In this document: positions 1 to 36,973 of the stretch, piece by piece
How the letters are laid out: each line of letters opens with the position of its first letter
Numbering within the stretch: the stretch's first letter is position 1
Source: Nitrospira sp.
GTDB taxonomy: Bacteria > Nitrospirota > Nitrospiria > Nitrospirales > Nitrospiraceae
Assembly: GCA_005116885.1 (NCBI GenBank)
Contig: SWDP01000002.1
Span: 159,023-195,995, forward strand
Direction of reading: 5' to 3'
Length of the DNA: 36,973 bases
Notes under the pieces: generated by a model
The model's database searches: none
The model's input: the letters and a program-made list of their open reading frames with translations, nothing else
What the model was told of the DNA's origin: nothing
Position numbers and translations under genes: made by a program

Positions 1-63
1 TACGACGGCGACGGTAGGGAGCACGAATTACAAGCAGTATCCAGAAGTAAACTAGCGCAACAT
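1..63 (+). pseudogene. Decayed fragment of terminase small-subunit gene
   Basis: Bases 21-63 align without gaps to 2103-2145 inside the terminase small-subunit gene further on, matching at 35 of 43 positions by my count. No open frame is maintained, so this is a decayed second copy or the end of a duplicated phage-derived segment. The window begins here, so its full extent is unknown. The bases from 64 to 612 show no gene I can support; open frames there look random. Confidence 0.5.
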
Positions 64-612
64 AGTTGTTGACCGTCGGGGTCGCGAATCTAGAAATCAG
101 CACGACACATCACGCGCCGAAAGCGGGAGAGCTGAAGACGGACGAGCGTAAATAAGGGCGTCGTTTCGGAAGGGCTGGCGACCGCAAAGACCATCCTAAT
201 GACTATCTCCTGAGGCGACGATATGAACATAATTGAGGACCCGTGGTAGAGGACAATCTCGCGCTGTCGAAAGGACTCATTGGTATACCTCGAACAACTA
301 GGGCCTTTCCTAGTGAGCCCGCTACGCGTTCGACAGGTATAGTGACGATGAGCTTGAGAAAACGCTATGGGAATACGGCGGGAGTACGGGGCCCTTAGAC
401 CAGGTCCTTACCCATGTCAGTGAACCCTTGGCGAGATTCCGAAGCACACGAGGGCTCGGTTCCGAAAGGCACCGGGCCCTTCGTTTACCAGTGAAGACAG
501 CGGTGGAGACAGAAGGCGTGAGGCTGTTGAATCTCGCGGACAGAGAGGCGTAGGCTATTTTCGATGATGGGAACACCACGCACACGGACACGGACTGAAC
601 AGGGGGCGACAA
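64..612. other. Stretch without a recognisable gene
   Basis: I see no convincing coding sequence on either strand. The longest frame (minus strand, ending near 322) is rich in Ser/Val/Pro low-complexity runs and has no ribosome-binding site, so I treat it as chance. The stretch lies between a terminase fragment and a small hypothetical gene and is probably decayed accessory DNA. Confidence 0.4.
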
Positions 613-777
613 ATGGAGCTACCTCAATGGGTTGAAGATGACATCGAGTTGCTGCCGAAAGATTTTTCTGGCCAGATCGTCATTGAAGTGTGGGAGGGCG
701 GCGTGACGCGGCGTGACATCGTCAACCGTCGCCAGGCTCCGAAAATAGCAGCAGAAACGCTGCCTCGAGAAATTTGA
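613..777 (+). CDS. Small hypothetical protein (54 aa)
   Basis: A short frame starting ATG at 613 and ending TGA at 775-777. An AGGGGG run at 601-606 sits at a suitable distance for a ribosome-binding site. The protein is mildly acidic at the N-terminus (begins MELPQWVEDD) and basic in the middle (VTRRDIVNRR). There is no signal peptide, membrane segment or Cys motif. I do not recognise a family. It lies in an accessory patch with phage remnants, so it may be a mobile-element passenger. Its small size makes the call moderate. Confidence 0.45.
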   Translation: MELPQWVEDDIELLPKDFSGQIVIEVWEGGVTRRDIVNRRQAPKIAAETLPREI

Positions 778-847
778 TCGACGCCTGATTCGCATCAGCT
801 CTTTCGAAGTTCGCAGGCTAACTCGAGCCTGCTGAAGGAGGAGGGGT

Positions 848-1138
848 ATGCTTCAGAAACAAGTGACAATTCTGATCGTGATCATATACCTGGCGCTCGC
901 CGCATGCATGGGGTCTCAAACGACCTCAGCCCCACTGTCAGAACCCACCGTGTACGAGTGGATTGGCCCCGACCCTTCACCTTCGTTACAACGCCTGGCT
1001 CAGGACAAATCGACCTGTTTTCACGAATCCGAACGGACTGACACAGAAAAGGCCCCCGGTGTTGTGAGCGAGCACTGGAAGACGCACCTTAAGCTCTGCA
1101 TGCAGAAGCAGGGCTGGGGTGAGAAACTGGTCGACTAG
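848..1138 (+). CDS. Small putative lipoprotein
   Basis: A 96-residue protein with a short charged N-terminus, a hydrophobic stretch (about residues 7-19) and a lipobox-like LAAC with the Cys at position 20, so it is probably lipidated and anchored in the periplasm or outer membrane. A strong ribosome-binding site (GGAGGAGGGG) precedes the ATG. The mature part is short, Pro/Ser-rich at first, then has two further Cys residues that could form a disulfide. No catalytic motif is visible and I do not recognise a named family. It appears monocistronic: the next gene is on the opposite strand. Confidence 0.65.
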   Translation: MLQKQVTILIVIIYLALAACMGSQTTSAPLSEPTVYEWIGPDPSPSLQRLAQDKSTCFHESERTDTEKAPGVVSEHWKTHLKLCMQKQGWGEKLVD

Positions 1139-1278
1139 GCGTGCAGCAGGATCACGCTCCCATAAAGTCCAGGCCCGGGGGAGGCCCCAGCTCCTGAACA
1201 AAGGCCCGAGCCGGTTGATCGAATCCGTAGAAACGAGACGGTCAGCCAATCGTTCACCCGGAAATGCTCTGCTTCGCC

Positions 1279-1656
1279 TTATTCGTTCCCCGCAAACATG
1301 ATCGTACTGAGTAACGCATTTTCTGCCTGACGTGAATCCAATCTGGTGTGTTGAACGACGATGGGTACATCGGATTCAATGAGACTGGCGAAGTCTGTAT
1401 CGGTAGGGATCGGGGCCGGGTCTGTCAGATCGTTGAACCGCACATGCATCGTCCGCTCAGCGGGCACGACCAGCCTGTAGGGACCGACCAGCCCACGATC
1501 CGTATAAAACACGGTGATTTCCACACGGGCGTCACACGGCCACACATTCAACACGCAGACCGTTTCGTGGCTCGTCATCTGCGGATGCGGACCTGTGCTC
1601 GTCGGAGGAATATAACCTTCCACTATAGCCCAACGTTTCTTCCCAATTGGTTCCAT
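1279..1656 (-). CDS. Sensory rhodopsin transducer family protein (ASRT-like)
   Basis: A 125-residue soluble protein that strongly resembles the Anabaena sensory rhodopsin transducer family. The recognisable blocks are WAIVEGYIPP near residue 9, SHETVCVLN near 29, VEITVFYTD, GPYRLVVPAERT, HVRFNDL and a C-terminal QHTRLDSRQAENALLSTI. In Anabaena this beta-sandwich tetramer binds the cytoplasmic face of a photosensory rhodopsin, and it has been proposed to bind DNA or small ligands. The length matches the family. No rhodopsin gene is present in this window, so a light-sensing role here is unsupported; many bacteria carry the domain without a rhodopsin. It is flanked by phage-remnant DNA and reads opposite to its neighbours. 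Confidence 0.85.
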   Translation of the reverse strand: MEPIGKKRWAIVEGYIPPTSTGPHPQMTSHETVCVLNVWPCDARVEITVFYTDRGLVGPYRLVVPAERTMHVRFNDLTDPAPIPTDTDFASLIESDVPIVVQHTRLDSRQAENALLSTIMFAGNE

Positions 1657-1843
1657 CGGTCTTCCTTCATCGTTTCGAGCTTCGCATTGAAGTCATGCCC
1701 CCCCACTGGCCTTGAGGCGGGTTAGTATCCGTTCCGCAAAAGAAGAAGACACTGCCTAGTTTATACCTGGTGATGGTGCCAAAGGTGGGATTTGATTCGG
1801 AGGCCATTTAAGCCTCTTCAATACTGACGCGAGGTTCGCAGAC

Positions 1844-2269
1844 TTGGTGATAGAGAGTCACAACTTGAGCCTTGGGAGGGAGCATGGACCGGGGGCGCCG
1901 GACAAACCGACGTTCCTTGATGACTTTGCCAGCGAGGAATGGGACCGGCTCACCGGGATGTTAGTCTCTGCTCGCGTGATCACGAAGGGCGATGGCGGAA
2001 TTCTCCTTGTGGCCTGTGATGCCTATTCGCAATTGAGGCAGTGCCAGAAGTTTCTCAAAGAGAAAGGCTCACGATCCTACGATGCCAGCTCGATCAATGG
2101 CGGCACGAGTTACAAGCCATATCCAGAAGTCGGTCAGCGCAACATGGCCCGGCGGCAGTATCAATCTGCGCTGTCAGAGTTGGGTCTGAGTCCATCGAGC
2201 AGAAGCAAGGTCAAGACTCTTCCTGAACCTCCGAAGGCGAAGGGTACGGCGAAGTTCTTCACGTCATAA
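1844..2269 (+). CDS. Phage terminase small subunit, P27-like, N-terminally short
   Basis: The 141-residue product has a central helical segment (EEWDRLTGMLVSARVITKGD) and a C-terminal block (NMARRQYQSALSELGLSP) typical of P27-family terminase small subunits, which bind viral DNA at the packaging start and recruit the large subunit. The start is TTG (1844) or GTG (1847) with no good ribosome-binding site. The usual N-terminal Gly-Arg-Pro-Pro-Lys-Pro block is missing, so the 5' end may be lost. No large subunit, portal or capsid gene follows. I infer an orphan prophage remnant. A degraded copy of part of this gene lies at 21-63. Confidence 0.65.
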   Translation: MVIESHNLSLGREHGPGAPDKPTFLDDFASEEWDRLTGMLVSARVITKGDGGILLVACDAYSQLRQCQKFLKEKGSRSYDASSINGGTSYKPYPEVGQRNMARRQYQSALSELGLSPSSRSKVKTLPEPPKAKGTAKFFTS

Positions 2270-2285
2270 GAATAGGGATGAGAAC

Positions 2286-2516
2286 GTGCCGTGTCCAAGA
2301 TGTGGCGGGTACTCAAGGAAAATCGAGGTGCTCACAGAGGAAGAACCGATCGAGGCGAGCACATGCGTGAATTGCGGGGCGATCTTCGGGGAGCCAGTAC
2401 TGGACCACCATCACCGACTAGCGTTCCCTCCCCCACCAAGTCTAGAAGTACTTACGCTTGTATGTGATCCGGAAGGGTGTCTACTGAAAATGATCCAGCG
2501 ATTACGGGGTCAATGA
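2286..2516 (+). CDS. Small zinc-ribbon-like protein
   Basis: A 76-residue product starting at GTG 2286, with AGGGATGAG upstream as a plausible ribosome-binding site. It has two CxxC pairs (CPRCGG near residue 3 and CVNCG near residue 32), the layout of a small zinc ribbon. The C-terminal half is Pro-rich then hydrophobic, with no further motif. It starts 16 bases after the terminase gene and may be cotranscribed with it. Function unknown; short zinc ribbons of this type often bind nucleic acid or protein partners. Confidence 0.55.
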   Translation: MPCPRCGGYSRKIEVLTEEEPIEASTCVNCGAIFGEPVLDHHHRLAFPPPPSLEVLTLVCDPEGCLLKMIQRLRGQ

Positions 2517-2524
2517 GAGGGATA

Positions 2525-3538
2525 CTATGCCGTCGATGGCGTATCGTCCCAATCGTAGCCATCGCCTTGTTGTCTCTGCTTGTCGTAGTTATAGCCCGGC
2601 CAGGTAACCATAAGGAGATTGTTTTCGGTGGAATGTGGATCGTACCGTCTTGCATATCCAGCTCGATGGCGGATGCCAAAATGATCGATGTATTCGGCAA
2701 CTCCCAATATATAGAAGTTTTTGGTTCTGTTCCATATTGCGCTACTTTCTTCTTCGCTCATAATAAACGACTGGGAGGGGAATATTGCATCAGTTCCGTA
2801 CATGGTGGCTCTTATCACAAAGACTATTGTGTCGGGGTCATTGTATGGAGGAACGACGGGCAAAGGTTCATCGCTGGGATGAATGAATTGACTGAAATCA
2901 AGGCGGGTAAGATCGGCTGGGGTCTTCCCGATGTTGCGCACGTCAAATTGAACTTGATAGGTCCTCTTTTTTGAGTAGAGAACATCCGCGTCAGAAGTAG
3001 TTCTAATCATACCGTGTTGGTCATGGGAAATTTTGATGTAGGCCCGCTCAGAGAGAGTGATGGCTTTAGCCGTTTCCAGGGCAGCAGCAGCGGATTTCCC
3101 GGCATCCTTAGCGGCTTTGTTCATCAGCAGTAATTGCCAGAAAAACAGTCCAAGCTGCAAACCTCCTACAACTACAAGCAGACGAGTGAAAAATGCCAAA
3201 TTATCGGTGTACACGGCCAGCTTCTCAGTCTGATCAGCAATTTTTTCCTCGGCCTTGAGCGCTTTTCCATCTATCTGTATCTTTTCTTTCTCATATTGAT
3301 CGGATATGTGTGCTTTAGCCTCGCGTATTGTGGAAGTCAACTCATTGATCGCGGCAGAAAGATCATTGGGGTTGGACTGTGTAGCCTCGCGGTTTTCATT
3401 CTTCTGAGCGATCTTGGGACGGCTGGTTTCGGTAGTCCTGCTTCTTTCTGGTGCGGCTGGTGGTGAGGCGTATATTGGTTGAGCTAGAAGAAGTACCAAG
3501 AAAACCGCGATGGTCATACATGCTCTCACAGTCTGCAT
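2525..3538 (-). CDS. Exported coiled-coil membrane protein of unknown function
   Basis: A 337-residue protein. Residues 1-24 form a signal peptide with a likely cut after YAS. Residues about 60-115 are charged and heptad-like (coiled coil). A hydrophobic segment at about 117-139 is a membrane helix. An Ala/Lys-rich linker leads to a C-terminal domain of about 160 residues with beta-rich character (YQVQFDVRNIGKTPADL near 205). The general plan of coiled coil, one membrane helix, Ala-rich linker and then an ERAYI-type beta domain is seen in many uncharacterised bacterial membrane proteins. It lies just downstream of the truncated glgC and probably belongs to the inserted accessory DNA. Confidence 0.75.
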   Translation of the reverse strand: MQTVRACMTIAVFLVLLLAQPIYASPPAAPERSRTTETSRPKIAQKNENREATQSNPNDLSAAINELTSTIREAKAHISDQYEKEKIQIDGKALKAEEKIADQTEKLAVYTDNLAFFTRLLVVVGGLQLGLFFWQLLLMNKAAKDAGKSAAAALETAKAITLSERAYIKISHDQHGMIRTTSDADVLYSKKRTYQVQFDVRNIGKTPADLTRLDFSQFIHPSDEPLPVVPPYNDPDTIVFVIRATMYGTDAIFPSQSFIMSEEESSAIWNRTKNFYILGVAEYIDHFGIRHRAGYARRYDPHSTENNLLMVTWPGYNYDKQRQQGDGYDWDDTPSTA

Positions 3539-3715
3539 GCCTTGATCGCTGTGCCGAAGATGTCAGCATTCATAGGCTGGTTGTATGGCTACCCCTTCCC
3601 CTTGGGTAGCATGCCCTTCTTCTTTAATCACCTGGCGGCAGCGCCGGCTGTTAAAATGCGCGGGTGCTGAAGACATGGGAAGCGCGTAAGGGCTAATCGT
3701 GGTTCTGGTTCAGCA

Positions 3716-4666
3716 TCACGAAAAATAAGAATCCAGAGCCACGCCCATTCTTCCGCCTTGATAATCTTGCGAGAAGACGAATTTAGCCGGTGGAAACTGT
3801 CCTTGATACGTCCGAATCGGCCACTGTTGGTCGTAGAGATTAAAGAGGGGATCCACCGCGACAAGGTCCATGTTCGCTTCCCAATAGGCGTCCAAGGTGC
3901 CGATGTCCCGCCAGTACTTCACATCTTTCTTGTTCGCGTCGACAAATTTGTAGGCGTAGACCGGCCGATCGCGAATCATGCGTGGAATGATATTTCTCCC
4001 GAAGTCGTGACTGCCACCCTCCTGGGCGTCGGCGATCAACTGCTCGCGGAGGACTTTGGTGCGAAAGAGGTAGATGCCCATCGAGCCAAAGGCGCGGGTC
4101 GGATCGTTGGGAATCGACGGCGGGTTCGCGGGCTTTTCGATGAAGTCCGTAATCCGGAAATCTTCATTCACATGGATGACGCCGAATCGATGGGCATCTT
4201 CGATCGGAATATCGATTGCGCCGACCACGGCATCGGCCCCTTTGGCGAGCAGCCAATGGAACATTTCCATATAGTTCATCTTGTAGATGTGGTCACCCGC
4301 CAGGATGAGTACATAGTCCGGCTGTTCGGTGTCGAGCAGAAAGAGGTTTTGATAGACTGCGTCGGCGGTACCTTGGTACCATTCTTCACTGATCCGCTGC
4401 TGGGGCGGAATCGAGGCGATATATTCGCCGAGTTCTGCATTCATGATATTCCAGCCTGTACGGATGTGGCGATCGAGTGAGTGGGATTTATACTGGATGA
4501 GAACGGCGACTTTTCGAAGCCCCGAGTTGAGACAATTGCTGAGCGTAAAATCGATAATGCGATATTTCCCGCCGAAGGGAACGGCAGGCTTGGCCCGATG
4601 CTCGGTGAGGGGCTGAAGACGCTCGCCTTTCCCGCCCGCCAGCAACATGGTGAACATGTTCAGCAT
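3716..4666 (-). pseudogene. glgC: Glucose-1-phosphate adenylyltransferase, C-terminally truncated
   Basis: Encodes the nucleotidyltransferase half of ADP-glucose pyrophosphorylase, which makes ADP-glucose for glycogen synthesis. The N-terminal pyrophosphorylase signature (MLLAGGKGERLQPLT), AKPAVPFGGKYRIIDF, WYQGTADAVYQN, AGDHIYKM and the FIEKP lysine motif are intact. The frame ends abruptly after GVALDS with three unrelated residues and TGA. Family members are about 410-430 residues and continue into a left-handed beta-helix domain needed for tetramer assembly and allosteric control; this one stops near residue 316. DNA beyond about 3725 does not encode the missing domain in any frame I read. 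I place the start at ATG 4666; ATG 4657, ATG 4711 and TTG 4723 are possible. Probably inactive or misregulated. Confidence 0.85.
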
Positions 4667-4794
4667 TGCGGCGGATTGTAACAGGACACAGAGGAAATAG
4701 AAAGAAAGCATACTCGTTGACAACGCGAGAATCTGAGACGATACTACACAGGGTAGTCTGGAAAATTAGTGAGTAATCGAGCAAAGGAGTCAGC

Positions 4795-5082
4795 ATGAAG
4801 CGGGATGTCGTGGTCACGTCGCTGGTGAGGCAGAAAGCGGTTCAAAAGCCGACAGTGGATCGCGCGGTCGATTCGCTCCGGCGGGTCGAGCATCTTGAAA
4901 GCCAAATGGCAAAGCTGTCAGAATTGGTCCGCGAGCATGCGGAGGATGTCGATCGATTGGTGCGTATTGTGGCTGAAGATCGTGACGTTATTCGACGGCA
5001 GCTTTTGCGCAAGCATCATGAGCAAGTTCGGGTCCGCAAGCATCTTCGAGCATCCAACTCTAAGGTGGGACTCGATTTCTGA
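4795..5082 (+). CDS. Small coiled-coil hypothetical protein
   Basis: A 95-residue, highly charged protein that starts at ATG 4795 behind a good ribosome-binding site (AAAGGAG). The middle (about residues 25-80) is a continuous helix with heptad-spaced Leu/Val (HLESQMAKLSELVREHAEDV), suggesting a coiled coil. No signal peptide, membrane segment or Cys. I do not recognise a family. It diverges from glgC and may have its own promoter in the space 4667-4794. A longer overlapping frame in another phase begins at 4895, but its genuine start lies much further downstream. Confidence 0.6.
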   Translation: MKRDVVVTSLVRQKAVQKPTVDRAVDSLRRVEHLESQMAKLSELVREHAEDVDRLVRIVAEDRDVIRRQLLRKHHEQVRVRKHLRASNSKVGLDF

Positions 5083-5413
5083 GTCTGGTGATTTTGTACC
5101 GTCGATCCCTCCCCATGAGTCCACCTTCGCATCTGTCATGTGGAAAGCGACTCCTGAAACTGTCAACCTGTTGAATGTCCAGAATTCATCAGATCCTCAG
5201 AGATCCTCCACATTACGCTTCACGGGTGTCGCGAACAGCGTAGACAGACTTTTGGGGCGGTCTGCCAGCGCAGCGTCCGCGTCGTCTGTCATGGGCTCTA
5301 TCGCTGATCTTGAAGACGCTGGAGTCGAGTGGAGAAGGCCTATGTGTGCTCAGGAGATGAGAATGTTCGGGATTGCAGGCAATATGTGCGATCGTGATGG
5401 GGGAGGAAAAGAG
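5083..5413. other. Gap without a supported gene
   Basis: 331 bases between a coiled-coil protein and the HEAT-repeat protein. The reading frame of the downstream gene stays open through this stretch, but its conceptual product is Ser/Arg-rich, has no domain character and would place a signal peptide in mid-protein. I therefore treat it as a leader or intergenic region. No clear terminator or promoter was identified. Confidence 0.4.
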
Positions 5414-6217
5414 ATGACCGTGCGGCAGCAATATTTTCATTCTTGGGGAATCGCCTTCTTCATTGTGTTGGTAGGAATCGTTCCGACTCTATCGGCTGAG
5501 CCGATCGGGAAAGGATGGAGCATTCCTGTCCAAGTGCCTTATGAGGCGCCTCCGAAAGGACAGGAGCTATCTGCTGAATCGGTTCCCCAGAATACGAAAT
5601 CGTTGACGGCTGGGGAGGTTCAGCGGGCGAAAGTACTCCTGCCATTGTTGGAAGAAGCGCAAGAATTTTGGGCCATGGGCGAATTCGTGCATCTCGGCGA
5701 ACCATCGGTTCCGGTTTTGGTCAAAGGATTGACGATGGCGGGACCGCGTATTCGCTACAATACGATTGAAACGATTTCAATGTTGAAGGCGACTTCGGCA
5801 GTTCCAGCTCTCGCCGCTGCGGCCAAGGAGCCGAACGAAATCCCGCGGGTGCGTGAACATGCGTTGCGAGTGGCCGTTCGATTGGATGGGGCAAAAGTTG
5901 TCGATGCGATCGAGTCTATGGCACACGATCAGAATTCGTCGATCCGAAAGGCCGCTGCATTTGAGGCTCGGTATGTCAGAGAGAAAGCGGTGGTTCCGGT
6001 TCTGATCGGGATGATTGCCGATGAAGAGCGATTTGTCGCATTCTCAGCGGTGCAGTCGCTCTGGATTCTGACTCGGCATGAAACGGAGTTTCACGATTGG
6101 GAGACGTCGACCAGACAAGACCGTCAAGAGTGGGCGACCGAATGGTTAGAATGGTGGAACGGTCAGAAGGATAGTTTCGAAATATTGGATCCAAAAAAAC
6201 CTGGCCGGGCTCGATAA
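5414..6217 (+). CDS. Exported HEAT-repeat protein
   Basis: 267 residues from ATG 5414, chosen because GGGGGAGGAAAAGAG precedes it and a signal peptide follows at once (hydrophobic residues about 12-27, likely cut after LSA). After a Pro-rich linker, residues about 70-240 contain helical repeats of HEAT/PBS-lyase type (VPVLVKGL, AVPALAAAAKE, VVPVLIGMIADE spaced about 31-35 residues). Such repeats form a curved scaffold for protein contacts. The tail is Trp/Glu-rich (WATEWLEWW), reminiscent of the end domain seen in other HEAT-type exported proteins. Probably periplasmic; partner unknown. An upstream in-frame extension to 4895 is open but unlikely to be coding. Confidence 0.7.
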   Translation: MTVRQQYFHSWGIAFFIVLVGIVPTLSAEPIGKGWSIPVQVPYEAPPKGQELSAESVPQNTKSLTAGEVQRAKVLLPLLEEAQEFWAMGEFVHLGEPSVPVLVKGLTMAGPRIRYNTIETISMLKATSAVPALAAAAKEPNEIPRVREHALRVAVRLDGAKVVDAIESMAHDQNSSIRKAAAFEARYVREKAVVPVLIGMIADEERFVAFSAVQSLWILTRHETEFHDWETSTRQDRQEWATEWLEWWNGQKDSFEILDPKKPGRAR

Positions 6218-6359
6218 CTCCCCGCGATGTGGAGAGAATGGGGCTCTCTTCCCCGGTTCCTCCATACGTACGCCTTGCAGGGGCAAAAAATCCTGTGTTA
6301 TATTTTTCCGGTCTCTTCCTTTGTCGCGCATTGTTATAGAAGGAAATGTAATTCACGGT

Positions 6360-6857
6360 ATGCCTACACTCCAGATTGCAAAGCTTGGGAACCCCGTTTT
6401 GCGCCAGATCGCGGCCCCGGTCGACCTTCGCAATATCCGCACATACGTCATATAGCAATTCATTGATAATCTGATTCAGACGATGTTGGCCGAACCAGGG
6501 ATCGGTTTGGCGGCGCCTCAAGTCTCGCGCTCAATTCAATTAGTTGTCATGGGGTGCGAAGGGGAGGAGGGATTTCCTGAAACAGTCCTGATTAATCCCA
6601 AGATCGTCTTCTATGGCCCGGAGCAAGTTGAAAACTGGGAAGGCTGTCTCAGTGTGGATGGGCTCAGAGGAAAGGTCACGAGGCCGTCGGTCGTGAGGGT
6701 TCAGGCGTTGGATCGTCATGGGAAATCCATGGATTTCGAAGCGACCGGTCTCTATGCCGTCTGTATCCAGCATGAGATGGATCATCTGATCGGCAAGCTA
6801 TTTTTGGATCGAATGACCGACATGTCGACGCTCACGCAGCTCCCCGAGTTTGAATAA
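6360..6857 (+). pseudogene. def: Peptide deformylase with in-frame amber stop
   Basis: Peptide deformylase removes formyl from the N-terminal Met of new proteins using a metal held by Cys and two His. From ATG 6360 the frame reads a normal N-terminus (MPTLQIAKLGNPVLRQIA), then hits TAG at 6453-6455 (codon 32). The same frame continues with QFIDNLIQTM, motif 1 GIGLAAPQ, motif 2 EGCLSV and motif 3 HEMDH, ending at 6857. The full length of about 165 residues fits the family. The only Met restart (6483) would lose the N-terminal strand and helix and lacks a ribosome-binding site. Everything else is intact, so a recent nonsense mutation or a sequencing error is likely. It ends 9 bases before the ABC exporter gene. 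Confidence 0.85.
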
Positions 6858-6866
6858 TGTGCGCTT

Positions 6867-8591
6867 ATGAAAACCCTGCTTCGAGTGCTCCAGTATCTCA
6901 GCCCGCACCGTTCCATGGTGGTCGGTACATTTGTGTTTGCCGGGCTCGCGACTGCGTTTGAGCTCATCCCTCCGTGGCTGATCAAAGTCATCATCGACGA
7001 CGTGATCCAGGCCGGCCAGACTCAGCTCCTGGTATGGGTATTTCTCGCGTTGTGCGGCGCCTATGTGTTGCGGAACCTCTGCGGGTCGATGCGGATCAGG
7101 CTGAATAATGGGTTGGAGCAGCAAGTCGTGCATGACTTGCACGTCCAGGTGTTCTCCGCACTCCAGAGACTCTCGATCAGTTTCTACGAGAATCGCCCGA
7201 CGGGCGAGATCATGTCGCGAGTGCTAAACGATACCGAGCATATGCAGCGCATCTTCGTCGATGGACTCGAGGAGATCATTACGGCCGGGCTGACGCTGAC
7301 CGGGATCATGATCATGCTATTCATGCTCAATTGGAAGCTGGCTCTGTTGGCGCTTGTGCCGATTCCCCTCTTGATTGTGGGGGCGGCGTTGTTTACCAAA
7401 CGTGTCCATGGGCATTATCGCGCGATTCGAAAGGGGTCGGCCGAGCTGAACGCCCTCTTACAAGACATGCTGGCAGGCATCAGAGAGACGATGGGTTTCA
7501 ATCGCCAGCCCTACGAGCAGGAGCGATTCGATCGAAAGAGTGATCGTTGCAGGCAGGATACGTTGAAGGCCATGTTTCTCTGGTCTTACTATTCCCCGGG
7601 CATGATGCTGATCGGGAGTCTTGGCGGGGCCATGGTGCTCTGGTTCGGCACCGCTGAAGTGTTAGAGCATCGTCTGTCCGTGGGCGAGCTTGTGATGTTC
7701 ATCTCCTATCTTGCGCTGTTCTATGTGCCGATCAATCAGATTCACTCCGTCAATCACATGCTGCAGCATGCCTTGGCCGCAAGTGAACGGGTGTTCGAAG
7801 TGCTCGATCTTATTCCGGAGGTCAAGGATCGCCCGGACGCTCGTGCACCAGGCACTCGATTGCGAGGAGAGGTCGCCTTTCAGCACGTTGGGTTTCATTA
7901 TCGAGCCGACACGCCGATCTTGACCGACATCACGATTGCAGTCCGTGCGGGGGAGCGCGTCGCGCTAGTGGGTCCGAGCGGAGCGGGGAAGAGCACGACG
8001 CTCAAGTTATTGATGCGGTTTTACGATGTGACGCAGGGAGCTGTTACTGTCGATGGGCACGATATTCGTGATCTTTCGTTGTCTTTCCTTCGCAGTCAAA
8101 TCGGGCTGGTTCAGCAAGAGCCCTTCTTGTTCAATGGCACCGTCAGAGAGAATATTCTCTATGGTGACCTTACGGCCAGGCAAGACGAGGTTGAGGCAGC
8201 GGCGAAGGTGGCCCGCGCGCATGACTTCATCATGGCTCTTCCTGAGGGGTACGATACTTGGATAGGGGAGCGCGGCGTCAAGCTTTCCGTCGGGCAGCGG
8301 CAGCGTGTGTCGATCGCCCGTGTGATTCTGAAAGACCCTCCGATCGTCATGTTTGATGAGGCCACCTCCAATATCGACACAGAGACCGAAGTCAAGATTC
8401 GTGAGGTATTAGACGATCTGACAAAAGGGCGGACGACGATCATCATTGCCCATCGTCTTTCCACGATCCACGGTGTCGATCGCATCATTGTGGTGGATCA
8501 CGGGCGTGTCGTCGAAGATGGGACGCATGAGGCGTTGATCGGGCACGAAGGGGTGTATGCCAGGCTGTATGACGCCCAATTCCAAGTCTAA
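6867..8591 (+). CDS. ABC exporter, fused permease/ATPase (MsbA-like)
   Basis: A 574-residue half-transporter that works as a homodimer in the inner membrane. The N-terminal six-helix type I exporter domain spans about residues 15-305, with the typical SISFYENRPTGEIMSRVLND coupling segment near 105. The ATPase follows: Walker A GPSGAGKST at 369-377, signature LSVGQ at 473-477, Walker B IVMFDE at 493-498 and the switch His 529 in AHRLST. The signature has Val in place of the usual first Gly, which is tolerated in some exporters. The sequence resembles lipid A/multidrug exporters (MsbA group), but the substrate cannot be read from sequence. It starts 9 bases after def and is probably cotranscribed with it. 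A palindromic repeat with T-runs follows at once. Confidence 0.92.
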   Translation: MKTLLRVLQYLSPHRSMVVGTFVFAGLATAFELIPPWLIKVIIDDVIQAGQTQLLVWVFLALCGAYVLRNLCGSMRIRLNNGLEQQVVHDLHVQVFSALQRLSISFYENRPTGEIMSRVLNDTEHMQRIFVDGLEEIITAGLTLTGIMIMLFMLNWKLALLALVPIPLLIVGAALFTKRVHGHYRAIRKGSAELNALLQDMLAGIRETMGFNRQPYEQERFDRKSDRCRQDTLKAMFLWSYYSPGMMLIGSLGGAMVLWFGTAEVLEHRLSVGELVMFISYLALFYVPINQIHSVNHMLQHALAASERVFEVLDLIPEVKDRPDARAPGTRLRGEVAFQHVGFHYRADTPILTDITIAVRAGERVALVGPSGAGKSTTLKLLMRFYDVTQGAVTVDGHDIRDLSLSFLRSQIGLVQQEPFLFNGTVRENILYGDLTARQDEVEAAAKVARAHDFIMALPEGYDTWIGERGVKLSVGQRQRVSIARVILKDPPIVMFDEATSNIDTETEVKIREVLDDLTKGRTTIIIAHRLSTIHGVDRIIVVDHGRVVEDGTHEALIGHEGVYARLYDAQFQV

Positions 8592-8593
8592 CG

Positions 8594-8721
8594 GCAGGAT
8601 GCTGAAAAAGCCCGCCAGCTTCGTTCTCGCCTCGAATGCATCCTCAACGTACCCCAGAGGGTACGCCTCCGGTGCCTTCATCGGCTGCGGCCTTGCTGGA
8701 CAGCCTTTTTGAGCATCTTGC
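8594..8721 (+). repeat. Palindromic repeat, family A, copy 1
   Basis: A 128-bp element with near-perfect 10-bp ends (GCAGGATGCT / AGCATCTTGC, one wobble-type difference), short A/T runs next to the ends (GAAAAAG, CTTTTTG) and a central hairpin CGTACCC-CAGA-GGGTACG. It is homologous to copies at 9429, 13482 and 14201. It lies 3 bases past the exporter stop codon, where it could also act as a bidirectional terminator. No transposase is encoded, so it resembles a MITE or REP-type element. Confidence 0.85.
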
Positions 8722-8826
8722 AAGATTGCTTTCGCGCTGGCTGCCTTGCAAGAGAATCACCTGACCGTTGCGGATCGATATTCCACGCCAGTATACTGAG
8801 GCCTTCTTTGTGAGGAGAGCAGGCTG

Positions 8827-9021
8827 ATGGTGCTGATCTATGAAAGCGATCCGTTAGATAACGAGGATGCGCGCGGGCGGTTCTATCATGTCTGTCGTGG
8901 GCGAATCGATCGGACGGAGATCCAACTTCCGGCTGACGAGAAGGTCTACGAATGTGCCGTGTGTGGGATCGATCTCGAAGCTGAAGACTTTTGGCTGGCA
9001 AGGCAGAAAGGGTCGGTTTAG
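8827..9021 (+). CDS. Small CxxC hypothetical protein
   Basis: 64 residues from ATG 8827 with AGGAGAGCAGGCTG as ribosome-binding region. It contains a single YECAVCGID motif near residue 42, preceded by an acidic N-terminal part and HVCRG near 22, so there are three Cys and one His that could bind one metal. No membrane segment. I do not recognise the family. It sits alone between two palindromic repeats, next to another small Cys-motif gene (9222). Confidence 0.6.
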   Translation: MVLIYESDPLDNEDARGRFYHVCRGRIDRTEIQLPADEKVYECAVCGIDLEAEDFWLARQKGSV

Positions 9022-9221
9022 CCCGCATTACTCATGAGCACTTCTGCTGCAATCGCCGATCCGCTGCTACGACAAGCCTACGGTCGGCGGGCTTGCCCCT
9101 CGGCCCCTCACCGTACTGCACGAGTACGCTTCAGGACCTCAGGGCTCCGCGCGCCGCTCTCGCAACGCGGCTCAGCGATTTCGCGACTAACTGTCATAAG
9201 TAATGTGGGCTAGGAGACGTT
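9022..9221. other. Intergenic stretch with a small hairpin
   Basis: 200 bases without a gene. A perfect 6-bp hairpin CGTACT-GCACG-AGTACG lies near 9113-9129 and resembles in layout the central hairpin of the family A repeats, but the flanks do not match them. A ribosome-binding site (CTAGGAGACG) for the next gene lies at the right end. Confidence 0.35.
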
Positions 9222-9431
9222 ATGGCTGCGAGCATAGGAAGAAAAACAGTAGGCGTATCACGCGGACTCATGATGCTCTGCGATACCTGCCATGCCCAGG
9301 TGATAGCCGATAAACTCACCAACGAGAAGAATTTTGTCGCGGATGCCGAGACCCTCTTCGATACCATCTGCTTTGGTTGCACCGATATCAATAGGCCGCT
9401 GATCGACGACATGGCGGGTAGCGGAGAATGA
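9222..9431 (+). CDS. Small protein with two CxxC motifs
   Basis: 69 residues from ATG 9222 behind TAGGAGACGTT. It has CDTC near residue 20 and CFGC near residue 50, spaced as in a small treble-clef or ribbon zinc site, with a hydrophobic GLMML just before the first pair. No enzymatic motif and no membrane helix. Function unknown. Its stop codon overlaps the first arm of the family A repeat (copy 2), so the element may form the transcript's 3' end. Confidence 0.6.
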   Translation: MAASIGRKTVGVSRGLMMLCDTCHAQVIADKLTNEKNFVADAETLFDTICFGCTDINRPLIDDMAGSGE

Positions 9432-9556
9432 GGATGTTGAAAAATCCCGCCAGCGTCGTTCTCACCTCGAACGCATCCTCAACGTAGCCGAGAGGCTACG
9501 CCTCCGGTGCATTCTTCGGCTACGGCCTTGCTGGACGGGCTTTTTGAACATCCTCA
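9429..9556 (+). repeat. Palindromic repeat, family A, copy 2
   Basis: A 128-bp element in the same orientation as copy 1. Its ends are a perfect 10-bp inverted repeat (TGAGGATGTT / AACATCCTCA) and its central hairpin is CGTAGCC-GAGA-GGCTACG. Both stems differ in sequence from copy 1 yet stay paired. It overlaps the stop codon of the preceding small gene. Confidence 0.85.
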
Positions 9557-9607
9557 TTGCATATTGCCTAAGCACCTCAGGTAACGCATGCGTGACATAA
9601 CAGACAC

Positions 9608-10216
9608 ATGAGCAGGGACATGTCAGAAGCGCGAGATCTTGAATTACGTTGGCCGAAGGATGGTGATCGCCTTTTTGTTGCTTTGGCCTGGGGGCAGGAC
9701 GCTCACGTTGCCCGTCACCCAGGAGAACGCTTTTACCGCATGCCGATGGGTTACAAGCGTGCAGGTGACCTTCTCATTGAGCAAGCGGCCGCTGACATTG
9801 CTGATCGCTCGAATGTTATCTACGCCGCACTTTTTTGTTACAGACACTCGGTCGAACTCTTTCTCAAGAAGCTAATCGCCGACTTTGGCAATGGGCAGGC
9901 GTACTCGCCGAAGAATACGCATGAGCTCAACCGTTTGTGGGAACGGTTCATGTGCATAGTCAACGAGCGTGAAAGTAGCGATACTGATGGCCTAAGCGTA
10001 GTTCAAAGACTCGTCGCAGAGATGCACGAGGCCGACCAAAAGTCAGATGGCTTTCGGTTTCCCACTGATTCGAATGATTTGCCATTCGCATTCGGCGATA
10101 GAGGCATTGATCTTGCCAATGTGCGTGAAGTCATGCAGGGGGCGACCAATTTCTTCGAGTGCACATATTTACATTTCTCATACCAAGATGGTGAGACAAA
10201 GGGTTCAGACCCTTAA
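9608..10216 (+). CDS. Hypothetical protein, possibly HEPN-like
   Basis: 202 residues, start ATG 9608 (ATG 9620 possible). The middle contains a helical block (NVIYAALFCYRHSVELFLKKLI, about residues 69-90) followed by THELNRLWERF near 105, a pattern seen in HEPN-type all-helical proteins linked to defence and toxin systems. I do not see a clear catalytic RxxxxH motif, so nuclease activity cannot be claimed. No partner nucleotidyltransferase is adjacent. It is the first gene in the patch enclosed by repeat copies 2 and 3 and reads away from copy 2. Confidence 0.6.
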   Translation: MSRDMSEARDLELRWPKDGDRLFVALAWGQDAHVARHPGERFYRMPMGYKRAGDLLIEQAAADIADRSNVIYAALFCYRHSVELFLKKLIADFGNGQAYSPKNTHELNRLWERFMCIVNERESSDTDGLSVVQRLVAEMHEADQKSDGFRFPTDSNDLPFAFGDRGIDLANVREVMQGATNFFECTYLHFSYQDGETKGSDP

Positions 10217-10347
10217 CCGTCCCATTTTTCGGTGGATGATGATATGTACACTGGGCCATCATAGGATTATGTGGGGAAAAACTTACTTTTTTGTCGGTTA
10301 CTTGCCGAGATTATAAATTTGCTGGGGAACAAGGAAGAAAAGTACAT

Positions 10348-10644
10348 ATGAGCCAGATTAGAATGTTTAGAATGACCGCGTTGGCCGAAGGCTGTTCATT
10401 TCTCATCTTGTTATGTGTCGCGATGCCGATGAAGTACTTCATGGGGATGCCGGAGGTCGTGAGAGTCGTGGGATCAATACACGGAGGATTGTTCCTGCTC
10501 TATGTGGGCCTGTTAGCTGTCTTGCATGTTAGGCAGCGATGGTCTGTCATGTTTTCACTGTACGCATTCGTTGCGTCTATTATTCCGTTTGGAACATTTA
10601 TCTTAGACAAACAACTCCGTGAGAAAGAAATCGTGACGAACTGA
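10348..10644 (+). CDS. DUF3817-type small membrane protein, copy 1
   Basis: 98 residues from ATG 10348, chosen because AAGGAAGAAA precedes it. A further in-frame start at 10291 lacks a site and would add non-conserved residues. The protein has three hydrophobic segments (about 10-30, 42-60, 68-85) and a conserved EGCSF near residue 13 and GSIHGGLF near 42, matching small integral-membrane DUF3817 proteins. It is about 85 of 98 residues identical to the product at 12685, and the similarity continues past both stop codons. Molecular role unknown. Confidence 0.75.
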   Translation: MSQIRMFRMTALAEGCSFLILLCVAMPMKYFMGMPEVVRVVGSIHGGLFLLYVGLLAVLHVRQRWSVMFSLYAFVASIIPFGTFILDKQLREKEIVTN

Positions 10645-10740
10645 TCAGGAGGAAAATTCTTTTTGTAATTGCAAGATTCTGCCGTTTGACCACCTTGGAA
10701 ACAAAACAAAGCGGCCAGATCCCTAAGCTTTTCAACACGA

Positions 10741-10811
10741 CAATGATCTATACGCATGTCCTCAACCGCGTGGGCCGGGGAGGCGTTCGCAGTCCGCTGG
10801 ATGGGATGTGA
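10741..10811 (+). pseudogene. Tyrosine recombinase 3' remnant (integron-integrase type)
   Basis: The last 23 codons read TTMIYTHVLNR, then a Gly/Val-rich stretch, then RSPLDGM and TGA at 10809-10811. The TTMIYTHVL block includes the catalytic Tyr and the following motif that closes integron integrases and related XerC-type recombinases. Upstream the frame quickly loses similarity (a few residues such as DIPKLFN may be degraded helix). The rest of the gene is gone. It lies between the two DUF3817 genes and immediately left of a long-spaced inverted repeat, which suggests the end of a former mobile element. Confidence 0.75.
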
Positions 10812-10836
10812 CTCCATGCCAGGACGGGTGTTATTT

Positions 10837-10974
10837 CGATCCGCATAAGAACCCGTGATACATGTTTTTGCAGTCGTACCTCTTGAAACGGCAACAGTTA
10901 CGGCGTATTGTTTACGAACATTAGTGGTGTGTTATACGAATAGAAATTGGCTGATCCTGCGCTTATGCGGATCG
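10837..10974. repeat. 13-bp inverted repeat pair next to recombinase remnant
   Basis: CGATCCGCATAAG at 10837-10849 is the exact reverse complement of CTTATGCGGATCG at 10962-10974. The 112 bases between them contain no gene. The pair starts 25 bases after the recombinase remnant's stop codon. It could be the recombination site or terminal structure of the lost element. It does not match the consensus of integron attC sites closely enough for that call. Confidence 0.7.
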
Positions 10975-11111
10975 ACCTAAACATCGTGAGCCAGTCATGA
11001 CCAAGCGGCGCCACCCATGATGAAATAGGGGTGACCCAACGAATTTAGGTACTGAGCGAGCTAGTACAGAGCAGGACACGTTCCTCGGTAATGGAGGAGT
11101 GGAGTCATGCC

Positions 11112-11380
11112 GAATAGAGCACCTCAATCTCGATCTCCCCCTTCATAAGAAGACATTTCACAGTTCGTTTTCCACTTGAAACACCAAAGATCACTCATGA
11201 AAGAGGTGAAGCTGATATTCGCCTGGAGGCAGAGATGCGGGGCACACACGAGCAAGGGTGAGGAGAGTTCGATATTTGCAGGGAGGTCTGGGCTCGAGCA
11301 GCGCATCCAATAGTGAGCCGACTTCCATCGACGATGGCATGTCGCTTGCGCGGCTCCCGTACAAATAGTTTCACTTCCAA
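11112..11380 (-). pseudogene. Probable decayed FHA-domain gene
   Basis: From TTG 11380 the minus strand reads EVKLFVREPRKRHAIVDGS then RLTIG, the opening of an FHA phosphopeptide-binding domain. Later blocks compatible with the same fold appear only in another frame (SPDLPANIELS, HLCLQANISF). The end of the domain (KGEIEIEVL) appears only in a further frame. I infer an FHA gene with at least two frameshifts. The match rests on pattern reading alone, so confidence is low. Confidence 0.35.
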
Positions 11381-11401
11381 CCAAGGGAAAGGAAACTGAA
11401 G

Positions 11402-11902
11402 ATGAAAACTACTTTGATGGCAATGTTGATCACGGCCACGCTTATGGCCTCGGCTAGCAGTTCCTTTGCGGAATTGGCATCGTTCCTACAGGCCTCGAAC
11501 AACGAGGAGCAGCTCGCGAAGGACACCAAACCGAACGTCGTCACGATGAAGACGGACGCAGGCGGAGGCCTCACTAATAGGAACGGTGTGGTTACAGTCC
11601 GTGCCGACGGGGCGTACTTCTTGATGGCGGCAGCGCAGGTCGGCGGAAAAGTTGCAGGTTCTGTACGACTCTGGATCAGGGTCAACGGCAAGGATGTAGT
11701 CAATTCCAACACCGAGCAGATGATTCCTGACGCGTCCTTCACCGCCGTTCTGGTATCCCAAGGCGTGCAGATGTTGAGGAATGGCGACACGATCGAAACG
11801 GTCTACTCCGGGTCGGCGCCTGGCCTCGGTTTGATCGTGAAAAAGCCGGAAGGTGAACCCGTGGTGCCGAGCATCATTTTTTCGGCATTCAAGGTCAATT
11901 GA
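11402..11902 (+). CDS. Secreted C1q/TNF-like beta-sandwich protein
   Basis: 166 residues from ATG 11402 behind GGGAAAGGAAACTGAAG. Residues 1-23 form a signal peptide (cut near SFA). From about residue 60 the pattern NGVVTVRADGAYFLMAAAQV, VRLWIRVNGKDV and NGDTIETVYSG resembles the jelly-roll of bacterial C1q-like proteins, where a gly/aromatic strand is followed by an exposed NG loop. Such proteins are exported and often trimeric, with adhesion or coat roles. A strong GC hairpin follows 28 bases later. It is transcribed alone. The C1q assignment is by pattern and moderate. Confidence 0.65.
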   Translation: MKTTLMAMLITATLMASASSSFAELASFLQASNNEEQLAKDTKPNVVTMKTDAGGGLTNRNGVVTVRADGAYFLMAAAQVGGKVAGSVRLWIRVNGKDVVNSNTEQMIPDASFTAVLVSQGVQMLRNGDTIETVYSGSAPGLGLIVKKPEGEPVVPSIIFSAFKVN

Positions 11903-11929
11903 CCACGGCCACAACGAAGAGGGTTGTGA

Positions 11930-11964
11930 CCGGAGTGCGGCGGCCTTAGCCGGCCGCACTCCGG
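11930..11964 (+). terminator. Strong GC-rich hairpin after secreted protein gene
   Basis: CCGGAGTGCGGC (11930-11941) pairs perfectly with GCCGCACTCCGG (11953-11964) around an 11-base loop that can itself fold. No T-run follows, so it is not a classical intrinsic terminator, but its position 28 bases past the stop codon suggests a 3'-end structure. Confidence 0.5.
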
Positions 11965-12124
11965 GTCGGGTGGTAGGACCGCCACCGGCGCCCGGTCGGT
12001 GGTAAGGTAGTGTGCGCGCGGCCGCAGTTGAGCCGCAACGTTAGCCTACTTGATATGGTCTTTTCTTCGCCGGTGGCGACAGATGTCAGAGACCCTACCT
12101 CCTTCTCTGTGGTAAGTTCTCCCC

Positions 12125-12355
12125 ATGGAGACCCCTATGGATGCCCGATACATGAGCCGTGACCCCGAGGTCATGAGTGGCGCGTTGTGCTTCACAGGCA
12201 CACGTGTCCTTGTGCAAAACCTTTTCGACTACCTTCAAGGAATCTCCTCGCTTGAAGAGTTTCTGCAAGACTTTCCCTCTGTATCTCGAGAAGCTGCCGT
12301 AGCCGTTATCGAGGACGCAAAGAGCAGGCTGTTTGCAGATGCGATTACTTCTTGA
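12125..12355 (+). CDS. DUF433 antitoxin-like protein
   Basis: 76 residues, start ATG 12125 or 12137. The sequence carries the DUF433 pattern: SRDPEVMSGALCFTGTRVLV, a short Leu/Glu helix (SLEEFLQDFPSVS) and REAAVAVIEDAKSRL. DUF433 is a winged-helix or HTH-type module usually found as the antitoxin paired with a PIN-like DUF5615 toxin. Here the next gene is exactly that partner and overlaps its 3' end by about 17 bases, the usual coupled arrangement. The antitoxin itself looks intact. Confidence 0.82.
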   Translation: METPMDARYMSRDPEVMSGALCFTGTRVLVQNLFDYLQGISSLEEFLQDFPSVSREAAVAVIEDAKSRLFADAITS

Positions 12356-12589
12356 CGATTCTGTCCCGGTTCGCTTGCGGCGGTCTTTGCCAAGTCACTC
12401 GGTTAAAACCGTAGTTGAAATGGGCTGGGGAGGGGTAAAGAACGGCGCTCTCTTGACTCTAGCGGCCAAGGAATTTGACGCATTTCTCACCGTCGACAAG
12501 AACCTTCCTTACAGCTGCCACTTGTTCAGACACTGGAGCAAGCACTTGACAGTCTGCAGCCCTGTACTTTTATACGGGTTGGGGTATAA
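12339..12589 (+). pseudogene. DUF5615 PIN-like toxin, frameshifted
   Basis: The N-terminal part reads RLLLDDSVPVRLRRSL, WGGVKNGALLTLA and FDAFLTVDKNLPY, the PIN-like acidic core of DUF5615 toxins (Asp-Asp near residue 6 and Asp in TVDKNL). After that the annotated frame turns to nonsense. The +1 frame instead gives LPLVQTLEQALDSLQP, then IRV and TAA at 12587-12589, which is the expected C-terminus. The usual 15-20 residues between these parts are missing. I infer a small out-of-frame deletion near 12505-12515 that kills the toxin while the antitoxin stays intact. Confidence 0.7.
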
Positions 12590-12684
12590 CCCGGCATGGG
12601 GAAAACAAAGGGGAGGCATTCTGAATTTTCTTGGGTGACCGCTCGGATTTTATATTCCATGAGGAAGAAGGAAGAACAGTAACT

Positions 12685-12981
12685 ATGACCCAGATCAGAG
12701 TTTTTAGAATGACAGCGTTAGCGGAAGGCTGTTCATTTCTCATTTTGCTATTCATTGCGATGCCGATGAAGTACTTCATGGGGATGCCGGAGGTCGTGAG
12801 AGTCGTGGGCTCAATACATGGAGGATTGTTCCTGCTCTATGTCGGCCTGTTGGCCGCAATACATTTTCGGCAACGATGGTCTTTCATGTTTTCACTGTAT
12901 GCGTTTATTGCGTCTATTATTCCGTTCGGAACATTTGTGTTGGACAAACATCTTCGGGAGAAAGAAGCAGTAGCGAACTGA
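12685..12981 (+). CDS. DUF3817-type small membrane protein, copy 2
   Basis: 98 residues from ATG 12685 with AGGAAGAAGGAAGAAC upstream. It has the same three-segment membrane layout and EGCSF / GSIHGGLF motifs as copy 1 at 10348, differing at about 13 residues, mostly conservative. Bases just after both stop codons also match (CTGATCA, then GGAAAATTCTTT). The direct duplication therefore includes the 3' flank and encloses about 2 kb of mobile and toxin-antitoxin debris. Which copy is ancestral cannot be told. Confidence 0.75.
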   Translation: MTQIRVFRMTALAEGCSFLILLFIAMPMKYFMGMPEVVRVVGSIHGGLFLLYVGLLAAIHFRQRWSFMFSLYAFIASIIPFGTFVLDKHLREKEAVAN

Positions 12982-12998
12982 TCAAGAAGGAAAATTCT

Positions 12999-13337
12999 TT
13001 ACTTGCAGGTTTTTCCATCGAAGTGGAGACAGCTTGTCTCTCCGGATTTTACCTTCCAGGTTTTCAATAGCGGCGCTTGCCCGTTGTCTCTCATCTCGAC
13101 AACGAAGTCCACAAGGCCCGAGATCGGTAGCTTTTCGATGTGAGGCTTGGCCGGTTCGGGAACGTCTACCCAGAATATCCCGCCGAGGGTCGAAATCAAG
13201 ACGCGATGCGTGTCTACGTCGACTTGAATGACCGGGCTGTAGAAACTCTTGTCTTCGGCAAAGCTAGGGGACGCGATCAGAATGAGGAGAGAGAGACTGC
13301 AGAGGACCGCGAGAAGCCGTGTGCGTCTGTTTGGCAT
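12999..13337 (-). CDS. Small exported hypothetical protein
   Basis: 112 residues with an evident signal peptide (RRTRLLAVLCSLSLLILIAS, cut after SFA near residue 27). The mature part is about 85 residues, beta-rich, with two Cys near the C-terminus (CLHFDGKTC) that could form a disulfide in the periplasm. No lipobox or catalytic motif. I do not recognise a family. It reads opposite to the DUF3817 gene and the two 3' ends are 17 bases apart. Confidence 0.65.
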   Translation of the reverse strand: MPNRRTRLLAVLCSLSLLILIASPSFAEDKSFYSPVIQVDVDTHRVLISTLGGIFWVDVPEPAKPHIEKLPISGLVDFVVEMRDNGQAPLLKTWKVKSGETSCLHFDGKTCK

Positions 13338-13481
13338 GATGCGCTCTCTTTCTTGCGAGAGAAATCAGATGGACATTATCGCACCAGGGTCAAGTGGAAA
13401 CAAACTGGAAATTGTCGAGTGGAGGTTAGTGTGCGAGAATTTTGATGATCAGTATGTGTGCCACAACAGGAACAGATTCAC

Positions 13482-13606
13482 GCAGGATGCTCAAAAAGGC
13501 TGTCCAGCGCGGCTGCAGCCGATGGAAGCACCGGAGGCGTAGCCTCTGGCTACGTTGAGGATGCTTTCGAGGCGAGAACGAAGCTGGCGGGCTTTTCAGC
13601 ATCCTG
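13482..13606 (-). repeat. Palindromic repeat, family A, copy 3
   Basis: A 125-bp element in reverse orientation to copies 1 and 2. Its ends are a perfect 10-bp inverted repeat (GCAGGATGCT / AGCATCCTGC) and its centre is CGTAGCC-TCT-GGCTACG. It directly abuts the stop codon of the JAMM protease gene. With copy 2 it brackets the mobile patch 9557-13481 in inverted orientation. Confidence 0.85.
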
Positions 13607-14119
13607 CTATATCGTTGTGATGTGGGCCTGCGTGACCGTTCCCCCTGTAATCCAGTATCCGCGGATATCCGGCTTGGATTTTTCCATCAGAGAGATGAGC
13701 AGATAAGCGGGGATGGGCAGGTTAATTTTTGGCCAGATTTCTTCGTAGTCGGTGGCGATCTTGATATCGGTAGTCGAAGGGCGTGCCGGGTCGTGAGGAT
13801 GAGAGTGGTAGACCACTTGCAGGTCGAGCCCTTTGTTTCGAATGTCTTTCTTCGCCACGGAAAAATCTTGCATATCCATCACGAAGGCGATCTCGGCTCG
13901 TTCGGCTGGTGATAGTCGTTCCAAATGCGCCACCTTTGCCGGATCGAAGGACGACAATTTCTCAGCTCCTTCGAGTGCCACAATATTCTTGATCCGGTAG
14001 ACATGGGTGACAGTCCCGTTGGTTCCAGCCAGAAGCCCGCAACATTCATAGGGGTCGAGTTCCCTGGCGTGGGCCACCATGTCGTCGAGGATCGATTGAG
14101 GGATGATGAGATCAGACAC
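13607..14119 (-). CDS. JAMM/MPN+ metalloprotease for sulfur-carrier maturation
   Basis: A zinc isopeptidase-like protein of about 170 residues. The JAMM motif is complete: catalytic Glu 25 in YECCGLLAG, His 105 and His 107 in VVYHSHPHDPARPS, Ser 115 and Asp 118. In bacteria this family (Mec, QbsD, HcyD) releases amino acids from carrier proteins or trims residues beyond Gly-Gly. Here both carriers in the cluster end with extra residues, so trimming is the likely job. I prefer GTG 14119 (VSDLIIPQ), which fits family starts; GTG 14152 would add 11 residues. Neither has a strong ribosome-binding site. It is separated from the rest of the cluster by a palindromic repeat. Confidence 0.85.
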   Translation of the reverse strand: MSDLIIPQSILDDMVAHARELDPYECCGLLAGTNGTVTHVYRIKNIVALEGAEKLSSFDPAKVAHLERLSPAERAEIAFVMDMQDFSVAKKDIRNKGLDLQVVYHSHPHDPARPSTTDIKIATDYEEIWPKINLPIPAYLLISLMEKSKPDIRGYWITGGTVTQAHITTI

Positions 14120-14200
14120 GGCTAGCAGACTACTGAGAAAAAAATTTGGCACGGAAGAAATTCATTGGCCCGCGTACCTTTGGCCACAGGAGCTGGCGAT

Positions 14201-14324
14201 ACAGAATGCTCAAAAAGACCGTCAGCGCGGCCGCAGTGAGCAAGGAGGCGAGGCGTACCCTTTGGGTACGTTGAGTCTCTGAGCGATGCGAGAACAAAGC
14301 TGGCGGACTTTTTCAGCATTCTGT
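14201..14324 (-). repeat. Palindromic repeat, family A, copy 4
   Basis: A 124-bp element in the same orientation as copy 3. Its ends are a perfect 10-bp inverted repeat (ACAGAATGCT / AGCATTCTGT), again changed in sequence but still paired, with centre CGTACCC-TTT-GGGTACG. It separates the JAMM protease from the E1-like gene and could attenuate or process the transcript at that point. Confidence 0.85.
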
Positions 14325-14328
14325 TTAG

Positions 14329-15132
14329 TTAGATGGTGCAGCTGACAGTATAGTCCATGCTGAGATTTGTGATCTTCGGATTCTGGCCGCAGAGCGGACA
14401 GGCTGGATCTTTGGGGCGTCTGACTTTTCTGAATTTCATCTCGAGGGCGTCGTAGATCAAGAGGCGATCGGCCAATGTTTCACCGATGCCGAGAATTTCC
14501 TTGATCGCTTCCGATGCCTGAAGAATGCCCATGGTTCCGGCGAGAGCGCCTAACACGCCGGCTTCTTGGCAATTCGGCACGAGTCCTGCCGGTGGTGGCT
14601 CCGGGTAGAGGCAGCGGTAGCAGGGATAGCCGGCATGAGGCTTGATCGTCGTGAGTTGTCCTTCAAACCGGAACATGCTGGCAGAAATAAGCGTCTTTTT
14701 GGCGAAGAAGCAGGCGTCATTCACCAGAAAACGTGTTGCAAAGTTGTCGGAACCATCCAGCACCATGTCGAACTGGGAGACCAGCGAAAGAATATTGTCG
14801 CTGTCGACATTCTGGTGATAGGTCTTGATCGTAATCTCCGGGTTAATTGCGGACAGGGTTTTTCTGCCGGACTCTACTTTCGCCATACCGACCGTTGCTG
14901 TGGAGTGCAGGATTTGGCGTTGTAAGTTCGAAAGATCAACAACATCGCCATCAACGAGACCAATTGTACCCACGCCAGCGGCAGCGAGATAAAGCCCGGC
15001 AGGCGAGCCGAGCCCTCCGGCGCCGATGAGCAAAACTTTGGCCTTGGCCAGCTTCATCTGGCCCTTGCCGCCCACGTCGCTCAGAATAATTTGACGACTG
15101 TATCGTTCTATCTGCTGTTCAGTGAGTTCCAT
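14329..15132 (-). CDS. moeB: E1-like sulfur-carrier adenylyltransferase (MoeB/ThiF family), copy 1
   Basis: 267 residues. It activates a carrier protein's C-terminal Gly by adenylation, ready for sulfur transfer. Visible: opening ERYSRQIILSDVGGKGQ, nucleotide loop LLIGAGGLGSPA near residue 35, DVVDLSNLQRQILH near 63, DGSDNFATRFLVNDAC near 126, and zinc-binding CYRC near 170 paired with CPLC near 246. No rhodanese domain is present, so sulfur must come from elsewhere. About half its residues match the second copy at 17030, which suggests specialisation for different carriers. It is downstream of the NIL-domain gene, after a 108-bp gap with GTGATG palindromes. Confidence 0.9.
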   Translation of the reverse strand: MELTEQQIERYSRQIILSDVGGKGQMKLAKAKVLLIGAGGLGSPAGLYLAAAGVGTIGLVDGDVVDLSNLQRQILHSTATVGMAKVESGRKTLSAINPEITIKTYHQNVDSDNILSLVSQFDMVLDGSDNFATRFLVNDACFFAKKTLISASMFRFEGQLTTIKPHAGYPCYRCLYPEPPPAGLVPNCQEAGVLGALAGTMGILQASEAIKEILGIGETLADRLLIYDALEMKFRKVRRPKDPACPLCGQNPKITNLSMDYTVSCTI

Positions 15133-15138
15133 AAAGTC

Positions 15139-15238
15139 CGTGATCAGTGATGTGTGATGCGCGACGAGTTAGGATTCATAATTTGGTAGAGCTTTCCTTG
15201 AGAGTACCCATCACTCATCACACGTCACTTCTCACTCC
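15139..15238. repeat. GTGATG-rich imperfect palindrome, copy 1
   Basis: The gap between the E1-like gene and the NIL gene has GTGATCAGTGATGTGTGATG near 15139-15159 and CATCACTCATCACACGTCAC near 15208-15227. The second is an imperfect reverse complement of the first. A similar structure lies at 17851-17927 in the same cluster. Confidence 0.6.
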
Positions 15239-15240
15239 CC

Positions 15241-15480
15241 CTATTCCACGACATTCAATTCGATCGGGTCGACGACGACGCCTTTCGTGCGAAGGCCTAC
15301 GATCGCCCGCTCGATTTCTGTGCTGTCGCCGGTCAGCTCAAGATCCATCCATCCGGTGGTTTCACGCACATCGGCGCGCCGGACGTTGGTGACGACTTTG
15401 TACTCGTGGCCGATCTGATAGATCACCGGTTCTTTGATCTTGTCTTCTGGGAACTGAACGTGCACTTTCACATGCGGCAT
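15241..15480 (-). CDS. NIL-domain protein
   Basis: 79 residues matching the NIL fold, a ferredoxin-like domain best known from the C-terminus of methionine ABC importers (MetN), where it binds methionine and inhibits transport. Here it stands alone: [21 protein letters not shown] near residue 18, GWMDLELTG near 43 and a final [10 protein letters not shown] strand. The ATG lies inside the last codons of the MoaD-like gene, with GGAGGT 5 bases upstream. Stand-alone NIL genes are often linked to sulfur-carrier and methionine clusters; a role in sensing a sulfur amino acid or in sulfide handling is inference. Confidence 0.85.
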
Positions 15481-15755
15481 GATGTACCTCCTGCAATGGC
15501 GGGCACGATCGACACTTCGTCCCCGTCTTTGAGCGACGTCTCTTTGCCCTTGAGGAATCGAATGTCTTCCTCGTTGACGTAAATGTTCACAAATCGGCGG
15601 AGCTCACCCGTGTCGTCGCAGAGGCGATCTTTCATGCCGGGATACGCGGTATTGAGCGCCTCGATCATCTCAAGCACGCTCGCGGCTTTTGTTTCGATTT
15701 CTCCCTGGCCCTTGGTCAGCGGGCGTAGCGGAGTCGGAATGCGAACTTTAATCAT
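15468..15755 (-). CDS. MoaD/ThiS-like sulfur carrier with C-terminal tail
   Basis: 95 residues with a beta-grasp (ubiquitin-like) fold: [11 protein letters not shown] at the start, a helix [30 protein letters not shown] and the end [14 protein letters not shown]. After Gly-Gly come five more residues (TSCRM), so the carrier cannot be adenylated until trimmed. In known systems (CysO, QbsE, HcyS) carriers serve cysteine, siderophore or homocysteine synthesis. Its start overlaps the threonine-synthase stop by 4 bases (ATGA) and its end overlaps the NIL gene by 13 bases, so tight translational coupling is expected. Partner enzymes are the flanking E1-like proteins and the JAMM protease. Confidence 0.88.
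15486..15491 (-). promoter_or_regulatory. Shine-Dalgarno GGAGGT encoded by the carrier's Gly-Gly codons
   Basis: On the minus strand the two Gly codons of the MoaD-like C-terminus read GGA GGT, a full Shine-Dalgarno sequence, placed 5 bases before the ATG of the NIL gene at 15480. The same device with the same spacing occurs at 18862-18867. Confidence 0.85.
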
Positions 15756-17002
15756 GAGTCACCACCACCGTTCTTGCCCATTTTAAATGTTTTCTCAAAT
15801 GCAACTAGACTTGGTTGAATGCGAACCGGCCGTCCAACGGCATCGATCACGGCTTCCTGGGTTTTTAAACCGTTTCCGGTGATATAGGCTACGGTCAGAT
15901 CGCCTTTCTTAATCGTGCCGTTCTTCACCAGCTTTTGGAGTACACCGATTGTCACACCCCCGGCCGTTTCTGCGAAGATTCCTTCCGTCTGCGCCAGCAG
16001 TTTGATGCCCTCCACGACCTCGTCGTCTGTCACCATGTCCATGGAACCCTTGCTCTCGGCTGTAGCCTTCAGGGCATAGTACCCGTCTGCTGGATTCCCG
16101 ATCGCCAAGGACTTGGCGATGGTTTTGGGTTTCACCGGTTTGAAAAAATCACGCCCTGCCTTAAAAGCGGTAGAAATCGGTGAGCAACCTTCAGCCTGCG
16201 CTCCGTTGATTTTGGTCCTCACTTCATTGATCAATCCCACGTATTTCATTTCGTGGAGGCCCTTCCAGATTTTAGTCAAGAGCGAGCCGGACGCCATCGG
16301 GATGACGACCTGGTCCGGCGTGCGCCAGCCGAGTTGCTCGACGGTTTCGAATGCCAACGTCTTCGAGCCTTCCGCATAGTAGGGGCGGATATTGATGTTG
16401 ACGAACGCCCAGCCGTGCTCGCCGGCGATTTCGCTACAGAGCCGATTCACATCGTCGTAATTGCCTTCGATCTCGACCACATTGGGTTTATAGATCAAGT
16501 TGCCGAGCACCTTCGCGGCTTCCAGATCGCCCGGGATAAACACGTAACAGCGCATCCCTGCCGCAGCCGCATGAGCGGCGACAGAATTGGCTAGATTGCC
16601 GGTCGAGGCGCAGGCAATCGTTTCAAATCCTAACTCTCGCGCTCTGGTAATGGCGACGGCCACAACCCGATCTTTGAACGAGAGCGTGGGGTGATTGACT
16701 GTATCGTTCTTGATGTAGAGCTCGTCCAGTCCGAGGTGGGCGCCAAGATTTTTCGCGCGCACCAGCGGGGTCATCCCGGCATGCAGGCCGAGAAAGGTGG
16801 GCCCCTCTACCGGTAGGAGATCGGCATAGCGCCAGATGCTATGTGGGCCATCCTGAATCTTTGTGCGGGACACATTCTTCTTGATCTCCTCGTAGTTATA
16901 TTTCACCTCGAGGGGGCCAAAGCACATTTCGCAGACATGGATCGCTTTCGTTGGGTATTCTTTTCCGCACTCACGACAGACTAGGGCTTTCATTGTAGCC
17001 AT
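15752..17002 (-). CDS. thrC: Threonine synthase (PLP enzyme)
   Basis: 416 residues. Threonine synthase converts O-phosphohomoserine to threonine with PLP. An N-terminal zinc-ribbon-like segment (CRECG near 9, CEMCFG near 24) precedes the fold type II PLP domain: schiff-base Lys 110 in [10 protein letters not shown], the phosphate loop near [10 protein letters not shown], and a C-terminal GNGLK. The ATG at 17002 is supported by AAGGTGGAA 7 bases upstream. It is nested between an E1-like enzyme and a sulfur carrier, overlapping the latter by 4 bases. The context allows a second idea, that it uses carrier thiocarboxylate to make homocysteine from phosphohomoserine, but the sequence itself reads as ThrC. 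Confidence 0.92.
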
Positions 17003-17029
17003 GGCGATTCCACCTTACTCAGTCAATAA

Positions 17030-17842
17030 TTACGGCCGGACGGCACAGCCGGCAAACGGATCGCCGTCATCGAACAATTCGGTAATCGTCGGATGTGCGC
17101 CGCACAGCGCACAGTCAGGATTGCGTTTCACTTTAATTTCTCTGAACAGGGTCTTGCGCGCATCGAAATCCAGGAGTCGGTTCGTCAGAGGATGACCGAT
17201 ACCAAGGATGAGTTTCAAGGCCTCTGTGGCTTGGATTGTGCCAATGATGCCGGCTAATACGCCGATCACGCCTGCTTCTTGGCAGGAGGCGACCAGCCCA
17301 GCCGGCGGCGGAGTCTTAAAGACGCAACGATAGCAGGCAGACTGCTTCGGTACAATGGTCGTCACTCGGCCATCGAAACGAAGGATGCCACCGTGGACTA
17401 ACGGTTTTCCAGCAAAAAAACAGGCGTCGTTGATGAGGAACTTGGCCGTAAAGTTGTCGACCCCGTCGATGACAATGTCGTAATCGCTGATGATCTTCAA
17501 CGCATTGCCGGCCGTCAGACGCTCTTCGTACATTGCGACCTGGACGTCCGGGTTCAACGCTTGAATCTTCTCTTTGCCAGAGACGACTTTCGGGCGGCCG
17601 ACGTCCGATGTATGGTGGAGAATCTGTCGTTGAAGATTGGTGAGGTCCACAACATCGCTATCGATGAGGCCGATGGTCCCAATACCGGCTGCGGCCAGAT
17701 AGAGCGCTGCCGGCGAACCAAGGCCCCCCGCGCCGACCAGGAGAATCTTGGCCTTGGCGATCTTCTTTTGCCCCTTGCCACCGACCTCCGGTAGCAGGAT
17801 ATGGCGGCTGTAGCGTGATATTTGATCTTCTGTAAATTCCAT
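17030..17842 (-). CDS. moeB: E1-like sulfur-carrier adenylyltransferase (MoeB/ThiF family), copy 2
   Basis: 270 residues with the same plan as copy 1: SRYSRHILLPEVGGKGQ, LLVGAGGLGSPA, DLTNLQRQILHHT, DGVDNFTAKFLINDAC, zinc pairs CYRC and CALC. It has a slightly longer acidic C-terminus (FDDGDPFAGC). Within an operon that also encodes two carriers, having two E1-like enzymes suggests one per carrier, copy 2 lying next to the cysteine synthase and the ThiS-like protein. The gap to the upstream cysteine synthase gene holds the second GTGATG palindrome; the gap to thrC is 27 bases. Confidence 0.9.
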   Translation of the reverse strand: MEFTEDQISRYSRHILLPEVGGKGQKKIAKAKILLVGAGGLGSPAALYLAAAGIGTIGLIDSDVVDLTNLQRQILHHTSDVGRPKVVSGKEKIQALNPDVQVAMYEERLTAGNALKIISDYDIVIDGVDNFTAKFLINDACFFAGKPLVHGGILRFDGRVTTIVPKQSACYRCVFKTPPPAGLVASCQEAGVIGVLAGIIGTIQATEALKLILGIGHPLTNRLLDFDARKTLFREIKVKRNPDCALCGAHPTITELFDDGDPFAGCAVRP

Positions 17843-17850
17843 TTGGGCTC

Positions 17851-17927
17851 GTGATGTGTGATCAGTGATGCGTGATGGGTTGACTAATACGTAGCGTGCT
17901 CATCACTCTTCACTCATCACCCTTCAC
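17851..17927. repeat. GTGATG-rich imperfect palindrome, copy 2
   Basis: GTGATG-type heptads on the left (17851-17879) and CATCAC/TTCAC-type heptads on the right (17901-17927) form an imperfect inverted repeat in the gap between the cysteine synthase and E1-like genes. It is related to the structure at 15139-15238. Confidence 0.6.
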
Positions 17928-18856
17928 TAGATGTTAAAATATTTTTCTATACTGATATACCGCTCGCCTGTGTCGCACAGGATTGTGACGACGTTCTTAC
18001 CTGGTCCCAGTTCCTGGGCTACTTTCTGTGCAGCGAACACGTTGGCTCCGGCAGAAATGCCCACCAAGAGGCCCTCTTTTTTTGAGAGCTGCTTGGCCGT
18101 TTGATAGGCTTCGTCATCGGTTACGGTCATGACACGATCGATAATGGTCCGGTTCAAGACTTTCGGGATGAAGCCCGCGCCGATGCCTTGAATCTTATGG
18201 GGTCCTGGCTCTCCGCCTGATAAGACCGGTGATCCAGCCGGTTCAACTGCGATGACCTGCACGTTGGGATTCCGCTCTTTGAACAATTCCCCGCATCCGG
18301 TAATGGTGCCGCCAGTCCCTACTGCCGCTACGAATGCATCGATCTTTCCGTCGAGCGCCTCGAGAATCTCGATCGCCGTGGTCTTTTTATGCATAGCCGG
18401 GTTAGCCGGGTTGGAAAACTGATCCGGCATAAAGTATGAGGGATTCTGCGCAATAATGCTTTCCGCCTCGCGGATCGCACCCTTCATCCCTTCCCAGGCC
18501 GGGGTCAAGACGAGCTGCGCGCCATAGGAGGATAAGAGGCTCGCCCGCTCCATGCTCATGCTCTCCGGCATCACGAGAATCAGTTTATACCCACGGACCG
18601 CAGCGACTAAGGCTAGGCCGATTCCGGTGTTTCCGCTGGTCGGCTCGACAATTGTACCGCCAGGCTTTAATGCGCCCAGTCGTTCGGCCTCGTCGATCAT
18701 ATTGAGGCAGATTCGGTCCTTGACACTTCCACCCGGATTGAAGAACTCGACTTTTCCGTAGATTGTTGCCCCGCCAACAGGGGATAACCGGTTTAGGCGG
18801 ACGAGGGGAGTTCGTCCGATGAGTTCGGTAATGTCTTTATGCAGGGTGCTCGTCAC
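17927..18856 (-). CDS. cysK: Cysteine synthase, O-acetylserine sulfhydrylase type
   Basis: 309 residues. It forms cysteine from an activated serine and a sulfur donor, using PLP on Lys 46 (FFNPGGSVKDR). Other blocks: PTSGNTGIGLA near 72, GTGGTITGCG near 180, and HKIQGIGAGFIP near 224, which is characteristic of CysK rather than the phosphoserine-using CysM of actinobacteria. It therefore probably uses O-acetylserine. Starts at GTG 18856 with a 4-base overlap with the ThiS-like gene and GGAGGT 5 bases upstream. Context suggests sulfur may come from carrier thiocarboxylate as well as free sulfide; that is inference. Confidence 0.93.
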   Translation of the reverse strand: MTSTLHKDITELIGRTPLVRLNRLSPVGGATIYGKVEFFNPGGSVKDRICLNMIDEAERLGALKPGGTIVEPTSGNTGIGLALVAAVRGYKLILVMPESMSMERASLLSSYGAQLVLTPAWEGMKGAIREAESIIAQNPSYFMPDQFSNPANPAMHKKTTAIEILEALDGKIDAFVAAVGTGGTITGCGELFKERNPNVQVIAVEPAGSPVLSGGEPGPHKIQGIGAGFIPKVLNRTIIDRVMTVTDDEAYQTAKQLSKKEGLLVGISAGANVFAAQKVAQELGPGKNVVTILCDTGERYISIEKYFNI

Positions 18857-19053
18857 CGGCCACCTCCCATATAAAACAGGAACTCAACCCGGTCGCCGTT
18901 GTTCAAACTGGTGGTGGCGAGGTGGTTCCGGTCCAAGACAGCGTCGTTGACTTCGACGGCAACCATGTGTGGTTCAATTTTTTTGGCCTGGAGAAGATCG
19001 AGGACCGTTCCTCCTGAAATCTCTTCCATCTTCCCATTGATTGTGACCTGCAT
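18853..19053 (-). CDS. thiS: ThiS-like sulfur carrier ending in GGGR
   Basis: 66 residues, beta-grasp fold: MQVTINGKMEEI, helix TVLDLLQAKKI, VAVEVNDAVLDR and DRVEFLFYMGGGR. The C-terminus carries one Arg after the Gly run, so exposure of a terminal Gly requires trimming, presumably by the cluster's JAMM protease. A good ribosome-binding site (AGGAG) precedes ATG 19053 and it is the first gene of the minus-strand cluster. It could serve thiazole synthesis as classic ThiS, but with cysteine synthase as immediate partner, a cysteine-forming role is more likely. No thiG is present in the window. Confidence 0.85.
   Translation of the reverse strand: MQVTINGKMEEISGGTVLDLLQAKKIEPHMVAVEVNDAVLDRNHLATTSLNNGDRVEFLFYMGGGR
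18862..18867 (-). promoter_or_regulatory. Shine-Dalgarno GGAGGT encoded by the ThiS-like Gly-Gly codons
   Basis: Two of the three C-terminal Gly codons read GGA GGT and lie 5 bases before the GTG start of cysK at 18856. The carrier then has to read on through GGC CGG before its TGA, which overlaps the cysK start. Confidence 0.85.
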
Positions 19054-19117
19054 TGAAGACTCCTAACATGGCCAAGAAATTAAACAATTTCAACACTCTA
19101 TCAAAGGGACTTTGCCA

Positions 19118-19582
19118 ATGTCAAGGCAACGAAACCGGAGGCCTCTCGGCTTGACTTTGTCTGCAATCCGCCGCCACTATGCCAGCATTTGGAAGCGCGA
19201 TGACATGTGGAAACACAATTTCATGTTCAGGTCCGCAGAGGCTCTTCCGCTCGAAGAATCTGAAAACGAGCTCTTTCACGATACCGATCCCGCCATGGAT
19301 AGCACCGGGCTCCAGTTAGAGAAGTTTTTATCGGTTTGGATTCAAGGTGATGGAGAGGATGACATCCCGACAGCCTTCACAAACATGTATGTCCGCACAG
19401 CGACATTGGATTTCCAGAAGCGGGTTGGGTTTCTGCAGCCTCTCCAAGGGCGGTCTCACCAGATCAAGCAACTGCTCACGCCTGGTCAAAAGCAATTTCT
19501 ACAGCGGTGGCTTGCTACCTCGGCTCCTCAGGCCTGGGAGACGACTGACGATCATTTCAAGATGTTATTCGAGCTCGAATGA
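19118..19582 (+). CDS. Hypothetical protein
   Basis: 154 residues from ATG 19118, chosen for AAAGGGA 8 bases upstream (TTG 19112 would add two residues). N-terminus is basic (SRQRNRRPLG), followed by a helical HYASIWKRDDMWKHNF and an acidic middle. No signal peptide, membrane helix or Cys. I do not recognise a family. It diverges from the sulfur cluster across a 64-base gap that must hold both promoters. Its stop overlaps the PLD gene start by 4 bases, so it is translated with it. Confidence 0.6.
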   Translation: MSRQRNRRPLGLTLSAIRRHYASIWKRDDMWKHNFMFRSAEALPLEESENELFHDTDPAMDSTGLQLEKFLSVWIQGDGEDDIPTAFTNMYVRTATLDFQKRVGFLQPLQGRSHQIKQLLTPGQKQFLQRWLATSAPQAWETTDDHFKMLFELE

Positions 19583-20151
19583 CTCCGGCCTACCATCTGC
19601 CGCCGGTGAATGCAGTCAGGTTTCGCCGGGTCGCGCTGGCGTGGGCTCTCATCGTCCTGTCGCTTGTGGCGCCATTCGGGGTCGGATGGGGCGCGACGGT
19701 GGAGGTCTATTACGGCCCTGACGACGCGCCGCTCGATCGCCTCACCGCGCTCTATCGGCACGCCACGCGCTATCTCTATGTGGCGGCCTATGGGCTCACC
19801 TCTCCTCGCGCGGTGGAAGCCATGGTCGCAGCGAAGAAGCGCGGAGTTGATGTGCGTCTGATCACTGATCGCCAGCGCACCGAGGATGTGAAACAGCGCA
19901 CGGCCCTCCACACACTGCATTTGGCTGGTATCCCGATCCTCGTGAATGAGCACGATGGGCTGATGCACCTGAAACAGGTTGTGATTGACGATAACGTGAA
20001 TACAACCGGCTCGATGAATCATACGACGAGCGGTAATCGCTATAACGATGAGCGGCTTGACGTCATTACCGATCATGCGATTACTGTGAAGGCTCGGGAG
20101 AAGTTCCTGGCGATGTGGAACGATCGCACGCGATACCGGAGTTGGAAATAA
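19579..20151 (+). CDS. Exported phospholipase D-type nuclease (single HKD)
   Basis: 190 residues. A hydrophobic stretch at about 18-37 ending VGWGA is a signal peptide or anchor. The remainder is one phospholipase D domain: EVYYGPDDAPLDRLTAL, AAKKRGVDVRLITD, and the catalytic HLKQVVIDD with His 130, Lys 132 and Asp 137, then NTTGSMN. One HKD motif and short length match the Nuc/PLD nuclease subgroup, which dimerises to form an active site and cuts DNA or phosphodiesters. Export suggests a periplasmic role. It starts inside the previous gene's stop (ATGA). Confidence 0.85.
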   Translation: MTPAYHLPPVNAVRFRRVALAWALIVLSLVAPFGVGWGATVEVYYGPDDAPLDRLTALYRHATRYLYVAAYGLTSPRAVEAMVAAKKRGVDVRLITDRQRTEDVKQRTALHTLHLAGIPILVNEHDGLMHLKQVVIDDNVNTTGSMNHTTSGNRYNDERLDVITDHAITVKAREKFLAMWNDRTRYRSWK

Positions 20152-20266
20152 ACGAAAAAGTTGAGGTTTAGGCCACGATTGAGGAAGATGGAGAAGGAAC
20201 CATTTGTCCAAGCGCGGCTTCACTCTCAAGCTCAACTTTGACTGTTGCCTATCTGTGTGAGACGTG

Positions 20267-21534
20267 ATGACTGAAGAGACCGACGTCGCGGTGGTGGGGG
20301 CAGGAGGTGGCGGAGCTGTCTGGCGCTGGCGAAGCAAGGAATCCGCACCGTCGTATTGGATCAGGCGACTGGCCCACCCAAGGGCTTGCGGGGAGAAATT
20401 CTCCAACCGAACGGACAGCGCGTACTCGATCGTTTGGGTGTGTTGCAGTCGTTGCCGGCCGATGCCACCCGATCTGTGCGGCTCTTTCATTTTGGCCGGG
20501 CCGGAGGGAGGCGCCTCTGCAGCATCGACTATGGTGACCTACCCCCGCCCTACAATCGCGCCATCGTCACCTTGCCCAACGTGGCCCATCATGCCATTGT
20601 CGCGGCGCTGCAGCAGCATACGAGTGTGACACTGCGCTATGGGACCTCATTCTCAGGGCTGGTCCGTGAAGGCAATCAGGTGGTGGGAGTCTCGACGCAG
20701 GGGCCGGATGGCGCACACACGATTCGCGCAAAGATCGTCGTCGGCGCCGATGGGGCCTTTTCAAAAGTGCGCGAAGCGCTGAAGATTCCCGCCGATCTGT
20801 ACCTCTACCCTGACGGGTATCTCATTGCGATTCTCGAATCGGACGAGCCGGTATCGGAATCGTTTTACTATGTCGGGGACAGGACGATTTTGGGAATTTT
20901 CCCAGCGACAGGGAACAAGGCCTATCTCTTTTATATGATTCCCAAGGATTCGATGGAGGCGGTGAAGCAGCAGGGGATTCCTGCACTACAGCAGATATGG
21001 AGTCAAATTGCGCCACAGTTCTCTAGGCTCTTTCGCTGCTTGAACGATTGGGGGCAGACCGCGTATATGCCGACTGGGCGGATACGAACACCAACCTGGG
21101 TGGCGGATGGAGCGGTGCTGATCGGCGATGCCGCCCACGCGATGAATCCCCATGCCTCGCAGGGACGCATGCAGGCTATGGTCGATGCCATGGCGCTGGC
21201 CGATCTCTTGCCGAGCTGTCTGAACGATCGGAATTATTCCGCCGAAAGGTTGAAAGAATTTGAACGGGCTAGGCGGCCACAAGTCACGATGCTACAGCAA
21301 CTGGCTGATCAACTAGTGTTCTATTGGAATACGAAGAATCCTGTGGTCGCGTTCTTGCGCGATCGTGTGTTTCAGACGCTGGATCGGAACGCGCGGCTTC
21401 GCTATCAGGTTCTGTCGACCACGGCGGGGCTGCGGACAATGCCCCCGTTTAATCTGATCGATTGTGTGATTGCCGCGGGGTTGCTTCCAGATATCCGCGC
21501 CCATGAGAGATCTCCACATCCGATGTCTTTATGA
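20267..21534 (+). pseudogene. FAD-dependent monooxygenase, frameshifted near 20320
   Basis: The product would be about 420 residues of the UbiH/PHBH flavin monooxygenase group. ATG 20267 reads TEETDVAVVGAGGGGAV (FAD-binding GxGxxG), then shifts. The continuation LALAKQGIRTVVLDQATG is in the next frame and runs to 21534 with VVGADGAFSKVR and GDAAHAMNPHASQGR, the second FAD motif. One missing base near 20319-20320 explains it: restoring it gives GAVLALAKQG. A start at TTG 20356 would lack the dinucleotide-binding fold. Substrate unknown; related enzymes hydroxylate quinones or halogenate. It overlaps the next gene by 4 bases. Confidence 0.82.
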
Positions 21535-22304
21535 GAAACATAGGTGCGGCTGAACGTATGATCGATGGATTGTCGAATGAGACGCAGAAGCTGCTGCAGA
21601 CGTATGTGAAGGAGGTCAAATCGGCATTCGGAGATCAGCTGGAAGGCTTGTTGCTCTACGGCAGCGCCGTGAGAGGTGAGTTTCTTCCAGGACGCTCCAA
21701 TCTGAATATCCTGCTGCTCGTGTCCTCGTACGACAGCGCCGTGCTCAAGCAGTACAGCGCCTTGCACCGTCAATGGAGTAAGGAACAGATCGTCGTCCCT
21801 CTCTTTCTGACGGAAGAGGAACTGCACCAGTCGGCCGCGGTCTTCCCACTGGAGTTTCTAGAGATCCAGGAGCAGCACCGCGTTCTCGACGGGCGCGATC
21901 CCTTCATCGGCTTCCACGTGAAGACCGATCGGCTGAAAGAGGCCGTAGTCCAGGGTTTGACAAGTCATATCGTACGGCTGCGTCAGCGCTATGTGGAAGG
22001 AGGCGGAGGCGACGACGCGACGACAATTTTGCTGACGCTTTCGATTGCGTCAACGATTCCTCTGCTGCGCGGAGTTCGACGTCTTCTTGGGCGTCCCTCC
22101 CTTTCTCATTCAGAGGCGGTGATCTCGGATGTCGGCGAGCAGCTGAAACTGGATCTACAGGGGTTGCTGGATGTCTGGTTGCTTAAGCGTGGACAGATTT
22201 CTCCAGGTCCCCACGAAATGTCTCGACTCTTCGACCGGTATCTGCAGACCGCAGTATTGGTGACACGCGCGGTTGAGCAACTTCCTCAGTTGGAGCTGCG
22301 ATGA
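21531..22304 (+). CDS. Nucleotidyltransferase-like protein, probably inactive
   Basis: 257 residues. An N-terminal Pol-beta-type nucleotidyltransferase fold is visible: LLLYGSAVRGEFLPGRSNLNILLLV near residue 41. In active members the second part reads Ser-Asp-x-Asp; here both Asp are Asn (SNLN), so metal binding is probably lost. The C-terminal half is helical (RLKEAVVQGL, VRRLLGRPSLSHSEAV), as in proteins that pair an inactive fold with a helical domain. No signal peptide. It overlaps both neighbours by 4 bases (ATGA starts at 21531 and 22301) and is thus part of a tight operon. Alternative start at Met 10. Confidence 0.72.
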   Translation: MRNIGAAERMIDGLSNETQKLLQTYVKEVKSAFGDQLEGLLLYGSAVRGEFLPGRSNLNILLLVSSYDSAVLKQYSALHRQWSKEQIVVPLFLTEEELHQSAAVFPLEFLEIQEQHRVLDGRDPFIGFHVKTDRLKEAVVQGLTSHIVRLRQRYVEGGGGDDATTILLTLSIASTIPLLRGVRRLLGRPSLSHSEAVISDVGEQLKLDLQGLLDVWLLKRGQISPGPHEMSRLFDRYLQTAVLVTRAVEQLPQLELR

Positions 22305-23029
22305 CGAGAACCCTCAGTATGGCAATGGTGCTCTGCCTGGTTGTCTTTGAAGGCCTGGCTCAGGCTGCGTTCTATGAACGCCCCAAGGTCCAGTTGCCGG
22401 GCCCTCAAGGCTATGTGAGCGACCATGCGCAGGCGATCGATGGGGATTGGAAAGAGCGCATCCGGTCCGTCTGCCAGGATCTTGAGCGGAAGACCGGCGT
22501 GGAAATGGTGGTGGTGACCGTCCCCACGATCAAGCCGTTCGGGTCAGCCAACGAGTACGCAACGGCACTCTATGAAAAGTGGGGAATCGGATCGACGCAA
22601 CAGGACCATGGCATGATGGTGCTGGTCGCGGTGCAGGAACGACAAGCTGCAATCACGCTAGGCCGGCAGATGTTGCCTGTCATTACTCCAGCGGTGGTCA
22701 ATCAAGTCGGCCGTGAAAGCCTGCAGCCGTCGATTGAGTTGGGACACTTTGGTGAAGGCCTCTATCTCACCGTGGTGGCGCTCGCGTCACCAGCGCAGGA
22801 AATACGTGTCGGCGACTTTTCCAGGAAACACTCTAAAGGCCTGGGGCTCGGGCTCGCGATCTTTACAGGGATTAGCGCGGTCACTTTCTTTTGGTGGATT
22901 AGCCGGCCCGACCTTCGGCATCCCTACACCCGAATTCAAAAAGGGGAGTATTGGGGAGCAGGGCAGGGGGGCTTTGGGGGAAACTTCGGAGGGTTCGGAG
23001 GAGGCACGAATGGAGAAGGGTGGAAGTAG
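22301..23029 (+). CDS. TPM-domain exported membrane protein
   Basis: 242 residues. Signal peptide at 1-22, then a TPM domain (about 36-165: GYVSDHAQAIDGDWKERI, TGVEMVVVTVPTI, YEKWGIGSTQQDHGMMVLVAV), one membrane helix near 188-203 and a Gly-rich tail (GGFGGNFGGFGGG). TPM proteins (YgcG/Psb32 type) act at membranes and have been linked to phosphatase activity and photosystem or membrane-protein upkeep in other organisms. The Gly-rich tail is common in the family. Last gene of the overlapping operon. Confidence 0.85.
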   Translation: MTRTLSMAMVLCLVVFEGLAQAAFYERPKVQLPGPQGYVSDHAQAIDGDWKERIRSVCQDLERKTGVEMVVVTVPTIKPFGSANEYATALYEKWGIGSTQQDHGMMVLVAVQERQAAITLGRQMLPVITPAVVNQVGRESLQPSIELGHFGEGLYLTVVALASPAQEIRVGDFSRKHSKGLGLGLAIFTGISAVTFFWWISRPDLRHPYTRIQKGEYWGAGQGGFGGNFGGFGGGTNGEGWK

Positions 23030-23031
23030 CG

Positions 23032-23129
23032 GGTAGCACGGCCTGGGACGCCTCCTGTTCGCGGAATACGCACGATAAGAAAGTGCTCGTTCGACGCGCG
23101 CAATCGAGGATCGACCAGGTCGCACTACC
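23032..23129 (+). repeat. Palindromic repeat, family B, copy 1
   Basis: A 98-bp element bounded by imperfect 15-bp inverted ends (GGTAGCACGGCCTGG / CCAGGTCGCACTACC, three mismatches). Its core at 23051-23118 matches 34380-34447 at 62 of 68 positions by my count. It sits between the TPM gene and galE and has no coding content. Confidence 0.8.
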
Positions 23130-23211
23130 TTTGAACGGAAACGAGCGAGCTAGGAGGGAGCAATGAAGCTCCCCGTAGCGTGTTGAGGGGAATTTCATTG
23201 AGGTAAACCCC

Positions 23212-24231
23212 ATGATTTTTGTGACCGGCGGTGCGGGTTATATCGGTTCGCATACATGCGTGGAGTTGCTCGACGCAGGCGATGATGTGACAGTATTTGA
23301 CAACTTTTCCAATAGTCACCCTGAGGCTGTGGCGCGAGTCGAGCGTATCACCGGGAAAAAGCTCCGGCTCGTGCGAGGCGACATTCGCGACCGTGCGGCC
23401 TTGGTATCGGCCCTGCGAGAGAGTGGAGCCGGTTCGGTGATTCACTTCGCCGGTCTCAAGGCCGTGGGAGAGTCAGTGACACAGCCGTTGGCCTATTACG
23501 ACAATAATGTGATCGGCACCTTGCGTTTGCTGGAAGCGATGAGTGAGTGCGGGGTGAAAACCCTGGTGTTCAGTTCTTCCGCCACTGTGTATGGCGACCC
23601 TATTCGACTGCCGCTGACCGAAGACCACCCGCTTTCCGCTACCAATCCCTATGGCCGAACAAAGCTGATGATCGAAGAGATTCTGCGCGATCTGCATCAC
23701 AGCAATGCATCCTGGAAGGTAGGCATTCTCCGTTATTTTAACCCGGCGGGCGCCCATGCCAGCGGTTTGATCGGGGAAGATCCTCAAGGCATCCCGAATA
23801 ATTTGTTGCCGGTCGTAACTCAAGTGGCAGTCGGGCGGCGAGATTGCCTCAACGTGTGGGGCAACGATTATGCTACTCCGGATGGGACTGGGGTACGGGA
23901 TTATATTCATGTCGTGGACTTGGCTCATGGTCATCTCAAAGCACTCAAGGCCCTGGAACGAACACATGAGAGAGTCGAATGTTTGACTGTGAATCTAGGC
24001 ACAGGCAGAGGGTATAGCGTGTTGGATATTGTGCGAGCATTTGAGCAGGTGAGCGGTCGGTCTGTTCCATACAAGATAGCACCTAGGCGCCCCGGTGACA
24101 TTGCCTCTTGCTATGCTGACCCGCAACTGGCGTTAACATTATTAGACTGGCGCGCGGAACGTGGAATTGACGCGATGTGCGCCGATGCCTGGCGCTGGCA
24201 AAAGGTCAATCCCCAAGGATATGCAGCCTGA
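23212..24231 (+). CDS. galE: UDP-glucose 4-epimerase
   Basis: 339 residues. It interconverts UDP-glucose and UDP-galactose using bound NAD, supplying galactose units for surface polysaccharides. Rossmann motif TGGAGYIGSH at 5-14, the Ser/Thr catalytic region SSSATVYGD near 121, and the Tyr 147/Lys 151 pair in YGRTK. Also typical are LRYFNPAGAH near 178 and GTGVRDYIHVVDLA near 224. The length matches the family. TGAGGTAAACCCC precedes the ATG. Upstream lies a palindromic repeat. The convergent phosphoesterase gene ends 59 bases downstream. Confidence 0.95.
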   Translation: MIFVTGGAGYIGSHTCVELLDAGDDVTVFDNFSNSHPEAVARVERITGKKLRLVRGDIRDRAALVSALRESGAGSVIHFAGLKAVGESVTQPLAYYDNNVIGTLRLLEAMSECGVKTLVFSSSATVYGDPIRLPLTEDHPLSATNPYGRTKLMIEEILRDLHHSNASWKVGILRYFNPAGAHASGLIGEDPQGIPNNLLPVVTQVAVGRRDCLNVWGNDYATPDGTGVRDYIHVVDLAHGHLKALKALERTHERVECLTVNLGTGRGYSVLDIVRAFEQVSGRSVPYKIAPRRPGDIASCYADPQLALTLLDWRAERGIDAMCADAWRWQKVNPQGYAA

Positions 24232-24290
24232 TTTTCACTCCTGTGTCGGAGCCAGGCGGTCATAGATGTGGGCCTTACAGAGAGAGCCCA

Positions 24291-25232
24291 TCAGGGGCGA
24301 GAGGTGGATTTCCAGATGTGGATGATAGGTGTGGCATTCGCGCTTGCACCGGAGTGGGAAAGCCCATAGAGCTCCTCAATCGTGCGCAGGACATTGTAGT
24401 GGGTGATCCGCTGTTCGTATCGACCGGCCTGCACCATGGGCCCGATGAAGAGTGTCGCGATCCGATTATTCTCTTTGTTATTGTCCTCATCCCACGTCAC
24501 GATCAAGAGGCTGTTGTGTTGCTGCGCCCATTGGACGTAAGCGTTTAGGTGTGTCTGGAGCCAGCGGTCACTGGCCTGAATCGTCTCTGAATTTTTTCCA
24601 CTGTGCATATTGTGTGTTTGATTGGGCACCACTATGCTTACCGTAGGAAGCGTGCTGTATTCCGTCGGGAAATGTGTCATGGGTAGATTGGTCGTCGTAG
24701 GCAGCCCATTGGTAGCACTGGCCTGCCAATTTACCCACGGATTATGCTTACGTACATAGTGGCCCTCACTGCAAATTAATGAGCCTACTGAGGGCAAGTC
24801 TTCTGAATATCCGGCGAAGGTCAGTCCTGCTGCAAGCAAGTTGTGTCCTAGATTAGGTGTTGTGAACGTATGCGGGCAGGAATTATCGGTGATACCTTGC
24901 ATCGATCCTGAAAAGATCGCGAGATAGTTCGGCTGGCTGGGGTGAGTGATGCCGAATGACTGTGTGAAGAGGGCTCCCTGATCGGCCAGTCTGTTGATAT
25001 GGGGCGCATCGGGCGAATTGATAATCTGGCTATAGGCGTGATTCTCTTCAATCACGAGAACGATGTGATCTGGTCTGGGAAGAGGGGAGCTGTTGTCTCC
25101 ATGAGCTAATTCTATAGAGAAGATGCTGGCAGCCACTGCCAATGGCACAGCTATCGTTCTGAAGATGAGTGTCTTCAGCCTGTTGAATATAGCACTGTCC
25201 CTCTTGCTGATTTCCTGCGAAGCATACGACAC
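24291..25232 (-). CDS. Exported phosphoesterase (alkaline/acid phosphatase-like)
   Basis: About 313 residues. After a hydrophobic signal segment (TIAVPLAVAASIFSIELA) the pattern PRPDHIVLVIEENHAYSQI, QSFGITHPSQPNYLAIFSG and LLIVTWDEDNN matches the phosphoesterase family that includes acid phosphatases and phospholipase C-like enzymes. Metal-binding Asp/Glu/His appear in EENH and TWDEDN. It is probably periplasmic. I place the start near GTG 25232, which keeps it clear of the next upstream gene; ATG 25301 would add 23 residues with no signal character. Substrate unknown. Confidence 0.8.
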   Translation of the reverse strand: MSYASQEISKRDSAIFNRLKTLIFRTIAVPLAVAASIFSIELAHGDNSSPLPRPDHIVLVIEENHAYSQIINSPDAPHINRLADQGALFTQSFGITHPSQPNYLAIFSGSMQGITDNSCPHTFTTPNLGHNLLAAGLTFAGYSEDLPSVGSLICSEGHYVRKHNPWVNWQASATNGLPTTTNLPMTHFPTEYSTLPTVSIVVPNQTHNMHSGKNSETIQASDRWLQTHLNAYVQWAQQHNSLLIVTWDEDNNKENNRIATLFIGPMVQAGRYEQRITHYNVLRTIEELYGLSHSGASANATPIIHIWKSTSRP

Positions 25233-25242
25233 GATTGTCAGC

Positions 25243-25572
25243 CTAGGGTTCCGTTGGTTGATCGAGGCAATCGATAAGATATCGAGATCGCGCGGGCACA
25301 TCAGCGGTGACTTGTTGGGTCTGGCATGGAGGGATATCTTCCTTCAGTCGTCTCAAGAGTCTGAGAAATTTCATGGTGGGAGGCGCTTCGCATATCCATA
25401 GATGCGTACCGGATTCCAGCTCTTCCATGTAGCGTTGTACACGAAACCCCGGGTGCTCCATGAAGTATGCCGATAAGAACCCGCGAATGGCCTGGACGAC
25501 CCATGGATGCGCGGTCGCATAGCGATAACTGATCCGAAGCTCGACCACTTGTACTGATTCGTGCTCTTCCAT
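25243..25572 (-). CDS. Hypothetical protein
   Basis: 109 residues from ATG 25572. It begins EEHESVQVVELRISYRYAT and contains WVVQAIRGFLSAYFMEHPGF, a mixed alpha/beta pattern with no signal peptide. No family is recognised and no strong ribosome-binding site is present. It ends 10 bases before the likely start of the phosphoesterase gene, so the two may be cotranscribed. The frame stays open upstream to 25722, which would overlap the start of the divergent flavoprotein. Moderate to low confidence. Confidence 0.42.
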   Translation of the reverse strand: MEEHESVQVVELRISYRYATAHPWVVQAIRGFLSAYFMEHPGFRVQRYMEELESGTHLWICEAPPTMKFLRLLRRLKEDIPPCQTQQVTADVPARSRYLIDCLDQPTEP

Positions 25573-25721
25573 CGTTTTGTGAGAGTATAGCGCGTTTCGG
25601 GTGGTAAAACCCCCACAGAATGTTGACGTATCGGGGACAGAGGAGACTGGGGTTCGAGATGTCGGGTTTTTGGGTTCATCAACGCTTGGCTCATGCACCA
25701 TATCGACCAGATTGACGACCA

Positions 25722-26960
25722 ATGAAGATTGCGATTATCGGTGGAGGCCCGGCAGGGCTCATGGCTGCAGAGGCGGCGAGCGCTGGCGGCGCACACGTTG
25801 AGCTCTATGACGGGATGGCGTCGGTTGGTCGCAAGTTTCTCTTGGCAGGGAAAGGTGGCCTCAATCTCACACATTCGGAACCGTTCGAGGCATTTCTCTC
25901 GCGTTATGGTACGCGTCGCGCCCAGATTGCGCCGCTGCTCGCATGCTTCGGACCCGATACGCTGAGGGCTTGGGTCTTGGGATTCGGCATTCACACATTT
26001 GTCGGCTCTTCTGGGCGTGTATTTCCTGCCGATCTCAAGGCTGCACCATTGTTACGTGCATGGCTCCGTCGGTTACGTCAAGCCGGTGTGCAGTTCCACA
26101 TGCGTCACCGGTGGTCTGGCTGGGACGAGCAGGGAGCGTTGTCTTTTGTCACCCCCAAGGGAATGCATGCTGTCCAGGCCGATGCCGTGGTGCTTGCGCT
26201 TGGTGGAGGAAGTTGGCCGAAACTCGGTTCCGATGCATCGTGGGTGCCGCTGTTGATAGGACGCGGGCTTCACATCGCGCCATTACGGCCTGCGAATTGT
26301 GGTTTCGATGTGGGCTGGAGCGAGCATTTTATGGTGAAGTTCTCCGGCAGCCCGGTCAAGTCAGTGGTTGCTATTGTTGGAAACGATGTCGAGGCTCTAT
26401 CCAGGTATCCGGGGGAATTTGTGATCACGGAGACTGGCGTAGAAGGAGGCGTGATTTACAGGGCGTCCGCCGCGCTTCGCAATGAGATCCTGATGAAGGG
26501 AGTTGCAACATTGCGCGTAGACCTCACGCCTGACCGAGATGTCTCACGGCTGATACACGACCTATCCCAACCACGAGGCAAACGTACGATGGCGACTCAT
26601 TTGGAGCGCCGAGCTGGAATCGAGGGTGTGAAAGCGGGGCTGCTTCGTGAAGTGGTTTCGAAGGAGGACTTCGCAGACCCAGCTTATCTGGCTGCGACGA
26701 TCAAATCATTGCCGCTCCGATTCCTCGCGCCGCGTCCATTGGAGGAAGCGATCAGTACAGCAGGGGGAGTTCCCTTCGAGGCTCTGACTAGGCAACTGAT
26801 GGTTCGAACTCTCCCTGGCGTTTTCTGTGCCGGTGAAATGTTGGATTGGGAGGCGCCGACAGGAGGCTATCTCCTGACTGCCTGCTTCGCCACCGGCCGT
26901 GCCGCAGGCACAGGGGCTGTGGAGTGGGCTCAAAAAAATAGAACGAATAAGGCGGTCTGA
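25722..26960 (+). CDS. HI0933/BaiN-like flavoprotein (TIGR03862 type)
   Basis: 412 residues. The N-terminus KIAIIGGGPAGLMAAEAA is a FAD-binding Rossmann motif, followed by GRKFLLAGKGGLNLTHSEP near 37, which is diagnostic of the HI0933/YhiN group. The C-terminus has the second FAD block LPGVFCAGEMLDWEAPTGGYLL near 364. The shorter SLPLRFLAPRPLEEAISTAGGV form matches the TIGR03862 subgroup. These enzymes are NAD(P)H-linked reductases of poorly known substrate. Soluble. It is divergent from the hypothetical gene at 25572 and convergent with the hybrid kinase, 40 bases away. Confidence 0.88.
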   Translation: MKIAIIGGGPAGLMAAEAASAGGAHVELYDGMASVGRKFLLAGKGGLNLTHSEPFEAFLSRYGTRRAQIAPLLACFGPDTLRAWVLGFGIHTFVGSSGRVFPADLKAAPLLRAWLRRLRQAGVQFHMRHRWSGWDEQGALSFVTPKGMHAVQADAVVLALGGGSWPKLGSDASWVPLLIGRGLHIAPLRPANCGFDVGWSEHFMVKFSGSPVKSVVAIVGNDVEALSRYPGEFVITETGVEGGVIYRASAALRNEILMKGVATLRVDLTPDRDVSRLIHDLSQPRGKRTMATHLERRAGIEGVKAGLLREVVSKEDFADPAYLAATIKSLPLRFLAPRPLEEAISTAGGVPFEALTRQLMVRTLPGVFCAGEMLDWEAPTGGYLLTACFATGRAAGTGAVEWAQKNRTNKAV

Positions 26961-27000
26961 AGGCTGGAGTGAAGCTGGAAAGGTCGAGCGTCCAAACAGG

Positions 27001-29445
27001 TCAGCGTTCCCGTACGATCGACTTGTCCAAAAGGTTCCGCAGATGCCTGGCCAGATCATCGGGCAAAAAAGGCTTTTGAATAAAGGCAGCAGTGGGCTCA
27101 TCGAGAAAGGCCGATTGTGAAGGGTCGACGTAGCCCGACATGAAGAGCACTCGGATATTGGGCCAGGTCACCCTCAGCCGTTCCGCTAGGACGAGGCCGG
27201 ACATATGAGGCATGATCACATCGGTTATAAGAGCCTGGATCGGCTCAGACAGCGATGATGCTTTGCGCAAGGCCTCTTCGCCGCTTGCGGCCTCTATGAC
27301 TCGATAACCGTCCTGCTTCAATGCCTGGAGGATGAGGGCTCGAACTGAATCCTGGTCTTCGACGATGAGCAGATGTTCTGACCCTTTCTTGTGACCAATC
27401 AGCGGTGTCGGAGCCATAGCCGGCGCGGCTATTACGCGCGGGTAATAGAGATGGAATGTGGTTCCTTGATCAAGCGCGCTGTCGGTAAAGATATAGCCCT
27501 GGCTTTGCTTGACGATCCCATAGACCGTCGCCAACCCCAGACCTGTTCCTTGCCCCACCTCTTTGGTCGTAAAAAATGGCTCGAACAGATGCGAGAGTGT
27601 CTCAGGGCTCATCCCGTGTCCGGTGTCGTGTACGCTCACATGCACGTAGTCTCCTTGCGGCATCATCTGATAATGATCCAGCCACTCTGGCGTGACAGAA
27701 AGATTGCGCGTGGCAATCGTCAACTTCCCTCCGTTTGGCATCGCATCGCGGGCATTGATGGCCAGATTCATCGTGACCTGATTAAGTTGCCCTTTGTCGC
27801 CGTTGATTGACCAGAGATCCGGCGCAAGATCCATCGTCAGCGTCACCTCTTCACCCAGTAGACGGTTAAGCATCGAACTGATCAAGCGCAACGACTCGTT
27901 GAAGTTCAATGACTGCGGTAGGAGGACCTGCTTGCGGCTGAAGGCGAGCAATTGCTTGGTCAGCTCACTGGCCCGTTCGCCCGCCTTCAAGGTCTCTACG
28001 GCCATCTCATGTTTGGGGTCTTCCTGAGCCAACCGTTCGATGAGCATCGAGCTGTACCCGTTGATGACGGTGAGCAGGTTATTAAAGTCGTGCGCGACCC
28101 CACCGGCCAACCGGCCGACCGCATCCATCTTTTGAGCCTGCCGGAATTGCGCCTCCAGCCGCTTGTGCTCGGTAATATCGGTGGCAATCCCGGAGATTCC
28201 GTAGATCTGTCCCTTCGCATCCCTCAGGGGGGATTTGTTGGTGGATAGGATACGTGGTATCCCACTGACCGGGCTCTCCACAACTTCTTCAAATTGTTGA
28301 GCGATACCACTCGTCATGATCTGCTCGTTGGTCGCCTGGATAGCATCTGCCACGTTCTCAGAAAAAACAGAGTGGTGTCTCTTGCCGAGAATCTCCTCTT
28401 TGCGCTTTCCATAGAACCTGGCCAGGTCATCGCTCAAGAGAATGTAACGGTGTTGGCGGTCGGTGGCAAACACAAATGAAGGAATGTTTTCGAGAATATT
28501 GTTCAGTAACCGCTCATTGGCTCCTAGTGCCTCCTGCGCCTGTCTGCGCTCTGCAATGTCGCGCACGAACGCGCAGTGATATTCTTTTCCTTCATAGAAT
28601 AGATAATTGACACTCACCTCGACGGGGATCAGCCGGCCATTCTTTGCCCGATGGACCGTCTCCAGCACCATGGTCCCGCACCGCTGAGTTTCTGCCCAAA
28701 ACTCTGGCCACTTGTCCTTCTGAAAGTCAGGATTCAGATCGTGGACGGTCATGGCGCACAACTCGTCTTTGGAATAGCCCAACATGAGGCTGGCCGCCTC
28801 GTTGACATCCAGAATCCTGGCTTGGTGATCGATCCAGTAGACGGCGTCAGCGGCTCGTTCCATAGAAAACTTCGCAAGTCGCAAGGCCCCCTCTGTCCGC
28901 TTTTGCTCGCTGATATCGAGCAGCGCCGTCTGCCAATGGGTCACCGGTCCCGACTCTCTGTCCACTGCAAGGCTCTCGAGATGGACCCATTGGGGAGCGC
29001 CGGATTTTTTTTGGAGCTGCATCTCGCAGGATTGCCGCGTACCTGTCTTGTAGATTTTCTGGCAATGCCAATGAAAGATGTCTTGACTATCTTGTGCAAC
29101 AAAGCGGATGAACGGTTGTCCGATAAGCTTTTCCCGGTCTATGCCCACCAGTTTTGCGGCTCGTAGATTCGCCGCAACAATCTTGCCATGTGTATCCAGT
29201 GTCAGCTGGCCGATCGGAGAAAAATCGTAGCCTTCCGTCCGAGCTTGGTGGAGTTTCTCGTTCTGTGCCTCCAACTCGGTCTGACGGACTTGCAACTCAT
29301 GCAGGAGCTGTCGCAGGTCTTCTACCGGCATGTCTGCGACGTCTCGATGTGGAGTGCGCCGTCGCTTTTCCGTCTGCTCGGGTATTTCTGTGATTCCAGC
29401 TGATGTGCCTGATGCCTTGACCATTTTATCGCCCGTGTCGAACAA
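27001..29445 (-). CDS. Hybrid PAS histidine kinase with receiver domain
   Basis: 814 residues, no membrane helix, so cytoplasmic. Order: coiled coil (about 45-70), three PAS domains (about 75-180, 190-315, 320-440), HisKA with phosphorylated His 452 in GGVAHDFNNLL, HATPase (about 550-675: NLAINARDAMPNGG, DTGHGMS, GTGLGLATVYGIV) and a C-terminal receiver (about 690-805) with Asp 742 in ALITDVIMPHMSG and the Lys of IQKPF. This is the NtrB-like hybrid layout in which the receiver acts as an internal phosphate sink or relay. No response regulator or output gene is adjacent, so it is an orphan kinase; signal unknown. Confidence 0.93.
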   Translation of the reverse strand: MFDTGDKMVKASGTSAGITEIPEQTEKRRRTPHRDVADMPVEDLRQLLHELQVRQTELEAQNEKLHQARTEGYDFSPIGQLTLDTHGKIVAANLRAAKLVGIDREKLIGQPFIRFVAQDSQDIFHWHCQKIYKTGTRQSCEMQLQKKSGAPQWVHLESLAVDRESGPVTHWQTALLDISEQKRTEGALRLAKFSMERAADAVYWIDHQARILDVNEAASLMLGYSKDELCAMTVHDLNPDFQKDKWPEFWAETQRCGTMVLETVHRAKNGRLIPVEVSVNYLFYEGKEYHCAFVRDIAERRQAQEALGANERLLNNILENIPSFVFATDRQHRYILLSDDLARFYGKRKEEILGKRHHSVFSENVADAIQATNEQIMTSGIAQQFEEVVESPVSGIPRILSTNKSPLRDAKGQIYGISGIATDITEHKRLEAQFRQAQKMDAVGRLAGGVAHDFNNLLTVINGYSSMLIERLAQEDPKHEMAVETLKAGERASELTKQLLAFSRKQVLLPQSLNFNESLRLISSMLNRLLGEEVTLTMDLAPDLWSINGDKGQLNQVTMNLAINARDAMPNGGKLTIATRNLSVTPEWLDHYQMMPQGDYVHVSVHDTGHGMSPETLSHLFEPFFTTKEVGQGTGLGLATVYGIVKQSQGYIFTDSALDQGTTFHLYYPRVIAAPAMAPTPLIGHKKGSEHLLIVEDQDSVRALILQALKQDGYRVIEAASGEEALRKASSLSEPIQALITDVIMPHMSGLVLAERLRVTWPNIRVLFMSGYVDPSQSAFLDEPTAAFIQKPFLPDDLARHLRNLLDKSIVRER

Positions 29446-29820
29446 AACTGATGTCGAAAAACAGGTTAATCACCGAGCCGGATTCTCTTAACTCAAGTCA
29501 TCGTCTCCTGGTTCTTCCTCTAGCACTCAGGCCCATAGCAAACCTTATTTATCTAGCGATGTCAATACGGTCTGATGGCCCTCCCGCTGTCCATCGTTCT
29601 CCTACAGAATCCATAGCGATGTGTGGGGTGATTGTCCTGACAGCATTAGTGACAGAAGGCGGGAGGCTCTAGACATGGCCTCTATGTTTTGTCGGAAGGC
29701 AATTCTTCCTATCCCCAGGCTGAGTATTCAACCGAAGACAGATGCGATGATAGACGCTACGGGCTGGGGCAGAGGACGGCGCCAAGACCGCGTTGAAGAG
29801 GTACAGATGGTGGATTAACT
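29446..29820. other. Gap without a supported gene
   Basis: 375 bases between accA and the hybrid kinase, both on the minus strand. It should contain the kinase promoter and the accA 3' end. Short plus-strand frames are present, but none has a ribosome-binding site or domain character. I see no repeat of families A or B here. Confidence 0.4.
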
Positions 29821-30789
29821 CTACTGGGAAATGGGGGTGAGCCCGTTGACGGCGCCGATGGATCGGTATTTCTGATCGCGCTGGGACAGCAGGAGCGGAA
29901 GAGAGAGATCATTAAGCTGGGAGAGTTGGTTGCTGAGGGATTTGGCGACACGATCGGTGATGGCGTTCAGATTCCGATGGGCGCCGCCGACAGGTTCTGG
30001 GATGACTTCGTCCACGATATGGAGGTCGACCAGATCTTTTGCCGTCATCTTCAGTGCGGCAGCGGCATCGGGAACTTTCGTCGGATCGTCCCACAAGATG
30101 GCGGCGCAGCCTTCTGGAGAAATGACCGAATAGACCCCATGCTCCAACATAAGGACGCGATCTGAGACGCCCAGTGCAAGCGCCCCGCCACTACCACCTT
30201 CACCGATGACGATGGAAATAATCGGAACGGCGAGACGTGACATGACGAACAGACTGCGGGCAATGGCTTCAGCCTGGCCCCGCTCTTCTGCGCCGATGCC
30301 GGGGTAGGCTCCTGGCGTATCGATAAAAGTCACGATCGGGCGTCCGAATTTCTCAGCCATACGCATAAGGCGCAGCGCCTTTCGATATCCTTCCGGATTC
30401 GGCATGCCAAAATTTCTTTGCATTCGCTCTTTGAGCGTTTTTCCTTTTTGATGGCCGATGACCATGATTGACCGATCGTTGAAGCGAGCGAAGCCTCCGA
30501 CGATGGCACGATCGTCACCGAACGAACGGTCCCCATGAAATTCACAGAAATCCCTGAATAGATAACTGATGTAATCGAGGGTGCTGGGCCGTTGGGGATG
30601 TCGAGCGAGTTGCGTGCGCTGCCAAGGGGTGAGTTTGTTGTAGAGGGTATCTTCGACCTGGGCCAGTTTCATCCGCAACTTGCGGATCTCCTCCTGGGGG
30701 GCCGATTTCCCGGCGGGAACAGCCGCGAGCTTTTCTATCTTTTCTTCGATCTCGCGAATCGGTTTTTCGAACTCGAGGTAATCGCGCAT
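29821..30789 (-). CDS. accA: Acetyl-CoA carboxylase carboxyltransferase subunit alpha
   Basis: 322 residues, close to the usual 315-320. Together with AccD it transfers carboxyl from carboxybiotin to acetyl-CoA in the first step of fatty acid synthesis. Visible: N-terminal FEKPIREIEEKIEKL, PWQRTQLARHPQRPSTLDYI, FIDTPGAYPGIGAEERGQAEAIA and IGEGGSGGALALGV, the oxyanion-hole region, then YSVISPEGCAAILW. Start ATG 30789. accD is not in the window. It is 66 bases downstream of dnaE and may be cotranscribed with it, a common arrangement. Confidence 0.96.
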   Translation of the reverse strand: MRDYLEFEKPIREIEEKIEKLAAVPAGKSAPQEEIRKLRMKLAQVEDTLYNKLTPWQRTQLARHPQRPSTLDYISYLFRDFCEFHGDRSFGDDRAIVGGFARFNDRSIMVIGHQKGKTLKERMQRNFGMPNPEGYRKALRLMRMAEKFGRPIVTFIDTPGAYPGIGAEERGQAEAIARSLFVMSRLAVPIISIVIGEGGSGGALALGVSDRVLMLEHGVYSVISPEGCAAILWDDPTKVPDAAAALKMTAKDLVDLHIVDEVIPEPVGGAHRNLNAITDRVAKSLSNQLSQLNDLSLPLLLSQRDQKYRSIGAVNGLTPISQ

Positions 30790-30855
30790 ACGGTGTCAAC
30801 TCATCTCGATGAAATAGTCGGGAGAGAACATCGGAGCCGTTCCCTGCAGTATGCG

Positions 30856-33800
30856 CTACGATAGCAGAATAATAGTCCTTTTGCCTAGCACTTCTTCAAC
30901 GTCTGCCACAAACCGTTCGCTGGGGGTAATCCTCATGTGAGGAAGCGGGGCCGTCTCGGCTTCCAGTGCTGAATCCATCCGTAATGTGAGTGAGACGCTT
31001 GTGACGCCGGGGTGCCGCAAAAAGATCTCACGGAGCCGCGGTAATTGTTCTGTCACACCTGGACGATCCGTTAATCGAATATAGACCCGTTTGATGGTTT
31101 GCGCTTGCACCTCGGCGAGCGGTTCAATCTTGCTCCCTCGAATTTTCGTACCTTTATCTCCACGATCGATTGTGCCTGTGATGCGCACGAGACGTTCCGG
31201 AACAACCAACTCAGCGGCTTGTTTATAGAGATCTGGAAACACGATGATCTCAACCACACCGAGAAGATCTTCAAGGGTGAGATAGGCCATCCTATCACCC
31301 TTCTTCGTCAGCATGCTTTTGACGGTGGTGATAATTCCGCAGAGTTTCACTTCCCGACCGTCGGATAATTCAGACAGGCCGATCGTCGAGGCTGTGGCAA
31401 GCGCCTGGATGGTGCCCTCATAGCGTGCCAGTGGATGAGAGGAAATATAGAAGCCGGTCAATTCCCGTTCATGTTTCAATCGCTCGCTTTGGTCCCATTC
31501 CGGAATATTGGGTAACGGTGGCGCGGTCAGGTGTTCCTCAGAACCCTGTCCATTTAGCTCGTCGCCAAAAATATTGGTCTGCCCGAGATCTCGTTCGCGC
31601 TGCGCAGCGGCGCCGTCCTCGACGGCTTGGTCCAGCACCGCAGCCAGCTGTGAACGTTTCGCGCCGGTTGAATCGAACGCGCCGGTCTTGATCAGCCCTT
31701 CGAGCATGCGCTTGTTCACTTTGTGCAAGTCGACGCGCCGGCAAAACTCAAAGAAGGACTTGAAGGGGCCGGTTGCATTCCGAATCTCGATGATCGATTC
31801 GACGGCACCTTCGCCGACATTCTTGATAGCCGCCAGGCCGAACCGGATGGCGCGATCCACCACAGTAAAGTTCTTATGGCTTTCGTTGACGTCCGGGGGC
31901 AGGACTTTGATGTTGAGATCACGGCACTCCGTGAAGTAGCCAACGATCTTGTCGGCGTTGCCCATGTCGGTGGTCATCAGCGCAGCCATGAACTCGGTCG
32001 GATAGTGCGCTTTTAAATAACCGGTCTGGTAGCAGACCACGGCATAGGCTGCGGCATGCGATTTGTTGAACCCATAGCCTGCAAACTTCTGGATCAGTTC
32101 GTAGAGCTTCTCTGCTTTTTTGTCGGGAATCTTATTCGTTTTGGCGCCGGCCAGGAACTGCGCACGCAGTTTCTCCATCTCCTCCGGCTTTTTCTTGCCC
32201 ATCGCGCGCCGGAGAATGTCGGCTTGTCCCAGTGAGAAGCCTGCCACCTTGTTGGCAATCGCCATCACCTGTTCCTGATAGACGATGACCCCGTAGGTGT
32301 CCTTCAGGATGGGTTCGAGTTCAGGGACTTCGTAGGCGATCGGAATTTTGCCCTGCTTGCGTTTGATGAAGTCGGGTATCAGATCCATTGGGCCAGGGCG
32401 ATAGAGCGCGATGATGGCGATGATGTCCTCGAACCGGTCCGGCTTCAGGCCGGTCAGGAGGTCGCGCATCCCTGAGCTTTCCAACTGGAAGAGGCCGATC
32501 GTCTTGCCTGAAGAGAGGAGGGCAAAGGTCTTGGGGTCGTCGAACGGCATCTGCTCCATGACTAACGGTGGATCCCCAGGATGCCGCTCATTGATCAGAT
32601 TCTCGGCGCGTTTGATCATCGTGAGGGTTTTGAGGCCCAGGAAGTCGAATTTAACGAGCCCGATTTTTTCGACGTCTCCCATCGAATATTGGGTGACGAT
32701 TTCGTCGTTGGCTCCTTTGTACAGCGGCACGTGGTCCGTGAGCGGCCCTTCCGAAATCACCACGCCGGCTGCGTGGGTCGAGGCGTGGCGGGCGAGCCCT
32801 TCAAGGGAACGGGCAATGCCCATCAGTTCCTTCACGCGCGTATCGGTCTCGACGAGATCGCGCAGTTTCGGTTCTTGATCGAAAGCCTGTTGGAGCGTGA
32901 TGTTGAGCTGGTTCGGAACGAGCTTGGCGACTCGATCGACTTCGGCATAGGGGATCTCCAGCACGCGGCCCACGTCCCGGATCGCGGCTTTCGCTCCAAG
33001 CGTGCCGAATGTAATGATCTGGGCTACGTGGTCTTGGCCGTATTTGTCGACCACGTAGTTAATGACTTCACCCCGTCGCTCCATACAGAAGTCCATATCG
33101 ATATCGGGGAGGGATACGCGCTCGGGATTCAGGAACCGCTCGAACAAGAGTGTGTAGACGAGGGGATCGAGGTCCGTGATGCGCAACGCATAGGCGACGA
33201 GGCTTCCAGCAGCGGAACCACGCCCCGGACCGACAGGAATCTGGCGGGAGCGGGCAAACTTGATGATGTCCCACACGATGAGGAAATAGCCGGCAAATCC
33301 CATCGAGCAAATGATTGTCAGCTCTTCACGCAGGCGAAGCTCATAGGCAACTGGTAGTATCTGGCTCGGTCTTTCCCGCAATCTGGCAGCCAATCCATCC
33401 AGCGCCAACCGCTCCAGATACGTTTCACGTGTGAATCCTTCAGGAACGGTGTATTGCGGAAGATGTGTCTTATTGAGCGCGAGTTGGAGATCGCAGTTGT
33501 CCGCAATTCGACAAGTATTGGTGACGGCATTGGGGAACTCGATAAAGGCGGACGTCACTTCCTCCGTCGATTTCACATAGAGCTGATCCGTATCGAACTT
33601 CATGCGATTCGGGTCGCTGATTGTCTTGCCGGTTTGCAGGCAGAGCATCAGCTCATGCGGGCGGAAATCTTCTTTCTTGAGGTAGTGGCAATCGTTGGTG
33701 CCGACCAGAGGGATCTCCATGTTCTTGGCGATCTCGAGTAGGCCACTATTCGCCACTCGCTGGTGGTCCAACCCGTTCGCCTGCACCTCCAGGTAGAAAT

Positions 33801-34317
33801 GTTCCTTTCCGAATATTTCTTGAAACTCTCCCGCCACAGCCATGGCGCCATCCATGTCCTTCTGGCCAATAAGGTACGGGATCTCACCGCTCAAGCAGCC
33901 GGAGAGGGCAATCAACCCCTCATGGTGTTCTTTTAGAATTTCTTTATCCATCCGTGGCTTATAGTAGAACCCTTCAAGATATGCCTTACTGACTAACTTG
34001 ATCAGATTCTGGTAGCCGGTCAGATTTCGAGCCAGGAGGATCAGGTGATAGTAGTCGTTGTTCGCGAGGCCGCTGTCTTTGGCCGCTAAGCGACTGCCAG
34101 GCGCCATGTAGGCTTCACAACCGATGATGGGTTTGATGCCTGCAGCTTTGGCTTTGCGGTAGAACTCGATGGCCCCGAACATGTTGCCATGGTCGGTCAT
34201 GGCCACGGCAGGTTGACCAAACGCTTTGATCTGTTGGACGAGCGGCTCGATTTGATTCGCGCCGTCCAGGAGACTGAACTGGGTGTGGAGATGAAGGTGT
34301 ACGAAGGACGAGGCCAT
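30856..34317 (-). CDS. dnaE: DNA polymerase III subunit alpha
   Basis: 1153 residues; the E. coli enzyme has 1160. It is the replicative polymerase catalytic subunit. The N-terminal PHP domain begins FVHLHLHTQFSLLDGA. The catalytic site PDIDMDF has Asp 405, 407 and 409, with the third acid in the later THAAGVVIS region. A tandem helix-hairpin-helix and an OB domain (VKLCGIITTVKSM, MAYLTLEDLLG) close the protein. I chose ATG 34317, which gives the canonical start; the frame continues upstream to 34530, but that part is translated from a palindromic repeat. Confidence 0.96.
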   Translation of the reverse strand: MASSFVHLHLHTQFSLLDGANQIEPLVQQIKAFGQPAVAMTDHGNMFGAIEFYRKAKAAGIKPIIGCEAYMAPGSRLAAKDSGLANNDYYHLILLARNLTGYQNLIKLVSKAYLEGFYYKPRMDKEILKEHHEGLIALSGCLSGEIPYLIGQKDMDGAMAVAGEFQEIFGKEHFYLEVQANGLDHQRVANSGLLEIAKNMEIPLVGTNDCHYLKKEDFRPHELMLCLQTGKTISDPNRMKFDTDQLYVKSTEEVTSAFIEFPNAVTNTCRIADNCDLQLALNKTHLPQYTVPEGFTRETYLERLALDGLAARLRERPSQILPVAYELRLREELTIICSMGFAGYFLIVWDIIKFARSRQIPVGPGRGSAAGSLVAYALRITDLDPLVYTLLFERFLNPERVSLPDIDMDFCMERRGEVINYVVDKYGQDHVAQIITFGTLGAKAAIRDVGRVLEIPYAEVDRVAKLVPNQLNITLQQAFDQEPKLRDLVETDTRVKELMGIARSLEGLARHASTHAAGVVISEGPLTDHVPLYKGANDEIVTQYSMGDVEKIGLVKFDFLGLKTLTMIKRAENLINERHPGDPPLVMEQMPFDDPKTFALLSSGKTIGLFQLESSGMRDLLTGLKPDRFEDIIAIIALYRPGPMDLIPDFIKRKQGKIPIAYEVPELEPILKDTYGVIVYQEQVMAIANKVAGFSLGQADILRRAMGKKKPEEMEKLRAQFLAGAKTNKIPDKKAEKLYELIQKFAGYGFNKSHAAAYAVVCYQTGYLKAHYPTEFMAALMTTDMGNADKIVGYFTECRDLNIKVLPPDVNESHKNFTVVDRAIRFGLAAIKNVGEGAVESIIEIRNATGPFKSFFEFCRRVDLHKVNKRMLEGLIKTGAFDSTGAKRSQLAAVLDQAVEDGAAAQRERDLGQTNIFGDELNGQGSEEHLTAPPLPNIPEWDQSERLKHERELTGFYISSHPLARYEGTIQALATASTIGLSELSDGREVKLCGIITTVKSMLTKKGDRMAYLTLEDLLGVVEIIVFPDLYKQAAELVVPERLVRITGTIDRGDKGTKIRGSKIEPLAEVQAQTIKRVYIRLTDRPGVTEQLPRLREIFLRHPGVTSVSLTLRMDSALEAETAPLPHMRITPSERFVADVEEVLGKRTIILLS

Positions 34318-34364
34318 GCGAGATTTTAGGAGGGCGGGGAAGGTGAAGTCAAACAAGAGAGGGA

Positions 34365-34454
34365 GGGTAGTCTGGTCATCCTCCTGCTCGCGGAACGCGC
34401 ACGATGGGAATGTGCTCGTTCGACGCGCGCAATCGAGGATCGACCAGACTACCC
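34365..34454 (+). repeat. Palindromic repeat, family B, copy 2
   Basis: A 90-bp element with perfect 13-bp inverted ends (GGGTAGTCTGGTC at 34365-34377, GACCAGACTACCC at 34442-34454) around a core that matches copy 1 at 23051-23118. An inner stem GAACGCGCAC/GTGCTCGTTC with one mismatch gives a second hairpin level. Confidence 0.85.
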
Positions 34455-34500
34455 TTCTGTGAAAAGGGGAGAGGGGGGCGGGAGAATAGTAGTAAGCAGG

Positions 34501-34588
34501 ACCACTGGGATGGTCTCCGTGCTCGCGCAACGCACGGCTTCGGAAGGCCCTCGCTCGGGCTCATGGCACGTCTCGACGTGCCAGTGGG
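34501..34588 (+). repeat. Possible family B-related palindromic unit
   Basis: CCACTGG near 34501 and CCAGTGG near 34581 are inverted ends, and the inner part has a perfect hairpin GGCACGT-CTCG-ACGTGCC at 34565-34582. The left interior (CTCGCGCAACGCAC) resembles the family B core (CTCGCGGAACGCGCAC), so it may be a divergent relative. Confidence 0.5.
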
Positions 34589-34770
34589 TGGGCGGGTGAG
34601 AAAGTTGCGCGCAGGGAGATCAATCAGATCGTTCTTCCGAAGAGGGGTGGGAAGTTCACACTGACTTGCGGTGGAGTGACCAGTTGGCAGAGAGGTGTCA
34701 TAATAGTGCTGGTCATCCGATGCCGACTCGATGTATTTGAGGCCACTATAAGATAGGAAACAGAGAACCC

Positions 34771-35454
34771 ATGCGAATACTGCTCGTTGAAGATGATCTG
34801 AACCTCGCTCAATTCATCCGCAAAGGATTAAAAGAAGAACAGTATGCGGTGGACTTTGCTGCTGATGGTGAAGAGGGGTTGGCGTTGGCGTTAGCGAATC
34901 CCTACGATCTCTTGATCCTCGACATCATGCTACCCAAACTCGATGGCCTTACGCTTTGCCGCCGTGTTCGGACGACGGGAAACGCGACTCCCGTACTGCT
35001 CTTGACGGCGCGCAATACCCTGGAGGCCAAGATCTCAGGTTTCGATACCGGTGCAGATCAGTTTCTGCCGAAGCCGTTCGCGTTCGCAGAAATGCTGGCG
35101 CGAATCCGAGCGTTATTGCGCCGAGGGGGGCCGCAACAATTGATTCGCCTCAAAGCCGCCGATCTAGAATTGGACCCAGCCTCTCACCGCGTCTGGCGGG
35201 CTGGGCAAGAAATCCCACTGACGAATAAAGAGTATGCCCTGCTAGAATTCCTGTTGCGAAACAAGAACCGGGTATTGACGCGTACGGCGATCATCGAACA
35301 CGTCTGGGACATCAGTTATGACCCTATGACGAATATCGTGGACGCCCATATTCGGGCCCTGCGCGCCAAGATCGACCGCGATTTTTCACCCCCGCTGATC
35401 GCGACGGTACGCGGCGCGGGGTACATGTTGGAGGAGGCGGAGTCGATCACATGA
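34771..35454 (+). CDS. OmpR-family response regulator
   Basis: 227 residues. Receiver domain at 1-115 with acidic ED at 7-8, phospho-acceptor Asp 51 in LLILDIMLPKLDG, Thr in LLLTAR and Lys in LPKPF. A winged-helix DNA-binding domain follows (about 128-222: ELDPASHRVWRAGQEIPLTNKEYALLEFLL, VDAHIRALRAKID, VRGAGYML). It resembles CusR/CopR-type regulators, but no metal-efflux gene is in the window to support that. The next gene starts inside its stop (ATGA), so it is cotranscribed with the kinase. Confidence 0.93.
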   Translation: MRILLVEDDLNLAQFIRKGLKEEQYAVDFAADGEEGLALALANPYDLLILDIMLPKLDGLTLCRRVRTTGNATPVLLLTARNTLEAKISGFDTGADQFLPKPFAFAEMLARIRALLRRGGPQQLIRLKAADLELDPASHRVWRAGQEIPLTNKEYALLEFLLRNKNRVLTRTAIIEHVWDISYDPMTNIVDAHIRALRAKIDRDFSPPLIATVRGAGYMLEEAESIT

Positions 35455-36884
35455 AGTCCCTGCGTAGGTTGATCCGCCAGTCTGCGCTCATTCTGATGGC
35501 AGCGTTTCTCCTGGTCTTTTCTGTTCTGACCTACGCGGGAGGCGACGCATTATTGCACCGCTTTGTGGATGGCCGGCTATTCGGGTTGGCGGAGACAATG
35601 GCCAAGATCGTCGAGCAACACCCCAGTATTGTCGAGGGTTCTAGTGAGGAATATGCGCGTGCAGCCGAGTTGATTCGAGACAAAAATGAAGAGCGCGAGG
35701 TGACCCATTCTCTTCGGATCTTCTCACCAGATGGCCAACTGGTCTGGAAAAGCCCCAACGCAGTGGCACAGCCGCCGGTTCCCGATCACGTCTTCGAACA
35801 AGTCCGCCTTGGGAACAGCGTGTATAAAACCGTTGAGACATTGGATGGCAGGTGGTCTGTACGACAGCTATTCGTTCCAATTCCCCGGCAGGGCCCGGTG
35901 CGACACGTTCTGCAGGCCGAGGCGTCACTGCTCCTGTACCGGGAGACACTTATCGGTCTCGTGATCCTACTGACCCTTGGATCTGGGACCATCCTTTTTG
36001 TTGCTTGGATGGGCAGTGGGTGGCTGGCCAAGAAAATACTGACTCCGATCGAGGTCTTGAGTACCGGCGCTGAAACGATGTCCGAAGCCGACCTGGAGAA
36101 ACGACTCACTCTGGATTCACCCTACCAGGAATTCCATCGTCTCACCCAGGCGTTCAATTCCGTCATGGACCGGTTCCAACGGAGCGGCGAAATTCAGCGG
36201 AGGTTTTGCGACATTGCCGCCCACGAAATGAAAACCCCATTGACCATCTTGCAGGGCAACCTGGATGTAGCCCTCATGAAAGCCAGAACCTCGGAAGAGT
36301 ATCGCGAAGCGCTCCTCAATAATCTTGAGCAGGTCGGACGGCTGATTGCCCTAACGCGATCCCTGTTGACGCTCGCAAATTTTACGAGCGGAAAGCCTCC
36401 CGTTCATCTCGTGCCGCTTGCCCTGGAACCCTTAGTTCAAGACCTGGTGGAGGAACTGACTCTGCTTGCCGACGACCGTCGAATTACGTTGTCGTTTGAA
36501 TCCCAATCGGTCCCACCTGTCCTCGGAGACGCACAATGGCTCAAGCAAGCGCTGATCAATCTACTCGATAACGCGCTGCACTACACACCGTCCGGTGGAG
36601 CCGTCACCGTTCGCTTGCAGGCGGTTGGGGAAGGGGTAACTGTGGCTGTTGAGGATACGGGCCATGGAATCGAGCAGGAACATCTCCCGCATTTGTTCGA
36701 GCGGTTTTATCGGACTGATTGGGCACGGGCGAAGGACGCCGGCGGTACCGGACTCGGACTCCCCATCGTGAAGGAAATTGCGGAGGCTCACAGCGGGACC
36801 ATTTCTGTCACCAGTCAAGTCGACAAGGGTTCGGTCTTTACCCTGCGTCTGCCGGCCCTCTCTCGCCAGGCCATTCCTGGGTAG
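35451..36884 (+). CDS. Sensor histidine kinase with HAMP domain
   Basis: 477 residues, the cognate kinase of the preceding regulator. Membrane helices at about 11-31 and 168-190 enclose a periplasmic sensor of about 135 residues. HAMP spans about 190-243, HisKA carries His 258 in CDIAAHEMKTPLTIL, and the HATPase has NLLDNALHYTPSGG, DTGHGIEQEHLPHLFERFYR and GGTGLGLPIVKEI. The layout matches CusS/heavy-metal sensors and similar envelope-sensing kinases; the ligand is not readable. Nothing recognisable follows to the window end. Confidence 0.93.
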   Translation: MKSLRRLIRQSALILMAAFLLVFSVLTYAGGDALLHRFVDGRLFGLAETMAKIVEQHPSIVEGSSEEYARAAELIRDKNEEREVTHSLRIFSPDGQLVWKSPNAVAQPPVPDHVFEQVRLGNSVYKTVETLDGRWSVRQLFVPIPRQGPVRHVLQAEASLLLYRETLIGLVILLTLGSGTILFVAWMGSGWLAKKILTPIEVLSTGAETMSEADLEKRLTLDSPYQEFHRLTQAFNSVMDRFQRSGEIQRRFCDIAAHEMKTPLTILQGNLDVALMKARTSEEYREALLNNLEQVGRLIALTRSLLTLANFTSGKPPVHLVPLALEPLVQDLVEELTLLADDRRITLSFESQSVPPVLGDAQWLKQALINLLDNALHYTPSGGAVTVRLQAVGEGVTVAVEDTGHGIEQEHLPHLFERFYRTDWARAKDAGGTGLGLPIVKEIAEAHSGTISVTSQVDKGSVFTLRLPALSRQAIPG

Positions 36885-36973
36885 TGTGTGAAGACTTCGA
36901 ATTCCCTTCCTGCCTGTATTCTCCTCTGATATCTAAGACATTGATATGGTTTGCTCGGGGCGATGGCACAGCG

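Follow-up and report, generated by a model that had tools for sequence, protein, structure and literature searches.

The window analysed here, a 36,973-nucleotide stretch of a Nitrospira sp. contig, carries eight minus-strand open reading frames between positions 13607 and 19053. The open reading frame map places them in the order first described, and both their positions and their profile matches agree with the families and order given in the initial annotation. Listed from the upstream end, the genes are as follows.

18853..19053, minus strand: thiS-like sulfur carrier; 66 aa, C terminus ..YMGGGR; TIGR01683
17927..18856, minus strand: cysK-like cysteine synthase; 309 aa; TIGR01139
17030..17842, minus strand: E1-like MoeB/ThiF adenylyltransferase "a"; 270 aa; PF00899 alone
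15752..17002, minus strand: thrC2, candidate MetM-type homocysteine synthase; 416 aa; N-terminal four-cysteine motif; PLP Lys110; TIGR00260
15468..15755, minus strand: MoaD/CysO-like sulfur carrier, candidate MetO; 95 aa; PF02597, TIGR01687
15241..15480, minus strand: NIL-domain protein; 79 aa; PF09383; window copy without cysteine
14329..15132, minus strand: E1-like MoeB/ThiF adenylyltransferase "b"; 267 aa; PF00899 alone
13607..14152, minus strand: JAMM (Mec/HcyD-like) metallopeptidase; PF14464; start ambiguous between the GTG at 14152 and a subsequent one

Gene neighbourhoods were read in 60 genomes of a 245-genome Nitrospirota survey, which together with the window gave a set of 61 Nitrospirota loci. 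The identical eight genes were found in the same order and on the same strand at 40 of the 61 loci, and thrC2 and moaD occurred together at all 61, where the median spacing between them was −4 nt. The NIL gene was likewise present at 61/61 loci, 59 of them by script, one by tblastn (L065), and one as a fusion to MoaD (L079). E1 "a" was present at 55 loci, cysK at 51, E1 "b" at 49, the JAMM gene at 47, and thiS at 45. Moreover, thiS was found solely alongside cysK (45/51 loci with cysK and 0/10 without) and tracked the second E1 (44/49 loci with two E1s and 1/12 with fewer). Two hairpins preceding the E1 genes were more stable than shuffled sequences (z of −3.5 and −4.1); as regulatory RNAs they were rejected, both being copies of one repeat.

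The ThiS-like carrier scored 58.1 bits against TIGR01683 (cut-off, 37.45), and the CysK protein scored 459 bits against TIGR01139 (cut-off, 351), thereby passing the threshold for cysK, and fell short of those for cysM. Both E1s matched the ThiF/MoeB-type PF00899, and profile search detected no rhodanese domain in either. The MoaD-like carrier matched PF02597 (63.5 bits) and TIGR01687 moaD_arch (53.3 bits; cut-off, 49.5), its best PDB matches, 4n6e_B and 3dwg_C, were CysO structures by their titles, and the window copy has residues beyond GlyGly. The NIL protein scored 52.6 bits against PF09383. The JAMM protein matched Prok-JAB PF14464 (66.4 bits) and bears HSHPHDPARPSTTD (HxHx7Sx2D), a pattern that we take to be the JAMM motif. 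Extension of the carrier was not associated with the JAMM gene, and an exact GG end was found at 16/47 loci with the gene and 4/14 without. ThiG (PF05690) had no match in the window's own genome, which is 83.9% complete, and was matched in 14/14 control genomes. CysE, a candidate source of O-acetylserine, was sought in the same genome; three matches were obtained, none of which reached the cut-off of 210.65 bits (best, 94 bits). As 6/14 controls likewise had sub-cut-off matches only, a genuine CysE may nevertheless be encoded; the best match (L225) is a 191-aa protein that reads as a hexapeptide-type acyltransferase. The upstream thiS-cysK-E1 half would be a second carrier module, probably one for making cysteine. 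The two parallel channels suggested by the initial annotation are supported in part, as two carrier modules with two E1s in which thiS tracks cysK and the second E1.

The ThrC homologue of the cluster, here called ThrC2, scored 301 bits against TIGR00260 (cut-off, 167) in the profile search, and its fold is closest to those of threonine synthases. A canonical thrC lies elsewhere in the same genome, behind hom within a hom-thrC operon, and its product (ThrC1) is 34.5% identical to ThrC2. The canonical gene shared the stretch with the cluster at 10/61 loci, with the order thrC2-moaD-NIL-thrC1 in 10/10. When 61 ThrC2 proteins were aligned with 10 ThrC1 proteins, the active-site columns differed between the two with no or few exceptions. 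The window ThrC2 was 55 to 56% identical to four Streptomyces copies, a comparison that did not include the Streptomyces albulus sequence, and all four copies have a SAM riboswitch and a MoaD-like neighbour. In a quick tree that omits nine ThrC2 proteins shorter than 380 aa, ThrC2 grouped with the Streptomyces copies, separate from canonical ThrC (SH-aLRT, 100). UAG recoding in ThrC2 was considered and rejected: the in-frame TAG in five genomes is the ordinary terminal stop, with an extra TAG nine codons earlier in L231.

Linkage to a carrier and to a methionine signal was seen across phyla. A MoaD-like carrier was encoded on the ThrC2 strand at 67 of 80 loci bearing the ThrC2 signature; it was absent from that strand at the other 13, at 3 of which the stretch ends there. 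An RF00162 SAM riboswitch in the same direction preceded the estimated thrC2 start by 7 to 173 nt at 40/80 signature loci, 10/80 having insufficient upstream DNA for scoring. The window gave no Rfam match at gathering scores and hence no SAM riboswitch, and none was matched in seven Nitrospirota loci or in L118 and L153. The Microcystis homologue also has no SAM riboswitch, as described in the accessible part of PMC12172450, and thus the riboswitch was not treated as defining for the MetM route. NIL was present at 2/40 loci with a riboswitch within 173 nt and at 11/30 without (Fisher, 0.0012), the latter 30 including one locus with a riboswitch at 999 nt (L173) and excluding the 10 with short upstream DNA. 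As a protein-level replacement of the riboswitch, NIL was rejected, as just three independent pairs fell on branches of the tree that had support, and a sign test of them was not significant; that NIL stands in for the riboswitch is speculation.

The genome of the window encodes a MetH-like protein, and searches of it gave no match to MetX or HcyBio (PF01837) and found no MetY-, MetZ-, or MetB-like protein. PF01053 gave four partial matches, the best of which (31.2 bits) was slightly above the family cut-off of 27, and the frames of all four read as aminotransferase or NifS-like proteins. None of 10 genomes of the genus, seven of which are 98% complete or better, had HcyBio or, among the best seven or fewer candidates scored per genome, PF01053 above 100 bits. 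Across the 245 genomes, ThrC2 was called present at E < 1e-100 and absent when the best E was above 1e-100 or there was no match, with the best seven or fewer candidates scored per genome in the ThrC2 and PF01053 searches. The 35 genomes lacking ThrC2 included 20 with PF01053 above 100 bits, 6 with HcyBio, and 9 with neither, such that 26/35 had another known route, including all 6 HcyBio genomes of the survey. Of the 210 genomes with ThrC2, 56 also had PF01053 among the same number of candidates and none had HcyBio. Absence of ThrC2 was associated with any known route (Fisher, 1e-7) and with HcyBio (6e-6), kinship being ignored. The 9/35 genomes with neither ThrC2 nor a known route, and the 56/210 with both ThrC2 and PF01053, count against a homocysteine role, as do the 13/80 signature loci with no MoaD on the ThrC2 strand, the lack of association between carrier extension and the JAMM gene, the lack of a riboswitch match in the window, and the in vitro activities described for the Microcystis homologue (PMC12172450).

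From the genes present and their linkage, the alternative enzymes that are missing, the remodelled active site, and the SAM riboswitch linked to thrC2 in relatives, we conclude that the thrC2-moaD-NIL core very likely encodes a MetM-type homocysteine synthase and its sulfur carrier. The chemistry that we infer would begin with the JAMM protease trimming the MoaD-like carrier back to its GlyGly end, which an E1 would adenylate and which would receive sulfur from some donor to become a thiocarboxylate. ThrC2, which is a PLP-dependent relative of threonine synthase, would take the threonine precursor O-phosphohomoserine, release its phosphate, and accept the carrier sulfur at C-gamma, rather than water at C-beta, to give homocysteine. 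The homocysteine might first appear as a carrier adduct to be cleaved by the JAMM protein, and MetH would convert it to methionine. For NIL, the likeliest role would be that of a small subunit that senses methionine or serves in docking. The initial annotation had suggested homocysteine synthesis by a carrier-linked ThrC homologue, and this agrees with the carrier linkage, the canonical copy found in the hom-thrC operon, and the lack of any detected MetY/MetZ or complete separate homocysteine synthase in the genome. The second channel of that annotation, the MoaD-like carrier with ThrC and NIL, is well supported because of the separate thrC, the remodelled active site, the missing alternatives, the MoaD linkage (67/80), and the SAM riboswitch (40/80).

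ThrC2 could instead function as a standard threonine synthase, or as one that doubles as a threonine deaminase, and be co-regulated with sulfur genes by happenstance. The TIGR00260 score and the fold would fit, and in the accessible text of PMC12172450, the Microcystis homologue, with a carrier-family gene beside it, converted O-phosphohomoserine to threonine in vitro, deaminated threonine, and gave alpha-ketobutyrate. The canonical thrC, the altered active-site positions, the riboswitch and carrier linkage across phyla, and the failure to find another homocysteine route in the genome make this reading unlikely. Alternatively, ThrC2 might make cysteine from O-phosphoserine in dependence on the carrier, as CysM does with CysO. 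CysO structures are the nearest solved relatives of the carrier, and cysteate synthase is a precedent for ThrC relatives that can use phosphoserine. The cluster already has a CysK, however, absence of ThrC2 is accompanied by homocysteine enzymes, and the SAM riboswitch points to methionine, such that a cysteine role appears very improbable. Chance placement of thrC beside a carrier operon, or mere co-location, is refuted by conservation of the pair at 61/61 Nitrospirota loci and on one strand at 67/80 signature loci and is scarcely credible.

The MetM-type reading has a direct precedent. MetM of Streptomyces albulus, with metO, converts O-phosphohomoserine to homocysteine (Hasebe, Adachi, Maruyama, and Hamano 2024, doi 10.1128/aem.01247-24, as cited in PMC12172450), and the earlier claim that such a ThrC homologue would be new does not hold. 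Microcystis has its metO homologue, a gene of the carrier family, adjacent to thrC, and the authors' view there is that the Microcystis enzyme does not perform the full MetM function in vivo (PMC12172450, accessible text). As in the MetM route, the window has a ThrC-family enzyme distinct from canonical threonine synthase, an adjacent sulfur-carrier gene, and a ThrC2 in one clade with SAM-riboswitch Streptomyces copies. Unlike that route, the window form adds NIL, two E1s, JAMM, and the thiS-cysK half, its carrier continues past GlyGly, and it gave no Rfam riboswitch match.

The cluster also resembles other carrier systems. With CysO-CysM-Mec of Mycobacterium it shares a CysO-like carrier, a MoeB-family E1, a JAMM peptidase, and a fold-type II PLP synthase, as far as described in PMC3227635. 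It differs in that the PLP protein beside the carrier is of the ThrC and not the CysM type, its E1s had no detected rhodanese, and its predicted product is homocysteine. In the HcyS-HcyD system of Wolinella, which acts with MetY, a carrier with an extended C terminus is trimmed by a JAMM protein and the product is homocysteine. The extended carrier, the proposed JAMM trimming, and the proposed product in the window are similar, whereas no MetY-like PF01053 protein was found in the window's genome and its synthase is of fold type II. A NIL domain within a homocysteine pathway is shared with DUF39/HcyBio, where it occurs with ferredoxin (PMC5764234, in part); in the present genome, instead, no HcyBio was found, its NIL stands alone without ferredoxin, and 6/6 HcyBio genomes of the survey lacked ThrC2. 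The thiS-cysK-E1-JAMM part resembles a ThiS/MoaD, E1, JAB, and cysteine synthase neighbourhood listed in 2006 (PMC1779556, Table 1, row 4c), in which, unlike here, E1 is fused to rhodanese. Neither "NIL" nor "threonine synthase" was matched in the accessible text of PMC1779556.

A fuller scheme for Nitrospirota, which we regard as possible though rather doubtful, would have ThiS-COSH supply CysK for cysteine and MoaD-COSH supply MetM for homocysteine, each with its own E1. One common JAMM protein would mature both carriers, in places freeing MoaD from a MoaD-NIL polyprotein, and NIL would be a methionine-binding feedback subunit, the protein-level equivalent of the control that other phyla exert on RNA through the SAM riboswitch.

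The core reaction is already known from MetM (PMC12172450, accessible text), and the larger form with NIL and the protease is a less known variant, the less known elements being NIL at 61/61 loci, carriers extending past GlyGly, two E1s, JAMM, and MoaD-NIL fusions. A gene that is called threonine synthase by sequence models thereby gains a likely function and, if the reading is true, a homocysteine gap in many genomes of one phylum is filled. At least one further homocysteine pathway was considered still undiscovered in 2018, with Aquifex, Pyrolobus, and Acidimicrobium named (PMC5764234, in part), and the ThrC2 signature offers an easy check for such genomes. Auxotrophy predictions that see "thrC" alone would be wrong for such organisms.

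Reading of the minus strand bore out the eight-gene content and order proposed in the initial annotation:

13607-19053, minus strand: in this order, thiS-like, cysK, E1a (E1-like), thrC2 (ThrC-like), moaD-like, NIL (PF09383), E1b (second E1-like), JAMM (metallopeptidase)

The genome holding the window is a draft of 3.19 Mb (83.9% complete), and the window groups with named Nitrospirota in the ThrC2 tree. There, a "Nitrospirales bacterium" is placed next to a genome of the window's order, which suggests that the window comes from Nitrospirales. Repeats were found around the cluster genes:

13483-13596 and 14202-14324: copies of a repeat of about 120 nt, 79-86% alike, flanking the JAMM gene on both sides
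15140-15229 and 17858-17928: further copies of the same repeat (GTGATCAGTGATGYGTGATG with a CATCACTCATCAC part), folding into a stable hairpin immediately before both E1 genes (z of -4.1 and -3.5, respectively)

The inner copy beside the JAMM gene has inverted ends, resembling a small mobile or REP element. The 13-nt core of the repeat also occurs in one genome of the same genus, G161 (loci L026 and L050).

Four PF00291 matches were found in the genome: CysK and ThrC of the cluster, a tryptophan synthase beta chain whose gene adjoins one reading as trpA, and a canonical threonine synthase of 355 aa. The latter is the separate thrC whose existence the initial annotation had queried, and it lies directly 3′ of a homoserine dehydrogenase gene and 5′ of a phosphoglycerate-mutase-like gene (neighbor names were read from translations). 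The two ThrC proteins are 34.5% identical. Moreover, among 61 Nitrospirota loci (60 from a phylum survey plus the window), a canonical thrC was present within the same stretch in 10, each time directly after thrC2-moaD-NIL. We conclude that the cluster ThrC, here called ThrC2, is a second ThrC of the genome.

Active-site residues were compared between the 61 ThrC2 and 10 canonical ThrC proteins. Lys110 was retained in ThrC2, the canonical VNS-NPYR-EGQK was replaced, and canonical GNAGN, STGNTSAS, GNPASW, and EPASAA became ASGSL, STGNLAN/HS, GNPADG, and ETAGGV, respectively. Counted from the alignment, the altered positions correspond to Ser155, Asn157, Arg160, and Asn188 of Thermus ThrC, some of which presumably bind the substrate phosphate. 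The signature R206-P-x-Y209 was present in all 81 rows of an alignment of the window with an outside set chosen by that signature, and other columns were more variable in the outside set. The predicted fold was still of the threonine synthase type (mean pLDDT of 85), with threonine synthases as best PDB matches. The alignment thus indicates that the ThrC2 active site is changed relative to canonical ThrC.

MetM, a Streptomyces homocysteine synthase with O-phosphohomoserine as substrate, was published by Hasebe et al. in 2024 (as cited in PMC12172450), and ThrC2 of the window is 55-56% identical to four Streptomyces ThrC2 proteins. Thus, the earlier claim that a ThrC homologue making homocysteine would be new fails, and the MetM-type reaction is, as that source presents it, already known in outline. 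According to the same source, a SAM riboswitch lies upstream of S. albulus metM, MetM homologues exist in cyanobacteria, and the Microcystis homologue is adjoined by a metO-like gene of the carrier family. The Microcystis enzyme yielded threonine and alpha-ketobutyrate in vitro, and the authors doubt that it acts fully as MetM in the cell; as reported there, these results speak against a simple MetM reading. No report of MetM in Nitrospirota or of NIL beside MetM was found in the literature searched, which lacked most subscription papers, and this absence is weak evidence of novelty.

A ThrC2-signature DNA pattern was run on one genome for each of 84,980 species and matched at least 119 stretches, and 80 signature loci among the matches listed were studied. 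Those listed include Actinomycetota, Cyanobacteriota, Chloroflexota, Acidobacteriota, Planctomycetota, Verrucomicrobiota, Elusimicrobiota, Armatimonadota, archaea, and at least three Nitrospirota. All 80 had a motif-bearing ThrC2 frame, some incomplete, and 67 had a same-strand MoaD-like carrier. The SAM riboswitch is an established form of methionine regulation. One was found 7 to 173 nt upstream of the estimated ThrC2 start in 40 of the 80 loci and at 999 nt in one more; the upstream DNA was too short to judge in 10. This evidence is independent of the phylum survey.

Carriers ended exactly at GlyGly in 20 of the 61 Nitrospirota loci, and the rest continued for 1 to 18 residues or, in L079, for a whole NIL domain:

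L079, 7288-7800: natural MoaD-NIL fusion with internal GlyGly
L176, 3672-4184: MoaD-NIL fusion with internal GlyGly, in a stretch also containing JAMM, E1, and cysK

L176 falls outside the Nitrospirota rows of the ThrC2 tree. The L079 model placed a low-confidence AIAGG linker between two folded domains and aligned across both with the Thermus "MoaD related protein" 1v8c (E = 1.7e-8, 172 columns, rmsd of 13), which may be a solved relative of the fusion. Residues or a domain past GlyGly would require a protease, fitting the JAMM gene, to free the GlyGly end of extended or fused carriers. JAMM presence was not associated with carrier tail length across the 61 loci. Separately, a Nitrososphaeraceae archaeon (L162) had ThrC2 and a nearby 454-residue E1 frame, and no free MoaD was found in that stretch; because MoaD-MoeB fusions in Thaumarchaeota are reported in PMC11237513, its carrier may, by analogy, be fused to its E1.

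Elsewhere in the window's genome (L012, C11:505460-508699), MoaD and MoaE are apparently fused in one 232-aa frame flanked by frames reading as moaC and moaA, which makes the cluster MoaD unlikely to be the molybdopterin carrier.

NIL was present in all 61 Nitrospirota loci (59 by script, L065 by tblastn, and L079 as the fusion), not always adjoining moaD, as an E1 lies in between in L094 and L103. Of the 80 signature loci, 16 carried NIL; no copy was found in the stretches from Streptomyces or cyanobacteria. Fold comparison of the NIL part gave matches to C-terminal domains of MetN, which bind methionine. Because the window NIL contains no cysteine and 16 of 59 NIL proteins contain any, the sequences speak against a sulfur-carrying role.

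Among the 61 loci, thiS was found in 44 of the 49 that have two E1 genes and in 1 of the 12 that have fewer; a second E1 accompanies the second carrier. Moreover, thiS never occurred without cysK (45 of 51 loci with cysK versus 0 of 10 without). Since ThiG was not found and CysE gave only sub-cut-off matches in the 83.9% complete genome, a ThiS thiocarboxylate could possibly feed CysK. A layout of ThiS/MoaD, E1, JAB, and cysteine synthase had already appeared in a 2006 listing (PMC1779556).

The window's genome encodes a MetH-like protein (PF02574, 305.6 bits, 1,244-aa frame). On the question of metY/metZ raised in the initial annotation, PF01053 (MetY/MetZ/MetB) gave only four weak partial matches, the best of which scored 31.2 bits against a family cut-off of 27; the matched frames read as aminotransferases and a NifS. 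Neither MetX nor HcyBio (DUF39) was matched in that genome. Genome incompleteness does not explain the missing PF01053 and HcyBio, as neither HcyBio nor PF01053 above 100 bits was present in any of the 10 genus members, of which 7 are at least 98% complete.

In 245 genomes drawn evenly from Nitrospirota, ThrC2 (E < 1e-100) was present in 210 and absent in 35. Three ThrC2-less genomes (G166, G188, and G205; 96-99% complete) also lacked PF01053 above 100 bits and HcyBio, with no ThrC match of any kind in G166 and G188; these are possibly auxotrophs or have a further homocysteine route. The only ThrC2-less members among 62 genomes of the window's family, G018 and G234, likewise without PF01053 above 100 bits and HcyBio, are drafts of 230 contigs. 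In raw counts uncorrected for kinship, and with PF01053 including enzymes without homocysteine-making activity, the 35 genomes without ThrC2 comprised 20 with PF01053 above 100 bits, 6 with HcyBio, and 9 with neither, versus PF01053 in 56 and HcyBio in none of the 210 with ThrC2. HcyBio was confined to two families, f13 (five genomes) and f18 (one), and ThrC2 was absent each time. We conclude that the pathway context of the cluster points to homocysteine.
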